NCBI RefSeq assembly: GCF_021246445.1 | Contig: NZ_JAJQXW010000001.1 | Location: 1,878,168-1,942,167, forward strand | Reading direction: 5' to 3' | DNA length: 64,000 bases | DNA from: Rhabdothermincola salaria | GTDB taxonomy: Bacteria; Actinomycetota; Acidimicrobiia; Acidimicrobiales; Acidimicrobilacustridaceae | Shown here: positions 1 through 64,000 of the stretch, piece after piece | Numbering within the stretch: the first letter of the stretch is position 1 | Layout of the letters: each line of letters starts with the position of its first letter | Notes under the pieces: generated by a model | Seen by the model: the letters and a program-made list of their open reading frames with translations, nothing else | Told to the model about the DNA's origin: nothing | The model's database searches: none | Made by a program: the position numbers and the translations under genes

Positions 1-2
1 AG

Positions 3-1292
3 TGGACCGACGACACCTCCATGGCGCTGTGCATGGCCGAGTCGCTCGTCGACTGCGACGAGCTCGACCTCGCCGACCACCTCCGGCGCTACGTGCTCTG
101 GCGAGACCAGGGGTATCTGGCGTCCAACGGTCGCTGCTTCGACATCGGCGGCACCGTCGCCGGCCAGCTTCGCCGCTTCGAGCGCACCGGCGAGGCTGTC
201 GACCCCCAGCCTGACGAGGACGCCGCTGCCAACGGCTCTCTCATGCGACTGGCACCGGTCCCGATCCGCTGGCACACCGACATCGCCGAGGCCGCCGAAC
301 GCTCCGGGGAGTCGAGCCGGTCCACGCACGCCGCAACCCGCCCCGTCGACGCCTGCCGGGTGCTGGGCGCCATGACGGCCGCTCTCATCGGAGGGATGCC
401 GGCCGAGGAGGTCCTCGACCCCGACTTCTGGTCGTGGGGTCCATTGCACCCGGAGATCGAGGCCGTGGCCCGTGGGTCGTGGCGGGACCGGCAGCCTCCG
501 CAGATCCGAGGCACCGGGTACTGCGTCGACGCCCTCGAGGCGGCCATCTGGGCCGTGGCCGGCGCGCAGGACTTCGCCGACGCCGTGTTGCGGGCGGCAA
601 ACCTCGGCGACGACGCCGACACCACCGCCGCCATCGCCGGCCAGCTCGCCGGTGCCCGCTGGGGAGCATCCGGGATCCCCGCCGACTGGCGAGACGTACT
701 GGCGCTCGGCAGCCGCATCACCGAGCTGGGCCGGCAGCTCCACGCCCGGGGAGCCGGGGCGACTCCGCCCGTGCCGTGGGCGCACGACGACCACCACCAC
801 GCCTGGTGGGTCGAACCGGGTGCCGTCCTCGCCGGCGAGTACCCCGCCACCCGTCGCGGGCCGGTCGCCACCCGGGCCAAGGTCGACCTGCTGGTCGATG
901 CCGGCGTGCACACCTTCATCGACCTCACCACACCGGAAGACCAGCTGACCCTGTACGCCCCGGTGCTCGCCGAGGTGGGCACCGCTCGCGGCCTCGACCT
1001 CGAGCACGTCCCGGTCCCCATCCCCGACCTCGACATCACCACCGACGCCGAGTACGACCGTCTGGTCCAGCTGATCGGCATCCATCGCGAGCGCGGCGTG
1101 GTGTACGTGCACTGCTGGGGCGGCATCGGCCGCACCGGCACCGTCATCGGCTGCCTGCTCGCCGACCAGGGCCACGACTTCGACTCGATCACCACCCGCC
1201 TGAGTGACATGCGCGCCGGAACCCGCAAGGCCCATCGACCCGCGCCCGAGACCGCCGAACAGGTCGACGTGCTGCGGCGGCGAGGCCGGTAG
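3..1292 (+). CDS. ADP-ribosylglycohydrolase fused to a cysteine (dual-specificity-type) phosphatase, 5' partial
   Basis: The reading frame is already open at the window edge, so the N-terminus is missing; 429 residues remain. The first residues are WTDDTSMAL, the first metal-binding motif of DraG/ARH-type ADP-ribosylglycohydrolases. The second motif, NLGDDADTTAAIAGQ, lies around residues 200-213. These enzymes use two magnesium ions to cleave ADP-ribose from modified targets. After a linker near residue 260 comes a second domain with HCWGGIGRTG around residue 370, the HCx5R active-site loop of tyrosine/dual-specificity phosphatases; the conserved Asp that would act as general acid is probably in the PDLD stretch about 35 residues upstream. 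No signal peptide can be judged. The pairing suggests one protein reversing two modifications, which is inference. The domain calls are secure; the substrate is unknown. Confidence 0.88.
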   Translation, partial: WTDDTSMALCMAESLVDCDELDLADHLRRYVLWRDQGYLASNGRCFDIGGTVAGQLRRFERTGEAVDPQPDEDAAANGSLMRLAPVPIRWHTDIAEAAERSGESSRSTHAATRPVDACRVLGAMTAALIGGMPAEEVLDPDFWSWGPLHPEIEAVARGSWRDRQPPQIRGTGYCVDALEAAIWAVAGAQDFADAVLRAANLGDDADTTAAIAGQLAGARWGASGIPADWRDVLALGSRITELGRQLHARGAGATPPVPWAHDDHHHAWWVEPGAVLAGEYPATRRGPVATRAKVDLLVDAGVHTFIDLTTPEDQLTLYAPVLAEVGTARGLDLEHVPVPIPDLDITTDAEYDRLVQLIGIHRERGVVYVHCWGGIGRTGTVIGCLLADQGHDFDSITTRLSDMRAGTRKAHRPAPETAEQVDVLRRRGR

Positions 1293-1310
1293 CAACGCTG
1301 GTCAAGCCGG

Positions 1311-1961
1311 TCAGTTGAAGAAGTTGTCGACGCTCGTGACGTCGCACACCAGCTCGACGTCCTCTTCGATGTTCGTCGTGACATCCCATCGGGCAGTGTC
1401 CCCAGGTGCCAGGTCGAAGACGATGTCCGCCAGGTCCTCGATGAGCACATCATCAGAGGCGTCGCGGAACTCGACGTCGATGGTGAAGTTCTTCTCCGAA
1501 CCCGAGGTGTTCGCGATCGTGCCCTCGAAGGTCACGAAGCCGAACTGGTCGGTCGCGCAGCTCGACCCATCGATGGTCAGCTCATAGGTGTCCGAATCGG
1601 CTTGCCCACCGAGGTCGTCGACGGCTTCGTCGGCGGCGAAGATGAAGAGCACCGCGATCAGGACTGCGCCGATCGACCCGATGACGCCGAGCACGATCCC
1701 GGCGATGCTCATGCCCTTGCCGACGCCGATCTCCTTGGCCCGGTTGAGGCCGACGAACCCGAAGACGATGGCGAGGATGCCGGCGATCGGGCCCAGGCAG
1801 AAGAACGTCAGGATCCCGAACACCAAAGAGGCGACCGCCATGCCGTTGGACTGGCCCTTCGGTGGCGGCCCTCCCGGCGGCGTCGAGCCGTACGGGGACG
1901 GAGGTGGTGGACCAGCCGGAGGCGGTCCGCCGAAACCCGGAGGTGGTGGTGGATTCGTCAC
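1311..1961 (-). CDS. DUF4190-like membrane protein with C-terminal extracytoplasmic FxLYD-like domain
   Basis: 216 residues. The order is a proline/glycine-rich cytoplasmic N-terminus (PPPPGFGGPPPAGPPPPSPYG), then two hydrophobic segments (about residues 43-65 and 75-105) with the GLNRAKEIG connector typical of DUF4190, then about 95 residues of acidic beta-rich sequence. That last part has two cysteines and the layout of FxLYD-type domains (a later part reads TIANTSGSEKNFTIDVEFRD). I chose the GTG start at 1961 because GGGGAGAA lies just upstream and the frame further upstream has non-coding character. The gene is convergent with the ADP-ribosylglycohydrolase gene, 18 bp away. It is probably a small envelope protein of unknown function. 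A second DUF4190 protein lies at 31365. Confidence 0.85.
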   Translation of the reverse strand: MTNPPPPPGFGGPPPAGPPPPSPYGSTPPGGPPPKGQSNGMAVASLVFGILTFFCLGPIAGILAIVFGFVGLNRAKEIGVGKGMSIAGIVLGVIGSIGAVLIAVLFIFAADEAVDDLGGQADSDTYELTIDGSSCATDQFGFVTFEGTIANTSGSEKNFTIDVEFRDASDDVLIEDLADIVFDLAPGDTARWDVTTNIEEDVELVCDVTSVDNFFN

Positions 1962-2317
1962 TTCTGGTTCTCCCCTGTCGATCTTGCGATCGTGCCCGAG
2001 GCACCAGCCCGCAGATCGAGGCGCAGCTCGTGCTCCGAACCGCCACCCGCCACAACGAGGTGCCCGTCCCCTCGACCGCCTGGATTCGCTGGGCAGGAAA
2101 CTATCCGCCCCGGTGAGGGCACGCCACGCCCAACGGCCCTGCCCCCCGCATCCGCCCTCCTGATCCCCTGCACGCACAGATCTCCGGTTCCCACGACAAG
2201 GACATGGCAGGACCTCTCCGGGCGACTGTCACAGTTTGCCGGGGTGGCCCCCGGCTGACTCGAGCGGCGGAGCCTCACCCGAGCCCTCATGGCCTGGCAG
2301 CTCGGCCTGACGAGCCG
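1962..2317. other. Intergenic, no gene seen
   Basis: 356 bp between two minus-strand genes. Frames are open on both strands because of the base composition, but none has a convincing start, ribosome-binding site or recognisable protein. It presumably holds the promoter of the DUF4190 gene. No strong hairpin was noticed. Confidence 0.5.
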
Positions 2318-3118
2318 TCAACGACCCGAGCTGCCGTCGGACCACCCGAGAGACTTCGCCCAGCTGGCGACCGGCGAAAGTCCCCGCAGCCTTCGCAACC
2401 CCCCGTTCTGGTCGGACCGACGGGCCCCTGCGCTGCGAGCGCACGCAGACTCACCGATCGCCTGAGACCACACGTCGAGGTCGTGGATGCCGAGCAGGGG
2501 GCGACCGCCGGCCGAGATGGCGCCGACCACGGGCAGTCGTCGGCGGCGCTGCCCGTTCCCCGGGCCGTCGGCCGGGTCGACCGGAGTGGGCAGGTGGAGG
2601 TGGACCTGGTGGTTCAGCTCGCCATGGCGGCCGTGCTCCAACGCCCATCGCCCGATCGAACAGGCCACGTCCTCGAGGTACGCCGGGTCCGGCCGTCCCG
2701 ACAGTGCATGACGCGCTGGCCGATCCCGCAGGACGCTGAGCTCGAGGTGAGACACGGCGTGGACGCCCACGAAGCCCGTCGGGAGCACCTTGCGCAGGCG
2801 GGCGCGAGCCGCATCGAGCTCCAGTCCGTCGACCTCGTGGGCGGCCCACCGCTCGAGCGGGGCCAGCTTGTCGGCGCAGCGGCGATCCAAGATGGCCTCC
2901 CGATGCCGGCTCAGCGGGTAGTCCGGCAGCACGACGTCGTCGTTCGCCCCCCGAGACCCGCGCCGCGTGGTGAGGGCCATGGCCACGGCCCGACGGTCGG
3001 CTCGACGCAGTGCGGTGAGCGTCGTGCGAGCGGCGCCGCGAGCGGTCGACGGCAGAACGGACCGGGCGATGTCGCGCCGCTTGGCGGCGCGGGGGTCGCG
3101 TCGACGGGTGGTGTGCAT
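2318..3118 (-). CDS. Hypothetical arginine-rich protein
   Basis: 266 residues, family not recognised. The ATG at 3118 is preceded by CACGGAGGCCC, a good ribosome-binding site at normal spacing, which is the main reason for preferring this strand over the overlapping plus-strand frame. Residues 1-55 are very basic (MHTTRRRDPRAAKRRDIARS at the start). A middle part contains many His and Asp residues (VGVHAVSHLELSV around 116-128, GELNHQVHLHLPTP around 166-179). The C-terminus is Ser/Arg-rich. There is no signal peptide, membrane segment or known catalytic motif. The basic start and lone position suggest a cytoplasmic, possibly nucleic-acid-associated protein, but this is only a guess. Confidence 0.6.
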   Translation of the reverse strand: MHTTRRRDPRAAKRRDIARSVLPSTARGAARTTLTALRRADRRAVAMALTTRRGSRGANDDVVLPDYPLSRHREAILDRRCADKLAPLERWAAHEVDGLELDAARARLRKVLPTGFVGVHAVSHLELSVLRDRPARHALSGRPDPAYLEDVACSIGRWALEHGRHGELNHQVHLHLPTPVDPADGPGNGQRRRRLPVVGAISAGGRPLLGIHDLDVWSQAIGESACARSAGARRSDQNGGLRRLRGLSPVASWAKSLGWSDGSSGR

Positions 3119-3292
3119 GTGGGCCTCCGTGTCACGAGACCGCCTCGATCAGCGGCCTGGTAATGGCACGAGCCCCACCTCCGTTGCGCTCACCGATCGT
3201 CCTTGCACGGCACCATTCTGGTCAGCCCCAGGGACGCCAGCTCCGCACGGCCCATCGAGGGCGCTAGACAGGTCCAGGCGAAAGGGCAGCCG

Positions 3293-4045
3293 ATGACCGC
3301 ACGGGACGAACTCATCCAGGCCGCCGCTTCACTCGAGTCGAAGGGCCAGCAGACCTTCTCACCCGCCGAGCTGATCGCCGAAGCTCGGAGACGAGGGGCC
3401 CGCTACCCCGACTCCACTCTCCGCACGCAGATCACCTCGGGCCTACGAACGGACCAGGGGATCGCAGCAAGGGGTCAGGGGTTGGTCCGGGTCGATCGTG
3501 GCGAGTACCGCCTGGACTCGGCCGGCGCATCCACGGCCCCTCCGGTGAGACGTCCGCGGATCCCGACGCCACGCGCCGATCTTCCGCCACCACCTGAGGA
3601 TGCTGCCCACCGCTACTGGTTCTGGGAGGGCAACGTCCAAGACGCCGTCGTCCGCATGCTCACGGCCGACGGGTGGTCGATCGTGAGAGTCGCCGACACC
3701 CGGACCAAGGAGGCTGGTGTCGACGTCGAAGCCCGCCGGGGCCACGAGCATCTCCTCATCGAGGTCAAGGGCTATCCCAGCACCATCTACAGCAGCGGGC
3801 CAAAGAAGGGACAGCCCAAGCCGACCGGCACTGCGACACAGGCGAGGACCTACTTCGCCGGGGCTCTGCTCACCGGGATGCTCATGCGGTCCGGCAACCC
3901 AGATGCCCGCGTCGTGCTCGCCTTCCCGGCCTTCTCCACCTTCGAGACCCTGGCCGGACGCATCCTCGACCCGGCAACGAGAGCAGGGTTGGAGGTGTGG
4001 CTCGTCACCGAATCCGGTGAGGTTCGCGGCGCCCACACCCCGTAG
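3293..4045 (+). CDS. Winged-helix plus PD-(D/E)XK nuclease-like protein
   Basis: 250 residues. The N-terminal part (about 1-75) reads as a small helical/winged DNA-binding domain of the kind found in front of restriction-type nucleases (DUF7669-like by eye). After a proline linker (85-102) comes a nuclease-like core: E113 in WEGNVQDAV, then GVDVEARR with D144, then LLIEVKGYPS with E157 and K159, which is the spacing of a PD-(D/E)XK active site. The start is the ATG at 3293 with GAAAGGG upstream; an in-frame ATG at 3203 has no such site. It is the first gene of a nuclease-rich block. Restriction or another defence role is plausible, but no partner methylase or helicase is present. Confidence 0.8.
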   Translation: MTARDELIQAAASLESKGQQTFSPAELIAEARRRGARYPDSTLRTQITSGLRTDQGIAARGQGLVRVDRGEYRLDSAGASTAPPVRRPRIPTPRADLPPPPEDAAHRYWFWEGNVQDAVVRMLTADGWSIVRVADTRTKEAGVDVEARRGHEHLLIEVKGYPSTIYSSGPKKGQPKPTGTATQARTYFAGALLTGMLMRSGNPDARVVLAFPAFSTFETLAGRILDPATRAGLEVWLVTESGEVRGAHTP

Positions 4046-4265
4046 TCGACCTTCGGACTGGACGCCTCGTCGTGCAGCCGCCTCAGACGCGGAGAACGAC
4101 TCCGGCCGGACGGGCGCTCACCACCTCGACCTCGGGAACCCGAGCCAACCACGCCAGGACGCCTGACCGCCGCTCACGTGCTGCCCCAGGGCCGCGACGA
4201 TCAGCTACTCGATACCAGTTCTGCCGAGAACTCTGTCGCGAGCCCGGGGTGTAGACACGAGAGAC

Positions 4266-5234
4266 ATGAGTGCGATGGCGAGGCTGGAGTTCAGACGGCT
4301 CAGTGAAGCGTGGCGCGGCGAAGCGACGGACTTCACCCCCCTCCTAGGAGAGCAACTCGACGCCCTCGGTGATGCGATAGGCGTGGATCTGGCGACCGTC
4401 GGCGAGTGGGAGGTCGCAACCGCGGGCGGCCGGCGGATCGACATCGTCGCCAGCGACGCGAACGGCGTCGAGTTCGTCATCGAGAACCAGTACGGGAAGG
4501 CGGACCACGACCACCTGACCCGCGGCTTGGCCTATGCCGTGGCCCGTCGCGCACGAGGGCTCGTCGTCGTGGCCGAGGAGCACCGCGACGAGTTCCGCGC
4601 AGTCGCCGAGTACCTCAACGAGATGGCTGAACTCGATGCCGAACGGGGTATCCCCGTCTGGCTCGTGGAGGCGAAGGCCGTCCGGATCGGAGACAGTCCC
4701 TGGGCACCGCTCTTCTCGGTCGCGGTCGAGCCGAACCAGTTCACCGCCACGGTCGAACAGGTCCGGCAACGGGACCGCTCCCCCGCATCGATCGAAGCCT
4801 TCTGGGAGCAGTTCAGCTCCGACGACACGCTCGCCGCGACCAAAGATCTCGTTGCCGCGTGGAAGGCCGACGGGCACCGGTGGCGCCTCGGCCCGACGCA
4901 CGTCGTGTTGATGGCCGAAGGCCCCTCGGCCAACGGGTTCCGCACGGTGGTGGCCATCTACAGCGACGGCCACGTGATGGTTCCGTTCCACTCCTACGCA
5001 GGGGTGAACAGCGGCATCCCGGTCGAATCACTCACCGAACCAGCGTTCCGGCACGAGGCCGATGCACTGTTCGGCTTCAACGGAACGGAACGCCTGGCGA
5101 GCACCGAAACGGGGTGGGTGACGACCGACCGGGTCGAGCCACTCCTTCGCTTCTGCCGCACTGTGGCCAGCGCCTATCGGTCAGCTCTCGACGACGTCGA
5201 GGCACCCCTCAGCGCGTCCGCACGGGAGCTGTGA
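4266..5234 (+). CDS. PD-(D/E)XK-type nuclease-like protein (DUF4268-related)
   Basis: 322 residues. The core is RRIDIVASDANGVEFVIENQ (residues 56-75), followed by DHDHLTRGLAYA. This matches a widespread PD-(D/E)XK family in which D59 and the E-x-Q pair (E73, Q75) occupy the D and E-x-K positions and the DHDHL helix follows. The second half (about 165-320) is a separate alpha/beta domain with GFRTVVAIYSDGHVMVPF, resembling the DUF4268-type tail. The ATG is at 4266, 220 bp downstream of the preceding nuclease gene on the same strand. No membrane segment is present. It probably acts on DNA in the cytoplasm. The Q in place of the usual K is normal for this family. Function is inferred from the fold only. 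Confidence 0.75.
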   Translation: MSAMARLEFRRLSEAWRGEATDFTPLLGEQLDALGDAIGVDLATVGEWEVATAGGRRIDIVASDANGVEFVIENQYGKADHDHLTRGLAYAVARRARGLVVVAEEHRDEFRAVAEYLNEMAELDAERGIPVWLVEAKAVRIGDSPWAPLFSVAVEPNQFTATVEQVRQRDRSPASIEAFWEQFSSDDTLAATKDLVAAWKADGHRWRLGPTHVVLMAEGPSANGFRTVVAIYSDGHVMVPFHSYAGVNSGIPVESLTEPAFRHEADALFGFNGTERLASTETGWVTTDRVEPLLRFCRTVASAYRSALDDVEAPLSASAREL

Positions 5235-5361
5235 GGCGCAATGGCGTGCTCCTGAGGCGGATCGGGAGCGACCCGATCTGAGGAACCTGCTTCGACTCGC
5301 GGAGCGGGACCCGAGCCAGGAGAGTGCAGCCATGGGCCCCAGGGCCGAGACCTCAGTGCGC
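5235..5361. other. Intergenic stretch before a possible small ORF
   Basis: Between the DUF4268-like gene and the candidate small gene at 5362. GGATCGGGAGCGACCCGATC (5259-5278) can form a hairpin and may act as a terminator for the plus-strand gene. Nothing else was seen. From 5500 to 5653 I also see no gene. Confidence 0.35.
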
Positions 5362-5499
5362 TCACCCCGGAGTTCGTACGGACTCCATCAAGCTGGCAAC
5401 CGCCAGCATCTCCTCGCGATCGGCTTCGTCGGCGTCGAGCTCTGCGGCTTCGGCGGCGAGGGACGACCGTTCCCGCAGGCGTCGGACGGCATCGACCAA
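5362..5499 (-). pseudogene. Possible antitoxin-like small ORF or remnant
   Basis: 45 residues if read from TTG at 5499: it includes LRERSSLAAEAAELDADEAD and ends LMESVRTPG. The composition (acidic, Ala/Leu/Glu-rich, no Cys) is that of a real helical protein rather than a random frame, and resembles the C-terminal half of small antitoxins. A TGA lies just upstream of the TTG, so either this is a very short gene with a weak start or it is the broken tail of an antitoxin whose N-terminus has been lost. It sits 155 bp beyond the end of the toxin gene at 5654, on the same strand. I cannot name a family. Confidence 0.35.
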
Positions 5500-5653
5500 G
5501 GCCGATCAGATGACCGAACGACGGCCGCAGTTGTCGCTACGACGTGGGCATTTTCGACCCCGGCGCCCGCGGAGCCACCCGTGCCGAGCCGACGTCGCCG
5601 ATCATCTGTCCCGTCCGCAGGGACCCACGTCGGTAGGACACCACTGCAGAGGG

Positions 5654-6052
5654 TCAGACGGTGAGCACCTCGACGGCGCACTCGATCGTGGGCGCCGTGG
5701 CCAGGCGGGCGTCGGCCGTGACCAGTCGCCAACCGAGAGCCTCGGCGAGAGCCACGTAGCAAGCGGCGTAGGCAGTGACGTTGGCCCGCAAGGCGAAGGC
5801 CCGCGGCATGAGCGGCCCGGTCGGCAATCGACGGATCGGCAGGGCCAACAGGTCGTCGACGGCAGCCGCGAACCGTTCGTCGGACAGGCCGCCTTTCAGC
5901 CAGGCGCGCTGAAGGACGGCGACCGTCTCGACGTCGAGGAGGTCGGGGGCCGCCACCTCGTCGACCTCACGAAGACGACGTCGAGCGATCCTTCCGGCGT
6001 CCTCGTCGTCGCCGACGGCATTGGCGATGACCGAGGCATCGACGACGATCAC
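5654..6052 (-). CDS. PIN-domain toxin (VapC type)
   Basis: 132 residues, the usual length. The N-terminus VIVVDASVIANAV carries the first PIN aspartate, a conserved acidic residue follows in LLDVETVAVLQR, and the third acidic site is in WRLVTADARLA. Such proteins are magnesium-dependent endoribonucleases that cut tRNA or rRNA when free of their antitoxin. The GTG start overlaps the antitoxin stop (GTGA, 6052-6049), so the pair is translationally coupled with antitoxin first, as expected for type II systems. The RNA target cannot be read from sequence. Confidence 0.88.
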   Translation of the reverse strand: MIVVDASVIANAVGDDEDAGRIARRRLREVDEVAAPDLLDVETVAVLQRAWLKGGLSDERFAAAVDDLLALPIRRLPTGPLMPRAFALRANVTAYAACYVALAEALGWRLVTADARLATAPTIECAVEVLTV

Positions 6053-6279
6053 CGCCGCCCGCGCTCCTCGGCGAGGTCGTCGACGGCCGAGTCGAGGCCC
6101 ACCCGGCCGCCGGAGCGTTCGTCGATCCGGGCCAGGACGTCGCCGAGCGACGGCGTGGACGCGACCCGGGTCAGCTCGCGGGTGAGGAACTGCTGCAACG
6201 ACTGGCCCTCCGCCTCGGCTCGGCGCTGCAGGCGGGCGTGCACGTCGTCGGGCAGATCGCGGATCAAGACGTTCGGCAT
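6049..6279 (-). CDS. Ribbon-helix-helix antitoxin (FitA type)
   Basis: 76 residues. MPNVLIRDLPDDVHARLQRR followed by SLQQFLTREL is the ribbon-helix-helix DNA-binding fold of FitA/VapB antitoxins. The acidic C-terminal half (DERSGGRVGLDSAVDDLAEE) would wrap the toxin active site. It lies directly upstream of, and overlaps, the PIN toxin gene. The dimer normally represses its own promoter; the 79 bp between this gene and the HNH gene at 6359 would hold that promoter, though a read-through transcript from the HNH gene is also possible. The ATG at 6279 is the only start that gives the family's N-terminus. Confidence 0.85.
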   Translation of the reverse strand: MPNVLIRDLPDDVHARLQRRAEAEGQSLQQFLTRELTRVASTPSLGDVLARIDERSGGRVGLDSAVDDLAEERGRR

Positions 6280-6358
6280 GCTTGCATTCTGCTTGCACGG
6301 GGCGCTGAAGACAACGCCCTCGATCCACGCCGAGCACCAGCTCGGAGCGGCCGAGGAC

Positions 6359-7414
6359 CTACACCGCGACCGGGCCGTCCGCCGCTTCGAACACCCGGTC
6401 CTCCACCCACAGCGGCGTGCCGGCCACCACGTGGCCGTACGTCGAGCGCACGAGCGCCAGGCTGCGGGCCGGGTCACTGACCCAGCCGGCACCCGCCGCC
6501 ACAGCCACGAGGTCGGTCCCCGACCGATCGAAGCGGGTCCGCCACTGGTCCAGGTGGCTCGTGGCCGCCAGATGCGAGCTCTTCATCGTGTTGCACCGAT
6601 CGGCCGCCACCAGGTTCTCGATGGCGTCGTTCGGCCAGCGCGACCACGCCAGGAAGTGATCCACCTGGACCGATCTGCGCAAGGGAGAGCCGCAGTAGAA
6701 GCAGCGGCCTTCCTGCAGCTCGACGAGGCCCTTGCGCAGCGGCGCGGGGAACGCGGCACGCTCGGCGCCGAACAGGTGCCCATGCAGGCGCTCGTCCTCC
6801 AGGCTGATCCCGGACCACTTGGCCACGTCGGCGGCCCAGTGCACCTCGATGAGGGGCCGCAGCAACGGGCCCAGCACGATGAGCCGGTCGGCGACCCCGG
6901 GGAGGAGCCGCAGGACATCACGGCCGTCTCGGCGCAACGACGACGCGCTCGTGCCTTCGGGCCAATCGGGCTCGTAGAGGAACGGGACCGGCTCGCTCCC
7001 GATGACCTGCAGCAACGGGATGGGATAGCGAACGAACGTGTCCTCCACCTTGGCCACGGCCGCGGCGTAGTCGTCCTTCAGCTGGACCTGGATGTCGGCC
7101 AACGTGCGTAGACCGGCGGCCTCGGCGGCGTCGTGGAGCTGCTCCACGGCGCGGATCACCGCCGACCGCTTGTTGGTGATCTGGCGCAACGCGTGGACCG
7201 ACCCGTCGTTGCTCACGTAGGACGGGACCTGCCGCAAGTACGTGTGGAGGACCGACGCGGCGATCGCTCGGGTCGGGATGTCGGATCGACCGGGAGCCAG
7301 GGCAGCCGCGTCGATGAGGGCGCTCAACAACGCCAACTTGTAGGTCGCCGTCCGCCGACCTTCGTCGATGACCTGCAACAGGCGCTCGAGCAGGAGGTCG
7401 TCACTCACGACCAC
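6359..7414 (-). CDS. HNH endonuclease with a helical N-terminal region
   Basis: 351 residues. The first 230 residues are mostly helical, beginning with RTATYKLALLSALIDAA, a signature I have seen in front of other HNH nucleases. The C-terminal nuclease is clear: CFYC (C238, C241), VQVDHFLAWSRWPNDAIENL with D252-H253 and N267, then ADRCNTMKSSHL. This is a complete zinc/metal betabetaalpha-Me HNH motif. The start is GTG at 7414 or GTG at 7408; both lie in the 73-bp gap to the divergent HNH gene at 7488. It is followed at 80 bp by the toxin-antitoxin pair. It probably cuts DNA as part of a defence function; there is no direct evidence of the target. Confidence 0.85.
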   Translation of the reverse strand: MVVSDDLLLERLLQVIDEGRRTATYKLALLSALIDAAALAPGRSDIPTRAIAASVLHTYLRQVPSYVSNDGSVHALRQITNKRSAVIRAVEQLHDAAEAAGLRTLADIQVQLKDDYAAAVAKVEDTFVRYPIPLLQVIGSEPVPFLYEPDWPEGTSASSLRRDGRDVLRLLPGVADRLIVLGPLLRPLIEVHWAADVAKWSGISLEDERLHGHLFGAERAAFPAPLRKGLVELQEGRCFYCGSPLRRSVQVDHFLAWSRWPNDAIENLVAADRCNTMKSSHLAATSHLDQWRTRFDRSGTDLVAVAAGAGWVSDPARSLALVRSTYGHVVAGTPLWVEDRVFEAADGPVAV

Positions 7415-7487
7415 AGCTTGCCGGACACGGCCCGCTCGTCTCCGGCTCCGGCGGATCTCCTACGCTCTGCGCACCTGGAGGTGCGGC
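7415..7487. promoter_or_regulatory. Divergent promoter region between two HNH genes
   Basis: 73 bp separates the two HNH genes, so both promoters must overlap here or inside the 5' ends. The plus-strand side carries CTGGAGGTGCGGC before ATG 7488. I see no clean -35/-10 pair. Confidence 0.4.
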
Positions 7488-8387
7488 ATGGCGGAGCCGG
7501 ATGCGGACTGGATGATGAGGTGGGCGGCGTTCGCCTACGTCGAAGACCTCACCACCCGTTTCGGTGACGTCCTGCCGTGGAGCGCGCTCACCGAAGGGTT
7601 CACCTTCGCCGGGCAACGGGTCACGCTCATCGGCCAGCGCGGCATCTGGCGGGCACGGGGATGGCCGATGCCGATCTCCATCACGACCAGCCCGAACGAC
7701 CCCTACGGCGACGTCGCCGGCGACGACGGGTTCCTCCGCTACCGCTACTTCGGCACTGATCCCGCCCACGCCGACAACCGGGGGTTGCGCTCGCTCATGG
7801 AGCAAGGCCGACCCCTCCTCTACTTCCGGGGTGTCGCCAAGGGCCTGTACTCGCCGCTGTGGCCCATGGTCATCGTCGCCGACGACCCCAAGCGCCTCAC
7901 GTTCCTGATGGCCTGCGAGGACGTCGAGGCGCTCGCCCCGGGCGTGACCATCGACGCCGCCGACGACGCCCGTCGCCAGTACGTCACCCGCCTCGCCCTC
8001 ACCCGGGTCCACCAGGCCGGGTTCCGTCAGCGGGTCCTGGCCGCCTACGCCACCCGCTGCAGCATCTGCCACCTGCGCCACAGCGAGCTGCTCGACGCCG
8101 CCCACATCCTGAGCGACCGTCACCCACGAGGTGAGCCGGTCGTGCCCAACGGCCTGGCCCTCTGCAAGATCCACCACGCCGCGTTCGACGCCAACATCCT
8201 CGGCATCCGGCCCGACCACGTCGTGGAGATCCGCCACGACATCCTCGACGAGGTCGACGGGCCCATGCTGCGCCATGGCCTCCAGGACCTCCACGGCAAC
8301 CTCATCAGGCTCCCCCACCGTCCGCCCGACCGACCGGACCCGGACCGCCTCGAAGAGCGCTACTCGGAGTACCGCGATGCCGGCTGA
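7488..8387 (+). CDS. HNH endonuclease (COG3440-like predicted restriction endonuclease)
   Basis: 299 residues. The N-terminal 160 residues form a conserved domain with GQRGIWRARG, LRYRYFGTDP, DNRGLRSLMEQGRPLLYF and GLYSPLWPMVIVADDP, as in many actinobacterial predicted HNH restriction enzymes; it may be a modified-DNA or nucleotide sensor, but that is unproven. The C-terminus is an HNH_2-type nuclease: CSIC (191-194), SELLDAAHI (H206), NGLALCKIHHAAFD (N221, H229, H230), then a tail with DGPMLRHGLQDLHG. The start at 7488 has a GGAGG site. It overlaps the NERD gene by 11 bp (8377-8387), so the two are made together. It is probably a standalone or two-gene DNA-cleaving defence function. Confidence 0.85.
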   Translation: MAEPDADWMMRWAAFAYVEDLTTRFGDVLPWSALTEGFTFAGQRVTLIGQRGIWRARGWPMPISITTSPNDPYGDVAGDDGFLRYRYFGTDPAHADNRGLRSLMEQGRPLLYFRGVAKGLYSPLWPMVIVADDPKRLTFLMACEDVEALAPGVTIDAADDARRQYVTRLALTRVHQAGFRQRVLAAYATRCSICHLRHSELLDAAHILSDRHPRGEPVVPNGLALCKIHHAAFDANILGIRPDHVVEIRHDILDEVDGPMLRHGLQDLHGNLIRLPHRPPDRPDPDRLEERYSEYRDAG

Positions 8388-9276
8388 GCCCCCGGGCCAC
8401 CCGGGATCGGACGACTCGAGGCCGCAGACGGCCCACACGTCCATACGGCTCCGGTATCCCGGTCACTGTCGGAGCTGCAACGAACCCCTTCCAGCAGGCA
8501 CCACGGCGACGTGGGACCAGGCAACCAAGACGATCACCTGCCTCAGGTGCGCGACGGCCACAGATCCGAGTCCGAGCGGGGCAACGACCGACCTTGCTGA
8601 TGATGCCCCGGCGGGGGCCGACATCGACCTGGGCCGAGCAGGACGCTCCGCCGAGCAGATCGCCGTCCGGGCCAAGGCACGCCACGAGGCCGACATCCGG
8701 GGCCGCTTCCCCCGCATCGGCGGCGCCATCCTCGCGGTGACCAAGGATCCCACGGCCACGCGCACCTACGGCAAGGGAGCCAGCGGTGAACGGCTGGTGG
8801 GTAGCCGTCTCGACGCCGTCGCCGATCAGGGCGTCGTCGCTCTCCACGACCGCCGCAAACCCCGGTCCCGAGGCAACATCGACCACATCGCCGTCACACC
8901 GACCGGCGTCTACGTCATCGACACCAAGCGCTACTCGGGTCGCCTCGAGCGGCGCGATGTCGGAGGCTGGTTCCGTCGGGACATCCGCCTCTACATCGGG
9001 GGAAGGGACCGCACGCCACTCGCGGCCGCCGTCGCCGACCAGGCAGCCGCGGTGCGGTGCGCGCTCGGCACCGAGTTCGACGGTCTCCCGGTGCGACCGG
9101 CACTCTGCTTCGTCGACATCGACGCCTCCCTCCTCCTGAAGCCCTTCGAGCTCGACGGCGTTCTCGTCACCTGGCCTCGCGCGCTGCAGAAGACCGTGAG
9201 CCGAACCGGACCCATCGCCGCCGAGACCATCGAGGCCGCAGTGCACCATCTCGGCCGCCACTTCCCACCGGCCTGA
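8377..9276 (+). CDS. Zinc-ribbon NERD-domain (nuclease-related) protein
   Basis: 299 residues. Residues 24-60 form a zinc ribbon with RYPGHCRSC (C31, C34) and ITCLRC (C55, C58). After a linker and a charged helix (91-115) comes a NERD domain: GASGERLV (135-142), NIDHIAVTPTGVYVIDTKRY with D169, D182 and K184 in the places of a PD-(D/E)XK-like active site. NERD domains are nuclease-related modules often attached to helicases or kinases; here it stands with only a zinc ribbon. The ATG at 8377 lies inside the end of the HNH gene, with CGGAG upstream, which indicates translational coupling. Joint action with the HNH protein is inferred from this coupling. Confidence 0.85.
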   Translation: MPAEPPGHPGSDDSRPQTAHTSIRLRYPGHCRSCNEPLPAGTTATWDQATKTITCLRCATATDPSPSGATTDLADDAPAGADIDLGRAGRSAEQIAVRAKARHEADIRGRFPRIGGAILAVTKDPTATRTYGKGASGERLVGSRLDAVADQGVVALHDRRKPRSRGNIDHIAVTPTGVYVIDTKRYSGRLERRDVGGWFRRDIRLYIGGRDRTPLAAAVADQAAAVRCALGTEFDGLPVRPALCFVDIDASLLLKPFELDGVLVTWPRALQKTVSRTGPIAAETIEAAVHHLGRHFPPA

Positions 9277-9761
9277 ACGAGACGGCTGGGCCGTCGTCCC
9301 TCGCCCGTCGTCCCTCGCCCGTCGTCCCTCGCCCGTCGCTCGTCGCTCCGAGCGACCTCGGCCTCGCCGTCGTCGGCCCGCCGGTCGACTGTCCCATGCC
9401 ATTCCTAGGCTGACGCTCATCGATCGATCCGATGTGCTCGTCGGGCCCTGCGTGGTCTCGATGGGATGAAATCGGCCGGCGAGAGCCCGATTCGAATTCT
9501 CTTTCGGTTCCGGATTGCGTACATGAGTTCGATCCTGTAGAGTGCAGGTTCTTCCCCTTCTCGGCGCTTCTGGCGCCCTCTCAGCCGTCTCGTTCCGTTG
9601 GTCGAGGTGCGTGTGATGCCGCGAAGGGCCGAGCAGGTCCAACCAGGTTCGTCGGGCTCCCATCGCCGGTGCCCGCTGGTCGGGCGACCGCCGCGTGCTC
9701 CTGGCACGGTGGCGACGGTCTCGCCGGGCGCGTGCCCGCAGCTCGCCAGGCGGCTCCGGCC
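9277..9761. other. Intergenic/leader with tandem repeat and promoter
   Basis: Contains three adjacent copies of CGTCGTCCCTCGCC (about 9292-9334), then a locally A+T-richer stretch (9460-9560) with a promoter-like pair, and about 210 bp of leader before the DUF222 gene. No gene was seen. Confidence 0.6.
9515..9543 (+). promoter_or_regulatory. Promoter of the DUF222-HNH gene
   Basis: TTGCGT (9515-9520), 17 bp, then TAGAGT (9538-9543): a good sigma-70-type match in a locally A+T-richer zone, pointing towards the gene at 9762. It implies an untranslated leader of about 210 nt unless translation starts earlier. Confidence 0.5.
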
Positions 9762-11732
9762 ATGACGATCGCCGACACACCACCGCTCACGTTGGGCGAG
9801 ATCGTCGAGCACCTCGGGCGCTACGTCGATCGCTTCGAGGTCGGCGAGCTCTCCCCCAGCGACGCCGCCACCGCCGCCAAGCGCTTCGGCAAGGTCAAGC
9901 GCATGGCCCAGACCGCCGAGCTCCTCTGCATCAAGCGCGCCGCCGAGACGTCGAAGGTGCGTCGCCGCGACGACGTCGACGGATCCAAGTGGGCCGGCCG
10001 GCAGCTGGGCACCAGCCCCGGGCACGCCGCCGAGCTGCTCAACCTCGCCGGCGGTCTCGAGTCGGCCCCGCAGACCCTCGAGGCGCTCAAGGCCGGCGAC
10101 ATCTCCACCGAGCAGGCCGCAGAGGTGGTCCGCACCGAAAAGGTCGCCCCCGGGTCCGAGCGCAACATGCTCGACCAGGCCGAGAACTCCTCGCTCACCG
10201 AGCTCAAGCGCCGGGGCCGCAAGGTGCGAGCCGCCGCCATCGGGCCCGAAGAGCAGGCGGCTCGGGTGCACCGCGGGCGCTACCTGCGGGCCTGGGTCGA
10301 TGACGACGGCGCCGGGCGGGGCTCCTGGAGCCTCGAACTCGCCGAGCACACCCAGTTCATGGCGCTGGTCGAGGCCCACACCGACCTCGTCTTCCAGGAG
10401 GCCCGCCGTGAGGGCCGGCGAGAGCCCATGGACGCCTACCGAGCCGACGCCCTGGTCCGCGTCGCCAGAGCTGCCCTCCGCTCCCCCAAACGCCGGGGGC
10501 CGAAGTCCTCGTCGAGCGCCCCCGACGACCCCGCGCCCACCGATGCCGGCGTCGGCGCTCCTGCCTCCAGCGGCGCCGACCAACCCGATCAGGCCGAGCC
10601 CGGACCCACGTCGGGTCCGACGCCCGACACGCCCTCCGCCGCACCTTCCCCGGCGAATCCCCCACCCGACGAGCCACCATCCGGCCCCTCCCCGGCGGAT
10701 CCCCCACCCGACGAGCCACCATCCGGACCACCGCCGGCCGGCCCATCACCGCCCGGGCCCACGTCGGGTCCGACGCCCGAAGCCCCACCAGCAGAGGGCC
10801 AGACCTCGGTTTCCAGCGATCGTGGTTCCGAGGCACCCGCGCCCGCCGAGGTGCTCGTCCACGTCAGCCACCGGCTCCTGCTCGAGGGACTCGATGACCC
10901 GCGGGACGCGGCCACGACGAACGAGCAGCCCTTCGGTGTCGGCTTCGATCGTTGCGCCGACGAAGGCCAGGTCGACAACCAACTCAAGCTCGCCGACCTG
11001 GCCGGCCCTGCCCACGCTGCCGACCACTCCGACCCAACTAACGCCGCCGACCGGACCCCCTCCGTCCCTGCAGCCGACAGAGCCGACCCGGCCGACGTGG
11101 CCGACGTGGCCAAGCCGGGCGACCTGGCCGAGATCGTGGGGCAGGGCCCGATCCCCGTGGGGGTCGTCCGCCAATGGCTGGGCCAGGGGGCGTTCGTCGC
11201 CCTGGTCGTGACCGCCGACGACGACCCCCTCGACGTCCGCTCCGTGCTCCACCTCGGGCGACGCTCACCGCTCGTCCGCCAGCTCTGGTCCCCCGTGCAC
11301 GGGCCTGCTGGTCGGCCCGCCGGGCCCGATCGCGACACCAGTGCCCACCACATCAAGGTCATCGTGCAGCTCACCGAGCAGGAGCTGCGGCACCCGGCGT
11401 CGGCGCCCCTGCAGGCTGCCGTGCGGATGCGAGGCGTCGACGTCGCCGACCTCGTCCACCGTGGCCGGCGACCCAACGCCGTCCAGCGCACCGCCCTGCA
11501 GTGGCGTTCGCCGGTGTGCGCCGTGCTCGGCTGCTCCAACCGCATCCGCCTCGAGGCCGACCACGTCGTCGAATGGTGCCTCACCGGCCACACCACCCTC
11601 TCCGAGCTCGAGCACCTCTGCCGGCAGCATCACCGCATGAAGACCCATGACGGCTACCGCCTCGCCCCCGGCACGGGCAAGCGGCCTCTCCTCCCACCCA
11701 CCGACCCCCTGGCAGAAGCGGCCGACCCATGA
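9762..11732 (+). CDS. DUF222 / 13E12-repeat protein with C-terminal HNH nuclease
   Basis: 656 residues. The N-terminal half is DUF222 (about 1-230): helical, with KRFGKVKRMAQTAELLCIKR and GTSPGHAAELLNLA. A long linker (about 245-365) is made of proline-rich imperfect repeats such as PPPDEPPSGP, plus a second Ala/Asp-rich linker near 400-445. The C-terminus carries CAVLGCSNRIRLEADHVVEW and HLCRQHHRMKTHDGYRL, the HNH motif. This family is abundant and multicopy in actinobacteria, and its role (mobile element, repair or defence) is unsettled. The ATG at 9762 is the only good start before the conserved region; no strong ribosome site is seen. The linker is unusually long. Confidence 0.85.
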   Translation: MTIADTPPLTLGEIVEHLGRYVDRFEVGELSPSDAATAAKRFGKVKRMAQTAELLCIKRAAETSKVRRRDDVDGSKWAGRQLGTSPGHAAELLNLAGGLESAPQTLEALKAGDISTEQAAEVVRTEKVAPGSERNMLDQAENSSLTELKRRGRKVRAAAIGPEEQAARVHRGRYLRAWVDDDGAGRGSWSLELAEHTQFMALVEAHTDLVFQEARREGRREPMDAYRADALVRVARAALRSPKRRGPKSSSSAPDDPAPTDAGVGAPASSGADQPDQAEPGPTSGPTPDTPSAAPSPANPPPDEPPSGPSPADPPPDEPPSGPPPAGPSPPGPTSGPTPEAPPAEGQTSVSSDRGSEAPAPAEVLVHVSHRLLLEGLDDPRDAATTNEQPFGVGFDRCADEGQVDNQLKLADLAGPAHAADHSDPTNAADRTPSVPAADRADPADVADVAKPGDLAEIVGQGPIPVGVVRQWLGQGAFVALVVTADDDPLDVRSVLHLGRRSPLVRQLWSPVHGPAGRPAGPDRDTSAHHIKVIVQLTEQELRHPASAPLQAAVRMRGVDVADLVHRGRRPNAVQRTALQWRSPVCAVLGCSNRIRLEADHVVEWCLTGHTTLSELEHLCRQHHRMKTHDGYRLAPGTGKRPLLPPTDPLAEAADP

Positions 11733-12088
11733 CCCAGGCGGTCCGACGGGCCACGCCACGCGACAGGCGACAGGCGACAGGCGACAGGCGACAGGCGACA
11801 GGCGACAGGCGACAGACGATGTGAGACGTCGGCCGGCTGCGCGTTCAGCCCGCTCGCCGCCCCGGGCGGACAGCCGCACAACCGCACAACGGCACGGCAG
11901 GACGGCGCTGCGCCAACCCACGAGACACGACGGCAGGACGGCGGTGCGCCAACCCACGAGACGCGACGCCAGCCCGGCCAGCGCCAACCCACGAAACCCG
12001 ACGCCAGCCCGGCCAGCGCCAACCCACGAAACCCGACGCCCGCCCACACGACGCCAGCCCACACGACGGCGACCGGCGGTGCGGGGGG
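11733..12088. repeat. Intergenic repeat zone between convergent genes
   Basis: Positions 11761-11809 hold seven perfect CGACAGG heptamers plus a degenerate eighth copy. From about 11893 to 12066 follow imperfect repeats containing CAACCCACGA and ACGCCAGCCCG. No gene is supported; frames running through it are repeat artefacts. Confidence 0.75.
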
Positions 12089-12901
12089 TCAGGTCGTGGG
12101 GCCGGCGAAGAGCCGACGGGCGCCGTCCAGGGCGCGCGTCAGCTCACCATCGCCCTCCACGCTGATGCGGGGCAGCCCGCCCAGCCGGTCCTGTAACAGG
12201 CCCACGTCCTTCTCGAGCAGATCGACGACGATCTCGAAGAGGCTCCCCGCCATCCAGCTGCCCCCGGATCCGGAGAGCACCACCTCGTAGACCTTGGCCG
12301 CGTCGAGACCGACCTCGTCGGCCAACCGGAGCATCTCGGCCAGCGCCGCGGTGTTGTAGGCGGCGAGGACGTTGTTGACGAGCTTGGCCATGGTGGGCTG
12401 TCCGTAGCCATCGAAGCGCACGACCTTCGAGGCGATGGTCGACAGCAGGAAGGCCTCGTCCTCGTCGTCGAGAGGTCCGGCGCCCATCACCGTGAGGTTC
12501 CCCGCCAGCGCTCCGAACTCCCCGCCGGAGACAGGCAGCTCGACGAGCCGCAGCTGGTCGGTGGCGAAACGATCGAGCCTCGTGGCCGCCTCGGCCTCGA
12601 GGGTGGTGACGACGAAGGCGGTGAGGGGCCGGCTCTCGGCCACCCGCCCCTCAGCCACCCGACCCAGTGCCTCGAGGACCTCCTCGGCCTGCTCGGTGAG
12701 CCGGACGACGACGAGCACCCGGGTCACGTCGCGCCAGTCGACGTCGTCGAGCCGTTCCACGGCCTCCAATCCGGTCATGGCCGTCCACACCGTCCGACGG
12801 AGCTCGGACAGCTCGACACCGACGACCTCCTGGCCCCGCATCGTGAGCCGTCGCCCGATGGCGAGGCCGATGTTGCCGAGTCCGATCACTGCAACGCTCA
12901 T
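12089..12901 (-). CDS. NAD(P)-dependent oxidoreductase of the 3-hydroxyisobutyrate dehydrogenase family
   Basis: 270 residues. The Rossmann motif VIGLGNIGLAIGRRL is at the N-terminus. The substrate motif LPVSGGEFGALAG (near 140) and the catalytic-lysine region TMAKLVNNVLAAYNTAALAE (near 190) follow, as in HIBADH, tartronate semialdehyde reductase and similar beta-hydroxyacid dehydrogenases. It is slightly shorter than the usual 290-300 residues. The ATG at 12901 has GAGAGGG upstream. It is the last gene of the minus-strand catabolic cluster, 109 bp after the CocE-like gene. Its substrate is unknown; oxidising or reducing a hydroxyacid made by the upstream enzymes is the natural guess. Confidence 0.85.
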   Translation of the reverse strand: MSVAVIGLGNIGLAIGRRLTMRGQEVVGVELSELRRTVWTAMTGLEAVERLDDVDWRDVTRVLVVVRLTEQAEEVLEALGRVAEGRVAESRPLTAFVVTTLEAEAATRLDRFATDQLRLVELPVSGGEFGALAGNLTVMGAGPLDDEDEAFLLSTIASKVVRFDGYGQPTMAKLVNNVLAAYNTAALAEMLRLADEVGLDAAKVYEVVLSGSGGSWMAGSLFEIVVDLLEKDVGLLQDRLGGLPRISVEGDGELTRALDGARRLFAGPTT

Positions 12902-13010
12902 GGCGCCCTCTCACTTGTCGTCATGGCCACAGGGCCTCACGGTCTTCACCTGGCCTCCCGGTCTTCACCTGGCCTCGCGGGCGCTACGGGGCCCCATCGG
13001 CTGACGGTCT
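12902..13010. repeat. Short direct repeats between cluster genes
   Basis: CGGTCTTCACCTGGCCT occurs twice in succession (about 12939-12976), with a third partial copy near 13004. These sit between the stop of the CocE-like gene and the ribosome site of the dehydrogenase gene. They may be simple slippage repeats or a binding site. Confidence 0.5.
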
Positions 13011-14933
13011 TCACGTGGGCCCACCCACCAGCGGCAGGCGGATGACCGAACCCTGCGCACCGCAGAGCAACGACACGGACCCGTGCTCGTCGCCCGGGGA
13101 GGTGCGGGTCACGGTTCGCGGGAACCTCGGGTAGCTGGTGAGCGACACCAGCACGGCGAGGCGGTGACCGGGCCGCAGACGGTGGGTGAGCCACCCGACG
13201 GTGAGCTCGGCCGTGGTGCCGTCGGCGCCGGTGCGCCCGGCCCCCTCGCGCAGCAGCATGATCCGTCCGCTCGGCTCCACCTCCGCCAGGCGCACGCACA
13301 CCTGCAGCCCCGGTTCCGCGCCGGCCAGGGCGAGCCGGGCCCGCACCTGGCCCGAGAGCTCGGCGCCACCGGGATCGGCGCCACCAAAACTGTCACCGAG
13401 ACCCGCACCGAGACCCGCACCGAGACCCGCACCGAGGTCGGCGCCGACGAACACCGCGACGTCGTCGCGCCCGAGCAGGCATCGTTGGTCGCGCGGCCCG
13501 GCGTTGGCCGCCACCTCGAGGCCGGGGAGGAAGGTCTGCCCGCCGAGGGTGGGAACCGGGTGGCGTTCGTCGAAGGCGAGCGCCACCTCGTGGGAGGCAT
13601 CGGGTGCTTCGGGACCGAACGACCCCTCGCCACCTTCTGGGCCGGCGCCGAGGTACCAGTCGGTGGTCGGCGAGTGGAGGGCCTCTGCATCCACGTCGCG
13701 CCACTCGTCGGCACCGGTCACGAACACCTTGGTGAGAGGCGCCTCGGCCCCGGACGCCACGGCACCTCCGGAACCACCGTCGGCCGCGGCGCCCACAGAA
13801 CCACCGTCGGCCGCGGCGCCCACAGAACCACCGGCGGCCGCGGCGCCCACAGAACCACCGGCGGCCGCGGCGCCCACAGAGCCCCCGGTGGACACAGAGC
13901 CCCCCGTGCCCCCGGAACCCCAGGCGGCCGAGGGGGCGCCAGGGCCCTCGGGGACCCCGGCACCGTCGACGCCGACACCGCGCAACCAGCGGTCGAACCA
14001 CCGCAGCTGCAGGTCGGTGAGCCCGACGGCGTCGCCACTCGCCCCCGGACCGAAGCTGTGCTCGGGGAAGACGCCGGGGTTGGTGCCCCCGTGGGGCCAC
14101 GGTCCCACGACGAGGCCGACCGGTGGCGCCCCGGCGTCGGCCCGGAAGTGCGCCACGGTGGCCATGAGACCGTCGTTGAAGATGTCGAACCACCCGCCGA
14201 TGCACAGCGCCGGCGCCGTGAGCCGGCGAGGCCCCACCTCGAGCGGCACCGGTCGTCCGGCAGCGAGGGTGGCGCCGATCGGCGGGAGGGCGGCGGCGAG
14301 CACCTCGAGGACCTCGGGATCGGGCTGCCATGCCAGCGCGTCGACGTCGAGTGCCGGGAGCGTGCCCAGCGCCGAGCCCGACTCGGCTCGCAGCTGCAGA
14401 CCGGGGAGCAGGTGGCGGACGGCCCACAACAGCAGGAACCCCTGCTCGACCACCCCCTCCGATGCCAGCCACCCGCGCTCGAGCTCGTCGCCCGACAACA
14501 TCGGGGCGATCGCCTTCAGCCCTGGGACATCCCGACGGGCGGTGAGCCACTGGCCCATACCGGAGTAGGACCGGCCGAACAGCCCCACCGTGCCGTCGGA
14601 CCACGGCTGTTCGGTGATCCAGCCGATGGTGGCGGCGGTGTCGTCGGCTTCGTCGACGAAGGGACGGAAGTGCCCCTCGGACTTCCCCCGCCCCCGGCAG
14701 TCCTGCACCACCACCGCGTAGCCGTGGCCCACCGCTCGGGCCACGTCGAGGGCGCCGTTGACGATGCCCCAGGCGTCCTTGCCGTAGGCCACCCGCTGCA
14801 ACAGGCACGGCCGCGGGCCGTCGGCGTCGAGCCGGTACACGTCGGTGGCGAGGACGGTCCCGTCGGCGGCGGGGACGGCGAGGTCGGCATCGAGGATGCG
14901 ACGCGTGGCGGTGAGCGACGTGATGCGTGACAT
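13011..14933 (-). CDS. CocE/NonD-family alpha/beta hydrolase (X-Pro dipeptidyl-peptidase-like)
   Basis: 640 residues. The order is an alpha/beta-hydrolase domain with the nucleophile motif GRSYSG (near 123), the acid region GGWFDIFNDG (near 235) and the histidine region GPWPHGGTNPG (near 265), then a C-terminal jelly-roll domain. The family hydrolyses esters and amides (cocaine esterase, glutaryl acylase, Xaa-Pro peptidases). Between the two domains is a low-complexity insert made of four 27-bp units (GGSVGAAAA/D, 13771-13878), and a second Gly/Ala/Leu stretch (GAGLGAGLG) lies near residue 510. No signal peptide. The ATG at 14933 is 27 bp after the LLM gene, so it belongs to the same transcript. 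Substrate unknown. Confidence 0.88.
   Translation of the reverse strand: MSRITSLTATRRILDADLAVPAADGTVLATDVYRLDADGPRPCLLQRVAYGKDAWGIVNGALDVARAVGHGYAVVVQDCRGRGKSEGHFRPFVDEADDTAATIGWITEQPWSDGTVGLFGRSYSGMGQWLTARRDVPGLKAIAPMLSGDELERGWLASEGVVEQGFLLLWAVRHLLPGLQLRAESGSALGTLPALDVDALAWQPDPEVLEVLAAALPPIGATLAAGRPVPLEVGPRRLTAPALCIGGWFDIFNDGLMATVAHFRADAGAPPVGLVVGPWPHGGTNPGVFPEHSFGPGASGDAVGLTDLQLRWFDRWLRGVGVDGAGVPEGPGAPSAAWGSGGTGGSVSTGGSVGAAAAGGSVGAAAAGGSVGAAADGGSVGAAADGGSGGAVASGAEAPLTKVFVTGADEWRDVDAEALHSPTTDWYLGAGPEGGEGSFGPEAPDASHEVALAFDERHPVPTLGGQTFLPGLEVAANAGPRDQRCLLGRDDVAVFVGADLGAGLGAGLGAGLGDSFGGADPGGAELSGQVRARLALAGAEPGLQVCVRLAEVEPSGRIMLLREGAGRTGADGTTAELTVGWLTHRLRPGHRLAVLVSLTSYPRFPRTVTRTSPGDEHGSVSLLCGAQGSVIRLPLVGGPT
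13771..13878 (-). repeat. 27-bp coding tandem repeat, four copies
   Basis: Four near-identical 27-bp units in frame, encoding GGSVGAAAA or GGSVGAAAD, within the linker of the CocE-like hydrolase. A degenerate fifth unit follows towards 13900. Confidence 0.85.
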
Positions 14934-14960
14934 GGGGAAGGGGCGTAGGGGCCGGTTCGG

Positions 14961-16238
14961 CTACCGCGGCGCCGGTTCGTCCCCTGCGGCGGCCGGCCCG
15001 AGCGGGGCCCCGTCCTCTCGGTCGGCCGAGAGGCCAGAGACACCGGCAGGACCGGCGGCGGCCGAAGGACCAGCCGACCCGTACACCTCACGGCGGAAGC
15101 GGGGCATCACCTCGCGGCTGTAGAGCTCCATGGTGCGGGTGGCCAGCTCGAGGCCCATGGTGCCGCCCTGCACCATCATCAAGAAGTTCCCGAACCCGCC
15201 GACCTTTTCGTAGAAGCGGCGCATCTGGTGAAAGACGGTGTCGGGGCTGCCGGCGAAGAAGTAGCCGTCCTCGGTGAGCTCCTCCACCGGCGCATGGGCC
15301 AGGTGGGCGATGGGCGACGTGACCTCCTCGCCCTTCAGCTGGGACTGCAACATGGCGGCCCGGACCTTCGGCTCGATGTAGCCGGGGACGTCCATGAACT
15401 GCGGCGCCACCTTGTTGTGCTGGATGTACCACTGCAGCTTGCGGGCGATGGCGTAGCCCTCCTCGTCGGTCTCCCCGACGGCCACGAGGCCCAGGTAGGC
15501 GAACTTCTCGAGGGGCGGATCGTCGGTCCCGCACTCCGCGGCCCGGGTCCGGTAGGCGTCGAAGATCGACCGGCACCCGGCCACCCCGTTGAGGATGGTG
15601 GCGACGGTGAACCCCCGCTCGGCCGTCTCGACGGCGGTGGAGGTGCTCTGGGTGGGGATCCAGACGGGCGGGTGGGGGTCCTGGTACACGCGGGGCCACA
15701 CGTTCACCTGGCGGTGGTGGAAGTGCTCGCCTTCCCAGTTGATCGGCCCGTCGTGGGCCTGCCAGGCCTCGAGGATGAGGTCGATGGCCTCGCGGAAGCG
15801 GGGCTTCTGGTCGACCGGGCTGACGTTGCCGGCGGAGAGCTCCTGGGGCACGCCGCGCACGAAGCCGACCTCGAGGCGGCCCTGGGAGATGACGTCGATC
15901 ATGGCCATCTCCTCGGCCACCCGCACCGGGTCGCTCCGGTTGGCCACCGGGTTGCCGAGGGCGAGCAGCCGGGCTCGTGTGGTCTCGCGGGCGAGGATGG
16001 CCAGCGACAACGGCACGGCGGGCTCCACGCAGGTGGCGGTGGCGTGGTGCTCGTTGCACATGATGTCGAGGCCCAGCTCGTCGGCGGCGGCGTACATGTC
16101 GTAGTACGCCTGGTAGAGCTGGTGGCCGACCTCGGGGTCGTAGTGGCGGCTCGGGAAGCTCACCCGCACCGAGTCGAACGTGTCCTCGGGCGGGATGTGG
16201 GGGTAAGGCATCTCGGTGAACACCCACGAGCGGAACAT
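14961..16238 (-). CDS. LLM-class flavin-dependent oxidoreductase
   Basis: 425 residues. A luciferase-like monooxygenase fold is indicated by MPYPHIPP at the start, DIMCNEHHATATC near 60, LARETTRARLLALGNPVANR near 90, RVAEEMAMIDVISQGRLEVG near 105-124 and FYEKVGGFGNFLMM near the end. The family adds oxygen with reduced FMN or uses F420; which applies here cannot be told. The C-terminal 40 residues are a Pro/Ala-rich tail. Its ATG overlaps the stop of the alpha/beta-hydrolase gene (TGATG at 16238-16240), showing translational coupling. It probably oxygenates the pathway substrate. Confidence 0.9.
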   Translation of the reverse strand: MFRSWVFTEMPYPHIPPEDTFDSVRVSFPSRHYDPEVGHQLYQAYYDMYAAADELGLDIMCNEHHATATCVEPAVPLSLAILARETTRARLLALGNPVANRSDPVRVAEEMAMIDVISQGRLEVGFVRGVPQELSAGNVSPVDQKPRFREAIDLILEAWQAHDGPINWEGEHFHHRQVNVWPRVYQDPHPPVWIPTQSTSTAVETAERGFTVATILNGVAGCRSIFDAYRTRAAECGTDDPPLEKFAYLGLVAVGETDEEGYAIARKLQWYIQHNKVAPQFMDVPGYIEPKVRAAMLQSQLKGEEVTSPIAHLAHAPVEELTEDGYFFAGSPDTVFHQMRRFYEKVGGFGNFLMMVQGGTMGLELATRTMELYSREVMPRFRREVYGSAGPSAAAGPAGVSGLSADREDGAPLGPAAAGDEPAPR

Positions 16239-17074
16239 CAGCTCTCCTCCTGACCCGCCAGAGCGGGGGCGGGAACGTCGTCGACGGTCCGCAGGAAGTC
16301 CGTCACCAACGCCGCCAGCTCACCGGGGACCTCCTCTTCGATCCGGTGGCCGACGCCGGGCAGGGTGACGGCGCGAGCGGCATCGCCGATGGCGCCGGCC
16401 CACCGCTCTGCGATGTCCCCCTCCAGCAGGAACCGGTCGGCGTCGCCGGCCACCACCAGGGTGGGCGCCGCGATCCGGCGCAGCCGGTGGCGCAGCTTCG
16501 GCTCGTGGAAGTACGGCTCCCACGCGTAGCGGGCCACCGCTTCTTGGGCCTCCGCCAACATCAACAGCTCGTCGAAGCCGACCTCGGCGAGGTCGGGCAC
16601 GTCGGCCGGATCGGCGTACTGCAGCGCTCGGACGTCCGCCGCACCGGTGGCGTAGATGTCGACGAAGGCGCGGTCCTGCCGCCCGCCGAACTTGACGCCC
16701 ACGGGAGCGCACAGCACCTGGGCGCTGAGCTGTCGGGGCTGCCACACCGCCATCTCGGCCGCCACCCACGCCCCCATGGAGAGGCCCACCACCGGCACCG
16801 GCCCGGTGCCCAGGGCGGCGACCAGCTCCAGGCAGGCGAACGCCAGGTCCTGGGGGCGGGTGACGTGCTCGGGACGGTCGGAGCCGGGCCAGCCCGGCAG
16901 GGCAGGGGCGATGACCTCGTGGCTGGAGGACAGCGCCTGGATGAACGGGCCCGTGAAGAGCAGGCCGTCCTCGCCGTGCAGCACCAGCAGCGGGGGGCCC
17001 TCACCGCGGCGGTGCACCAGCACGTCGGCGCCGTCGACGGTGACGTGCTCGGAGCGCGTGTCGCCAGCGCCCAT
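16238..17074 (-). CDS. Alpha/beta-hydrolase
   Basis: 278 residues. Motifs are LLVLHGEDGLL (oxyanion region), VVGLSMGAWVAAE with the nucleophile Ser in G-L-S-M-G, PTLVVAGDADRFL with the acid residue and GVGHRIEEE with the catalytic His. This resembles meta-cleavage-product and epoxide-type hydrolases more than lipases. No signal peptide, so cytoplasmic. It overlaps both neighbours through TGATG junctions (16238-16240 and 17072-17076). In context it may hydrolyse a ring-opened or ester intermediate produced by the LLM enzyme or amidohydrolase; that is inference. Confidence 0.88.
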   Translation of the reverse strand: MGAGDTRSEHVTVDGADVLVHRRGEGPPLLVLHGEDGLLFTGPFIQALSSSHEVIAPALPGWPGSDRPEHVTRPQDLAFACLELVAALGTGPVPVVGLSMGAWVAAEMAVWQPRQLSAQVLCAPVGVKFGGRQDRAFVDIYATGAADVRALQYADPADVPDLAEVGFDELLMLAEAQEAVARYAWEPYFHEPKLRHRLRRIAAPTLVVAGDADRFLLEGDIAERWAGAIGDAARAVTLPGVGHRIEEEVPGELAALVTDFLRTVDDVPAPALAGQEES

Positions 17075-18324
17075 CAGAAGGCCTCGGGATCGGCCTGGAC
17101 CGCGGCCGGCACCGGATGGCGGTAGAGCTCGGACGCGTTCTTCCAGGTCACCTTCTGCGCCTCGTCGTCGGTGAGGGTCGCCAGCTGGTGGCGCATCACC
17201 TCCTGGGTGTCGGGCCAGGTGGAGTCGCAGTGCGGGTAGTCCTGCTCCACCAGGATGCGGTCGACGCCGATGCGCTCGCGCAGCGGGAAGGTGCTCGGGT
17301 CCTCGAGGGAGCAGAACCAGAAGTTGCGGTGCAACACCTCGGCGGGGCTGAGCTCGATGCCGTCCCACGTGCCGTACATCTCGCTGTAGCGCGACATGTG
17401 GTCGAGCCGGTCGAGCAGGGCCGGCACCCAGCCGATGCCGCCCTCGGAGAACGCCAGCTTGATGTCCGGGAAGCGCACCGGGATCTTGGAGAAGAGCCAG
17501 TCGACGGTGGCGAACATCGAGTAGCCGAAGAACAGCACGCCGGTGACGTCGGGCGGTGCGTCGGGAGACGCGCTCGGCGCCGTGCCCGACGACCCGATGT
17601 GGAGGTTGACCACGGTGCCGGTCTCCTCGCAGGCCTGCAGCAGCGGGTCCCAGTGGCCGGTGTGGATCGACGGCAGCCCCAGGGCGTGGGGGTTCTCGGA
17701 GAACGTCACGGCCTTGAAGCCCCGCTCGGCGTTCTCGCGGATCATCTGGGCGCCGAGCTCCGGGTCGAGCAGGTACGGCAGCTGGCAGGGGATGAAGCGG
17801 TCGGGGTGCGCCCCGCACCACGCCTCGAGGTGCCAGTCGTTCCAGGCCCGGGTGGCGGCGAGGGCCAGCTCGGGGTCCTGGGTGGACAGCTGGAGCCGTT
17901 GGCCGGCGAAGCCCGGCAGGAACGACGGGAAGCACAGCGAGGCGTAGACGCCGTTGATGTCCATGTCGGCCACCCGGGCGTCGACGTCCCAGGCGCCGCG
18001 GCGCATGTGCTCGAACTTGGTCGGCTCGAAGCTGTACTCGAGCACGGGCCGGCCCACCACCGCGTTGAACCCCACGTTGGGGAACCCCTGGCCGTCGTAC
18101 ACCCACACGTGGGCGCCGTCGCGCTCGACGATGTGGGGCGCTCGGTCGCCGAAGGCGGCGGGCATGCGGCCCTCGAAGGTGTCGGGCGGCTCGACGAGGT
18201 GGTCGTCGACGGAGATGAGCGGGTAGTGCCGCGGGCGACGCTCCGGCTCGGGCAGGAAGGTGACCTTGCCGCGCTCGGCGACGGTGAAGCCCAGGTCCTG
18301 CTCGAGGTCGTCGAGGGAAGGCAT
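17074..18324 (-). CDS. Amidohydrolase-2 family metal-dependent hydrolase/decarboxylase
   Basis: 416 residues. A TIM-barrel amidohydrolase with the metal motif ISVDDHLVEPP near residue 38, LHIGSSG in the middle and VEQDYPHCDSTWP near the end. This is the ACMSD / gamma-resorcylate decarboxylase branch, which binds zinc and often removes carboxylate from aromatic or ring-opened acids. Start ATG 18324; its codons overlap the stop of the aldolase gene (TGATG). It is frequently found beside LLM enzymes in actinobacteria, so a joint degradative route is likely. The exact reaction is not known. Confidence 0.88.
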   Translation of the reverse strand: MPSLDDLEQDLGFTVAERGKVTFLPEPERRPRHYPLISVDDHLVEPPDTFEGRMPAAFGDRAPHIVERDGAHVWVYDGQGFPNVGFNAVVGRPVLEYSFEPTKFEHMRRGAWDVDARVADMDINGVYASLCFPSFLPGFAGQRLQLSTQDPELALAATRAWNDWHLEAWCGAHPDRFIPCQLPYLLDPELGAQMIRENAERGFKAVTFSENPHALGLPSIHTGHWDPLLQACEETGTVVNLHIGSSGTAPSASPDAPPDVTGVLFFGYSMFATVDWLFSKIPVRFPDIKLAFSEGGIGWVPALLDRLDHMSRYSEMYGTWDGIELSPAEVLHRNFWFCSLEDPSTFPLRERIGVDRILVEQDYPHCDSTWPDTQEVMRHQLATLTDDEAQKVTWKNASELYRHPVPAAVQADPEAF

Positions 18325-19040
18325 CAGCGGTCCTCTCCGTCGAGGTGGTCGAAGAGGTCGGGATCGGATCGGCGCAGCCGCCGGAAGTTGGCGGCCCACG
18401 TCGCGGGCCGGAAGTGCTCGTCGTAGTCGCGCTGGGTCTGCTCGACCTCGGCCAGGGGCATCTCTCGGCCGCCGAGGCGCACCGCGTCGTTGTGGTACCT
18501 CGCCGCCTTCTCGAGCGAGATGGCGTCGACGGCGGCATGCTCCAGGGTGGGTCCGGTGATCACCGCGCCGTGGTTCTGCATGATCACCACGCTCTTGTCG
18601 TCGCCGAGGGCGGCGGCGAGGGGCTTGCCGTCCGCCGAGGGACGCGACCCGTCGTCGCAGAAGAGCGCCTGGCGGCCGTGGAACAGCGCAGCCACGACGT
18701 TGTACATCCCGAGCTCGGTGCCGAGGGTCGAGAACAGCGACACCTCGTAGGAGTGGGTGTGGATGATCGAACCGACGTCGGGTCGCTCGCGGTAGATGGC
18801 GGCATGGAACTGGATGGCCGGCGACGGAGCCCAATCGCCCTCGAGCACCTCCAGGTCGAAGGTGACCCGCAGGAGCCGGTCGGGCGTGGTCTCGTCGAAG
18901 TACTCGAAGGGCGTCACCCAGAAGGCGTCCTCGCCCGGCGACCGCACGCTCACATGCCCGGCGATGCCGCTGTCACAGCCCTCTCGTTGCAGGATGCGCC
19001 GCGCCGCGGCGATCTTGAAGCGGGTGTCGTCGATGTCCAC
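18324..19040 (-). CDS. Class II aldolase/adducin-family protein
   Basis: 238 residues. Conserved features are GIAGHVSVRSPGEDAFW near 25-41, the metal histidines in IIHTHSYEVS near 93 and the later histidine in MQNHGAVITG near 152. The family includes fuculose-phosphate aldolases and decarboxylase-like enzymes and needs a divalent metal. Start GTG 19040 with GGGAGGGACCAG in front. It is the first enzyme gene of the cluster, 58 bp downstream of the regulator gene and next to a candidate operator at 19092. The substrate is unknown; adducin-like members with hydroxyacid substrates are also possible. Confidence 0.87.
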   Translation of the reverse strand: MDIDDTRFKIAAARRILQREGCDSGIAGHVSVRSPGEDAFWVTPFEYFDETTPDRLLRVTFDLEVLEGDWAPSPAIQFHAAIYRERPDVGSIIHTHSYEVSLFSTLGTELGMYNVVAALFHGRQALFCDDGSRPSADGKPLAAALGDDKSVVIMQNHGAVITGPTLEHAAVDAISLEKAARYHNDAVRLGGREMPLAEVEQTQRDYDEHFRPATWAANFRRLRRSDPDLFDHLDGEDR

Positions 19041-19091
19041 CTGGTCCCTCCCCTCCCCGGCGACGGAACACGCCGAGGACGACCATCTGGC

Positions 19092-19100
19092 AAACAGTTT
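19092..19100. promoter_or_regulatory. Candidate operator for the FCD regulator
   Basis: AAACAGTTT is an inverted repeat (AAAC-n-GTTT) in an A+T-rich patch within G+C-rich DNA. It covers the stop codon of the regulator gene and lies about 50 bp before the aldolase start, where FadR/VanR-type regulators bind to control the downstream operon. Confidence 0.4.
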
Positions 19101-19926
19101 AGACGATTCGACGCGGAGCCGCCGACCGATCGTCGCCGGGCTCGACCTCGTGACGCAGGAAGGCGGCTCGCACCGGTTGCTCGGGGCGGGAGAAGTCGTC
19201 GTAGAACTGCTGGGGATCGAAGTGCGACGACGCCAACCGGGTGACCGCGTCGACCTCGCCCGCTTCGATCAGGTCGGCCATGAGCTCGTGCTCCTCGAGC
19301 CCCTTGCGCCGATAGTCGGCGTCGGGGAAGTCACCGCGCTCGCTGACCCGCTGCGCCCAGGTGCGCACATGGGCCAACCAGAGCGATTCGATGGCGCCGG
19401 CCACGACCTGCATGGTGGGGCTGCCGCAGAGACCGACGATGCTCTCGTGGAACTCGGCCATCTCCTCGACGTAGGCGAGCTCGTCGTGGAGCAGGTCGCG
19501 AGCAGCCGCGTTGTGACGACGCAGCACCGGCACCACTGCCTCGTTGCGATCGGGTCGAGCCGCGCACATCCCCGCGCAGGCGGACTCGAGCTGGCGGAGC
19601 GTCTGACCCACGTCGTCGATGGCCACCTTCTTGGCCTGCAGGGCCAGGCCGAGGTTGTAGGCGGCGTCGCGAGCCTCGGGGACGTGGACGACAGCCCCGC
19701 CGATCTTGCCCCGGCGGACGGTCAGCAGCCCCTCGGTCTCGAGGATCCGCAAGGCCTCGCGCAACGAAGGCTTGCTGACCTTGAACTCGACGAGGAGCTT
19801 CTCCTGGCTCGGGAGCAGGCCGCCGTCGGGGATGTCGCCGTCGAGGATCCGCTCCCTCAGCCGGCCGGCGACGAGCTCGGCGACGCGTGGGTGACGCAGT
19901 TGTGTGGGAGCCGGCTCATCGCTCAC
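19099..19926 (-). CDS. GntR-family regulator with FCD ligand domain
   Basis: 275 residues. The N-terminal winged helix includes RLRERILDGDIPDGGLLPSQ, then KVSKPSLREALRILETEGLL and RRGKIGGAVV, a classic GntR signature. The C-terminal all-helical FCD domain has LESACAGMCAARP, EFHESIVGLCGSPTM (a likely metal-binding His) and EHELMADLIEAGEVDAV. The family usually represses a catabolic operon until a carboxylic acid binds. Start GTG 19926 with GGAG upstream. It is on the same strand as the enzyme cluster and directly upstream of it, so it is the probable cluster regulator. Confidence 0.9.
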   Translation of the reverse strand: MSDEPAPTQLRHPRVAELVAGRLRERILDGDIPDGGLLPSQEKLLVEFKVSKPSLREALRILETEGLLTVRRGKIGGAVVHVPEARDAAYNLGLALQAKKVAIDDVGQTLRQLESACAGMCAARPDRNEAVVPVLRRHNAAARDLLHDELAYVEEMAEFHESIVGLCGSPTMQVVAGAIESLWLAHVRTWAQRVSERGDFPDADYRRKGLEEHELMADLIEAGEVDAVTRLASSHFDPQQFYDDFSRPEQPVRAAFLRHEVEPGDDRSAAPRRIV

Positions 19927-20127
19927 CTCGGGAACTCCGATCTGACGACCTGCCCTTCACGGTAGCCATCGGGCCCGGCCGGCCGATGGGCCCGATGACG
20001 CGATCCCCATCCTGGGGTCACGTCGCACCGGGACCGATCCCGAGCTCGACCGCTCCAACCCTGGCGGGCGCATACCCCCGGGCCGCAATGGATACAAGAG
20101 GGACGTGCGAGCAACGGTCCCCGCGTG

Positions 20128-20451
20128 ATGAGCGCCGAGCGAGCCCGGTCCATCCTGGCTGTGGCTCCCGACGCCGGCCCCGACGAGATCGAGGCCGCCT
20201 TCCGGCGGGCCATCCGCACCGCTCACCCCGACCACGGCGGCGATGTCCACCGCTCCCAGGACCTGCTCGACGCCCGCCGCTGCCTTCGCCACCACGGCGC
20301 CCACCGGCCCCGTTCGGGTCCGGGCCCGGGTCCCGCCGTCGCCTACCAACGCATCGTCATCGTGCCCGCCGCCCGGTGGCGCGATCTGCTCGCCGCCCTC
20401 ATCGAGCGCGTCCGGCACGGCCCTGCCCGCCCACCACCGCGAGTCCGTTGA
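20128..20451 (+). CDS. Small J-domain-like protein
   Basis: 107 residues. Residues 4-47 match the first half of a J domain: ERARSILAVAPDAGPDEIEA, then FRRAIRTAHPDHGGDVHRSQ with the HPD motif that stimulates Hsp70. The rest is a basic, proline-rich tail with YQRIVIVPAARWRDLLAALI. Helix IV is poorly conserved. Starts at ATG 20128 or GTG 20125. It is only 17 bp upstream of the DUF2273-like gene, so it probably leads the Asp23 operon. A chaperone link to envelope-stress proteins is inference. Confidence 0.7.
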   Translation: MSAERARSILAVAPDAGPDEIEAAFRRAIRTAHPDHGGDVHRSQDLLDARRCLRHHGAHRPRSGPGPGPAVAYQRIVIVPAARWRDLLAALIERVRHGPARPPPRVR

Positions 20452-20468
20452 GCCCGAAAGGCCACCTC

Positions 20469-20648
20469 ATGAACAACATCCGCTTCTGGATCCTCGTCGG
20501 TCTCGTCGTCGGCGCCGTCTGGGCGTTCACCGACGTGGGCGGCGCGCTGTTGACCCTCGGCCTGGGCGCTGTCGGCTTCCTGGTCGGTTACGTCATCGAA
20601 CAGGGCATCGACCTGCGCGAGGTGCTCAAACAGGACCGCGACAACTGA
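20469..20648 (+). CDS. Small membrane protein (DUF2273-like)
   Basis: 59 residues: NNIRFWILVGLVVGAVWAF, then LLTLGLGAVGFLVGYVIEQG, two hydrophobic stretches linked by TDVGGA, and a short polar tail (LREVLKQDRDN). This is the size and layout of the DUF2273 small integral membrane proteins encoded with asp23 and amaP in Gram-positive bacteria. It was chosen by context, size and clean start (ATG after CCACCTC). It is too small for a firm family call from sequence alone. Confidence 0.72.
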   Translation: MNNIRFWILVGLVVGAVWAFTDVGGALLTLGLGAVGFLVGYVIEQGIDLREVLKQDRDN

Positions 20649-20682
20649 CCGCCAACCGCCGGGCCCGGCCCTGACCGCCACC

Positions 20683-20724
20683 GGCCCTGGCCCTGGCCCT
20701 GGCCCTGGCCCTGGCCCTGGCCCT
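20683..20724. repeat. GGCCCT hexanucleotide array, seven copies
   Basis: Seven perfect GGCCCT units in the gap between the DUF2273-like and Asp23 genes, flanked by degenerate copies. Not coding. Confidence 0.9.
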
Positions 20725-20794
20725 GGTCGCCACCGGCCCTGACCGCCGCCGGGCCGGCCCCGAATCCCCGATCGCCAACCCAGAGGAGCAACTC

Positions 20795-21256
20795 ATGAGT
20801 GACACCGCTACCCAGAACCAGCCCGCCTCCAAGCCAGGCAACTCCGGCAACTCGGGCTCCCTCGCCCGACTCGAGACCGACAAGGGCACCACCTCCATCT
20901 CCGAGGACGTGGTGGGCAAGATCGCCTCCATCGCCGCCCGCGAGGTCGAGGGGGTCGACTCCCTCGGTGGCGCCCTGTCCGGCGCCCTCGGCAGCGTCGT
21001 GGGCCGCATCCGCGGCGACGAGCACAAGCAGTCCGGCGTGGGCGTCGAGGTCGGCACCCGTCAGGCCGCCGTCGACATCTCCATGACGGTCAAGTACCCG
21101 GCGTCGATCATGGACGTCACCGGTGCCGTACGCCAGAACGTCATCGACCGCATCGAGGGCATGACCGGCCTCGAGGTCGTCGAGGTCAACATCGCCGTCA
21201 ACGACCTCGCCTTCTCCGGTGGCGACCAGGACCAGAACAGCGGCCGGGTCGAGTAG
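20795..21256 (+). CDS. Asp23/Gls24-family envelope stress response protein
   Basis: 153 residues. After a polar N-terminus, the Asp23 core reads TSISEDVVGKIASIAAREVE, then GVEVGTRQAAVDISMTVKYP and VRQNVIDRIEGMTGLEVVEV, ending NIAVNDLAF. These proteins are cytoplasmic but held at the membrane by AmaP-type partners and respond to alkaline or cell-wall stress. GAGGAGCAACTC is a strong ribosome site before ATG 20795. Together with the genes at 20469-22952 it forms the expected module. Confidence 0.92.
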   Translation: MSDTATQNQPASKPGNSGNSGSLARLETDKGTTSISEDVVGKIASIAAREVEGVDSLGGALSGALGSVVGRIRGDEHKQSGVGVEVGTRQAAVDISMTVKYPASIMDVTGAVRQNVIDRIEGMTGLEVVEVNIAVNDLAFSGGDQDQNSGRVE

Positions 21257-21260
21257 ACCG

Positions 21261-21833
21261 ATGAGCCCCGACGCCGGTTCACCGGCGCCATCGACGCTCG
21301 AGCTGGCCCGGGTGGTCGCCGACGCATCCCGGTCCCACGACGACGTGGTCGACCTGGATGCCGGCCCGGCCGGCGAGTTCGCCACCTACGGGCTGGGCGA
21401 ACGCATCACCGGGGTGCGGGTGGACACCACCCACACCGACCACCCGGCGGTGCAGGTGCGCCTCGTCGTGCGCTTCGGTCGCCCGGTCACCGCCATCGGT
21501 GCCGAGGTGCACGCTCGCGTCGTGTCGGCGCTGCGTGACCGCGGCGGGGTCGACGACCCGGCCGTCCACGTCCACGTCGCCGACCTCGTCGAGGGGGATC
21601 GCACCGACGACGACACCCAGACCCTCGGAAGCGCCGCCGCCGACGACGACACCCAGACCCTCGGAAGCGCCGCCGCCGACGACGACACCCAGACCCTCGG
21701 AAGCGCCGCCGCCGACGACGACACCCACACCGGCGAGGAGACCGACGACGTCGCCAGCCCCCGGGGGGAGGCGTCGTTCGCGACGCCCGCGACCGACGAG
21801 CCCTCCGAGCCCCGCGTCCCGGAGACCCGATGA
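21261..21833 (+). CDS. Asp23-like protein with acidic repeat tail
   Basis: 190 residues. The first 110 residues resemble a shortened Asp23 fold (ERITGVRVDTTHTDHPAVQV, RLVVRFGRPVTAIGAEVHAR, VHVHVADLVEG). They are followed by an acidic repeat DDDTQTLGSAAA, present three times exactly plus one partial, encoded by 36-bp units at 21606-21713, and a Pro/Glu tail. Starts 4 bp after the Asp23 stop and overlaps the next gene by ATGA (21830-21833), so it is firmly inside the operon. The repeat is likely a variable-length linker. Confidence 0.75.
   Translation: MSPDAGSPAPSTLELARVVADASRSHDDVVDLDAGPAGEFATYGLGERITGVRVDTTHTDHPAVQVRLVVRFGRPVTAIGAEVHARVVSALRDRGGVDDPAVHVHVADLVEGDRTDDDTQTLGSAAADDDTQTLGSAAADDDTQTLGSAAADDDTHTGEETDDVASPRGEASFATPATDEPSEPRVPETR
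21606..21713 (+). repeat. 36-bp coding tandem repeat, three copies
   Basis: Three identical 36-bp units encoding DDDTQTLGSAAA, followed by a partial unit from 21714. In-frame, so copy-number change would alter length without frameshift. Confidence 0.9.
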
Positions 21834-22378
21834 CCCTCCTGCGTCGCTTCCTGGCCCTGCTGGTCGCCCTCGCCCTCGTGACGGCGGCGATCCTCGTGGG
21901 CATCGAGGCGGTGGGCATCCGCGCCGACAGGAACCCCGTGCTCCTCCCCATCGACGACTGGGGGGAGAACCTGGCCAGCGGCGACTGGGGCCGCTGGAGC
22001 GCCGACGCCTGGGCGATCGCCGCCGGGGCGACCCTCGCCCTCGGGCTGGTGCTCGTGGTGGTGCAGCTCATCCCCCAGCGGGTGCCCACCGTCGAGCGCC
22101 GCCACGCCGACGGCGAACGGGTGATCCGCTACGGCCGCAAGGGCATGGAGGCTCGGTTGCGCGACCTCACGATCGACCAGGACGGCGTGCTCGGCGGGAA
22201 GGTCACCACCTCCAAGCGCACGGCCAGGGTGACCGCCCTGGTGCCCCGCGGCGCCGACGGGCCCACCACCGAACGCACGGTGCGCACCGCGGTGGGCCAG
22301 GAGCTCGACAAGCTCCAACTGGCCAAGCGACCGAAGGTGCGCGTCGACGCCACCGAGACCGCCGATCGGGTGCTGTGA
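21830..22378 (+). CDS. DUF6286-like membrane protein of the Asp23 cluster
   Basis: 182 residues. Two transmembrane segments (FLALLVALALVTAAILVGIE and AWAIAAGATLALGLVLVVVQ) flank a short loop with DDWGENLASGDWG. A soluble C-terminal domain follows: RLRDLTIDQDGVLGGKVTTS, ARVTALVPRG and a final segment with VRVDATETADRV, similar to Asp23-like domains. This matches DUF6286-type proteins of actinobacterial Asp23 operons. ATG overlaps the previous stop. The role is probably membrane anchoring or assembly of Asp23. Confidence 0.8.
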   Translation: MTLLRRFLALLVALALVTAAILVGIEAVGIRADRNPVLLPIDDWGENLASGDWGRWSADAWAIAAGATLALGLVLVVVQLIPQRVPTVERRHADGERVIRYGRKGMEARLRDLTIDQDGVLGGKVTTSKRTARVTALVPRGADGPTTERTVRTAVGQELDKLQLAKRPKVRVDATETADRVL

Positions 22379-22379
22379 C

Positions 22380-22952
22380 GTGATCGACGGCACCAACCGT
22401 GTCCTGCTGCTGCTGTTCGGCCTGGTGCTGGCCGCCGCCGGCGGCCTCGGCCTCGCTCTCAACCAAGGGCTGCTCGACGACGTCGACCAGCCCCGCTCGA
22501 TCTACGCCGACGTCCGCGACGAGCTCGTCGCCGACCCCGACCTGTGGTTCGCGGTGATCCTCGGCGCCAGCGTGGTGGTGATGGTGCTCGCCCTGGTGTG
22601 GGCGTCACGCCAGTTCACCAGCCGCCCCGGCCCGCCGCACCTGTCGACGGTCGTGCTGCACGCCGATCGTCGCGGGCGCACCACCCTCGAGCCGGCGGGC
22701 CTGGCCCAGGCCATCGCCGGTGACATCGGCACGGTCGACGGGGTCCGCAAGGCCCGAGTGCGGATCGTCGCCATGGGCCGCGAGCCGTCGATGCACGTGC
22801 GCCTCGACGTCCACCGCGCCGTCGATCCCGACGCCCTGCTCCGACGTCTGGAGCCAGCGCTGGATCGAGCGGCCGAGAGCCTGGGGGTGGACGCGGTCGA
22901 AGCCCGGGTGCGGATCGACTTCGCCGGCCGCGACACGGCCCGGGTGGTCTGA
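22380..22952 (+). CDS. AmaP-like membrane anchor protein
   Basis: 190 residues. TM1 is VLLLLFGLVLAAAGGLGLAL and TM2 is WFAVILGASVVVMVLALVWA, with a short loop between, as in the alkaline shock response membrane anchor AmaP. The soluble C-terminus contains VRIVAMGREPSMHVRLDVHR and VDAVEARVRIDF, an Asp23-like beta-alpha pattern. The GTG start at 22380 follows the previous stop by one base. It is the last gene of the operon; the gene beyond is convergent. The AmaP name is by analogy of layout and location. Confidence 0.75.
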   Translation: MIDGTNRVLLLLFGLVLAAAGGLGLALNQGLLDDVDQPRSIYADVRDELVADPDLWFAVILGASVVVMVLALVWASRQFTSRPGPPHLSTVVLHADRRGRTTLEPAGLAQAIAGDIGTVDGVRKARVRIVAMGREPSMHVRLDVHRAVDPDALLRRLEPALDRAAESLGVDAVEARVRIDFAGRDTARVV

Positions 22953-23062
22953 CACACCGAGACGCGGCCGCCGCCCGCCTCTACGCCGCCGCCGTCCGCC
23001 ACGCGCCGAACCTCGCCGAGCGCGACCCCCAGACCCGCCGGGCGGTCCGACTCGACGAGTCT

Positions 23063-23527
23063 CTACGCCTCCAGGGGAGAGGTGGCTGACCGCTCGTCGA
23101 CGCGCGGCGCGTCCTCTGCCGCCTGCTTGAACCCGAGGTTCTCCTTGGCGATGGCCTTGGCGATGGGCCGCCGGACGAGGCGACCGATCAGCCCGGCACC
23201 CCGGCCGGTGACCTCCACCTCCAGGGTGTTGCGGCAACCGCCTTGCGGGGTGGGCTCCAGCAGGTGGCGGGCCGTCATGGTCGCTCCGGCCACCGTCGTC
23301 GCCCATTCGAAGCAGCGTTCGGGATCCAGACGGGTGACGGTCCACACCCGAACCGGTTGGGCCGGCTGGCGGATCCGCGCCGTGGACCCGACCGCCAACG
23401 AGCCGGGCTCGCCGCGCTCCACCGACCGCATGGTGTCGGGGCTCAGCTCGGGCCAGCGTGCGACGTCGGCGGTGAGCGCCCACACGGTCGCCGGCGGGGC
23501 GCTGATCTCGATCTCGTTCCTGATCAT
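23063..23527 (-). CDS. SRPBCC-family (START/polyketide cyclase-like) protein
   Basis: 154 residues. The N-terminus NEIEISAPPATVWALTADVA, then RWPELSPDTM, is the usual opening of SRPBCC ligand-binding proteins, and GGCRNTLEVEVTGRGAGLIG leads to the C-terminal helix. These bind small hydrophobic ligands. Start ATG 23527; the 62-bp gap to the divergent TetR gene contains a 16-bp palindrome, so both genes are probably controlled by that TetR protein. The ligand cannot be deduced. Confidence 0.85.
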   Translation of the reverse strand: MIRNEIEISAPPATVWALTADVARWPELSPDTMRSVERGEPGSLAVGSTARIRQPAQPVRVWTVTRLDPERCFEWATTVAGATMTARHLLEPTPQGGCRNTLEVEVTGRGAGLIGRLVRRPIAKAIAKENLGFKQAAEDAPRVDERSATSPLEA

Positions 23528-23535
23528 GCGGTAGT

Positions 23536-23551
23536 TGTACCATTTGGTACA
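23536..23551. promoter_or_regulatory. TetR operator palindrome
   Basis: TGTACCATTTGGTACA: 7-bp arms around a TT centre, A+T-rich in a G+C-rich setting, exactly between the SRPBCC and TetR starts. It matches what a divergent autoregulated TetR would bind. Confidence 0.7.
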
Positions 23552-23589
23552 CTTCCTGACAAGGGCCGACCGAGACGAGGAACCGCACC

Positions 23590-24156
23590 ATGAGCACCGC
23601 ACGCGCCGAGCTCCTCAGCCGGGTCATGGACCACGTGGCCGCCCACGGGCTCAGCGACGTCAGCCTGCGGGAGCTGGCTGGCTCCGTGGGCACCAGCCAC
23701 CGCATGCTCCTCTACCACTTCTCCAGCCGCGAGGGCCTGGTGGCGGCCGTGGTCGAGTCGATGGAGGACCGCCAACGACAGGCCCTCGAGGCGCTGAGCA
23801 CCGAGGCGGCCTCCCCTCGCCAGCTGATCGAAGCCCAGTGGGCCCAGCTGTCGGACCCGGCGACGCGACCCTTCGTACTGCTCTTCTTCGAGGTGCTGGC
23901 CCTGGCGCTGCACGATCGCCCCGGCACCGAGGGCTTCCTCGACCACCTCACCGAGCCGTGGCTCGACCTCGCCGAGCGGCTGGCCACCGACCTCGACGCC
24001 CGCACCGACCGCGACGAGCTGCGCCTGGGTGTCGCCGTCAGCCGCGGCCTGCTCCTCGAGGCCGTCGCCTCCGGCGACGTCGAGGCGGCCACCCGGTCGC
24101 TGCACCGCTTCCTCGACATGTGGGACGCCACCCGTCCCGACACCGACGAAGGCTGA
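23590..24156 (+). CDS. TetR-family regulator
   Basis: 188 residues. The helix-turn-helix is SDVSLRELAGSVGTSHRMLL, then YHFSSREGLVAAVVES. The ligand domain is helical (LFFEVLALALHDRPGTEGFL and later LGVAVSRGLLLEAVASGDVE). A short N-terminus (MSTARAELLSRVMDHVAAHG) gives a compact protein. GAGGAACCGCACC precedes ATG 23590. It is divergent from the SRPBCC gene with a palindromic operator between. Confidence 0.9.
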   Translation: MSTARAELLSRVMDHVAAHGLSDVSLRELAGSVGTSHRMLLYHFSSREGLVAAVVESMEDRQRQALEALSTEAASPRQLIEAQWAQLSDPATRPFVLLFFEVLALALHDRPGTEGFLDHLTEPWLDLAERLATDLDARTDRDELRLGVAVSRGLLLEAVASGDVEAATRSLHRFLDMWDATRPDTDEG

Positions 24157-24378
24157 CCACCAGGCCCGAGCCCGGGCTCACCAGCCCAGCAGCCTTCGGC
24201 CCCATCAGCCTTCGACCCAACCCGAGCGACAGCCGGTCGGTCCGTCCCTCCCGACAGCCTGTCGAGCCCTCAGGCCGCCAAGGCCGAGGTCCGTCCCGCG
24301 CATCCTCTGGGAACAGACGAAGGCCCCGCGACGAGCCGGGCCTGCCTGGTGGACGCCGCCGGGTTCCCGGTCAGGGCA

Positions 24379-24867
24379 TCAGCGGGTTCGGGCAGCGAGG
24401 ACCTGCTCGCGCAGGATCTCGGCGTGGCCGACGTGCTGGGCCAGCTCCCGCAGCACCTGGAGCCGGAGGGCCCACACCGGGCGCTCTCCTCGCCCGGCGA
24501 CCACGTCGTCGTCGCGCAGGCCGGCCAGGTTGGTGCGCGAGGTCTCCCAGCGCTGCCGGTACGCCGCCTGCACCGTGGCGATCGTGTCGCTCTCGGGCGG
24601 CGCGAACGACGCGTCGACGGTGTCCGGGATGCCGATCTCGGCGTAGGACCGCCCGGTGATCGCCTGGTCGAACCAGACGGCCTCGAAGAAGATGGCGTGC
24701 GACACGAGGCCGAGCAGCGTCGTCGCCGACGGCACGAGGTGACGCCGGGCCTCCTCCTCGGTCAGCCCGTCGACCACGTCGTGCATGGCCTGCCGGTAGG
24801 TGTCGATGAGCTCCTCGATGCGCCGGCGCTGATCGACGGTCCAGTCCTGGCTCTCGCCCTCGGTCAT
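24379..24867 (-). CDS. DinB-family protein
   Basis: 162 residues. A four-helix DinB/YfiT-like fold: RRRIEELIDTYRQAMHDVVD, LVPSATTLLGLVSHAIFFEA with the first metal His and EAVWFDQAI, and ELAQHVGHAEILREQVLA with the terminal histidines. This is the mycothiol/bacillithiol-dependent DinB superfamily (DUF664 branch), thought to bind a metal and transfer or conjugate thiols. AGTGAGG precedes ATG 24867. The next gene is divergent. Specific substrate unknown. Confidence 0.87.
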   Translation of the reverse strand: MTEGESQDWTVDQRRRIEELIDTYRQAMHDVVDGLTEEEARRHLVPSATTLLGLVSHAIFFEAVWFDQAITGRSYAEIGIPDTVDASFAPPESDTIATVQAAYRQRWETSRTNLAGLRDDDVVAGRGERPVWALRLQVLRELAQHVGHAEILREQVLAARTR

Positions 24868-24991
24868 GGCCTCACTCTACGAACCAGGCAACTGCCGACG
24901 AGCGGGATGTCCCGGGCCCGGGGGATGGCCCGGTGCCGGGGCCGGCGACGGGCCTGTCGGTCGACGCCTGCGGGAAGCAGGCACCAGACTC

Positions 24992-25759
<768 letters not shown>

Positions 25760-26119
25760 CCCTCGACCGGACGAGGTTCGGGCCCACGACGAGCAGAGGG
25801 GCCCGGGCCCGGTCTCAGATCCAGAGCCGGTGCCGGTGCCGGTGCCGGTGCCGCAGCCGCACCCCGAGCCAGAGCCAGAGCCAGAGCCAGAGGGCACCAC
25901 CGGGCGGCGACACCTCCCCACCTCCATGAGCCACCACGTGCGCACACCGCTCTGGGGCTGGAGGCACTCCACGCGCGACGCCGCGGCAGCCGAGGCCGGC
26001 CGAGATGGGTCCGGCGTCCGGTCGGGGACCGACCGCGTCTGCGGCGGGTGGCCGTGGGGGGGATCAGCCCGGCGCGCCGGCCGAGGGGCGAGCGACCCGT
26101 CGGGTGCGGCGTCCGAGGG
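25760..26119. repeat. Intergenic region with hexamer arrays between convergent genes
   Basis: Contains about four GGTGCC units (near 25829-25852) and about four AGAGCC units (25869-25891). No gene is supported. The 3' ends of the nitroreductase-fold and HAD genes face each other here. Confidence 0.75.
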
Positions 26120-26944
26120 TCACCTCGCGGGGCGGCCGCCGTCGAGGAGGACCGTCAGGTCGGCGATCGAGTCGATGACGGCGTCGGGACGGCCGCTCGC
26201 GCCGTCGAGCACGTCGGGGCGGAACTTCCCGGTGCGCACCAGCACGCCCCGCACCCCGGCGCCCTGGGCGCCGAGCACATCGGCGTCGATGTCGTCGCCC
26301 ACCATCACCACCTCGCCGGCGTCGAGGTCCAGCTCGGCGAGGGCGGCATCGAAGAACGCCGGCGACGGCTTGCCCACCACCGTCGCCTCCACCCCGGCCG
26401 CCGCCTCCAGGCCGGCCACGTAGGCGCCGCTGTCGAGGGCGAGGCCCTCGGCCACCTTCCAGGTGAGGTTGCGGTGCATGGCCACCAGCGCGGCGCCGTT
26501 CGTGAGCAGCCGGAAGGCGTGGTCCACCGCCTCGTAGGTGAACTCCGGCCCGGCGCCGCCCAGCACCACCACGTCGGCCGCCTCGTCGCCGCCCACCACG
26601 GTGACGCCCTCGAGGTCCTCTCCCACGTCACCGCTGCTCAACACCCAGCACCGGGCGCCCGGGTGGTGGCCCCGCAGGTGGCCGGCCGTGGCGCTCGGCG
26701 CGTTGAGGACCTCGGCGTCGCGCACCTCGAACCCCGCGCCCACCAACGTCTCGGCCAGCAACGAGCGCGAGCGCGACGTGGTGTTGGTGAGCAGCCGGAA
26801 CGGGACGCCCGCCTGCCGGAGCCGGGCCAGGGTGTCGATCGCCCCCGGGATCGGCTCCCACGACACGGTGAGCACACCGTCGATGTCGATCAACAGCCCA
26901 CGCACCGGCCGTCCGTCGAGCGAGAGGTCGGTCGCCGATGCCAT
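26120..26944 (-). CDS. HAD-IIA-family phosphatase (LHPP-like)
   Basis: 274 residues. GLLIDIDGVLTVSWEPIPGA holds the D-x-D nucleophile motif. FRLLTNTTSRSR is motif II (Thr), VVGKPSPAFFDAAL carries the motif III lysine and EVVMVGDDIDADVLGAQGAG the final aspartates. The capping domain of the IIA type lies between. The sequence is closest by eye to the phospholysine/phosphohistidine pyrophosphate phosphatase branch. The start at 26944 is chosen for its G-rich ribosome site; an upstream in-frame ATG at 26989 is less likely. Cytoplasmic; physiological substrate unknown. Confidence 0.88.
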   Translation of the reverse strand: MASATDLSLDGRPVRGLLIDIDGVLTVSWEPIPGAIDTLARLRQAGVPFRLLTNTTSRSRSLLAETLVGAGFEVRDAEVLNAPSATAGHLRGHHPGARCWVLSSGDVGEDLEGVTVVGGDEAADVVVLGGAGPEFTYEAVDHAFRLLTNGAALVAMHRNLTWKVAEGLALDSGAYVAGLEAAAGVEATVVGKPSPAFFDAALAELDLDAGEVVMVGDDIDADVLGAQGAGVRGVLVRTGKFRPDVLDGASGRPDAVIDSIADLTVLLDGGRPAR

Positions 26945-27007
26945 CCCCCCACACCTACGCCCGTTCCGACGGCTCCACAAGGCCACCACCCCCGACGCCC
27001 CGCCCGG

Positions 27008-27856
27008 TCAGCCCACCGGGCGATGGTGACCCCACGAGCTCGGCGCGGTGATCTCGGCGACGGTCCAGGTGGCCTCGTCGACCAGCACCCCGCCGTGACC
27101 GAACTCCACGTCGAAGCCCGACGGCGAGCGGCTGTAGAACGACACCATCTCGTCGTTGGTGTGGCGACCCAGGCCCATGGAGATGCCGCTCCCGGCATCG
27201 AGGTGTCGGTCCATGGTGCGGCCGACGTCGTCGAGCGTGCCCGCTTCCACCATGAAGTGGTACAGCGCCGGCTCCGCGGCCGGCACCAGCGCCAGGCTGT
27301 GGTGGCGCCGGTTGCAGCGCAGGAAGACCACGTCGTGGCCATCGGGCCGCCAGTAGTCGCTGACGCGGAAGCCCATCACCCCGACGTAGAAGGCCAAGGA
27401 GGCGTCGAGGGCCGGGGTCCCGAGCACGATGTGGCCCATCCCGAGGGCACCCGTCACGAAGCGGCTGACCCCGGTCGGCGACACCCATGGCTGGTGGTCG
27501 TGCATCGGCCCGTGGAACAGCTCGAGCGGGAATCCACTCGGATCGGTGGCCCGCACCATCCCCCGCACCCGGCGACGCTCACAGTCCTGGGCCGAGGCCT
27601 CCGTCATGGTGATTCCAGCCGCCCTGAGCTCGGCGGTGGCACGCTCCAGCGCCGCCGCGTCGGCCAGCTCCCAGCCAACGGCGGCCAGCCCGTCGGTGCC
27701 TTCGACGACCATCACCCGGAACGGGCGGTCGTCGAAGCGCAGCCCCAGCCAGCCGTCGCCGTCGACCACCATCGCCCCCAGGTTCTCGGCGTAGGACCGC
27801 CACGCGCCCAGGTCGGCGGTCGTGATCGTGATGTAGCCCAGACCTCGGATGTCCAT
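27008..27856 (-). CDS. VOC-family extradiol ring-cleavage dioxygenase (BphC type)
   Basis: 282 residues in two VOC modules. Module 1 (about 1-120) opens DIRGLGYITITTADLGAWRS. Module 2 has the iron ligands: His in ALGMGHIVLGTP, His in ALYHFMVEAGTLDD and Glu in SGFDVEFGHGG, with a catalytic His/Tyr region near RHTNDEMVSFY. This is a type I extradiol dioxygenase, which opens catechol-like rings next to the diol using Fe(II). The divergent AraC regulator and paired direct repeats suggest inducible expression. Substrate unknown. Confidence 0.9.
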   Translation of the reverse strand: MDIRGLGYITITTADLGAWRSYAENLGAMVVDGDGWLGLRFDDRPFRVMVVEGTDGLAAVGWELADAAALERATAELRAAGITMTEASAQDCERRRVRGMVRATDPSGFPLELFHGPMHDHQPWVSPTGVSRFVTGALGMGHIVLGTPALDASLAFYVGVMGFRVSDYWRPDGHDVVFLRCNRRHHSLALVPAAEPALYHFMVEAGTLDDVGRTMDRHLDAGSGISMGLGRHTNDEMVSFYSRSPSGFDVEFGHGGVLVDEATWTVAEITAPSSWGHHRPVG

Positions 27857-27915
27857 GTCGTGCTCCCTCGTCGCGTCGTCGACACGAGCATGCGAGGGAT
27901 CCGTCGCGCGGACAA

Positions 27916-27945
27916 GGTGAGAACCAGGGTCGATGATGGTAAGAA
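27916..27945. promoter_or_regulatory. Direct repeats, candidate AraC operator
   Basis: GGTGAGAA (27916-27923) and GGTAAGAA (27938-27945), 22 bp apart, two helical turns, in the 95-bp gap between the divergent dioxygenase and AraC genes. The arrangement fits the tandem half-sites bound by AraC-type proteins. Confidence 0.5.
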
Positions 27946-27951
27946 TCGGAC

Positions 27952-28806
27952 ATGGTCGACGTGGTGGCGGTCCGGTACCACCCGCACGACGCGGACTATC
28001 GGCTCGCCATCGAGATCATCGACGCCGCCGAGCTCCGGGCGCGCGTGGCGTCGGACCCCCAGCGGGGGTTCGAACGGGTCGACTTCCAGTGCGTGCTGTT
28101 CGTCCGGTCGGGCAGCTACGACCACGTCGTCGACTTCGAGACCCACCGACTCGTCGGCGGCTCGGCCCTCGTGATCTCCCCCGGGCAGGTCCACCGCTTC
28201 GGTCCCCCCGGCCGGTGGGAGGGATGGATGCTGATCCTCGACACCCACCTGGTGCCCGAGGACGCCCGGTCGCTGCCCACCCACGTCCGCCTGGACGACG
28301 ATGCCGCCCAGGCGACCACCGAGCTGTTCGCTCGCCTCGAGGCCGACACCCGGTCCGCGGCCCACCCGGCCGACCTGGTCCGGTTGCTCGAACGGCAGGT
28401 CGCGGTGCTCATGGCGCGTCTCGCCCTCGGTGGCACCGGCGCCGAGCCGGACCGCCAGGTCGATCCCCTGGTGTCGTCGCGCCATCGCGCGTACCGCGCC
28501 GCGGTGGAAGAGGGGTTCCGCCGTTGCCACCTCGTGGCGCCCTACGCCCGCGATCTCGGCTGCTCGACGCGCTCGCTCAACCGAGCCTGCCAGGCGGTGG
28601 CGGGTGTCTCGGCCAAACAGGTCGTGGTCGCTCGCCTCGTGTTGGAGGCCAAGCGAGTCCTGGCCCACACCGACGACACCGTCTCGACGATCAGCCGCTC
28701 CCTCGGCTTCGACGAGCCCACCAACTTCGTGAAGTTCTTCCGTCGTGAGACGGCGACCACGCCCACCGCCTTCCGCCACGCGGTCCGCGCCCACCGCGCC
28801 ATCTAG
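27952..28806 (+). CDS. AraC-family regulator
   Basis: 284 residues. The N-terminal cupin-like sensor has GGSALVISPGQVHRFGPPGR near 68-87. The C-terminal double helix-turn-helix has LVAPYARDLGCSTRSLNRAC and ISRSLGFDEPTNFVKFFRRE, TPTAFRHAVR. These usually activate a neighbouring catabolic gene on binding a small effector. Divergent from the extradiol dioxygenase gene, so that gene is the likely target. ATG 27952; the ribosome site is weak (AATCGGAC). Confidence 0.9.
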   Translation: MVDVVAVRYHPHDADYRLAIEIIDAAELRARVASDPQRGFERVDFQCVLFVRSGSYDHVVDFETHRLVGGSALVISPGQVHRFGPPGRWEGWMLILDTHLVPEDARSLPTHVRLDDDAAQATTELFARLEADTRSAAHPADLVRLLERQVAVLMARLALGGTGAEPDRQVDPLVSSRHRAYRAAVEEGFRRCHLVAPYARDLGCSTRSLNRACQAVAGVSAKQVVVARLVLEAKRVLAHTDDTVSTISRSLGFDEPTNFVKFFRRETATTPTAFRHAVRAHRAI

Positions 28807-28844
28807 TGCCCTGGCCGGACAGGACACCGACCGTCGAGACCGTC

Positions 28845-28876
28845 GGCACCCGGGCACCCGGGCACCCGGGCACCCA
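28845..28876. repeat. GGCACCCG octamer array
   Basis: Three perfect and one near-perfect GGCACCCG units upstream of the molybdopterin oxidoreductase gene. Not coding. Confidence 0.85.
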
Positions 28877-28950
28877 GGCACTTGCGTGCACCAGACTCGC
28901 GGGTGGCCGAGGCCGCGCCGGCGGCCACGCGAGCAGGGGGGGACGACGCG

Positions 28951-31167
28951 ATGCTGCTGTCAGGGGATCCGAACGGCGAACGGGTGCACGGTCGGACCTG
29001 CCCGTTGTGCGAGGCGATGTGCGGGCTCACCGTCCCGGTGACCGCGGAGGGCACCATCGGCACCATCCGCGGCGACCGCGACGACCCGTGGTCCAAGGGG
29101 TTCATCTGCCCCAAGGGATCGGCCCTGGGCCGCCTGCACGAGGACCCCGACCGCGTGCGCACCCCGCTCATCCGTGACGGCGACAGTTTCCGCGAGGCCA
29201 CCTGGGACGAGGCCTTCCGCCGCTGCGAGGAGCTCATCGGCGGCGTCCTCGAACGCCACGGCACCGAGGCCACCGCCAGCTACATCGGCAACCCGGTGGC
29301 CCACAACTTCTCCTACAGCCGCTACGGCAGCGCCCTCATCAACGCCACCGGCCGCTGGTACTCGCCGGGCACCATCGACACCTGGCCCCGCAACGTGGCG
29401 TCGCTGCACCTCTACGGCAACGCCTGGCTGATCCCGGTGCCCGACATCGAGCGCACCGACCTGTTCGTCGTCTTCGGGGCCAACCCCCAGGCGTCCAACG
29501 GCAGCCTGTTCTCCTGCCCCGACATCATGGGCGAGATCGAACGCATCCGGTCTCGCGGCGGGCGCACCATCGTGGTCGACCCCCGCCGCACCGGCACCGC
29601 GGCCAAGGCCGACCAGTGGATCCCCATCCGCCCCGGCGGCGACGCCGCCCTGCTGCTGGCGGTGCTGCACGTCCTCGTCGACGAGGACCGCGTCGATGCC
29701 GGCGCCGTCGCCCACCTCGTCGACGGACTCGACCGCGTCACCGAGATCGCCCGCCGCTACCCGCCCGAACGGGTCGAGGACCTCGCCGGGGTGCCCGCCG
29801 ACGCGATCCGCGACCTGGCCCACCAGCTCGCCGATGCCCCCAGTGCGGCGATCTACGGCCGCATCGGACTGTGCAACCAGGAGTACGGCACCCTCGCTTC
29901 CTGGCTCATCGACGTCGTGGCCATCTGCTCCGGCCACTTCGACCGGGTGGGTGGCTCGATGTTCGCCGACCCCATCAACACCGTCATGTCGTCGCTGGCC
30001 CCGCCCGACACCGACGTGGTCGGCCGGTGGCACAGCCGGGTGCGCGGCGTGCCCGAGGTGCTCGACCAGATCCCGGTCGGCCTCATGGCCGAGGAGATCA
30101 CCACCCCCGGCGACGGCCAGCTGAAGGCCCTGGTGATCCTGGCCGGCAACCCGGTGGTGTCGGCCCCGCAGTCCAACGACCTCGACGCCGCCCTCCCCCA
30201 GCTCGAGTGCCTCATCAGCATCGACAACTACGTCAACGAGACCAGCCGCCACGCCGATGTCATCCTCCCGGGCACCACCGCCCTCGAGACCCCGTTCTTC
30301 GACGCCATGTACCAGGCGTGGTCGGTGCGCAAGATCGGCCGCTGGTCCGACCGGGTGCTCCCCCACCCCGACGGGTGGCCCGAGGACTGGGAGACCCTCC
30401 TCACCCTGCAGGGCCTGCTGTCGGGCCAGCGCCTCGACGACGTCGACGTGCAGGCCACCGACGACGTCATGTTCGACCTGCTGTGCGCGGCCAAGGGCAT
30501 CGACCCCGAGGTGGCCCGGCCCCTCTCGCCGCCCCGGGGACCCGAGCGCCTCACCGACTGGTCGATCCGCACCGGCTCGGTGGGCGACCGCTACGGCGAG
30601 GCCCCCGACGGCTGGACCCTCGAGAAGCTGAAGGCCCACCCCCACGGCGTGGACCTCGGCCCCATGGTCCCCCGGGCCGCCGGCGCCGTGCGCCACCCCG
30701 ACGGGCGCATCCGTCTCGCCCCCGACTACATCGTCGCCGACCTCGACCGCCTCGACGCCGCCCTCGACGCCGAGCGCCCCGACCTCGTGCTCGTCAGCCG
30801 CCGCCACCTGCGCTCCAACAACTCGTGGATGCACAACATCACGGTCCTGGTGAAGGGCAAGGACCGCTGCACACTGCTCGTCCACCCCGACGACGCCGGG
30901 CGCCTCGGCCTCACCGACGGCGAGGCCGCCCAGGTGACGTCGTCGGTCGGTTCACTCGAAGTGCCCGTGGAGGTGAGCGACGAGATGATGCCCGGCGTGG
31001 TGTGCCTCCCCCACGGCTGGGGCCACGACAAGGCCGGCACCCGCCTGTCGATCGCCCGTGAGCACGCCGGGGTGAACAGCAACGAGCTGCTGCCCGCCGA
31101 CTTCTGCGACCCACTCTCCAACAACGTCGCCGTCAACGGCGTCCCCGTCGAGGTCGCCCCCGCCTGA
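28951..31167 (+). CDS. Molybdopterin-dependent oxidoreductase (formate dehydrogenase-like/BisC)
   Basis: 738 residues. The N-terminal 4Fe-4S motif is CPLCEAMCGL, with the fourth cysteine in KGFICPKGSALG. Then come the molybdopterin domain (VFGANPQASNGSL, TIVVDPRRTGTAAKADQWIP, LLAVLHVLVDEDRVD) and the C-terminal MGD-binding domain (LVLVSRRHLRSNNSWMHNIT, CLPHGWGHDKAGTRLS). No twin-arginine signal is seen, so cytoplasmic. The ATG at 28951 has AGCAGGGGGG upstream; a TTG at 28882 is in frame but has no site. There is no clear Cys/Sec metal ligand near residue 130, so the substrate is uncertain. No partner subunit is adjacent. Confidence 0.9.
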   Translation: MLLSGDPNGERVHGRTCPLCEAMCGLTVPVTAEGTIGTIRGDRDDPWSKGFICPKGSALGRLHEDPDRVRTPLIRDGDSFREATWDEAFRRCEELIGGVLERHGTEATASYIGNPVAHNFSYSRYGSALINATGRWYSPGTIDTWPRNVASLHLYGNAWLIPVPDIERTDLFVVFGANPQASNGSLFSCPDIMGEIERIRSRGGRTIVVDPRRTGTAAKADQWIPIRPGGDAALLLAVLHVLVDEDRVDAGAVAHLVDGLDRVTEIARRYPPERVEDLAGVPADAIRDLAHQLADAPSAAIYGRIGLCNQEYGTLASWLIDVVAICSGHFDRVGGSMFADPINTVMSSLAPPDTDVVGRWHSRVRGVPEVLDQIPVGLMAEEITTPGDGQLKALVILAGNPVVSAPQSNDLDAALPQLECLISIDNYVNETSRHADVILPGTTALETPFFDAMYQAWSVRKIGRWSDRVLPHPDGWPEDWETLLTLQGLLSGQRLDDVDVQATDDVMFDLLCAAKGIDPEVARPLSPPRGPERLTDWSIRTGSVGDRYGEAPDGWTLEKLKAHPHGVDLGPMVPRAAGAVRHPDGRIRLAPDYIVADLDRLDAALDAERPDLVLVSRRHLRSNNSWMHNITVLVKGKDRCTLLVHPDDAGRLGLTDGEAAQVTSSVGSLEVPVEVSDEMMPGVVCLPHGWGHDKAGTRLSIAREHAGVNSNELLPADFCDPLSNNVAVNGVPVEVAPA

Positions 31168-31364
31168 TCCCGGCCGGGCCCGTCGCAGGGCAGCCCCCCC
31201 CGGGGCGGCGCCGGACGAGCCCGAGACGCGGCCGGACGAGCCCGGGGGCACCGATGCCGCTGGCTGCGCCCTCGGCCGGAGGCGGCGAAGTATCGTCGAC
31301 CGTGGCGGCGGGTGAGAGGGGCAGCGCCCCACCCCACCGCACCTGGACCCGTGCGGGAGGCGAC

Positions 31365-31871
31365 GTGAGCGACCCAGGACGACCCGACGGGTGGTGGCTG
31401 GCCTCCGACGGTCGCTGGTACCCGCCACCCGAGCCTCGACGCCCCGAGGGCTCCGTCGGACAGACCGGCGCCACGAGTCAGGCCCACCACGGCCAACCGC
31501 GCTACCAGAGCGGGCAGCAGGGCCCACCCGGCTACGGAGGCCCGGCCGCCTACGAAAGCCCGGCCGCCCATGGCACCCAGCCGGCCGGGCAGACCTCCGG
31601 GAAGGCCACCGCGGTCATGGTGCTGGGGATCTCCAGCATCGTGCTCATGTGCGCCTACGGCATCGGGATCATCCCGGCGATCGTCGCGCTCGTCCTCGCC
31701 CGCGGGGCGCGCCGGGAGATCGCGGCCTCGGGCGGGTGGCTCGGGGGTGCGGACCAGATCCGCACCGGCACCATCTGCGCGTGGATCAGCGTGGCGCTCA
31801 CCGGCCTCGCCGTGCTGGCCGTGCTGTTCACCCTCCTGATCCTGATCCTCGCCGCGCTCCCTCCGGGCTGA
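31365..31871 (+). CDS. DUF4190-like membrane protein with GWWLASDGRWYPP motif
   Basis: 168 residues. The N-terminus contains DGWWLASDGRWYPPPEPRR, a cytoplasmic motif common in Acidimicrobiia membrane proteins. A Gln/Gly/Pro-rich linker (HHGQPRYQSGQQGPPGYGG) is followed by two hydrophobic segments (VMVLGISSIVLMCAYGIGII and ISVALTGLAVLAVLFTLLIL) with RGARREIAASGG between them, as in DUF4190. GTG 31365 has GGGAGG in front. Function unknown; similar in build to the protein at 1311. Confidence 0.85.
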   Translation: MSDPGRPDGWWLASDGRWYPPPEPRRPEGSVGQTGATSQAHHGQPRYQSGQQGPPGYGGPAAYESPAAHGTQPAGQTSGKATAVMVLGISSIVLMCAYGIGIIPAIVALVLARGARREIAASGGWLGGADQIRTGTICAWISVALTGLAVLAVLFTLLILILAALPPG

Positions 31872-31933
31872 TCGTCCTGGGCCGGGCGGCTCATTCCGGA
31901 CCGGGCGACTCAAGGGGCCACCACGGCACGCCG

Positions 31934-32647
31934 ATGCCCCTCGGGTTCATCGAGGCGACCCCGCAATGGGTCCAGGAGGCGTTCGTGGTGGGAACCGAGG
32001 CAGCGGCGGCGACGGAACCGAGGACCCCGGTCTGGTCCCGTCGAGGAGGGTGGACGAACCGGCGGGTCGCCACCCTCGCCGCCGCCGGCCTGCTGTCCGC
32101 CGGCTCGCTGGGGCTCGCCGCCTGCGGCAGCGACGACGACGCCGGCGCCGAGGGCACCACCACGACCACGGAGGCCACCGGCAACGGGGCAGGAGCCTCC
32201 TCGGGGGCGCAGCCGGCCGAGGTCGACCAGACGGTGGCGGCGGTGCTGAGCTCCGTCGAGACCAACCTCAACCAGGCCGGTCCCGACGGCCAGGTGGTGT
32301 ACGGCTGGAACCACCTCGTGGGCGACGGCACCGGTTCGGGCACCATCACCGACGGTGACGTGGTCGTCGACATGCTGGGCAACGTCGACTACGTCGACGG
32401 CAGCGGCGAGTTCTTCGGGTTCATCACCTTCGACTTCGGCGACGCCGGCACCCTGGCGGTGCGCATGGACGGCTCGGCCCAGGCCGCCACCGACACCAGC
32501 GACGCCGCCCTGTCGGCCGACCTCGAGATCCTCGGCGGCACCGGCGACCTCGTCGACGCCTCCGGCACCGGCCGCTTCGAGGGCGGCCGCCCCGAGCGCC
32601 TCGGCGGGGCGGTCGAGGGCACCTACTCGTTCGACCTCGCCGACTGA
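31934..32647 (+). CDS. Lipoprotein with beta-barrel-like C-terminal domain
   Basis: 237 residues from ATG 31934. A basic start and hydrophobic stretch (NRRVATLAAAGLLSAGSLGL) lead to the lipobox LAAC-GSDDD, so the mature protein is a lipoprotein. The leader before the hydrophobic part is unusually long (about 35 residues), so a later start, perhaps GTG 31988, is possible. After a Thr/Gly spacer, the domain contains EFFGFITFDFGDAGTL and LEILGGTGDLVDASGTGRFE, the GGTG-x-F motif of small beta-barrels such as allene-oxide-cyclase-like domains. Function unknown. Confidence 0.8.
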   Translation: MPLGFIEATPQWVQEAFVVGTEAAAATEPRTPVWSRRGGWTNRRVATLAAAGLLSAGSLGLAACGSDDDAGAEGTTTTTEATGNGAGASSGAQPAEVDQTVAAVLSSVETNLNQAGPDGQVVYGWNHLVGDGTGSGTITDGDVVVDMLGNVDYVDGSGEFFGFITFDFGDAGTLAVRMDGSAQAATDTSDAALSADLEILGGTGDLVDASGTGRFEGGRPERLGGAVEGTYSFDLAD

Positions 32648-32717
32648 CCATCCCGATCGCCATCCCGATCGCCACCCCGGTGCCCGCCCCGGCCGGCCCG
32701 ACGCCTACGGTCCGGGC

Positions 32718-33773
32718 ATGCACGCGTCGCCTCCCGAGATCGGTTCCACCAGGGCGATGCTGGCCGAGATGGTCCCGGACGCCTCGCCCGCCCAGCGCAC
32801 GGCGCTGGCCGCGACGATCGGGGCGCTCAAGGCCAGTGCCAAGGTGTCGCCGGTCCCCATCGCCTTCGCCGTCCGCAAGCTCTTCGAACAGACCGGGGCC
32901 GAGACGACTGCCACGCTGCGCCGCCACGCGCCGATCGACGTGGTCGTGTGGCCCGACGAGCCCTACGGCGAGCGTCCCGAGGAGGTGGCCGACATCTTCG
33001 TGCCCGCCCGCTCGGCCGGCCCCGGCGTCCAACTGCCCACGGTGGTGTGGGTGCACGGCGGCGGGTTCGTGGGTGGCAGCAAGGAGCAGCTGGCCGGCTG
33101 GTTCCGGATCCTCGCCGACGCCGGCTTCTGCGTCGTGGCCCCCCGATACTCCCTCGCCCCCCGGGCCCACCACCCCACCCCGGTGCGCCAGGTGGTGGCC
33201 GTGCTCGACCACCTGCGACGCGACCCCGTCCGCCTCCACGTCGACCCCACCCGCCTGGTCATCGCCGGCGACTCGGCGGGCGCCCACATCGCCGCTCAGG
33301 CCGCCCTCGTCGTCACGGACCCTCGCTTCGCCCGCCGGCTCGGCGTCCGCACCACCATCGACCCCGCCCATCTCCGCGCCACCGTGCTGTGCTGCGGGAT
33401 CTACGACGTGGCCGCCATGGACGACCCCACGTCGCCGTTCGGGCCGTTCTTCGACGCCGTGATGTGGGCCTACGCCGGCACCCGCCGCTGGCGCCTCGAC
33501 CAGGCCTTCACGCTCGGCACGTCCCTGCCGGGCCACGTGACGGCTGCCTTCCCTCCCGCGTTCGTCACCGTGGGCAACGCCGACCCCCTCGCCCCCCAGA
33601 GCGACGAGCTCGTCGGGGCGCTCGAGGCCGCAGGCGTGGTCCACGACGCCTTGCGCTTCCCCGGCGACCACCAGCCGGCGCTGGAGCACGAGTACCAGTT
33701 CGATCTCGATCTCGACGACGCCCGACTCGCCCTCGACCGGATGGTCGCCTTCGTCCGCGCCCACACCGGCTGA
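32718..33773 (+). CDS. Alpha/beta-hydrolase fold-3 esterase (HSL family)
   Basis: 351 residues. VWVHGGGFVGGSKEQLAGWF gives the HGGG oxyanion motif. VIAGDSAGAHIAAQAAL holds the nucleophile Ser in G-D-S-A-G, PPAFVTVGNADPLAPQSDEL the Asp region and FPGDHQPALEHEYQF the His. This is the hormone-sensitive-lipase type of carboxylesterase, cytoplasmic. An N-terminal cap of about 110 residues is present. ATG 32718 follows the lipoprotein gene by 70 bp on the same strand. A piece of this gene is duplicated just downstream at 33844. Confidence 0.9.
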   Translation: MHASPPEIGSTRAMLAEMVPDASPAQRTALAATIGALKASAKVSPVPIAFAVRKLFEQTGAETTATLRRHAPIDVVVWPDEPYGERPEEVADIFVPARSAGPGVQLPTVVWVHGGGFVGGSKEQLAGWFRILADAGFCVVAPRYSLAPRAHHPTPVRQVVAVLDHLRRDPVRLHVDPTRLVIAGDSAGAHIAAQAALVVTDPRFARRLGVRTTIDPAHLRATVLCCGIYDVAAMDDPTSPFGPFFDAVMWAYAGTRRWRLDQAFTLGTSLPGHVTAAFPPAFVTVGNADPLAPQSDELVGALEAAGVVHDALRFPGDHQPALEHEYQFDLDLDDARLALDRMVAFVRAHTG

Positions 33774-33843
33774 CAACGAGCCGCCGCCGGCCGGCCACGC
33801 CAGCTGGGGTCGGCGCCCACGGTGGGCTGGACGGGACCGATCC

Positions 33844-33953
33844 GGCACCCGCCGCTGGCGCCAGGACCGCACCTTCACGCTCGGCACCTCCCTCCCCGGC
33901 CGCGTGACCGCCGCCTTCCCGCCCACGTTCGTGACCGTCGGCAACGCCGACCC
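33844..33953 (+). pseudogene. Duplicated fragment of the upstream esterase gene
   Basis: 110 bp that match 33477-33586 of the esterase gene at about 95 positions (roughly 86%). They encode a piece beginning TRRWRQD and containing TFTLGTSLPGRVTAAFPPTF, then VTVGNADPH. Differences are mainly at third codon positions, so the copy once evolved as a gene. Nothing before or after it continues the protein. Probably the leftover of a tandem paralogue. The rest of 33774-34100 holds nothing recognisable. Confidence 0.8.
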
Positions 33954-34100
33954 ACACCCCGGGCGACCGGGTTCGGTCCCGGACCATCCGGGATCTCGGG
34001 TCCCCTCGGCCCCGCCGTGGCGCGGTGCGCCATCGGACATCCCGGTGACCATGCCAGGCCGGCCGGTCACTCCAGGAGGTCGCGGCGCGGTCGCTACGGC

Positions 34101-35243
34101 TCAGCCCGGTGGGCGCTGGAGTACCACCGAGGCCAGCGACAGCAGCTGGCCATCGTTGCCGGCATCGACGCACCGCAGCGTGACCACGCGGTGGTCGGCC
34201 GCGTCGCGCGACACGGTGGCCGACGTGCGGGCCGGGCCGGTGCGGACCTGCGACAGGTAGTGGATCTGCACGTCGGTGGCCACCAGCCCCGGGCACATCG
34301 CTTCGGCGGCGGCCTGGAACACGGCGCCCAGCACGCCACCGTTGATGGTGCCGAAGCTGTTGCGCACGTAGTCGTGGTGGGCGATCTCCACCACGCCCCG
34401 GCTGGCATCGACGACCTCGACGCCGATGCGCTCGAGCAGGGTGCCCACCACCGGCTCGGGCGGTTCCATGGAGCGGTGCTGGCCCACCAGCGCGGCGGGA
34501 TCGAAGCTGCCGGCCGACGCCGAGGCCGACCGGGGGATGCGGGCGAAGGTCAACAGCCCCGTGGCCACGCGGGTCGGGACACCGTCCCCGGCACCGGTTT
34601 CGCCGACGCCCCCGACGTCGTGGCCACCCCCGTGTCCGCCGGTACCACCGCTATCGCTTTCACCTGCGCCCCTGCCTCGCCCGGCATCGCCACCACGCCC
34701 GGTATCGCCGCCATCGCCGACGTCGTGGCCACCCGAATCGCCGACGCCGTCGGACCGGGGTGCGGGCCCCTGCTCGACGGCCGCGTCGATCGCTCGGCGC
34801 AGGACCTCGAGGTCGTCGGTGCCGTGCCCGTCGTAGAGGTCGACGCCCACGACCACCGTGTTGCGCCCCGCTCGCACCAGGCGGGCGTCGACGACGACCG
34901 GCCCCTCGGTGAGCCACCCGGTGGCGTGCAGCGACATGTCCTGGGTGGCGGTCCAGTCCGGCGACCCGGCGATGAGCGCCACCGGGGCGCCGGCGATGTC
35001 GACCAGGGCGGCGAGCTGACCCAACGCCACCGACCCACCGGTGCTGCGCACCCCTTCGGTGAGCGGCGAGCACATCAACAACCGCTCGGCGTCCACCTGC
35101 CAGGTGGCGGTGTCGAGGTCACGCAGGAAGTGCCGCTCGGGCGGATAGGCGGCGGGCGTCGGCGCCCCCTGCGGCGCGGCGGGCGACGTGGACGCCGCCC
35201 CGGTCGACTCGGCCGGGCTCTGCTGGTTCGTGGTGTCCCCCAT
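34101..35243 (-). CDS. Tandem hot-dog (acyl-CoA thioesterase-like) protein with low-complexity insert
   Basis: 380 residues. Module 1 (about 20-145) includes SVALGQLAALVDIAGAPVAL and TGWLTEGPVVVDARLVRAGR. Module 2 (about 235-380) includes NSFGTINGGVLGAVFQAAAE, the PaaI-type active-site helix, and DVQIHYLSQVRTGPARTSAT. These fold as a double hot dog typical of acyl-CoA thioesterases. The modules are separated by a Gly/Asp-rich stretch (GVGDSGGHDVGDGGDTGRGG and beyond, about 55 residues) built from imperfect repeats. ATG 35243. Substrate unknown. Confidence 0.85.
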   Translation of the reverse strand: MGDTTNQQSPAESTGAASTSPAAPQGAPTPAAYPPERHFLRDLDTATWQVDAERLLMCSPLTEGVRSTGGSVALGQLAALVDIAGAPVALIAGSPDWTATQDMSLHATGWLTEGPVVVDARLVRAGRNTVVVGVDLYDGHGTDDLEVLRRAIDAAVEQGPAPRSDGVGDSGGHDVGDGGDTGRGGDAGRGRGAGESDSGGTGGHGGGHDVGGVGETGAGDGVPTRVATGLLTFARIPRSASASAGSFDPAALVGQHRSMEPPEPVVGTLLERIGVEVVDASRGVVEIAHHDYVRNSFGTINGGVLGAVFQAAAEAMCPGLVATDVQIHYLSQVRTGPARTSATVSRDAADHRVVTLRCVDAGNDGQLLSLASVVLQRPPG

Positions 35244-35603
35244 CCCCGCATCGTCCCACGGCCGGTGCCACCGGCCCCTCGGACACTCCTGGCCGACCCG
35301 GCCGGCACGGACAGCGAGATGGCGACGCACGGCCAGGTGGCACGGACGGCGAGGTGGGACGGCAACGAGGTGGGACGGCAACGAGGTGGGCCGGCGGCGG
35401 GACAGCACGGGCGGCGCGTGGCAACCGCGGCGCGGAGGCATGGACAACAGGGGCACGGGGCGACCTGTCCGGTCCCACCCCGAGCCTCGGGTCCCGGGGC
35501 ACCCCGACCAGGCCCGGGCGGGAGCCTGCGGACGTGCCGAGGAGCGGGATCCCCCCCCTGTCCCGCAGCCAGGGGCGAGGCACCCCAGAAGTAGGGTGCC
35601 GGA
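35244..35603. other. Divergent intergenic region with short repeats
   Basis: 360 bp between the thioesterase and the M28 peptidase. Contains GACGGCAACGAGGTGG repeated in tandem (about 35358-35390) with degenerate copies on both sides. Promoters of both genes must lie here, but none is clear. No gene seen. Confidence 0.6.
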
Positions 35604-37130
35604 ATGTCAGGCCCTCGTCGCCACCGCTCGCTGTCCGCCCTCGCCATCGCCGCCGTGGTCGCCGCGCTGGCGCCGGGGGCGCTCGCCGGGACCGGACCGC
35701 AGGCCGAGGCGCAGGCCTCACCCCCGTACGCCGTGAGCGCGGCCGACATCACCGGCCACCTCGAGGCCTTCCAGGCGATCGCCGATGCCAACGACGGCAC
35801 CCGGGCCTTCGACACGCCCGGCTACCAGGCGTCGGTCGACTACGTGGTGCAGCGCCTCGAAGCGGCCGGCTTCGAGGCCGAGATCCACGAGTTCGTCGTC
35901 CCCGACGCCCCCATCCGCGCCGCCGCGCCCGTCGTCGAGCGCACCGCCCCCACCGCTCGCACCTACGTCGAGGGCACCGACTACGAGATGCCCTTCCCCA
36001 ACTCACCGATCGCCGTCGAGGGCGACCTCCACGTGGTCGAGGACGGTTGCGACGCCGACCAATGGGAGGCGGTGCCGGCCGGCACCGTCGTGCTCGTGGC
36101 CACCAGCCCCGACTGCCCCGTGCTCGACGAGGTCGGCGACGCCGGACGGGTCGACGCCGTCGGGGTGCTGGTCGCACCGGGCGACGGCGCCGGGGCACCC
36201 CCGGACGACCTCGACCTCGACGGCCTGCCCTTCTACATCCAGCTCGCCACCATGTCCGTGTCGGGTGACGTCGCCACCGAGCTGGCCCTGCTGGCCGAGA
36301 CCGACACCGTGCGCATGGCGCTCGACCCGGGCATCGACCTCGGCCCGGTCACGTCGTACAACGTGCTCGCCGACTGGCCCGGAACCACCGACGAGGTGGT
36401 GATCGTGGGTGGCCACCTCGACTCGGTGCCCGACGGACCCGGCATCAACGACAACGGTTCGGGTGCCGCCGGCGTGCTGGCCCTCGCCGAACGGTTCGCG
36501 GCCACGAACCCGGCGACCGATCGGACCGTCCGCTTCGCCTTCTGGGGGGCCGAAGAGACCCCGCCCGCCCTGCTCGGGTCCACCGCCTACGTGGCCTCGC
36601 GCACCCCGGCCGAGCTCACGGCGATCGTCGCCTACCTCAACGTCGACATGATCGGCTCGCCCAACTGGATGCGAGGCGTCACCGACCCGGCCGCGTTCCC
36701 CGACGCCGCACACGCCCCGGGGTCCCAGGCCATCACCGATGCGTTCGTCGAGCACTTCGCCGCCGACGGCAAGCCCGTCTGGCCTTTCACGTGGAACGGC
36801 AACTCCGACGACTACCCCTTCGCCCTGGCCGGCATCCCCACCGGCGGCCTCACCACCGGTGCCGGTGGCAACCCGACCCAGCTCAAGACCCCCGAGCAGG
36901 CCGCCCTCTTCGGCGGCACCGCCGGCGAGTACTTCGACGCCTGCTACCACGATGCCTGCGACGACCTGACCAACGTCGACGCCGACATCGCCGCGGAGAT
37001 GACCGGCGCGCTCGGTGCCGTGGCGTTGGAGCTGGCCGACGCCGGCCGACCGACCGGTCCCGTCGAGCCCGGCGACGGTGCCGGCGGACGCACCCCCGCC
37101 CCGGTCCTGGTGCCCGCCTTCACCGGCTGA
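35604..37130 (+). CDS. Secreted M28-family metallopeptidase
   Basis: 508 residues. A signal peptide (HRSLSALAIAAVVAALAPGA, cleavage likely near LAG) is followed by an inserted PA-like domain (about 120-225) and the M28 catalytic core. Zinc ligands are in VIVGGHLDSVPDG (His, Asp), PGINDNGSGAAG (Asp), FWGAEETPP (Glu-Glu), LNVDMIGSPN (Asp) and YHDACDD (His). Such enzymes are extracellular aminopeptidases. After the core, about 40 residues of Pro/Gly linker end in VLVPAFTG. No membrane segment follows that tail. ATG 35604 lies in a clear coding start. Confidence 0.92.
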   Translation: MSGPRRHRSLSALAIAAVVAALAPGALAGTGPQAEAQASPPYAVSAADITGHLEAFQAIADANDGTRAFDTPGYQASVDYVVQRLEAAGFEAEIHEFVVPDAPIRAAAPVVERTAPTARTYVEGTDYEMPFPNSPIAVEGDLHVVEDGCDADQWEAVPAGTVVLVATSPDCPVLDEVGDAGRVDAVGVLVAPGDGAGAPPDDLDLDGLPFYIQLATMSVSGDVATELALLAETDTVRMALDPGIDLGPVTSYNVLADWPGTTDEVVIVGGHLDSVPDGPGINDNGSGAAGVLALAERFAATNPATDRTVRFAFWGAEETPPALLGSTAYVASRTPAELTAIVAYLNVDMIGSPNWMRGVTDPAAFPDAAHAPGSQAITDAFVEHFAADGKPVWPFTWNGNSDDYPFALAGIPTGGLTTGAGGNPTQLKTPEQAALFGGTAGEYFDACYHDACDDLTNVDADIAAEMTGALGAVALELADAGRPTGPVEPGDGAGGRTPAPVLVPAFTG

Positions 37131-37168
37131 CGGTGCCGTGCGTGGGGCTCGGCCGCGCCCTGGCCGGC

Positions 37169-38383
37169 TCAGGGCTCGATGACGACCTTGCCCCGCACCC
37201 GGCCGGCGGCGAGGGCGGCCATGGCGTCGGCCACCTCGTCGAGGGCGTAGGTGCGCTCGACCGCCGGGACCACGGCGCCGGACTCCACCAGGTCGCGCAG
37301 GGCGTCGAGGTCGGCCGCGTTCTCCGAAGAGAGGAAGGTGCCCATGGTCTGGCTCACGAACGGCGACCACAGGGTGGCCAGCAGCTGGCGCTGCATGCCG
37401 CCGAGCACCTTGGCGCCGGTCTCGGAACCCACGATCACCAGCCGTCCCGAGCGGGTGAGGGCCCGGCGCAGGTCGCGCAGGCGCCGGTGCCCACCGGTGT
37501 CGATGACGGCGTCGTAGCGCACCGACCCGTCGAGGGCGTCGGTCGTGGTGTGGTCGACCACGTGGTCGGCGCCCAGGGCCCGCACCAGGTCGACCTTGGA
37601 CCCGCTGGCCACCCCGGTGACCTCGGCGCCGAACGCCTTGGCGATCTGCACCACGTAGGAGCCGACGCCTCCGGAGGCGCCCATCACCAGCACCCGCTGG
37701 CCGGGCTGCACCTTCGCCCGGTCGCGCACCGCCTGCAGGGCGGTGAGCCCGGAGACGGGCAGGGCGGCCGCCTGGGTGGCCGAGACGCCGGCGGGCGCAT
37801 GGGCCAGCTTGGCGACCGGCACCCGGGCATAGGCGGCGAAGGTGCCGTGGCCGAGGCCGAAGACCTCGTCGCCGACGGCGAACCCGGTGACCTCGCCGCC
37901 CACCGCCACCACGGTGCCGGCCACGTCGAGGCCCAGCTGGGGCTCCTTGGGTCGGCGGATCCCGAACCCCATGACCCGCATCAGGTAGGGGCGACCGGCC
38001 ATCAGGTGCCACTGGCCCCGGTCGAGCCCGGCGGCGCTCACCTGCACCACCACCTCGCCGTCGGCCGGCTCGGGGACGGGGAGGGCGTCCACCTCCACGG
38101 TCCGGTGCGGGTCGAGGTCGTAGCGGTGGCGCACCACCGCGGCCATGGTGGCCGGGAGCGGCTTCGGCTGGTCGGTGGGCACGGTGCGGTCCTCTGGGGC
38201 GTCGGCGATGGTGGGGGCCACGTCGGACGGGGAGTCCGTGACGGTCGCGCGGTCGGCGGGGGCGGTCACGCCGTCGATGGCGCTGGTCGCCCCGTCGATG
38301 GCGCTGGTCGCGCCGATGGCCGGGCGCCGCGTGGCGACGGTGGCGGTGGCGGTGGCGGTGGCGGTGGCTCTGGTGTCGGTCAT
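37169..38383 (-). CDS. MDR-family NAD(P)-dependent quinone/alcohol dehydrogenase
   Basis: 404 residues from ATG 38383. The conserved enzyme begins near residue 74 (MAAVVRHRYDLDPHRTVEVD). It continues with GLDVAGTVVAVGGEVTGFAV, AAALPVSGLTALQAVRDRAK, VLVMGASGGVGSYVVQIAKA and ends AAGRVRGKVVIEP. This is the zinc-independent quinone oxidoreductase branch. The first 73 residues are a low-complexity extension (TATATATATVATRR, then SAIDGATSAIDGVT) encoded partly by GGTGGC hexamers and a direct repeat. The true start may be the later ATG at 38146. Divergent from a TetR gene with palindromes between. Confidence 0.88.
   Translation of the reverse strand: MTDTRATATATATATVATRRPAIGATSAIDGATSAIDGVTAPADRATVTDSPSDVAPTIADAPEDRTVPTDQPKPLPATMAAVVRHRYDLDPHRTVEVDALPVPEPADGEVVVQVSAAGLDRGQWHLMAGRPYLMRVMGFGIRRPKEPQLGLDVAGTVVAVGGEVTGFAVGDEVFGLGHGTFAAYARVPVAKLAHAPAGVSATQAAALPVSGLTALQAVRDRAKVQPGQRVLVMGASGGVGSYVVQIAKAFGAEVTGVASGSKVDLVRALGADHVVDHTTTDALDGSVRYDAVIDTGGHRRLRDLRRALTRSGRLVIVGSETGAKVLGGMQRQLLATLWSPFVSQTMGTFLSSENAADLDALRDLVESGAVVPAVERTYALDEVADAMAALAAGRVRGKVVIEP
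38339..38368. repeat. GGTGGC hexamer array, five copies
   Basis: Five perfect units at the 5' end of the dehydrogenase gene, encoding an Ala/Thr repeat if the start at 38383 is used. Confidence 0.85.
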
Positions 38384-38417
38384 GGTGGCAGCTCCGTTCT
38401 TGACGTACAGCGTATGC

Positions 38418-38454
38418 TTACGACGTACGTAAACAGAACACGTACACTGTACGT
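38418..38454. promoter_or_regulatory. Paired palindromes, candidate TetR operators
   Basis: ACGTACACTGTACGT (38440-38454, perfect 7-bp arms) and TTACGACGTACGTAA (38418-38432, outer 5-bp arms), centres 22 bp apart, in the 100-bp gap between the dehydrogenase and TetR genes. Confidence 0.65.
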
Positions 38455-38483
38455 CTGTCAACCCCTACTCGTGGAGGTCCCCG

Positions 38484-39212
38484 ATGGCCGGCACCGAGCC
38501 GAGCGACGCCGCCGCCCCGAACCCGCCGCCCCGCACGACCCGCACCGGCCGGCGAGCCGGCATCGACCGGAACCAGATCGTGGTCGCCGCCCTCGCCCTG
38601 GCCGACGAGCACGGGATCGACGCGGTGAGCATGCGCAAGGTGGGCGAGGCCGTCGGCGTGGAGGCCATGAGCCTCTACAACCACGTGGCCAACAAGGACG
38701 ACCTGCTCGACGGCATGGTCGACGCCGTCTTCGCCGAGATCGAGCTGCCCGACCTCGACGACCCCGACCTCGACTGGCGCACCGCCCTGCGCAACCGGGC
38801 CCGATCGGCCCGGGCGGCCATGCGGCGCCACCCCTGGGCGGTCACCCTCATGGAGACCCGAACCTCACCCGGCCCGGCCACGCTGCGCCACCACGACACG
38901 GTCCTCGGCACCATGCGCCGCAGCGGCTTCTCCCTCGCCCTCGCCGGCCACGCGCTGGCCCTGCTCGACGCCTACGTGTATGGCTTCGCCCTCGAAGAGA
39001 TCACCCTGCCCTTCGACGAGCCCGCCGGGACCGCCGAGCTGGCCGCGGCCATGCACGAGGCGCTGCCCGCCGACGAGTTCCCGTACCTGGCCGAGTTCAC
39101 CGTGCACCACGTCATGGTCCCGGGGTACGACTTCGCCGCCGAGTTCGACTTCGGTCTCGAGATCGTGCTCGACGGCCTGGCCCACGCCTTCGCCGCCGAC
39201 ACCAACGCCTGA
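38484..39212 (+). CDS. TetR-family regulator (TetR_C_1 type)
   Basis: 242 residues. A polar/Pro N-terminus of about 28 residues precedes NQIVVAALALADEHGIDAVS, MRKVGEAVGVEAMSLYNHVA, NKDDLLDGMVDAVFAEIELP, the TetR helix-turn-helix. The C-terminal domain with DWRTALRNRARSARAAMRRH and LLDAYVYGFALEEITLPF is that of the tetracycline-repressor-like C-terminal family. GGAGGTCCCCG lies upstream of ATG 38484. The divergent dehydrogenase gene is the likely target. Confidence 0.9.
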   Translation: MAGTEPSDAAAPNPPPRTTRTGRRAGIDRNQIVVAALALADEHGIDAVSMRKVGEAVGVEAMSLYNHVANKDDLLDGMVDAVFAEIELPDLDDPDLDWRTALRNRARSARAAMRRHPWAVTLMETRTSPGPATLRHHDTVLGTMRRSGFSLALAGHALALLDAYVYGFALEEITLPFDEPAGTAELAAAMHEALPADEFPYLAEFTVHHVMVPGYDFAAEFDFGLEIVLDGLAHAFAADTNA

Positions 39213-39276
39213 CGGCGGCAGCCCAGCCCCGGGGCATGACGGTGGCAACGCGACGCTGCTCGCTACGGTCGTCGCC

Positions 39277-40473
39277 ATGCGGCCTCCCCCATCCGACCGA
39301 CGCCGACCCGGGCGGGTCGCAGGTCGGACCGGCGCGCTGCTGGCCGCCCTCCTCCTCATCGTGGGGGCGGCCTGCTCCTCCGATGCGAGCACCGGGGCCC
39401 CGGCGGGCACCACGCTCGGCGCTGACCAGACCGCATCCACCGCCACGTCGACGACCCCGCCGACCACGGCGACCACCACGACCACCGCGCCGCCCCCGCG
39501 TTCGCTGAGCCTGCTCACCACCGGCGACCTGCTGTTGCACATGCCGGTGCAACGCCAGGCCCTCGCCTACGGCGGCGGCACCTACGACTTCACCCCGATG
39601 TTCGCCGACATCGCCGACGAGATCGCCGGGTCCGACTTCGCCATCTGCCACATGGAGGCACCGCTCTCGCCCGACAACCAGGGCCTGTCGGGGTACCCGA
39701 TGTTCCACTCGTCACGCGACATCGCGGACGCCGCGGCCGCGGTGGGTTTCGACGCCTGCTCCACCGCGTCGAACCACTCGCTCGACCAGGGACCCGCCGG
39801 GGTGGTCGCCACCCTCGACCAGCTCGACCGGGTGGGCCTGGGGCACGCCGGCACCAACCGTTCGGCCGAGGAGGCCGCCACCCCCCGCCTGCACGACGTG
39901 AACGGCGTGCGCCTGGCCCACCTGGCCTACACCTACGGCACCAACGGCATCCCCGTGCCCGCCGACCAACCGTGGCTGGTCGAGCTGATCGACATCGACA
40001 CCATCCTCGCCGACGCCGCCACGGCCCGGGCCGCCGGGGCCGAGCTCGTCGTGGTCGAGATGCACTGGGGCGACGAGTACGTCCACCTGCCCAACGCCAC
40101 CCAGCGGGCCCAGGCCGCCCAGCTGCTGGCCTCGCCCGACATCGACGTGCTCATCGGCCAGCACGTGCACGTGGTGCAGGCCGCCGAGCGCATCGGCGAC
40201 GAGTACGTGGTGTACGGCACCGGCAACCTGCTCTCCAACCAGGGGGCTCCGGCCACGCCGACGGCCAGCAACGACGGCGTGCTGGTGCACGTGGATCTCA
40301 CCGAGAACCCCGACGGCACCTGGTCCCAGGCGGTGCGCTACACCCCCACGTACGTCGAGCGCGGCCCCTTCGTCGTCCGGCGGGCCGCCCCCGGGTCGGA
40401 CTCCTACCAGCGCACCGTCGCCGCCCTCGGCGGACTCGGCCCCGGCACCTTCGACGGCACCCCCACCTCCTGA
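39277..40473 (+). CDS. CapA-family lipoprotein (poly-gamma-glutamate synthesis protein-like)
   Basis: 398 residues. The lipoprotein signal is GALLAALLLIVGAAC-SSDAS. A Thr-rich spacer (TTPPTTATTTTTAPPP) leads to a calcineurin-like CapA domain: LLTTGDLLLHMPVQRQALAY, FAICHMEAPLSPDNQGLSGY, DACSTASNHSLDQGPAGVVA, VVEMHWGDEYVHLPNATQRA, VLIGQHVHVVQAAERIGDEY and VVYGTGNLLSNQG. In other bacteria CapA helps in capsule or polyglutamate export, though most homologues are uncharacterised phosphoesterase-like proteins. ATG 39277. Confidence 0.92.
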   Translation: MRPPPSDRRRPGRVAGRTGALLAALLLIVGAACSSDASTGAPAGTTLGADQTASTATSTTPPTTATTTTTAPPPRSLSLLTTGDLLLHMPVQRQALAYGGGTYDFTPMFADIADEIAGSDFAICHMEAPLSPDNQGLSGYPMFHSSRDIADAAAAVGFDACSTASNHSLDQGPAGVVATLDQLDRVGLGHAGTNRSAEEAATPRLHDVNGVRLAHLAYTYGTNGIPVPADQPWLVELIDIDTILADAATARAAGAELVVVEMHWGDEYVHLPNATQRAQAAQLLASPDIDVLIGQHVHVVQAAERIGDEYVVYGTGNLLSNQGAPATPTASNDGVLVHVDLTENPDGTWSQAVRYTPTYVERGPFVVRRAAPGSDSYQRTVAALGGLGPGTFDGTPTS

Positions 40474-40646
40474 GCCCGGCCCCCGGTGAGACGGGAACAC
40501 GTTCCGTCGGTGAGACGGCCCTACAGGCCCCGACGCGGCAGCCGGGCGGCGAGACTCCGCGGTGAGACGCACGAGCTCGGCCCGGCGAGCGCACGACCCA
40601 CTGCACGGGCGGGACCCGATCAGATCGAGGGCTGATCGACCCCTGA

Positions 40647-41009
40647 TCAGACCGGTGTCTGCTGGTGCACCACCAGGCGCCACCGACCGTCCACACGGCG
40701 GTAGCTGCTGGTGAACAGCGCCGTGTACGAGCCGCCGTCGCGCTGGGCGGTGGCCCGGTAGGCGACCACGGCGGAGGCGTCGCCGAGCACCAGCACCCGC
40801 TCGTCGGCGAACTCGAACGACGTCCACGGTGCGTCCTGCATCGAACGCACCAACTCGGCCCGGTCGTCGATGACCATCCCACCCGGGAGCAGGAAGCACA
40901 CCTCGTCGGCGAGCACCTCCCCGTAGAACGTCGCCGCCGCCTCGCCCCCGCTCGACAGCGCCACCCACCCGTCGCGTTCGAGCCCCAGCACCTCGTCCTC
41001 GATCCCCAT
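40647..41009 (-). CDS. NTF2/SnoaL-like protein (DUF4440 type)
   Basis: 120 residues. A small cone-shaped alpha+beta fold: GIEDEVLGLERDGWVALSSG, FYGEVLADEVCFLLPGGMVI, DAPWTSFEFADERVLVLGDA and SSYRRVDGRWRLVVHQQTPV. The last, with HGRW-like DGRWRLVVHQQ, is typical of DUF4440/SnoaL_3. Such proteins can be enzymes or ligand-binding. No signal peptide. ATG 41009. Downstream (minus-strand sense) of the hairpin array that follows the phytase-like gene. Confidence 0.85.
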   Translation of the reverse strand: MGIEDEVLGLERDGWVALSSGGEAAATFYGEVLADEVCFLLPGGMVIDDRAELVRSMQDAPWTSFEFADERVLVLGDASAVVAYRATAQRDGGSYTALFTSSYRRVDGRWRLVVHQQTPV

Positions 41010-41205
41010 GCGACCCAGTGTGGCTCGCGGCGGCGGGGCCAGACGCCCACACAGGCCCGTGCCCGGATCCGATCCGATGGCACCGCTCCAGCGGTCGACC
41101 GCGACCAGGGACTGGGCGCCGTGGACGAGCCGCCGTCGCTCCGGGCGGTGGCGCGGTCGTCGCTCGTCCTCGACTGGCGATCCGCCACGTGCCCGTGGCG
41201 GACGC

Positions 41206-41243
41206 GGCAGGGCCCGGGCGCTGGAGGTCGCCCGGGCCCTGCC
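41206..41243 (-). terminator. Second strong hairpin
   Basis: GGCAGGGCCCGGGCG, an 8-nt loop, then its exact complement. It lies 28 bp further downstream of the first hairpin on the minus strand; it may back up termination or stabilise the transcript 3' end. Confidence 0.6.
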
Positions 41244-41271
41244 ACCCGCCGGGTGGACCCCCGCAGGGGTC

Positions 41272-41307
41272 GCCGCCGCCGACCGCGTCGTCGCGGTCGG
41301 CGGCGGC
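41272..41307 (-). terminator. Strong hairpin terminator of the phytase-like gene
   Basis: 16-bp perfect arms (GCCGCCGCCGACCGCG and its complement) around a TCGT loop, only 11 bp beyond the stop of the phytase-like gene. There is no T tract, as is common in actinobacteria. Confidence 0.7.
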
Positions 41308-41318
41308 CCCTGGGGGGT

Positions 41319-43688
41319 TCAGTCGAGGCCGAAGGCCTCGGAGACGTCGCCGAGGTCGACGAACACGGTCTCGCCGTAGTTCTCGTCCACCCCGTCGTTG
41401 TCGGTGACCATCAGCACCCGGCCGTCCGCGGTGACGGCGAGGCCCTCGAGCTTGTCGGGCACCGCGATGCTGGCGGCATCGAGGTCGGCCAGGACGTCGC
41501 GCAGCAGCGTCTTGGTGACCACCGGCAGCGGCTGGCCGTGCTCGACGAAGGCCGTGGCGGCCACATCCACCGCGTAGATGCGCTTGATCCGGGCCTCCTG
41601 GCCCAGCTGGTTGTCACGCTCGACGATGGCCACCCGGCCGTCGGGGAGCACGGTGATCTCCGACAGGCCCACCCAACCGCCGGCCGGCGACTCGACCGGG
41701 TCGAGCTGGTAGGCGGCGAAGGCCCACGTGCCGGTCGCCACCTCGTAGCGACCGATCTTCACCTGGCCGGCGGCGTCGTCGGCCCAGCTGCGCTGCACGA
41801 CGGTCCACACGACCTCGTCGCCGCCGGCCTCGGTGCCGGTGACGGCCACGCCCTCGAGACCGCTGCTGGTGGCGTTGCCCACCAACGACGCGGGCAACGC
41901 CACCGAGTCGAGCACCGCGCCGGTGGCGTCGGTGCGCACCAGCAGGTTCGGGCGCGAGCTGCCGGGGTTGACCCGACCCTCGCTGGCCAGCCAGAAGCCG
42001 CCCTCGGGGCGCACGGCGACGCCTTCGAGATCGAAGTCGCCGGTCAGCTGGTCGGCGACGCCCACGCCGCCGACGGCGATGCGCTCGGTGATCACCGCCG
42101 GCGAGGAGCTCACGTCCACCCGGTACAGCCAGGACTGGGCCAGGAAGGAGTCACTGACCGCCCAGGCCGTGCCGGCGTCGTTCGGGTCGCCGGCCAGGCC
42201 GGACATGGCCACCCACGGGATCGGCGTGCCGGCCCCCTCGTCGCTGCTCACCAGCTGCGGGTAGGTGGGCGCACCGGGACGGAACAGGGTGATGAAGGGG
42301 CGAGCGGAGAACACGTCCTCGGGGTCCTCGTCGAACCCGTCGACCTCGGCGGTCACCACGAAGGTGCCGTCGTCGGTGAGCAGCATGCCCTCGGGGCCCA
42401 TGCCGGTGGGCAGCATCTGCACGAACTGCGGCGTGCCCGAGGTGACGTCGTAGACGCCGACCACGTTGGCCCGCTCGGCGCCGACGAAGAGCAGCGTGCG
42501 ACCCCGGTAGTGGCCCACGGCCAGCCCCTCGGGCTCGGCGCCCTTGTTCTCGGACCGGCCCTCCGGGTAGTGGCCGTGGCGTACCACCAGGTGCTCGAAG
42601 GTGTTGCCGCTGTCGTACTCGACGGTGCCGTCGATGTTGAACAGGGTGAAGCCGCGGCTGCCGCCCTCCACCCCGTCCTCGTCCTCGTAGTCGCCCTCGT
42701 TGGCGGTGACGAAGGTGTCGTGGTCGACCCACTTCACGGTGTCGGGCTCACGACGACGGTCGGTCAGCGAGCCGGTCAGCTCGATCAGGCCGTTGCGCTG
42801 GGGGCCCAGCTTCTCTTCGACCGTGTCGATCTGGTCGAGCGACACGGTGCCGGCGCTGAAGTCGTTGATGACGCGGGCCGTGCGCAGGTCGACGATCACC
42901 AGGTGGTTGTTCTCCTGGAGGGTGACCACGGCCTGGTTGCGACGGTTGATGTCGACGAACTCGGGCTCGGCGTCGGTCGGGGCGGTGTCGGCCAGCCCGG
43001 TGAGGTCGACGGTGCGCAGGCTCCACCGGTTGGGCTGGCCGGCGAGGTCGAGGACCTGCAGCGAGCCGCTGGGCAGCTGCGGGAGGATCCCGTCGTCGAG
43101 GTCCTCGTCGCGCTCGTTCTCGATCACGATGGCGCCGTAGCGGCCGCTGGGGGCGATGGCCACCGAGTCGGGCTGGCCGTCGAGCGGGATGGTGCGCAGG
43201 ATCTGACGGCTGGCGATGTCGATCACCAGCAGGTCACCGCTGGGGTTCACGAAGTCGGTGCTGGTGTTCACGGCCACGAGCGCCCAGCCGCGGTGCACGG
43301 CCACGCTGGTGGGGTCGCCGGGGAGCTCCATGGCGCCGAGGGGCTGGGGGTTGGCCGCATCCGAGATGTCGACGAAGCCGAGGCGTCCGGTGAGGCCGTC
43401 GGTGTAGATGGCGGTACGGCCGTCGCGGGTGACGTCCACGATCTCGGCCGACGTGGCGGTCATGGGATCGTCGCCGGGGAACAGGTTCTCGGTGATGAAG
43501 AACGAGCCGGTGTGGGCGAAGGTCGCATCCGGGCGAGCGGCGTGGGCAGGACCACCCCGCTGGCCGGCGTGGTCGGGACGGGCGGCGGCCACGGGCAGCG
43601 TGAGCGAGCCGGCGGTGACAGCGACGACCGCGGTGGCGGCGACGGCGGGGCGGAACCAGCGTCGACGCTGGCCTTGAAGACGGAACAT
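41319..43688 (-). CDS. Secreted esterase-like/phytase-like beta-propeller protein
   Basis: 789 residues. The signal peptide is FRPAVAATAVVAVTAGSLTL, cleaved near VAAARPD. The N-terminal 400 residues are a beta-propeller of choice-of-anchor-I/WD40-like type (AIYTDGLTGRLGFVDISDAA, DLLVIDIASRQILRTIPLDG, TFVTANEGDYEDEDG). The C-terminal half is the phytase-like domain (LEGVAVRPEGGFWLASEG, GLSEITVLPDGRVAIVERDN, KLEGLAVTADGRVLMVTDND). Homologues are secreted and some act on phosphate esters. Start ATG 43688 with GGGAG upstream. Followed by a multi-hairpin region. Confidence 0.9.
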   Translation of the reverse strand: MFRLQGQRRRWFRPAVAATAVVAVTAGSLTLPVAAARPDHAGQRGGPAHAARPDATFAHTGSFFITENLFPGDDPMTATSAEIVDVTRDGRTAIYTDGLTGRLGFVDISDAANPQPLGAMELPGDPTSVAVHRGWALVAVNTSTDFVNPSGDLLVIDIASRQILRTIPLDGQPDSVAIAPSGRYGAIVIENERDEDLDDGILPQLPSGSLQVLDLAGQPNRWSLRTVDLTGLADTAPTDAEPEFVDINRRNQAVVTLQENNHLVIVDLRTARVINDFSAGTVSLDQIDTVEEKLGPQRNGLIELTGSLTDRRREPDTVKWVDHDTFVTANEGDYEDEDGVEGGSRGFTLFNIDGTVEYDSGNTFEHLVVRHGHYPEGRSENKGAEPEGLAVGHYRGRTLLFVGAERANVVGVYDVTSGTPQFVQMLPTGMGPEGMLLTDDGTFVVTAEVDGFDEDPEDVFSARPFITLFRPGAPTYPQLVSSDEGAGTPIPWVAMSGLAGDPNDAGTAWAVSDSFLAQSWLYRVDVSSSPAVITERIAVGGVGVADQLTGDFDLEGVAVRPEGGFWLASEGRVNPGSSRPNLLVRTDATGAVLDSVALPASLVGNATSSGLEGVAVTGTEAGGDEVVWTVVQRSWADDAAGQVKIGRYEVATGTWAFAAYQLDPVESPAGGWVGLSEITVLPDGRVAIVERDNQLGQEARIKRIYAVDVAATAFVEHGQPLPVVTKTLLRDVLADLDAASIAVPDKLEGLAVTADGRVLMVTDNDGVDENYGETVFVDLGDVSEAFGLD

Positions 43689-43931
43689 GGGCCTGGACTC
43701 CCTTGTCGGTGGACGACGGTGAGTCCACCGCACCCGAATGGCGCCACGGCTGCGCCGACGTGGACGGCCGGCGACGACTCGACGAAGGATCGGCGAGGCA
43801 CTCCGACGCGGCGCTCCGACGACGACGCGGCGTGGTCGTCGACTCGCGATCCGTCACCCCGTCGCCTGGCGCCCCTCGACCGGCCCGGGCCGCTCAGCTC
43901 GCGCCGTGCCGGCTCAACCGCTCGGCGGAGC

Positions 43932-45545
43932 TCAGCCCGTGAAGCGGGGGGTCACCCGCACCGCGTCGGCCGGGACAGCGCCCCCACCTCGGGTCGCCGC
44001 GTCGCCGGCGCCAGCCACCGCCGTGGTGGTGGTCGGCGAGGCGGTGGACGGCGAGGCGGTGGTCGGCGGGGTGGTGGTCGGCGGGGGGTCGTCGGGGCAC
44101 CCGACGGTGACCTCGGTGTCGAGGATCGCGCGTGCCCCTTCGAGCCAGGTGACGACGACGGTCCGCGCCCCGTCGGCGTAGGGGCCGAAGGTGAGCACGC
44201 CGCCGTCGCTGTCATCCACGCCCTCGGCAACCACGACCCCGTCGATGGCCACGTCGTAGGTCTCGACCGACTCGTCGCCGATGGCGACCTCGATGGTGCC
44301 GCCGTCGGCGGTGCACACCGGCTCGGCGGCGGCCTGGGGCTCACCCTCGACGGTGATCGTGATGGTGGCCGTGGCCGTCGTGAACCCGTCGGAGACCGTG
44401 TAGGAGATCGTCTCGGTCCCCACGAAGCCCGCATCCGGCGTATAGGTGAACGACCCGTCGCCCGCGATGTCCAACGTGCCATCGGTCGCCGAGTCGAACG
44501 CGATCACGGCCAGCGGGTCACCGTCGGCGTCGGTGTCGTCGGCCAGCACCCCCTCGCTGGCACCGACGGTGAGCACCTCGCCGGCGTGCACCTCGTAGTC
44601 GTCGTCGACCGCTACCGGCGGGGTGTTCACCCTCACCTGGATGGTCACCGTCGCCGACGCCGTCGCCACCCCATCGGAGATCGTGTACGTGAACCCATCG
44701 GTGCCCACGAACCCCGCATCCGGCGTGTACGAGAACGACCCATCCAGCGATGGATTCACCACCCCGTCCGTCGCCGACGTGAACGAGATCACCGTCAACG
44801 CATCACCATCACCATCGGAATCGTTGGCCAACAACCCCTCACCAGCCGCCACCACCAACGGCGTGTCGGGAGGTGTCAGGTAGAGGTCGTCGAGCGCTGT
44901 CGGCGCCTCGTTGGTCACCGAGATCGTCACCGACGCCGACGCCACCTCCACCCCATCAGAGATCGAGTACGTGAACCCATCCGTGCCCACGAACCCCGCA
45001 TCCGGCGTGTACGAGAACGACCCATCCAGCGACGGGTTCACCACCCCGTCCGTCGCCGACGTGAACGAGATCACCGTCAACGCATCACCATCACCATCGA
45101 AGTCGTTCGCCAACAACCCCTCACCAGCCGCCACCACCAACGGTGTGTTGGCGCGCGTCGAATACACGTCGTCCACCGCCGTCGGCGCCTCGTTGGTCAC
45201 CGAGATCGTCACCGTCGCCGACGCCACCTCCACCCCGTCCGAGATCGTGTACGTGAACCCATCGGTGCCCACGAACCCCGTATCCGGCGTGTACGAGAAA
45301 GACCCATCCAGCGACGGGTTCACCACCCCGTCCGTCGCCGACGTGAACGAGATCACCGTCAACGCATCACCATCGGCATCGAAGTCGTTCGCCAACAACC
45401 CCTCACCCGCCGCCACCACCAACGGTGTGTTGGCGCGCGTCGAATACACGTCGTCCACCGCCACCGGCGCCACCGCCGCGGCGGGCGCGGCCGCCAGGAC
45501 CACGACGAGGGCTGACCCCACCAGCAATGCCACGACCTTGCGCAT
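43932..45545 (-). CDS. Secreted protein with four cadherin/Ig-like (Big_9-type) repeats
   Basis: 537 residues. Signal peptide KVVALLVGSALVVVLAAAPA. Four repeats of about 94 residues follow, each with a run such as PLVVAAGEGLLANDFDGDGD (putative calcium-binding loop), TSATDGVVNPSLDGSFSYTP and GFVGTDGFTYTISDGVE. The first three are nearly identical at DNA level (282-bp period, about 44640-45480); the fourth is diverged. A Cys-containing domain (residues about 405-470) and a Thr/Pro/Ala tail end in VRVTPRFTG. There is no C-terminal membrane span. GGGGAGGACCAG precedes ATG 45545. Probably a cell-surface or matrix adhesin-like protein. Confidence 0.92.
   Translation of the reverse strand: MRKVVALLVGSALVVVLAAAPAAAVAPVAVDDVYSTRANTPLVVAAGEGLLANDFDADGDALTVISFTSATDGVVNPSLDGSFSYTPDTGFVGTDGFTYTISDGVEVASATVTISVTNEAPTAVDDVYSTRANTPLVVAAGEGLLANDFDGDGDALTVISFTSATDGVVNPSLDGSFSYTPDAGFVGTDGFTYSISDGVEVASASVTISVTNEAPTALDDLYLTPPDTPLVVAAGEGLLANDSDGDGDALTVISFTSATDGVVNPSLDGSFSYTPDAGFVGTDGFTYTISDGVATASATVTIQVRVNTPPVAVDDDYEVHAGEVLTVGASEGVLADDTDADGDPLAVIAFDSATDGTLDIAGDGSFTYTPDAGFVGTETISYTVSDGFTTATATITITVEGEPQAAAEPVCTADGGTIEVAIGDESVETYDVAIDGVVVAEGVDDSDGGVLTFGPYADGARTVVVTWLEGARAILDTEVTVGCPDDPPPTTTPPTTASPSTASPTTTTAVAGAGDAATRGGGAVPADAVRVTPRFTG
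44640..45480 (-). repeat. 282-bp coding tandem repeats (cadherin-like domains)
   Basis: Three copies of a 282-bp unit with almost identical bases over long stretches, e.g. the block containing GAACGAGATCACCGTCAACG occurs in each. They encode the first three domains of the secreted repeat protein. Confidence 0.9.
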
Positions 45546-45604
45546 CTGGTCCTCCCCGTGCCCGGTGGCACGACCCTATGACAATCAGCGGGAGCGACGT
45601 CGCC

Positions 45605-45651
45605 TTGACATGCCTATGCCTCTTAGGCACACTGCCTATGAGCAATAGGCA
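45605..45651 (+). promoter_or_regulatory. Promoter with two TetR-like operators
   Basis: TTGACA (45605-45610) is a perfect -35. Directly after it lie two inverted repeats: TGCCTA-n7-TAGGCA (45611-45629) and TGCCTAT-n5-ATAGGCA (45633-45651), centres 22 bp apart. They would cover the -10 region and start site of the SRPBCC-TetR operon, consistent with autorepression. Confidence 0.75.
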
Positions 45652-45702
45652 GTAGCGCTCGAGGAACAGGCCCGTCGTACGAGCACCCGAGAGGACCACG
45701 TC

Positions 45703-46233
45703 ATGCGCCACCAGATCCGCACCCAGATCGACATCGACGCCACCCCCGACGAGGTCTACGCGGTGGTCGCCGACGTGGCCGCCTACCCCGAGTGGAACCC
45801 CACCATCGTCGAGACCGACGGCCACGGGCGCCTCGGCGAGAAGCTCCGCCTGCGCATGCAACCGACCCAGGGCGGGGGCATGACCTTCCGCCCGACGGTG
45901 ACCGAGGCCGAGCCGGGCGTGGCCTTCGAGTGGCTGGGGCGCCTCGGGGTTCCCGGGCTCTTCGACGGGCGCCACCGATTCGAGCTCACCGACCTGGGCG
46001 ACGGGCGCACCCGACTGGTGCACGGCGAGTCGTTCTCCGGGCTGCTGGTCCGCCCCCTGCGCCGGATGCTCGACGACGGCACCGCCCACGACTTCGAGGT
46101 CGTCAACGCGGCCATCGCCCAGCGGGTGGCCGAGCGGCGCGGTGTGGGCGCGCACCGCCGCCCCGGCCCTGAGGCCCCGACCGGCCGGAGCGCCGACGCC
46201 CCCGAACCCGGCCGCGCCGCCGGCCTGGTCTGA
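45703..46233 (+). CDS. SRPBCC-family protein
   Basis: 176 residues. The core (1-142) has IRTQIDIDATPDEVYAVVAD, VAAYPEWNPTIVETDG, PGVAFEWLGRLGVPGLFDGR and DDGTAHDFEVVNAAIAQRVA, the ligand-binding helix-grip fold. The last 35 residues are a Pro/Ala/Gly tail. GAGAGGACCACGTC precedes ATG 45703. The TetR gene begins one base after its stop, so they are one operon under the twin operators at 45611-45651. Confidence 0.88.
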   Translation: MRHQIRTQIDIDATPDEVYAVVADVAAYPEWNPTIVETDGHGRLGEKLRLRMQPTQGGGMTFRPTVTEAEPGVAFEWLGRLGVPGLFDGRHRFELTDLGDGRTRLVHGESFSGLLVRPLRRMLDDGTAHDFEVVNAAIAQRVAERRGVGAHRRPGPEAPTGRSADAPEPGRAAGLV

Positions 46234-46234
46234 G

Positions 46235-46915
46235 GTGGCGCGCAAGGTCGGTCTCGGCCTCGCCGACGTCGTCGACGCCGCCGCCGCCGTGGCCGACCGC
46301 GATGGCCTCGATGCCGTCACCCTGGCCACTGTCGCCACCGCCCTGGGGGTGAAGGCTCCGTCGCTGTACGCCCACGTGGCCGGCCTCGACGGCCTGCGAC
46401 GCGAGCTCGGGCGCGAGGGCGCCCGCCGCCTGGGTGCGGCCATGGCCGACGCCGTGGCCGCCGCCGACGCGGACGCTGAGGCGCCCGAGACGCCCGCCCG
46501 CGCCGCCTCTGCGACCGCCGGGACGACGAGCGGCCATCCACCCGGGCGCGCCAGCCCCGAGGCGGCCCTGCGGGCGGTCGCCGTAGCCTACCGGCGCTTC
46601 GCCCACGACCACCCCGGCCTCTATGCCGCCATGCTCCCGGCCCCCGACCCCGCCGCCGAACCCGAGGCAGCGGCCGACTTCGCCACCGCCATCGCCGCCC
46701 CGGTCGAGGTGATGAACCGCTTCGGCCTCGCCCCGGAGGCCACCATCGACGCGGTGCGCACGGTACGGGCCCTGCTGCACGGCTTCGTCGACCTCGAGCT
46801 GCGCGGGGGGTTCGGCCTCCCCGACCCGGTCGACGACACATTCGCCCATGCCGTCGACCTCGCCGTCACCGCCCTCGGTTCACGGGGCGGGACGCGTCGC
46901 CGACGGACCCGCTGA
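46235..46915 (+). CDS. TetR-family regulator (WHG-domain type)
   Basis: 226 residues. GTG 46235 lies one base after the SRPBCC stop. The helix-turn-helix is LDAVTLATVATALGVKAPSL followed by YAHVAGLDGLRREL. The C-terminal domain has YRRFAHDHPGLYAAMLPAPD and VRALLHGFVDLELRGGFGLP, the TetR_C_33/WHG type. An Ala/Asp-rich stretch (DAVAAADADAEAPETPARAA) is inserted between the domains. Twin palindromes in the operon promoter are the likely binding sites. Confidence 0.9.
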   Translation: MARKVGLGLADVVDAAAAVADRDGLDAVTLATVATALGVKAPSLYAHVAGLDGLRRELGREGARRLGAAMADAVAAADADAEAPETPARAASATAGTTSGHPPGRASPEAALRAVAVAYRRFAHDHPGLYAAMLPAPDPAAEPEAAADFATAIAAPVEVMNRFGLAPEATIDAVRTVRALLHGFVDLELRGGFGLPDPVDDTFAHAVDLAVTALGSRGGTRRRRTR

Positions 46916-47048
46916 GGGCGCCGACCGCTCGGAGAGCATCGTCGGGCCGTGACCGCGTCAGGGCCGGGTCCGCCACCGGCTCGGGGCGGCGGGCGGCCGG
47001 GACCGAGCGGGACAGGGAGCACCCGGATGGCGTCGCCGGCCGCGTCCG

Positions 47049-47951
47049 TCAGTCGCGCACGACGAGCTCGAGGACGTCGGGGCGCGAGTAGTGACCCGAC
47101 GGATCGAAGGCACGGCGACCGGCAGCCACCAGCGCGATGTCGAGGTCGGCGGTCACCACCCCGGCCGACCCGGTGAGCGGGCCGTCGACGACCTCACCGC
47201 CCGGCGCCACGATGGTGGTGTTGCCCTTCGACATCCAGTCGTCGGCCCCGCCGTAGATCTCGTCGGCTCCCGGGAGGTCCCGGGGCACGTCGCTCCCGGC
47301 GAGCAGAGCGGTGACCCCCACGACGTACACCTGCCCCTCCTTGGCGATGTGGCGCAGCGTCGGGACCCACTCGTCGCTGTTGTCCCACGTCGGTGCCAGC
47401 AGCACGTCGATGCCCTTGTCGTAGAGCGCGGCGCGGGCCAGCGGCATGTAGTTCTCCCAGCAGATCAGCGACGCGACGCGAACACCGCCGATGTCGACGA
47501 CGGTCAGCACCGGCCCCTGGCCGTTGGCCCACACCAGCCGTTCGGCCCCGGTGGGCACCAACTTGCGGTGCACACCGGCGACGGTGCCGGCGTCGTCGAC
47601 GTAGACCACCGAGTTGTAGAGGGTGCCGGACCGGACCCGCTCGGTCACGCCGAGTGCCACCCAGACCCCCGCATCCCGGGCCGCGGCGCACACCACGTCG
47701 AGATCGGGGCCGGGCACCTCGACGGACTGGTCCTGGAAGCGGGCGTACCACTCGCCGTCGCTCCACGGGTTCTGGCGCCACAACCAGTCGGGGTAGCCGG
47801 GGACGAACGACTCGGGGAACACCACGAGGTCGGCCCCGTCGGCGCCGGCTCGGGTCACGTGCTCGGCCACGAGGGCCAGTGTCGCCTCCCGGTCGAGGTA
47901 GGCCGGGGTGGCCTGGACGGCGGCGACGCGCAAGACCCGTGCGTCGCTCAT
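47049..47951 (-). CDS. Nitrilase-type carbon-nitrogen hydrolase
   Basis: 300 residues. The catalytic triad is visible: Glu in VVFPESFVPGYPDW, Lys in AGVHRKLVPTGAERL and Cys in VASLICWENYMPLARAAL. The CWENYMPL context is that of true nitrilases (branch 1) rather than amidases. These hydrolyse nitriles to acids plus ammonia and form helical oligomers. ATG 47951 overlaps the VOC gene stop (ATGA), so they are co-translated. The natural nitrile is unknown. Confidence 0.9.
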   Translation of the reverse strand: MSDARVLRVAAVQATPAYLDREATLALVAEHVTRAGADGADLVVFPESFVPGYPDWLWRQNPWSDGEWYARFQDQSVEVPGPDLDVVCAAARDAGVWVALGVTERVRSGTLYNSVVYVDDAGTVAGVHRKLVPTGAERLVWANGQGPVLTVVDIGGVRVASLICWENYMPLARAALYDKGIDVLLAPTWDNSDEWVPTLRHIAKEGQVYVVGVTALLAGSDVPRDLPGADEIYGGADDWMSKGNTTIVAPGGEVVDGPLTGSAGVVTADLDIALVAAGRRAFDPSGHYSRPDVLELVVRD

Positions 47952-48340
47952 GCCGGGGGCGCGAAGAACTCGAGCGCGATGTTGTCGGGGTCCCGGAACG
48001 ACAGGCCCGAGCCGTAACCGGCGTCGACGATGCCGCCGTGGTCGACGCCGAGCTCGTCCAGGCGCTCCGCCCACTCCTGAAGCGCAGCCCGGTCCCGGCA
48101 CGCGAAGGACAGGTGGTCCAGGCCAGGTCGTCGCTCGTCGAAGGCGGCGTCGCTGCTGCCGTCGGGGAACTGATGGAGACCGACGAGCGTGTCGCCGACG
48201 GACCACACCACATGCCGGAACGGGCCGGTGTCCTCGTCGAGCGCCGGAGCGGCGTCGAAGAGCCGCTGATACCACGGCACGCTCCGCTCCAGATCGGTGA
48301 CCGTCAGCGCGACGTGCGTGATCGTCGGGAACACCGGCAT
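47948..48340 (-). CDS. VOC-family (glyoxalase/bleomycin-resistance-like) protein
   Basis: 130 residues. A single VOC module: PTITHVALTVTDLERSVPWY with the first metal His, FRHVVWSVGDTLVGLHQFPD, PGLDHLSFACRDRAALQEWA and FRDPDNIALEFFAPPA with the final Glu. Likely a metal-dependent dioxygenase/isomerase or a binding protein. ATG 48340; the stop overlaps the nitrilase start, so the two probably act together. Confidence 0.88.
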   Translation of the reverse strand: MPVFPTITHVALTVTDLERSVPWYQRLFDAAPALDEDTGPFRHVVWSVGDTLVGLHQFPDGSSDAAFDERRPGLDHLSFACRDRAALQEWAERLDELGVDHGGIVDAGYGSGLSFRDPDNIALEFFAPPA

Positions 48341-48475
48341 GGCTCGACCTCTTCGATCGTCGTCGCGCACGAGCATGACCCATGCCTCGTCGAAAGACCA
48401 GGGATTGCTGTTGCCGGCGCCAGGGTGCGAGCCCGGGCGCGGGCGCGCCACCCTGGCTGGGTCGGTCCCGCGCGC

Positions 48476-49693
48476 CTACTCCCGCGAGGCGATGAGGCTG
48501 CGCAGGCGCGGATAGACCTGGCGCTCCCAGCGGCGACCGCTGAACACCCCGTAGTGGCCGACGTTGGGCTGGAGGTGGTGCTGCTTCATGTGGGGGCTCA
48601 ACCCCGAGCACAGGTCGTGGGCGGCCATGGTCTGGCCGATCGAGCAGATGTCGTCGCGCTCGCCCTCCACCGTGAGCAACAGGGTGCGGTCGATCGCGGC
48701 CGGGTCGACCGGGCGGTCGTGGACCCGCAGCTCCCCGCGGGCCAGCTCCCACGTCTGGAAGACCCGCTCGACGGTCTCCAGGTAGAACTCGGCGGTGAGG
48801 TCCAGCACGGCGAAGTACTCGTCGTAGAAGTCGCGGGTGGTGGCCGCGGCCGACACCTCGCCGTCGGCGAGGGCGGTGTACAGCTCGAAGTGGCTCTTGA
48901 GGTGCCGGCCAGGGTTCATGGCGAGGAAGGCGGTCAGCTGGAGGAAGCCCGGGTACACCCGCCGGCCCGCCCCCGGGAAGCGCCACGGCACGGTGGCGAT
49001 CACGTTCTGCTCGAACCAGTCGATCGGCACGCTGGTGGCCAGCTCGTTCACCTTGGTGGGGTTGATCCGGGTGTCGATCGGCCCGGCCATCAAGGTGAGG
49101 GTGCGGGGCACGTTCGGGTCGCGGGCCTCGGCCATGACCGCGGTGGCGGCGAGGCCCTGCACGCAGGGTTGGCACACCGCCAGCAGGTGGGCGCCCGGGC
49201 CGAGCACGCCGAGGAAGCGCACCACGTGGTCGACGTACTCGTCGAAGCCGAACCGACCGGCGGCGAGCGGCACCTCCCGAGCGTTCACCCAGTCGGTGAT
49301 GTACACGTCGTGATCGGGCAGCAAGGTGACGACGGTGTCGCGCAGCAACGTGGCGAAGTGGCCCGACAACGGCGCCAGCACCAGCACCCGCGGCCCCGGG
49401 TCGGGCATCGGCTTGGCGAAGCGGAGCAGATGACCGAACGGCGTCGAGTCGACCACCTCCTCGACGACGTCCACCACCCCGGTGGGGGTGGGCACCGCGT
49501 CGATGGCGAACGGGCGTCGCACGTGGGTGAGCTCGGTGTCGGCGAAGACCTCCTGGGCGGCCCACATCGAGCGCACCGCCGGCTGATCGCCGAGCCCGAA
49601 CGGCAGGGCCTTCAGGCCCCGGGCCGACATGCGGGCCGCCACCCGCATCGGCGCGAGGGCATCGGCGTGGGCCTGGTAGAGCTCGTAGAGCAT
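48476..49693 (-). CDS. phaZ: Intracellular polyhydroxyalkanoate depolymerase
   Basis: 405 residues from ATG 49693. MLYELYQAHADALAPMRVAA is the standard PhaZ N-terminus, and CAGGTG lies in front, so I prefer it to the in-frame ATG at 49843. The nucleophile elbow LLAVCQPCVQGLAATAV has a cysteine, as in Ralstonia PhaZ1. LTLMAGPIDTRINPTKVNEL, a segment with LLLTVEGERDDICSIGQT (Asp region) and HHLQPNVGHYGVFSGRRWER (catalytic His) follow. It mobilises stored PHA granules in the cytoplasm. The synthase and a phasin-like gene lie on the opposite strand 0.9 kb away. Confidence 0.92.
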   Translation of the reverse strand: MLYELYQAHADALAPMRVAARMSARGLKALPFGLGDQPAVRSMWAAQEVFADTELTHVRRPFAIDAVPTPTGVVDVVEEVVDSTPFGHLLRFAKPMPDPGPRVLVLAPLSGHFATLLRDTVVTLLPDHDVYITDWVNAREVPLAAGRFGFDEYVDHVVRFLGVLGPGAHLLAVCQPCVQGLAATAVMAEARDPNVPRTLTLMAGPIDTRINPTKVNELATSVPIDWFEQNVIATVPWRFPGAGRRVYPGFLQLTAFLAMNPGRHLKSHFELYTALADGEVSAAATTRDFYDEYFAVLDLTAEFYLETVERVFQTWELARGELRVHDRPVDPAAIDRTLLLTVEGERDDICSIGQTMAAHDLCSGLSPHMKQHHLQPNVGHYGVFSGRRWERQVYPRLRSLIASRE

Positions 49694-49867
49694 CGTCACC
49701 TGCACGAATCGAGCGACAAGGGACGCCACCGACGCCGGTGGCGCTGGCAGCCTGCCGCGCCACGAGCGCGATGTCACGACCTCGGGGCACTCGTCGACGA
49801 GATGGCGCCAGATCGCAACAGTGCGTTCATCGAAGGCCTCCATCTCCCGTCACATTGACCGTCGACC

Positions 49868-50533
49868 ATGGATCTCGTGCCCGAGGCGACGCTCACCATC
49901 AACAGCCGCAACTACGGCTCGTGGTCCCTGCGCGGGTGGCTGATGTGCCGCTTCGCAGGGCTCGACGTCCACGTCGAGGTCGTCGACAGCAACGACCCGT
50001 CCGCCCGCGACGAGCTCTTGCTCATGTCGCCGTCCTTCCTCGTGCCCCGCCTCGACATCGACGGCCTGGCCATCTGGGACACCCTCGCCATCGGCGAGCA
50101 CCTCGCCGAACGCCTCCCCGACGCCGGCCTCCTGCCCATCGACCAGCCCGCCCGGGCGCTGTGCCGGTCGGTGAGCGGCGAGATGCACTCGGGGTTCGCC
50201 AGCCTGCGCTCGGCGATGCCCATGAACCTGAAGGCCCGCCACCACGACTTCAAGGTCTTCACCGGTGCCCGGGCCGACATCGATCGCATCGAGGAGATCT
50301 GGGCCCGTTGCCTCGACCTCTCCGGGGGTCCGTTCCTGTTCGGCGACCGACCCGGCCTCGCCGACGCCATGTACGCCCCCGTGTGCACCCGCCTGGTCAC
50401 CTACGGCGTGGAGATCACGCCCACCAGCACCCGCTACGTGGACCGCGTCCTCGCCCTCGACGACATGCGGCACTGGGCGGCCGAGGCGGCCCGAGAGCCC
50501 GACGAGATCGTGGAGCTCGACGCCGAGTTCTGA
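49868..50533 (+). CDS. Glutathione S-transferase-fold protein
   Basis: 221 residues. The thioredoxin-like N-terminal domain has TLTINSRNYGSWSLRGWLMC with Ser/Tyr in the active-site turn, FLVPRLDIDGLAIWDTLAIG (cis-Pro and the Asp/Thr pair) and EHLAERLPDAGLLPI. The helical C-terminus has LFGDRPGLADAMYAPVCTRL. Actinobacteria normally use mycothiol rather than glutathione, so the thiol partner is uncertain. It is 60 bp upstream of phaC on the same strand and likely co-transcribed. Confidence 0.88.
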   Translation: MDLVPEATLTINSRNYGSWSLRGWLMCRFAGLDVHVEVVDSNDPSARDELLLMSPSFLVPRLDIDGLAIWDTLAIGEHLAERLPDAGLLPIDQPARALCRSVSGEMHSGFASLRSAMPMNLKARHHDFKVFTGARADIDRIEEIWARCLDLSGGPFLFGDRPGLADAMYAPVCTRLVTYGVEITPTSTRYVDRVLALDDMRHWAAEAAREPDEIVELDAEF

Positions 50534-50592
50534 CCCGTGGTGGCGACCCGCCCCCACGACACCCCCCCCCACCCCACCGAGGAGACGCGTCG

Positions 50593-52353
50593 ATGGCCCT
50601 TCGCCACGAGATCGACGATCACGACCTCGGCCTGCTGGCCGAGGCCCCCCGCCCGCCCCTGCGGTTGGTGGATGCACCGCCGGCGGACTCGGCGATGGAG
50701 GTCGAGGCCTCGGGGCTCTTCCTGCGAGCCGTGGTGGACAGCCTCGGCGCCGCCCTGCGCAGCCCCGGACTGGTGGCCGGCGCCGTGGGCGAGCTCGCCA
50801 CCGGCCTGCTCACAGCCACCACCGCGTCGCTCGGCCGGGCCGTGGGCCGCGAGGTCGACGGGCCCGTCGCCCCGGCCCGCGACGCGCGCTTCGCCGACCC
50901 GACCTGGGAGGACAACGCCGCCTACTGGTGGCTGCGCCAGGTGCACCACCTCAACGAGCGCTTCGTCGGCCAGGTGATCGACGCCGCCCCCATCGACGAC
51001 CGCACCCGGGCCAAGGCGCGCTTCGCGGCCGGCCTCACCTGCGACGCCCTCGCTCCCACCAACACCCTCGCCGGCAACCCGGCGGCGCTCACCCGGGCCT
51101 TCCAGACCGGAGGCCTGAGCCTGCTGCGCGGGGCTCGCAACCTGGCCGACGACGTGGCCCACAACGGCGGGTGGCCCACCCAGGTCGACGGCTCGACCCT
51201 CGAGGTGGGTCGGGACCTGGCCGGCACCGGCGGCCAGGTGGTGCACCGCAGCCACTTCATCGAGGTCATCCAGTACCGGCCCCGCACCGAGGCCGTCCAC
51301 GAGGTGCCGCTGTTGTTCTGCCCGCCGTGGATCAACAAGTACTACATCCTCGATCTCGCCCCCGGCCGGTCGCTGGTGGAGTGGGCGCTGGAGCACGGCC
51401 ACCAGTGCTTCGTGATCAGCTACCGCAACCCCGACGCCACCCTGCGCGACGCCACCTTCGACGACTACCTGCGCGAAGGGCCCCGGCGGGCGATCGAGGT
51501 GGTCAAGGAGATCACCGGGAGCGACGTGGTGAACACCATGTCGGTGTGCCTCGGCGGCACCCTGAGCGCCATGAGCATGGCGCTCGACGCCGCCCGCGAC
51601 GACCGTTCGGTGAACTCGGCCTCCTTCATCAACACCCACACCGACTTCACCCGGGCAGGCGTGCTGGGCACGTTCACCGACGACGCCACCGTGCGGCTCC
51701 TCGAGCGGCACCTGCGCCAGGTCGGCACGCTGGACCAGCGCCACATCGCCCACACCTTCTCGTTGCTGCGGGCCAACGACCTCGTGTTCGGCTACGTCGC
51801 CAAGAACTGGCTGATGGGCGACACCCCGCCGGCGTTCGACCTGCTGGCCTGGAACGCCGACGGCACTGACATGCCCGGACGGCTCCACGCCGACTTCCTG
51901 CGCTGGTGCTACGTCGAGAACCGCCTGGCCCGAGGTGCGTTCGAGGTCGAGGGCACCCGGCTCGACCTCGGGCGGATCTCCCAGCCCACCTACGTCGTGT
52001 CCGCCGTCGACGACCACATCGTGCCCTGGAACTCCGCCTACCAGACCACCCAGCTCTTCGGCGGCGAGGACAAGCGCTTCGTGCTCTCCACCTCGGGCCA
52101 CATCGCCGCCATCGTGAACCCACCCGGGCCCAAGGCCAAGCACTGGGTCAACCCCGCGCTCCCCGCCGACGCGGAGGACTGGCTCGCCGACGCCGAGCTG
52201 CGGACCGGCACGTGGTGGGACGACTGGGCGGGATGGATCGGCGACCGCGCCGGGCCCATGGTCGAGCCCCCGACCCACCTCGGCAGCGACCGCCACCCGC
52301 CCATCGGCGACGCCCCCGGCGTCTACGTCCACGGCCTCACCGCCGACGTCTGA
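50593..52353 (+). CDS. phaC: Polyhydroxyalkanoate synthase
   Basis: 586 residues. Class I-type PhaC: FCPPWINKYYILDLAPGRSL, VEWALEHGHQCFVISYRNPD, the nucleophile elbow NTMSVCLGGTLSAMSMALDA with the catalytic Cys, the acid in VSAVDDHIVPWNSAYQTTQL and the His in STSGHIAAIVNPPGPKAKHW. The elbow reads S-V-C-L-G rather than the textbook G-x-C-x-G. The enzyme polymerises hydroxyacyl-CoA on granules. ATG 50593 with GAGGAGACGCG. The first 85 residues are a variable granule-associated region. Confidence 0.93.
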   Translation: MALRHEIDDHDLGLLAEAPRPPLRLVDAPPADSAMEVEASGLFLRAVVDSLGAALRSPGLVAGAVGELATGLLTATTASLGRAVGREVDGPVAPARDARFADPTWEDNAAYWWLRQVHHLNERFVGQVIDAAPIDDRTRAKARFAAGLTCDALAPTNTLAGNPAALTRAFQTGGLSLLRGARNLADDVAHNGGWPTQVDGSTLEVGRDLAGTGGQVVHRSHFIEVIQYRPRTEAVHEVPLLFCPPWINKYYILDLAPGRSLVEWALEHGHQCFVISYRNPDATLRDATFDDYLREGPRRAIEVVKEITGSDVVNTMSVCLGGTLSAMSMALDAARDDRSVNSASFINTHTDFTRAGVLGTFTDDATVRLLERHLRQVGTLDQRHIAHTFSLLRANDLVFGYVAKNWLMGDTPPAFDLLAWNADGTDMPGRLHADFLRWCYVENRLARGAFEVEGTRLDLGRISQPTYVVSAVDDHIVPWNSAYQTTQLFGGEDKRFVLSTSGHIAAIVNPPGPKAKHWVNPALPADAEDWLADAELRTGTWWDDWAGWIGDRAGPMVEPPTHLGSDRHPPIGDAPGVYVHGLTADV

Positions 52354-52438
52354 CCGATCCGCACCCGACGGCCGCACCCCGCCGCCGACCCGCCCGCACC
52401 TCTGATCGCCGCTCGTCTCACCCACCAAGGAGCCTCAC

Positions 52439-52717
52439 ATGACCTCCACCCTGATGGACCTCAGCATCGCCGCCCAGGAGAACACGCTCAGCGCCATGGA
52501 GACCTCCAAGGCCTACATGCTCGAGTCGTTCAAGGCCATGACCGCCACCACCCGGCGGGTCATGCCGACGATGCCCTCGATGCCCGAGCTCACGCCCATG
52601 ATCGACCCGCGTGAAGCGGTGTCGATGAGCTACGACTTCGCCGAGAAGCTGATGGCCTCGCAGCGGTCCTTCGTCGAGGAGATGATGGCCAGCCTCTCGC
52701 CTCCCGAGGAGATCTGA
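52439..52717 (+). CDS. Phasin-like small granule-associated protein
   Basis: 92 residues: TSTLMDLSIAAQENTLSAME, TSKAYMLESFKAMTATTRRV, then a Pro/Met linker (PTMPSMPELTPMIDP) and AVSMSYDFAEKLMASQRSFV. Two amphipathic helices, no Cys and many Met/Ala are phasin-like, and the position 85 bp after phaC supports a granule-coat role. AAGGAGCCTCAC precedes ATG 52439. Sequence alone does not prove the family. Confidence 0.72.
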   Translation: MTSTLMDLSIAAQENTLSAMETSKAYMLESFKAMTATTRRVMPTMPSMPELTPMIDPREAVSMSYDFAEKLMASQRSFVEEMMASLSPPEEI

Positions 52718-52898
52718 CCTGCCCGGTCATCACGACACCGACGGTCGTCGCCCCGCTGAGATCGGTGCCCCGGATCGGGGAGGTGCCGACCGGCGGGGAC
52801 CGAGACGGGCTCCGGGCCCGCGCGGGCCACGGACCGGCCGGCGATGAGTTCCGCTGTCGACGCCTCGCCGTCCGACGGACGGACGGTCGTGACCCGGC
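52718..52898. terminator. Convergent gap with palindromes, probable terminator
   Basis: 181 bp between phasin-like and GMC genes. Holds GGCCCGCGCGGGCC (52815-52828) and CCGTCC-GAC-GGACGG (about 52869-52883), which could stop transcription from both sides. Confidence 0.4.
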
Positions 52899-54533
52899 TC
52901 AGGTGGGCGGGACGGCCCGGAGGTGGGCCGCGAGGCGCAGGGCCAGCGCCACGATGGTGAAGGTGGGGTTGGCGGCCCCGCCGGTGGGGAACACCGAGCT
53001 GCCGGCCACGTAGAGGTTGGCGACGCCGTGCACCCTCCCGTCGGCGTCCACCACCCCGCGGCGCGGGTCGGTGTGCATGCGCGTCGTGCCCATGTGGTGG
53101 CGTGCACCTCGCAACCGCTCGGGCCAGTGATCGTCGACGCCGCCCAGCCGGCTGGTGAACGACACGCCTGACGCGGCCAGCCCCGCCCGGTAGAGCTCGT
53201 GGGCCCGCACCGCACTGGACCGGTCGAGCGGCGACAGCGTCCAGCGCAGCTCCACCCGCCGGCAGCCCAGCCGGTCGCGTTCGCCGGTCAGCACCACCCG
53301 GCTGTGCGGATTCGGGGCCTGCTCCATGACCTGCTTCACCCCGAGAGTCTCCCGGAGGGGCGCTCGCAGCCGATCGCGGCCGGCCCGGGCGACCTCGATC
53401 GCCCGGGCGCCGGTGCGCCCACCCACCCGCTCGAACGCCCGGTCCGCCACGTGTCGCGCCCGCCGGGCCACGCCCACCGCCCGGCCTTCCCCGGGGACCG
53501 ATCGCGGGCCCAGCCCGGACGCCGGATCCACCGGGCCCGGCCGACCCGGCTGGCCCTGGTCCCGGGGAGCGGCCTTGGCGGCGGTCAGGGGGGTGACGAC
53601 GGCGCACACGTTGGTGAGGCCCTCCCGGGCACGCACGTCGGGCGCCAGGGCCAGCACGGCCCGCAGCCGATCCGAACCCACGGCGTGGCTCTCGACGTAG
53701 AAGGAACCGAGCGCCCCACGCCGCGCCCGGATGCGGGCCGCGTCGTCGAGGTAGAGGTGCTCCATGAAGTAGCGCCCGACGAGGTCGTGACGGTTCCCGA
53801 GCCCGGCGCGCTCGACGCGGTCCGAGCTCAGCAGCAGCCTGGGGTTCTCGATGCCCCCGGCGGCCAGCACCACCACCCGGGCCGCCACCCGATACGTCGT
53901 GTGGGCCCCGCTGCGCACCACCACCGCGTCCACCCGATCGGCGGTCGGGGTGGTGTCGAGCTCCACCGCCGTGGCCCCGAGGTGCACCTCGAGGTGGCGG
54001 GCGGCCTCCAGTTCGGCCCGGCGGCGACGACCGACGTGGGTCGGGGTGCTGTAGTGGAAGGCGGCGGTGTGGAGCCGGTCGTCGGCCAGGGGCAGGGCCG
54101 GGATGCCGAGCGCCGACCAGTCCATGGCGTCGAACGGCAGCGGGCCCAGCTCGAGCTCCGGTCGGGCCCGCTCGTAGAACGGCGCCAGCTCCTCGAAGCC
54201 GAACGGCCATCCGCTGTCGGGCACCCAGCCGTGGGCCACGAAGTCGGCGGGGTCGAGCGGACGGCACTCCCCCGCCCACAGCTCGGTCGTGCCCCCCAGC
54301 ACCCGGCTGCGGGTGGACTCCAGGGGGAGGTAGGCCTGGCCCGTCGATGGGCCCGCCGAGAGGTCATCGGTGTCGGGATCGGCGACGAGGCCACCGCTCT
54401 CGAGCAGCACCACCCGCCGACGGGGTCCGGCCAGCTCGCGAGCCAGGGTGATCCCGGCCGGCCCGCCGCCGACGATGCACACGTCGGCGTCGATCCGGGT
54501 GCCGTCGGGCACCTGGGAGGCGTCGAGGAGCAC
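52899..54533 (-). CDS. GMC-family FAD oxidoreductase
   Basis: 544 residues from GTG 54533. The FAD site is DADVCIVGGGPAGITLAREL, then LLESGGLVADPDTDD, the GMC element RVLGGTTELWAGECRPLDP, VVVLAAGGIENPRLLLSSDR and the C-terminal catalytic His region GARHHMGTTRMHTDPRRGVV with ANPTFTIVALALRLAAHLRA. A central stretch (about 340-375) is Pro/Gly/Arg-rich and not conserved. The start is uncertain, with no ribosome site before the GTG, but the frame upstream is the TauD gene's shadow. The gene follows tauD-like by 19 bp, so coupled expression is likely. Confidence 0.88.
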   Translation of the reverse strand: MLLDASQVPDGTRIDADVCIVGGGPAGITLARELAGPRRRVVLLESGGLVADPDTDDLSAGPSTGQAYLPLESTRSRVLGGTTELWAGECRPLDPADFVAHGWVPDSGWPFGFEELAPFYERARPELELGPLPFDAMDWSALGIPALPLADDRLHTAAFHYSTPTHVGRRRRAELEAARHLEVHLGATAVELDTTPTADRVDAVVVRSGAHTTYRVAARVVVLAAGGIENPRLLLSSDRVERAGLGNRHDLVGRYFMEHLYLDDAARIRARRGALGSFYVESHAVGSDRLRAVLALAPDVRAREGLTNVCAVVTPLTAAKAAPRDQGQPGRPGPVDPASGLGPRSVPGEGRAVGVARRARHVADRAFERVGGRTGARAIEVARAGRDRLRAPLRETLGVKQVMEQAPNPHSRVVLTGERDRLGCRRVELRWTLSPLDRSSAVRAHELYRAGLAASGVSFTSRLGGVDDHWPERLRGARHHMGTTRMHTDPRRGVVDADGRVHGVANLYVAGSSVFPTGGAANPTFTIVALALRLAAHLRAVPPT

Positions 54534-54552
54534 GAAGGGCGGGGCCGGGGTG

Positions 54553-55410
54553 TCAGACGCGCACGACGCAGCGGCCCATCTCGCGGCGGTGCGGCATGTA
54601 GTCGGCCACGGCGAAGTGCTGGGTGCAGCGCTCGTCCCAGATGACCACGTCGCCCAACGACCACTGGTGGCGGTAGTGGAAGTTCGGGTTGGTGACGTGG
54701 GCGAAGAGCATCTCGAGCAGCGCCGTGCTCTCGGCGTCGGTGAGACCCACGATCGACTCGGTGAAGCCCCGGTTGACGTTGAGGAACCGTCGACCGGTGC
54801 CGGGGTGGACGCCCACGACCGGGTGTTCGGCGCCGGGGAACTGCTCGCGCACCTTGGCCACGATCTCGGGTCCCATCTTCGACACGAACGCCTTCCCGGC
54901 GCCCATGGTGTGTCGGGCCGTGAGCGGTTCGAGCAGGCCCTGCATGGTGGGTGAGAGCGCCTCGAAGGCAGCGTAGGTGTTGACGAAGATGGTGTCGCCA
55001 CCCCTCGGCGGCAGGTCGACGGCTCGCAGCGTGCCGTAGGTGGGGGGCGCCTCGTCCCAGCTGACGTCGGTGTGCCACTCGTCCTGGTAGGGCGGGTGGT
55101 CGACGTCGTCGACGATGTGCTCGCAGCGGGCCTCGGTGGACGATCCCCGGGCGAGGGGGTGGATGTAGGGGCCCCCGAAGCGCAGGGCGAGGGCCAGCTG
55201 CTGGTCGTCGTCGATGGCCTGGCCGGGGATGTGCACCACGAGGTGCTCGTCGAGCATGCCCACGAGCCGGTCCCGGGTGGCGTCGTCGATGCCGGCGGCC
55301 AGGTCGAGGCCTTCGACGGTGGCCCCCAGGTGTCCCGCGGTGGGCGTGACAGCCAGTGCTCGGCCGCCGCCGTCGACGGCGGCCTCGCCCTCCGAGACGG
55401 TGCTGGTCAT
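54553..55410 (-). CDS. TauD/TfdA-family alpha-ketoglutarate-dependent dioxygenase
   Basis: 285 residues. Iron ligands: His and Asp in YQDEWHTDVSWDEAPPTYGT, distal His in WDERCTQHFAVADYMPHRRE, and the 2-oxoglutarate Arg in HRREMGR. LGATVEGLDLAAGIDDATRD near the start and GHLGATVEG are standard. Substrates include taurine, phenoxyacetates and alkyl sulfates; this one cannot be told. GGGGGAGGATCGTC is a strong site before ATG 55410. Operon with the GMC oxidoreductase. Confidence 0.9.
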   Translation of the reverse strand: MTSTVSEGEAAVDGGGRALAVTPTAGHLGATVEGLDLAAGIDDATRDRLVGMLDEHLVVHIPGQAIDDDQQLALALRFGGPYIHPLARGSSTEARCEHIVDDVDHPPYQDEWHTDVSWDEAPPTYGTLRAVDLPPRGGDTIFVNTYAAFEALSPTMQGLLEPLTARHTMGAGKAFVSKMGPEIVAKVREQFPGAEHPVVGVHPGTGRRFLNVNRGFTESIVGLTDAESTALLEMLFAHVTNPNFHYRHQWSLGDVVIWDERCTQHFAVADYMPHRREMGRCVVRV

Positions 55411-55511
55411 GACGATCCTCCCCCGGGCCCGGTGTCCGGCCGACCCGTCCCCAGACCGTACCGGCCCCGCCCTCCCGAGCGCCCGGCCCCGACGATCGCC
55501 AGGCCCCACGC

Positions 55512-55559
55512 TTCTTGCATGGAAACGGCGCACCCCACGACGCCCTTCCCATGCAAGAA
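55512..55559. repeat. Inverted repeat downstream of ilvD
   Basis: TTCTTGCATGG (55512-55522) and CCATGCAAGAA (55549-55559) with a 26-bp spacer. Flanking CCCCA/TGGGG extends the pairing imperfectly. It is 54 bp after the ilvD stop. Terminator, operator or small structured RNA. Confidence 0.65.
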
Positions 55560-55612
55560 CGCCTGGGGTGAGGGGTTGGTGCCGGAACGCGCTCCAGACA
55601 TGGCCGCCTCCG

Positions 55613-57703
55613 TCAGGGGGCGGGCGAGGCGGCCGAGGAGGGGACGACGCGCACGGCGCCCTTCGACGCCGAGGTGGTGAAGGCGGCGTAGGCCCGCAGC
55701 GCGGTCGACACCCGTCGCGCCCGGGGCGCGGCCGGTGCCCACCCACCCGGGTGGGCGGCGTCCGTGGCGGCACGTCGCTCGGCCAGCGTGGCGTCGTCGA
55801 CGTCGAGGCTGAGCGACCGACCGGGGATGTCGACGGTGATCGGGTCGCCGTCGCGCACCAGGCCGATGGCGCCGCCCTCGGCCGCCTCCGGCGACACGTG
55901 CCCCACCGACAGCCCCGACGAGCCACCCGAGAAGCGCCCATCGGTGACGAGAGCACAGCGTCCGGCGAGGCCCATGCTCTTCAGGTAGGTCGTCGGGTAC
56001 AGCATCTCCTGCATCCCGGGCCCGCCCCGAGGCCCCTCGTAGCGGATCACCACCACCTCCCCGGGCTGCACCTCACCGCCGAGGATGCCGTCGACGGCGG
56101 CGTCCTGGCTCTCGAACACCCGGGCCGGGCCGGTGAAGGTGAGCTGGTGGTCGGGCACCGCCGCCGCCTTCACGATGGCGCCGTCGACGGCCAGGTTGCC
56201 GAACAGCACGGCCAACCCGCCATCCGGACGGTAGGCGTGGGCCACGTCGCGGATGCACCCGGCTTCGCGGTCGAGGTCCAGGCTCGGCCACCGAGTGTCC
56301 TGACTGAACGCCTCGGTGGTGCGGATCCCCGCCGGCCCGGCCCGGTAGAAGCGCTCCACGTCCAACTGGTTCCCGGCGCCCGACTGCTGACCCACGCCAG
56401 CCCGACCGACGCCACCGCGGCCAGGTTCGCCACCGCCCGCCTCCTCACCCACGCCACCCGGAACGAGTTCAGTGCTGTCGACGTCCGTGCTGTCGACGTC
56501 AGTGCTGTCGACCTCACCGGCATGGGCACCGACCACGGCGTCCAGCCCGTCGGCGTCCAGCCCGTCCGCGCCCTTCCCGCGCACGTCCCAGCGGGCCAGG
56601 GCGTCGGCGAGGGTGGGGCTGTGCACCGTGGGCACCGACGCGTCGACGAGGCCGGCCCGGTCGAGCTCACCGAGGATGCCGAGCACCCCACCGGCGCGGT
56701 GCACGTCCTCCACGTGGTAGCGCTCGCTGGCGGGCGCCACCTTGCACAGCTGGGGCACCCGGCGGCTGAGGGCATCGATGTCGTCGAGCCCGAAGTCGAC
56801 GTCGCCCTCGGCCGCCGCCGCCAAGAGGTGCAGCACGGTGTTGGTGGAGCCGCCCATGGCGATGTCGAGGGCCATGGCGTTGGCGAAGGCGGTGCGGTCC
56901 GCGATGCGGCGAGGCCGCACGGCGTCGTCGCCCTCGTCGTAGAACCGACGGGTCAGCTCCACGATGGTCCGCCCCGCCTGGCGGAACAGCGCCTCGCGGT
57001 CGGCGTGGGTGGCCAACAGGGTGCCGTTGCCGGGCAGCGACAGCCCGAGGGCTTCGGTGAGGCAGTTCATGGAGTTGGCCGTGAACATGCCCGAGCACGA
57101 TCCGCAGGTGGGGCACGCCGAGCGCTCCACCGCCTCGACCTCGTCGTCGCCGGCGTCCGGCCGTCCGGCCACCTCCATGGCCGACACGAGGTCGACCTTC
57201 ACCTCCCGGCTGCCCCCGCGATCGCTGTCGGGGTCGGCCAGCGCCACCTTCCCCGCCTCCATGGGCCCGCCGGACACGAACACGGTCGGGACGTCCAGGC
57301 GCAGAGCGGCCATGAGCATCCCCGGCGTGATCTTGTCGCAGTTGGAGATGCACACCAGGGCGTCGGCGCAGTGGGCGTTGACCATGTACTCCACCGAGTC
57401 GGCGATGAGGTCGCGACTCGGCAGGCTGTAGAGCATCCCGTCGTGGCCCATGGCGATGCCGTCGTCCACCGCGATGGTGTGGAACTCGCGGGCCACCGCG
57501 CCGGCCGCCTCGATCTCGGTGGCCACCAGCCGTCCCAGGTCGCGCAGGTGGACGTGCCCCGGCACGAACTGGGTGAAGGAGTTGGCCACGGCCACGATGG
57601 GCTTGGCGAAGTCGTCGTCGGTCATGCCGGTCGCCCGCCACAGGGCGCGGGCGCCGGCGGCGTTGCGACCGGCGGTGGTGGTGCGGGAGCGGTACTCGGG
57701 CAT
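55613..57703 (-). CDS. ilvD: Dihydroxy-acid dehydratase
   Basis: 696 residues. Long-form IlvD of the E. coli type: [40 protein letters not shown] (first Fe-S Cys), [20 protein letters not shown] (further Fe-S Cys), [40 protein letters not shown] and [20 protein letters not shown]. It makes 2-keto acids for valine, isoleucine and leucine synthesis. About 60 residues of low complexity ([15 protein letters not shown], then a Gly-rich run) are inserted before [19 protein letters not shown], where relatives have a short loop. ATG 57703. Inverted repeats lie on both sides of the gene. Confidence 0.93.
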
Positions 57704-57906
57704 CGGGTCCTCCTCGGGGCGATGGGCCGCCGGCTCGTGGCCAGTCCACGCGCTCGGAGCGCGTGGACCCCGGTGGCGTCCTCCACGAGGGTGCGACCTC
57801 CCGGGGTGGAGAGGAAGAGCCCATCGGTGGTGGCACTGCCAGTCCCACCCTGCCCACCCCGACGGCCCACCCCGACGAGCCCCCGCCCTGCCGGCCCACC
57901 CGATCT

Positions 57907-57963
57907 CGCGTAGCTGTCGGACTCGGGCGCTACCCCCTGGCGCTCACGTCCGACAGCTACGCG
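57907..57963. repeat. Perfect 16-bp inverted repeat upstream of ilvD
   Basis: CGCGTAGCTGTCGGAC (57907-57922) and its exact complement (57948-57963), spacer 25 bp, in the divergent gap between ilvD and the XRE regulator gene. The rest of 57704-57999 holds no gene. Confidence 0.85.
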
Positions 57964-57999
57964 TAGTGGGTGGGTCTCGCGCCACTACCCTCGCCGGCC

Positions 58000-58830
58000 G
58001 TGCGTGGCGACGAACTCGGGGTGTTCCTGCGGTCCCGGCGAGCCCGGGTCGATCCGACAGCCGTCGGCTTCCCGAGGGGTGGACGGCGACGGACGCCCGG
58101 CTTGCGACGCGAGGAGCTGGCGTCGTTGTCGGGGGTCACCGTGTCGTGGTTGGCCAAGCTCGAGCAGGGGCGGGCCCGGTCGGTGTCGGCCGGCGTGCTC
58201 GACGCCCTGGCCCGCAGCCTCGACCTCGACCCCGCCGAGCGCGCCCACCTGTTCGCCCTCGCCGACCTGCGGGCCCCGACCGCGCCGGCGGCCCCGGCCG
58301 GATCGCCTCGGGTCACCCCGGCCCTGCGGGCCCTCCTCGACGCCCTCGAGCCCAACCCGGCGTACGTCATCGACCGGGCCTGGGACTTCGTGGCCTGGAA
58401 CCGGGCCGAAGAGGCCCTGTTCCCGACCCTGGCCCGCTACCGCGAGGCGCCGCCCAACCTCTTGGAGCTCACCTTCACCGACGACGAGCTCGCCGTGTTG
58501 ATGGCCGACCACGACACCGAGCTGGTGCGGCTGGTCTCCCAGTTCCGCCTGCACTGCACCGACTGGCCCGAGAGCCCCGAGCTCGACGCCCTCGTCGAGC
58601 GGCTCGCCGCGACGTCGCCCCGATTCGCCGCCCTGTGGGAGGCCCGGGACGTGGCCCCCTTCGAGACCACCCGCCGGGTGTTCGACCATCCCGCCGCCGG
58701 TCGGCTGGAGTTCGACCACCACCGCCTCGCCGTGCTCGACCAGCCGGGCCTCCAGCTGGTCGTCTACACCCCCGCGGCCGGCACGGAGAGCGCCGACCGC
58801 CTCGCCCGAGCCGACGCCGGCTCCCGCTGA
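58000..58830 (+). CDS. XRE-family regulator with MmyB-like ligand domain
   Basis: 276 residues from GTG 58000. The helix-turn-helix has LGVFLRSRRARVDPTAVG, RRTPGLRREELASLSGVTVS and WLAKLEQGRARSVSAGVLDA. The C-terminal PAS-like MmyB domain has NPAYVIDRAWDFVAWNRAEE, LFPTLARYREAPPNLLELTF and a later segment with LVSQFRLHCTDWPESPELDA. These bind fatty acids or related ligands and often control a neighbouring oxidoreductase. An earlier GTG at 57970 is less likely. The regulated gene is not obvious; ilvD is the divergent neighbour. Confidence 0.88.
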   Translation: MRGDELGVFLRSRRARVDPTAVGFPRGGRRRTPGLRREELASLSGVTVSWLAKLEQGRARSVSAGVLDALARSLDLDPAERAHLFALADLRAPTAPAAPAGSPRVTPALRALLDALEPNPAYVIDRAWDFVAWNRAEEALFPTLARYREAPPNLLELTFTDDELAVLMADHDTELVRLVSQFRLHCTDWPESPELDALVERLAATSPRFAALWEARDVAPFETTRRVFDHPAAGRLEFDHHRLAVLDQPGLQLVVYTPAAGTESADRLARADAGSR

Positions 58831-58839
58831 CCCGGAACC

Positions 58840-58967
58840 CCCGCAAGCCCGCAAACCCGCAAACCCGCAAGCCCGCAAGCCCGCAAGCCCGCAAGCCCGC
58901 AAGCCCGCAAGCCCGCAAGCCCGCAAGCCCGCAAGCCCGCAAGCCCGCAAGCCCGCAAGCCCGCAAG
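58840..58967. repeat. CCCGCAAG octanucleotide array, sixteen copies
   Basis: Sixteen consecutive 8-bp units, all CCCGCAAG except two early CCCGCAAA copies. No spacer sequences, so not a CRISPR array. Its length (128 bp) is a multiple of 8 and not of 3. Confidence 0.95.
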
Positions 58968-59184
58968 CCCGGGGATGATCCTCCGCCCGGCGATCCGGGC
59001 GGACCGGCAGGCCGGGGCCATGCCCGGACTGCCCCGGTCGGCCCCGCCCACCCGGGTCGAAGCCGGCGGGGACCTCGCGACGCTGCCCGGACTCGAGGAC
59101 GGGACCCCTCCGACGCGGGCAAAGACGGAACCTGCCCCGGCGGAGGCGACCAGCCGATCCGGCCCGCCGCGGGCGGCGGACGCG

Positions 59185-59216
59185 GCACGGCCCCCTCCGC
59201 CGAGAGGGGGCCGTGC
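59185..59216 (-). terminator. Terminator hairpin of the 6C-like RNA
   Basis: GCACGGCCCCCTC and its exact complement with a 6-nt loop; no T tract. Confidence 0.65.
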
Positions 59217-59275
59217 GGTACGTCATGCGGTGGGGGAAACCGCACCGTGCGGTCGGGGGGAATCGACCGCTCTCC
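59185..59275 (-). ncRNA. 6C-like small RNA
   Basis: Read on the minus strand, two hairpins stand side by side with C-run loops. The first has stem GCGGTCG/CGACCGC with loop ATTCCCCC (59249-59270; six C in all). The second has stem TGCGGT/ACCGCA with loop TTCCCCC (59226-59244). A strong 13-bp GC hairpin (59185-59216, 6-nt loop) follows as terminator. This is the architecture of the actinobacterial 6C RNA: two stem-loops with cytosine-rich loops, then a terminator. In mycobacteria its relative is a growth-affecting regulator acting through the C-rich loops. The second loop has five, not six, C. The 5' end is not defined. Confidence 0.72.
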
Positions 59276-59421
59276 TTTCATCGGCAACCACGCGGCGCCA
59301 GTTGAGCGATCGGCGTCAGGTACGCGTCAGACGGCGCCCGGCATCCCGTAGGACATTCGGTGGGGGCTCAGGGCCCGCTCCGGGACCGGGGCACCGACCG
59401 CCGTGGCGCGCACCGGAGCAG

Positions 59422-61413
59422 TCAGGCGACGTCCCACAGGCGGTCGGCGAGGCCGCTGGCCCGCACCACCCGTTGGGTCACGGCCCGCTCGACCGATGCC
59501 GCGTCGCCGACCAGGGTGACCACCCGGCGGGCCCGGGTGACCGCGGTGTAGAGCAGCTCGCGGGTGGCCAGCCGCGAGGTGGGCGACGGGAGCACGACGA
59601 TGACGTGGTCGAACTCCGAGCCCTGGCTCTTGTGGATGGTCATGGCGTGGACGGTCTCGACCGACTCGAGGCGCACCGGAGCCAACAGCCGGGGCGCCTC
59701 GGGTCCGGGGAAGGCCACCCGGGCCCCGCCCGGCGCCGCCACCACGACACCCAGGTCGCCGTTGAACAAGCCGTTGGCCCGGTCGGTGGCGGTGACGAGG
59801 ACGGGACGGCCGACATAGAAGCCCGGCGCCAGCGGCTTGACGCGCGCCAACGCCTCTTCGACCAGGCGGTTCCAGCCGGTGACACCGAACGGGCCGCGCC
59901 GGTGCGCGCACAGCACCCGCAGGGAGGTGAGGGCCTCGAGGGCGTCGTCGGTGTCCCCTCGCTCGGCGAGGTCGCGGACCCGTTGGGCGGACCGCCCGAC
60001 CTCGGCGACGACCGGGTCGCGGGCATCGGTGGTGTCGCCCGGTGCGTCGATCCACGCCAGGCGCACGCCGGCGTCGAGTGCGAGCGTCAGCTGGGCCACC
60101 TCGGCTTCCGGGTACTGCTCCGAGGCGCCCCCGACCTCGGCCAGCAACTCGAGGGCGAGGTCGGCGTCGCCGGCGCGGACGGCCTGGGCGAAGCGGTCGA
60201 TGACCGAGCCCGGCGGGAAGCGGAAGCTGCGGGTGAGCACCGACACGCACCCGGCCAGCGGCCCGGCGGGCGGAGGGCCGGATCCGAGCGCGGCGTCCAC
60301 CGCCGGGCCGGCGATGTCGCCCAGCACCGAGCCGGCCTCGACGCTGGCCAGCTGCCCGGGATCGCCCACCAGCACCACCCGGGCGTCGGGGCGCACGGCG
60401 TCGAGCAGGCGGGCCATGAGCGGCAGCGACACCATGGAGGTCTCGTCGACGATCACCACGTCCTCGACCAAGGGGTTGTCGGCGTGGTGGCGCATCCGCA
60501 CCGTGCCGGGGCGGGCCCCGAGCAGGGCGTGCAGCGTGGTGGCCCGAGCGTCGGCGAGCTCGTCGGCCAAGGTCTCGACGTCGGACAACGACGAGCGCCG
60601 CAGCTGGTCGGCGACGGCGTGGAACGCCTCTCCCATGCGGGCCGCGGCCTTGCCGGTGGGGGCGGCCAGGGCGATGCGCAGCCGGCCGGAGGGGTCGCCG
60701 GCCCGCAGCAGGGCCAGCAGGGCGGCGACGGTCTGGGTCTTGCCGGTGCCCGGGCCGCCGACGATGACGGCGAGGCGGCGCGACGCTCCGGCCGTGGCCG
60801 CCGACCACTGGGGGCTGTCGTCGGCGTCCTCACCAGGGGCCAGCGGGACCAGGGTCTGGAGAAGTTCGACACGGCGGGCGTCGGCCAACGCGGCGGCCAC
60901 GGGAGGAGCGGCGGCCCGCTGTCGCAGCTCGCCGGCCACACGGCGCTCGTAGGCCAGGTAGCGCTCGAGGTACAGGCGGGTGCCGTGCAGCGCCATCGGC
61001 CGGGGCGGCACGCTGGGGGTCTCGGGGGGCTCGCCGTCGACCAGCACCTCGACGAGGGGCGACGCCGCCAGCGCGGCCTGCCAGGCGGCGATGTCGGAGG
61101 GCCACGGCAGGTCGTCGACGCCGGCAGACTCGACCACACCGCGATCGCCCTCGACCTCGGCGGCGGCCGAGGCGGCCACGGTGGCGAGGTCGAGGCAGGT
61201 GTGGCCGAGGCGAGGAGCCCGGGCGGCCAGCGCGGCGGCCACCGCCACCTCCGGGGGTTCGGCCCCCACCCCGGTGAGCCGGCACAACGTGGCCGCGAGG
61301 TGGGCGTCGCCGGCCGACACCACCCCCGCCGCCCGCCACGGTGCCAGCAGCGCGAGCACCTCGAGGTCCGCACCCCGTGTCCCGCCGGTGGCGGTGTCCA
61401 CGCCGGTGCTCAC
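59422..61413 (-). CDS. recD: Exodeoxyribonuclease V alpha subunit (RecD helicase)
   Basis: 663 residues. Superfamily 1B helicase motifs: Walker A VIVGGPGTGKTQTVAALL, Ia APTGKAAARMGEAFHAV, DEAD-type VVIVDETSMVSLPLMARLLD, III VLVGDPGQLASVEAGSVLGD, IV VLTRSFRFPPGSVIDRF, then TVHAMTIHKSQGSEFDHVIV and LLYTAVTRARRVVTLVGDAA. An N-terminal domain of about 190 residues contacts the complex. GTG 61413 overlaps the recB stop (GTGA). Acts with RecB and RecC in double-strand break repair and degradation of foreign DNA. Confidence 0.95.
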   Translation of the reverse strand: MSTGVDTATGGTRGADLEVLALLAPWRAAGVVSAGDAHLAATLCRLTGVGAEPPEVAVAAALAARAPRLGHTCLDLATVAASAAAEVEGDRGVVESAGVDDLPWPSDIAAWQAALAASPLVEVLVDGEPPETPSVPPRPMALHGTRLYLERYLAYERRVAGELRQRAAAPPVAAALADARRVELLQTLVPLAPGEDADDSPQWSAATAGASRRLAVIVGGPGTGKTQTVAALLALLRAGDPSGRLRIALAAPTGKAAARMGEAFHAVADQLRRSSLSDVETLADELADARATTLHALLGARPGTVRMRHHADNPLVEDVVIVDETSMVSLPLMARLLDAVRPDARVVLVGDPGQLASVEAGSVLGDIAGPAVDAALGSGPPPAGPLAGCVSVLTRSFRFPPGSVIDRFAQAVRAGDADLALELLAEVGGASEQYPEAEVAQLTLALDAGVRLAWIDAPGDTTDARDPVVAEVGRSAQRVRDLAERGDTDDALEALTSLRVLCAHRRGPFGVTGWNRLVEEALARVKPLAPGFYVGRPVLVTATDRANGLFNGDLGVVVAAPGGARVAFPGPEAPRLLAPVRLESVETVHAMTIHKSQGSEFDHVIVVLPSPTSRLATRELLYTAVTRARRVVTLVGDAASVERAVTQRVVRASGLADRLWDVA

Positions 61414-64000
61414 GCCGCCTCCTCGCCGGTAGCCAGCAGTCGGTCGACGGTATCGAGCGCGGCGACGGGGGGACACCACCAGAACACGCCCCGGGTGTCG
61501 TCGGCCGCGCGGGCGGGATCCATGCCCCGCACGAACAGGTAGGCGGCGCCGAGGAGCTGGTGTTCGGGGTCGTAGCGCTCGGCGAGTCGCCAGCGCAGGT
61601 AGCGGTGCAGCGCCACCAGGTAGAGCGTGGCCTGCAACGGGTAACCGTTGTCGTTCATGGCCGAGGCCATCGCCGACCGGTCGTAGTCGGTGTCGCGGAG
61701 GCGGTTGGTCTTGTAGTCGGCCAACCAGAACCGTCCGTCGGGGGTGCGGGCCACGAGGTCGATGGAGCCGGTGATCATGCCGGCCACGTCGACCGCCAGC
61801 GCACCGGCTGCCGCCCGCTCGGCCCAGGGCCGCACCGGATCGTCGGCCGGCAGATGGTCGAGCAGCGCATCGGCCACCCGGGCCGCCGACAGCCGGCCGA
61901 GCGGCACGTCGAAGGAGAGCTCGTCGAGGCGGTCGACGCGGGGAAGGTCGACGAGGCGGACCGGACCCAGCGGCCCGCCCAACGGGGCGGAGAGCGCACC
62001 GACGAGGCCGTCGGCCAGCACGGCGCTCTCGACCGGGAGCGGCCGGTAGCGCAGGGCCTCGGCGCACCGGTCGTGCAGATCGGCGGCGAGGGTGGCCGAC
62101 CCGAAGTCGGTGTCCTCGAGCACCGAGTGCACCAGGGTGCCGAACGCCTTGCCCCCGGGGACATCGAGCAACGGCAACGGGTGGAGCCCGGACTCGACGG
62201 GTTCGTCGTCGACCGGGACGAGCGCGGGTTCGTCGTTGCCGCCCTCGGGGGGCAGGTCGGGCGGGAGGTCCATGAGGTCGGCGAGGGGCGGGGCCGGGTC
62301 GGCCGGGTCCGGGGGACGGTGGGCCCCGGCGGCGTGGGCCGCGTGGGCGATGCCGGTGAACGACCAGATGGCCCACCGACGGTCGATCGGACGGTGGGCC
62401 ACGGCCACCGACAGCTCGTCGGTCGGCGACGGATGCCGGTGGTGGGCCTCGCCGAGCGGTGGGGTGACCTCGACCACCGAGATGCGGCCGTCGGACCGAG
62501 CGGCCAGAGCCGGGAGGTCGACCTCACCGTCACCCGCCCCTTCGAGCACGCGCTGGAGCTCGGACCGCCCCCCGCGCGGCGGTCGCGCCCACCACACGAC
62601 CAAGCGGTGCTTGGCCCGAGTGAGCGCCACATAGAGCAGACGTCGAGCCTCGTCCTGGTTCTCCTCGGCGTTGCGCTCGGCGACGGCCTTCACGGGTCCC
62701 GTGCCGGCCCCGTCGTCGTTGGTGGGGATGGCGTTGGTGTTCACGTACCGCGTGCCATCGATCCAGCCGTGCCCGATGTCGTTGCCGCTCGTGGTCTGGG
62801 TCCACATCGTCGGGCAGAGCACGACGGGGAACTCGAGGCCCTTGGCCTTGTGCACGGTGAGGATCTTGACGGTGTCGTCGTCGCGGTCGATGCGGCGAGC
62901 GAGCACCTCGGAGGCCACGCCCTCGTCGTCGGCCACGGTGGTGCCCGACAGCGCCATCTCGTCGAGGACGCCGAGGAGGGCCGCCGGGCTGGTGCGCCGA
63001 CCACCGGACGCGGTGTTGAGCAGCTCGGCCACGTGGTCGAGGTCGGTGAGGTCGCGTTCGCCCGTGGGCCGGACCAGCACCCGGGCGGGCAGCCCGGCAC
63101 CGCGCACCGCACCGAGCATCGCCGGCAGCCCCTGTTCGACGAGCAACCCGGCCCAGCGCCGAAGCTGTTCGGCGAGGTCGGCCATGGCGTCGTCGCCGAG
63201 GTCGACCATCGACGAGGCGTCGTCGTCGAAGAACCACCCCAGGGCGGCAGCCCGGGCCGCTCCGGGGCTGGCCGGGCGATCGAGGGCCACCAACAGGGCG
63301 CGCCACTGGCGGGCGGCGGCGCTGTCGAGCACGCTGTCACCGGAGCTGCGCGCGGCGGGCACACCCGCCGCGGCGAGCGCCTCTGCGTAGGCGTCGGCGT
63401 CGACGTTGGAGCGCACGAGGATGCCGATGTCCGAGGCCTGCAGGCGGCGACGCTCCCCGTCGTCGACCAGCTCGGCGTGCTCCAAGAGGCGCACGACCTC
63501 GGCAACGAGGTCGACCGCCACGCCGGCGCGCGCCGTCCGCGTGTCGTCGTCGCCCGGGCGATGACGGAACTGCAAGGGGGCCGGGTCGGCGTCGGGGCCG
63601 GTGTCGAAGAAGCGAGGCTGGCTGCTCCCGGGGGCCCCGTCCACCGGCCGAAAGGCCACCGACGGGTGGCCGAACGCGACGCCGGCGAAGACCTGATCGA
63701 GGGCCTCCAGCAGTGCCTGGTCGGTGCGCCAGTTGGTGCCGAGCCCCACGACCTCACCCCCGTGGCCGTGGGCGTACTCGAGGGCGGTGAGGTAGGCCGA
63801 CAGCTCGGCGGACCGGAACCGGTAGATGGACTGCTTGGGGTCGCCCACGATGACGGTGTCGACCGGGTCGGCGGGGCCCTCGAGGAACGCCCGGCGGAAG
63901 ATGTCCCACTGCACGGCGTCGGTGTCCTGGAACTCGTCGACCATCACCAGCGAGAACCGCTTGCGCAGCGCGGCGACGATGGCGGTGCCGGCGCCGCCGG
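61410..64000 (-). CDS. recB: Exodeoxyribonuclease V beta subunit (RecB helicase-nuclease), 5' partial
   Basis: About 860 residues of the C-terminal part; the frame stays open past the window edge, so the N-terminus with Walker A is missing. Helicase motifs seen are MVDEFQDTDAVQWDIFRRAF, VIVGDPKQSIYRFRSAELSA, GTNWRTDQALLEALDQVFAG, VKILTVHKAKGLEFPVVLCP and RLLYVALTRAKHRLVVWWAR. The nuclease domain at the end has AGMITGSIDLVARTPDGRFW and LADYKTNRLRDTDYDRSAM, the D-x-K active site. Overlaps recD by 4 bp. recC is expected just outside the window. Confidence 0.95.
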   Translation of the reverse strand, partial: GGAGTAIVAALRKRFSLVMVDEFQDTDAVQWDIFRRAFLEGPADPVDTVIVGDPKQSIYRFRSAELSAYLTALEYAHGHGGEVVGLGTNWRTDQALLEALDQVFAGVAFGHPSVAFRPVDGAPGSSQPRFFDTGPDADPAPLQFRHRPGDDDTRTARAGVAVDLVAEVVRLLEHAELVDDGERRRLQASDIGILVRSNVDADAYAEALAAAGVPAARSSGDSVLDSAAARQWRALLVALDRPASPGAARAAALGWFFDDDASSMVDLGDDAMADLAEQLRRWAGLLVEQGLPAMLGAVRGAGLPARVLVRPTGERDLTDLDHVAELLNTASGGRRTSPAALLGVLDEMALSGTTVADDEGVASEVLARRIDRDDDTVKILTVHKAKGLEFPVVLCPTMWTQTTSGNDIGHGWIDGTRYVNTNAIPTNDDGAGTGPVKAVAERNAEENQDEARRLLYVALTRAKHRLVVWWARPPRGGRSELQRVLEGAGDGEVDLPALAARSDGRISVVEVTPPLGEAHHRHPSPTDELSVAVAHRPIDRRWAIWSFTGIAHAAHAAGAHRPPDPADPAPPLADLMDLPPDLPPEGGNDEPALVPVDDEPVESGLHPLPLLDVPGGKAFGTLVHSVLEDTDFGSATLAADLHDRCAEALRYRPLPVESAVLADGLVGALSAPLGGPLGPVRLVDLPRVDRLDELSFDVPLGRLSAARVADALLDHLPADDPVRPWAERAAAGALAVDVAGMITGSIDLVARTPDGRFWLADYKTNRLRDTDYDRSAMASAMNDNGYPLQATLYLVALHRYLRWRLAERYDPEHQLLGAAYLFVRGMDPARAADDTRGVFWWCPPVAALDTVDRLLATGEEAA

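What the first reader, a model, noticed from the sequence alone, without database searches (positions are those of the whole stretch)
3293..9276. Nuclease-rich block, candidate uncharacterised defence island
Seen: within 6 kb lie two PD-(D/E)XK-like proteins, a PIN toxin with antitoxin, two divergent HNH proteins and a zinc-ribbon NERD protein; a DUF222-HNH gene follows. No methylase, helicase, transposase or integrase accompanies them. Known: such crowding is typical of defence islands. Inferred: at least one may be a new small anti-phage or anti-plasmid system.
Basis: partly seen in the sequence, partly recalled or inferred. Interest (0 to 1): 0.6.

Follow-up and report, generated by a model that had tools for sequence, protein, structure and literature searches.

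The report
Nuclease gene cluster with modified-DNA cutter
This 6 kb stretch is a cluster of separately inherited DNA-cutting and toxin genes of the kind bacteria keep for defence; it is not one new system, and its best-understood gene most likely cuts foreign DNA carrying chemically marked cytosines, a known type of enzyme that name-matching had missed here.

Summary
They do not form one system. Each is scattered through relatives on its own, and the two HNH families co-occur no more than chance. A defence-type cluster is the better description. Members of the same families, or known defence genes, recur beside each other in unrelated genomes: NERD beside either HNH gene, PDC-S11, Thoeris-type TIR, PsyrT, phosphorothioate-dependent SBD-HNH. 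The clearest gene is the HNH at 7488-8387. Its predicted structure is an SRA base-flipping domain joined to an HNH nuclease, the architecture of TagI and ScoA3IV. Base-pocket tyrosines, HNH catalytic residues and zinc ligands are invariant in 60 homologues from many phyla. It is most likely a type IV, modified-cytosine-dependent restriction enzyme: a distant member of a known kind. A helper role for the translationally coupled NERD gene is inference. A genome-level test for incompatibility with cytosine-C5 methyltransferases was not significant. The HNH gene at 6359-7414 remains without a known N-terminal fold. Nothing here was tested in the laboratory.

The parts
3293..4045 (+). DUF7669 domain plus Hjc-like PD-(D/E)XK nuclease domain (250 aa)
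   Evidence: Pfam DUF7669 27.0 bits over cut-off; Hjc 17.4 bits under cut-off; only 3 of 98 relatives have a match, best 52% identity
4266..5234 (+). PDC-S11-like PD-(D/E)XK protein (322 aa)
   Evidence: PADLOC PDC-S11 E 7e-41 over residues 3-186; 68% orthologues only in G013 and G054; invariant D59, E73, Q75, H81, H83
5654..6052 (-). PIN-domain toxin, VapC type (132 aa)
   Evidence: Pfam PIN 43.4 bits; a 65% identical DNA stretch over the pair lies elsewhere in the same genome
6049..6279 (-). FitA/VapB-type ribbon-helix-helix antitoxin (76 aa), overlaps the toxin gene by 4 bases
   Evidence: Pfam FitA-like_RHH 40.4 bits; NCBIfam VapB_Myco 39.5 bits, under its cut-off of 60
6359..7414 (-). HNH protein with unidentified helical N-terminal part (351 aa), GTG start
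   Evidence: HNH at residues 225-295; relatives in 19 of 394 class genomes; predicted model poor, pLDDT 56
7488..8387 (+). SRA-HNH protein, candidate modification-dependent restriction endonuclease (299 aa)
   Evidence: Predicted structure: residues 9-173 SRA fold, 175-299 HNH; pocket and catalytic residues invariant in 60 homologues; found in 43 of 394 class genomes and across many phyla
8377..9276 (+). Zinc-ribbon NERD protein (299 aa), start overlaps the SRA-HNH stop by 11 bases
   Evidence: Pfam NERD 58.8 bits; C31, C34, C55, C58 and D169, D182, K184 (numbering of window:8377-9276) invariant in four orthologues; beside an HNH gene in G001, G004 and G096
9762..11732 (+).
   Evidence: PHROG HNH E 1.5e-4 at residues 573-629; no Pfam match

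Best explanation
The block is a defence-type gene cluster built from independently mobile units, not one machine. Its clearest unit is the gene at 7488-8387. The N-terminal SRA domain most likely flips a modified cytosine (5mC or 5hmC) out of incoming DNA into a pocket walled by Tyr73 and Tyr85 and read by Asp75, and the C-terminal HNH domain, probably as a dimer, cuts nearby. That is a stand-alone type IV restriction enzyme needing no methyltransferase partner. The NERD nuclease gene is translationally coupled to it and probably serves the same response (inferred). The PDC-S11-like nuclease, the HNH gene at 6359-7414 and the PIN toxin-antitoxin pair are separate units. Shown: gene content, patchy distribution, recurrent neighbours, predicted fold, invariant residues. 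Inferred: substrate, cleavage, anti-phage or anti-plasmid role.
For: Fold: AlphaFold2 on 60 aligned homologues (mean pLDDT 83.5, N-terminal 150 residues mostly above 90). VIA-align: SUVH5 SRA Z 10.9, rmsd 3.1, 124 residues; ScoMcrA SRA Z 9.3; MspJI Z 9.0; VcaM4I HNH Z 8.5, rmsd 2.9, 112 residues. Foldseek's only match with E<=0.001 is TagI, 1.1e-6. Residues: TagI pocket Tyr55/Asp58/Tyr67 and HNH Ala228-His229, Asn245, Cys250, His254, Asp258 (PMC6212794) compare with Tyr73/Asp75/Tyr85 and Ala205-His206, Asn221, Cys226, His230, Asp234, all invariant in 60 of 60. Defence context: G001's orthologue sits with an SBD-HNH enzyme (NF045808, 317.9 bits against a 180 cut-off), a NERD gene and a ThsB-type TIR gene. 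In other phyla homologues adjoin SBD-HNH (L104), PDC-S11 (L158, 453.6 bits), PsyrT (L099, 758 bits), a second HNH_2 family (6 of 80 loci within 0.8 kb) and homologues of the 6359-7414 protein (L129, L121). Patchiness. No C5 methyltransferase was found in the host genome.
Against: The carboxylate is at +2 from the first pocket tyrosine, not +3 as in TagI. Confidence of the HNH half is lower (block means of pLDDT 54-68 in residues 191-240) and identity to TagI is about 20%. A test that the gene avoids genomes with C5 methyltransferases gave 7/43 against 85/351, p 0.34; an earlier hand-picked set (1/10 against 12/19, p 0.008) did not hold up. Many homologues sit among ordinary genes. The NERD link rests on three other genomes. 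There is no expression or phage data.
Confidence: 0.7

Rival explanations
1. The SRA-HNH gene (or the HNH gene at 6359-7414) and the NERD gene form a real two-gene system in which the HNH enzyme makes the first cut in modified foreign DNA and the NERD nuclease processes or amplifies the damage.
For: 11-base overlap of 7488-8387 with the NERD gene. NERD orthologues adjoin the SRA-HNH gene in G001 (about 130 bases) and the 6359-7414-type HNH gene in G004 (6 bases, convergent) and G096 (same strand). A different NERD protein lies 148 bases from an SRA-HNH homologue in L098.
Against: Most SRA-HNH homologues have no NERD neighbour: of 80 loci only L098, L112 and L146 have a NERD-type match. Order and strand differ in every case, and G054, G003 and G005 carry the NERD gene without either HNH gene beside it. 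Shared residence in defence-type regions explains it equally well.
Confidence: 0.2
2. All seven genes form one new multi-gene defence system.
For: They are close together within 6 kb.
Against: The families are distributed independently among relatives. The two HNH families co-occur in 2 genomes against 2.1 expected of 394. Strands alternate and there are several transcription units.
Confidence: 0.03
3. The genes are ordinary repair, competence or selfish (homing-type) nucleases that happen to lie together, with no role in defence.
For: Many homologues of 7488-8387 lie among metabolic genes. HNH domains also occur in homing enzymes (general knowledge), and NERD proteins need not be defence proteins (for example SmdA, a NERD protein in staphylococcal cell division, PMC9040797).
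Against: SRA sensor fused to HNH; invariant pocket and catalytic residues over many phyla; repeated adjacency to other modification-dependent nucleases, TIR and PDC-S11 genes.
Confidence: 0.2
4. The gene at 7488-8387 is a phosphorothioate-dependent SBD-HNH enzyme.
For: Its HNH half matches NF045808 (59.6 bits).
Against: Below the 180-bit cut-off and only over residues 172-283. True SBD-HNH neighbours score 298-318 bits over full length. The N-terminal half is SRA-like by fold.
Confidence: 0.05

Closest known systems
SRA-HNH modification-dependent restriction endonucleases (TagI, ScoA3IV, TbiR51I)
   Same: N-terminal SRA and C-terminal HNH in about 300 residues; two pocket tyrosines 12 residues apart; Ala-His, Asn, His and +4 Asp in the HNH; CxxC plus CxxH zinc ligands
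   Different: About 20% identity to TagI; pocket Asp at +2 instead of +3; not recognised by the Pfam or NCBIfam models beyond the HNH part; modification dependence untested
SBD-HNH phosphorothioate-dependent enzymes (SprMcrA, EcoWI; NCBIfam NF045808)
   Same: Related HNH_2-type nuclease half; found next door in G001 and L104
   Different: N-terminal reader is SRA-like here, and the score is under the family cut-off
PADLOC candidate PDC-S11
   Same: N-terminal 186 residues of 4266-5234 match, E 7e-41
   Different: The C-terminal 40% is not matched; PDC-S11 is itself only a candidate
Septu PtuB / PDC-M01B HNH proteins
   Same: HNH core of 6359-7414
   Different: Match covers only about 55-65 residues; no PtuA-type ATPase beside it; different N-terminal part
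VapBC / FitAB toxin-antitoxin
   Same: RHH antitoxin followed by PIN toxin with overlapping genes
   Different: No notable difference

Membership tests
SRA-HNH modification-dependent endonucleases | N-terminal SRA domain | tested here: met
   Predicted model residues 9-173: Z 10.9 to SUVH5 SRA, 9.3 to ScoMcrA SRA, 9.0 to MspJI; prediction, not an experiment
SRA-HNH modification-dependent endonucleases | C-terminal HNH with intact catalytic and zinc residues | tested here: met
   His206, Asn221, His230, Asp234, Cys191/194/226 and His229 invariant in 60 homologues; spacing as in TagI from Asn245 onward
SRA-HNH modification-dependent endonucleases | Flipped-base pocket: two tyrosines and a carboxylate | tested here: inconclusive
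   Tyr73 and Tyr85 match the spacing of Tyr55/Tyr67; Asp75 is at +2, not +3; geometry in the model not inspected
SRA-HNH modification-dependent endonucleases | Cleavage dependent on 5mC or 5hmC | not testable with these tools
   Needs biochemistry; the genome-level proxy was not significant
SBD-HNH phosphorothioate-dependent enzymes (NF045808) | Whole-length match above the curated cut-off | tested here: not met
   59.6 bits against 180, HNH half only
PDC-S11 | Full-length match to the PADLOC model | tested here: inconclusive
   138.6 bits over residues 3-186 of 322; PADLOC's own thresholds are not given
Septu (PtuAB) | PtuA ATPase beside a PtuB HNH protein | tested here: not met
   No ATPase gene beside 6359-7414
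VapBC toxin-antitoxin | RHH-type antitoxin gene followed by PIN toxin gene | tested here: met
Defence island | Patchy genes that cluster with known defence genes in other genomes | tested here: met
Defence island | Presence or absence of the block between close strains | not testable with these tools
   Only one same-genus genome, too diverged: little of window 1-40 kb aligns

The most novel reading that the evidence does not exclude
SRA-HNH (or 6359-7414-type HNH) plus zinc-ribbon NERD is a two-component type IV defence system in which a modified-base-reading nuclease works with a NERD nuclease, and the 6359-7414-type HNH protein carries a new N-terminal sensor.
Probability: 0.18. Interest if true: 0.55.

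Novelty: new member of a known kind. Interest (0 to 1): 0.36.

Why it matters
A large bacterial family (43 of 394 genomes of the class; more than 500 loci in GTDB species across many phyla) that the libraries used here call only 'HNH endonuclease' can now be tested directly as cytosine-modification-dependent restriction enzymes. Its repeated pairing with other HNH enzymes, SBD-HNH enzymes and NERD proteins suggests that cells stack readers for different DNA modifications in one place. The block itself is an ordinary, mixed defence-type cluster.

Tried and rejected
Single-system hypothesis: rejected from independent distributions. Phosphorothioate reader: considered because of NF045808, rejected on score and fold. 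Anti-association of the SRA-HNH gene with C5 methyltransferases: significant in a hand-picked set but not in 394 class genomes (p 0.34; p 0.095 after dropping genomes with partial or distant hits), so not used as support. Synteny with the one same-genus genome: too diverged to show an empty site. Promoter and terminator scan: no more than shuffles. The N-terminal domain of the tandem HNH_2 partner (L160 4492-5415 and relatives) was suspected to be EVE-like by eye, but Pfam gave only HNH_2, so it is left unnamed. Two key papers (PMC4333417, PMC6765204) are not held, so I could not compare directly with ScoA3IV or with the published architecture screen.
Full report
What is there. The window is 64 kb of a 3.9 Mb, about 70% GC genome. 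Between 3293 and 9276 lie seven genes in several transcription units: 3293-4045+ and 4266-5234+ (PD-(D/E)XK type), 6049-6279- and 5654-6052- (RHH antitoxin and PIN toxin, 4-base overlap), 6359-7414- and 7488-8387+ (two HNH genes, divergent, 73 bases apart), and 8377-9276+ (zinc-ribbon NERD), which overlaps the preceding gene by 11 bases. No tRNA was found.

Is the crowding real? PADLOC models matched by 46 other window genes at E<=1e-10 are mainly RecD/UvrD helicase models (plus PDC-S68, PDC-S53 and PDC-M16A models, each in one member), and a RecBCD-like pair lies at 59.4-64 kb. So the concentration of nucleases at 3.3-9.3 kb is local. About 2.5 kb left of the window a NERD-UvrD helicase gene matches an RT-associated NERD-helicase model (89 bits), so the neighbourhood extends beyond the window.

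Not core, not one system. Among 98 relatives the SRA-HNH family matched 14, the 6359-7414 family 12 (only four of them over most of the length), the PDC-S11-like gene 8 (two closely), the DUF7669 nuclease 3 and the NERD gene 12. In 394 genomes of the class the two HNH families were in 43 and 19 genomes and shared only 2, as chance predicts. The one same-genus genome has the SRA-HNH gene (80% identity) and a NERD gene (45%) in a different setting and in the opposite order.

Recurrent neighbours. Although independent, the families keep turning up beside each other or beside known defence genes. NERD orthologues lie beside the 6359-7414 family in G004 and G096 and beside the SRA-HNH gene in G001. 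In G001 the same few kilobases hold an SBD-HNH phosphorothioate-dependent enzyme (317.9 bits against a cut-off of 180) and a ThsB-type TIR gene. In 80 loci from other genomes of many phyla the SRA-HNH gene adjoins an SBD-HNH gene (L104), a PDC-S11 gene (L158, 453.6 bits), a PsyrT helicase (L099, 758 bits), a homologue of the 6359-7414 protein (L129 at 40 bases, L121 at 1.4 kb), and in six loci within 0.8 kb a second HNH_2 family whose N-terminal domain I could not name. Many other copies sit among ordinary genes, so the association is a tendency, not a rule.

The gene at 7488-8387. A 60-sequence alignment gave a model with mean pLDDT 83.5. Residues 9-173 match SRA domains (SUVH5 Z 10.9, rmsd 3.1 over 124 residues; ScoMcrA 9.3; MspJI 9.0). 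Residues 175-299 match HNH domains (VcaM4I Z 8.5). Foldseek's only significant match is the SRA-HNH enzyme TagI (E 1.1e-6). TagI's base pocket uses Tyr55, Asp58 and Tyr67, and its HNH uses Ala228-His229, Asn245, Cys250, His254 and Asp258 (PMC6212794). The family here has invariant Tyr73, Asp75, Tyr85, Ala205-His206, Asn221, Cys226, His229, His230 and Asp234. The tyrosine spacing and the spacing from Asn onward are the same; the pocket aspartate is shifted by one residue. TagI cuts 5mC and 5hmC DNA, restricts hmC phage T4gt but not glucosylated T4, and needs no partner (PMC6212794, PMC12707154). The simplest reading is that this protein works in the same way. This is inference from architecture.

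A test that did not support it. If the enzyme cuts 5mC DNA broadly, genomes with it should lack C5 methyltransferases. The host genome has none. A hand-picked comparison looked strong (1/10 against 12/19, p 0.008), but the even draw of 394 genomes did not confirm it (7/43 against 85/351, p 0.34; 4/35 against 85/351, p 0.095 after dropping genomes with partial or distant hits). I do not count it as evidence. Sequence-restricted specificity or compatible methylation motifs could explain this, or the substrate may differ.

The other units. 4266-5234 matches candidate family PDC-S11 over its nuclease half only. 6359-7414 has an HNH core resembling PtuB, PDC-M01B and Cas9-type HNH domains and an unidentified N-terminal part; with only four usable sequences its model was poor. 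The PIN pair is ordinary. The NERD gene's zinc ribbon and nuclease residues are conserved. Whether it acts with the HNH enzymes is the most interesting open point.

Verdict. Observation confirmed; the defence-island reading is supported as a cluster, the new-system reading is not. The result is a distant member of a known kind of restriction enzyme inside an ordinary mixed defence-type cluster.

Noticed in passing
L076:15815-17455 (about 2.5 kb left of window position 1): NERD plus UvrD-type helicase gene matching PADLOC RTasNERD-Hel (89 bits) and a NERD+UvrD model; the nuclease-rich neighbourhood extends left of the window.
   Followed up: partly
window 3-1292: ADP-ribosylglycohydrolase fused to a dual-specificity-type phosphatase domain (PTP-SAK/Tc-R-P) directly left of the block; a 71% identical DNA stretch is seen in G005 among the six relatives searched.
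   Followed up: partly
L139, L143, L144, L160, L140, L129: SRA-HNH genes repeatedly lie in tandem (gaps of about 0-790 bases) with a second HNH_2 family whose ~170-residue N-terminal domain ('WVAVTD..WF.FL...EVNFWQPSG') matches no Pfam model.
   Followed up: partly
394 class genomes: The 6359-7414 HNH family is over-represented in genomes with C5 methyltransferases (11 of 19 against 81 of 375, p 0.0009); confounded by one genus with many copies of both.
   Followed up: no
window 11754-11826, 11910-12062 and 9286-9341: Short tandem arrays of 14, 35 and 14 bases in the non-coding stretches around the DUF222-HNH-like gene.
   Followed up: no
G000:C1:1788523-1789144: A second toxin-antitoxin-like copy, 65% identical DNA to the RHH-PIN pair, in the same genome.
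   Followed up: no
L063:8695-9657 (G092): A 320-residue protein of unknown family lies directly upstream of an SRA-HNH homologue (no gap); its N-terminus ('FVVIWNPEIWP') looks EVE/PUA-like by eye but matches no Pfam or PADLOC model.
   Followed up: no
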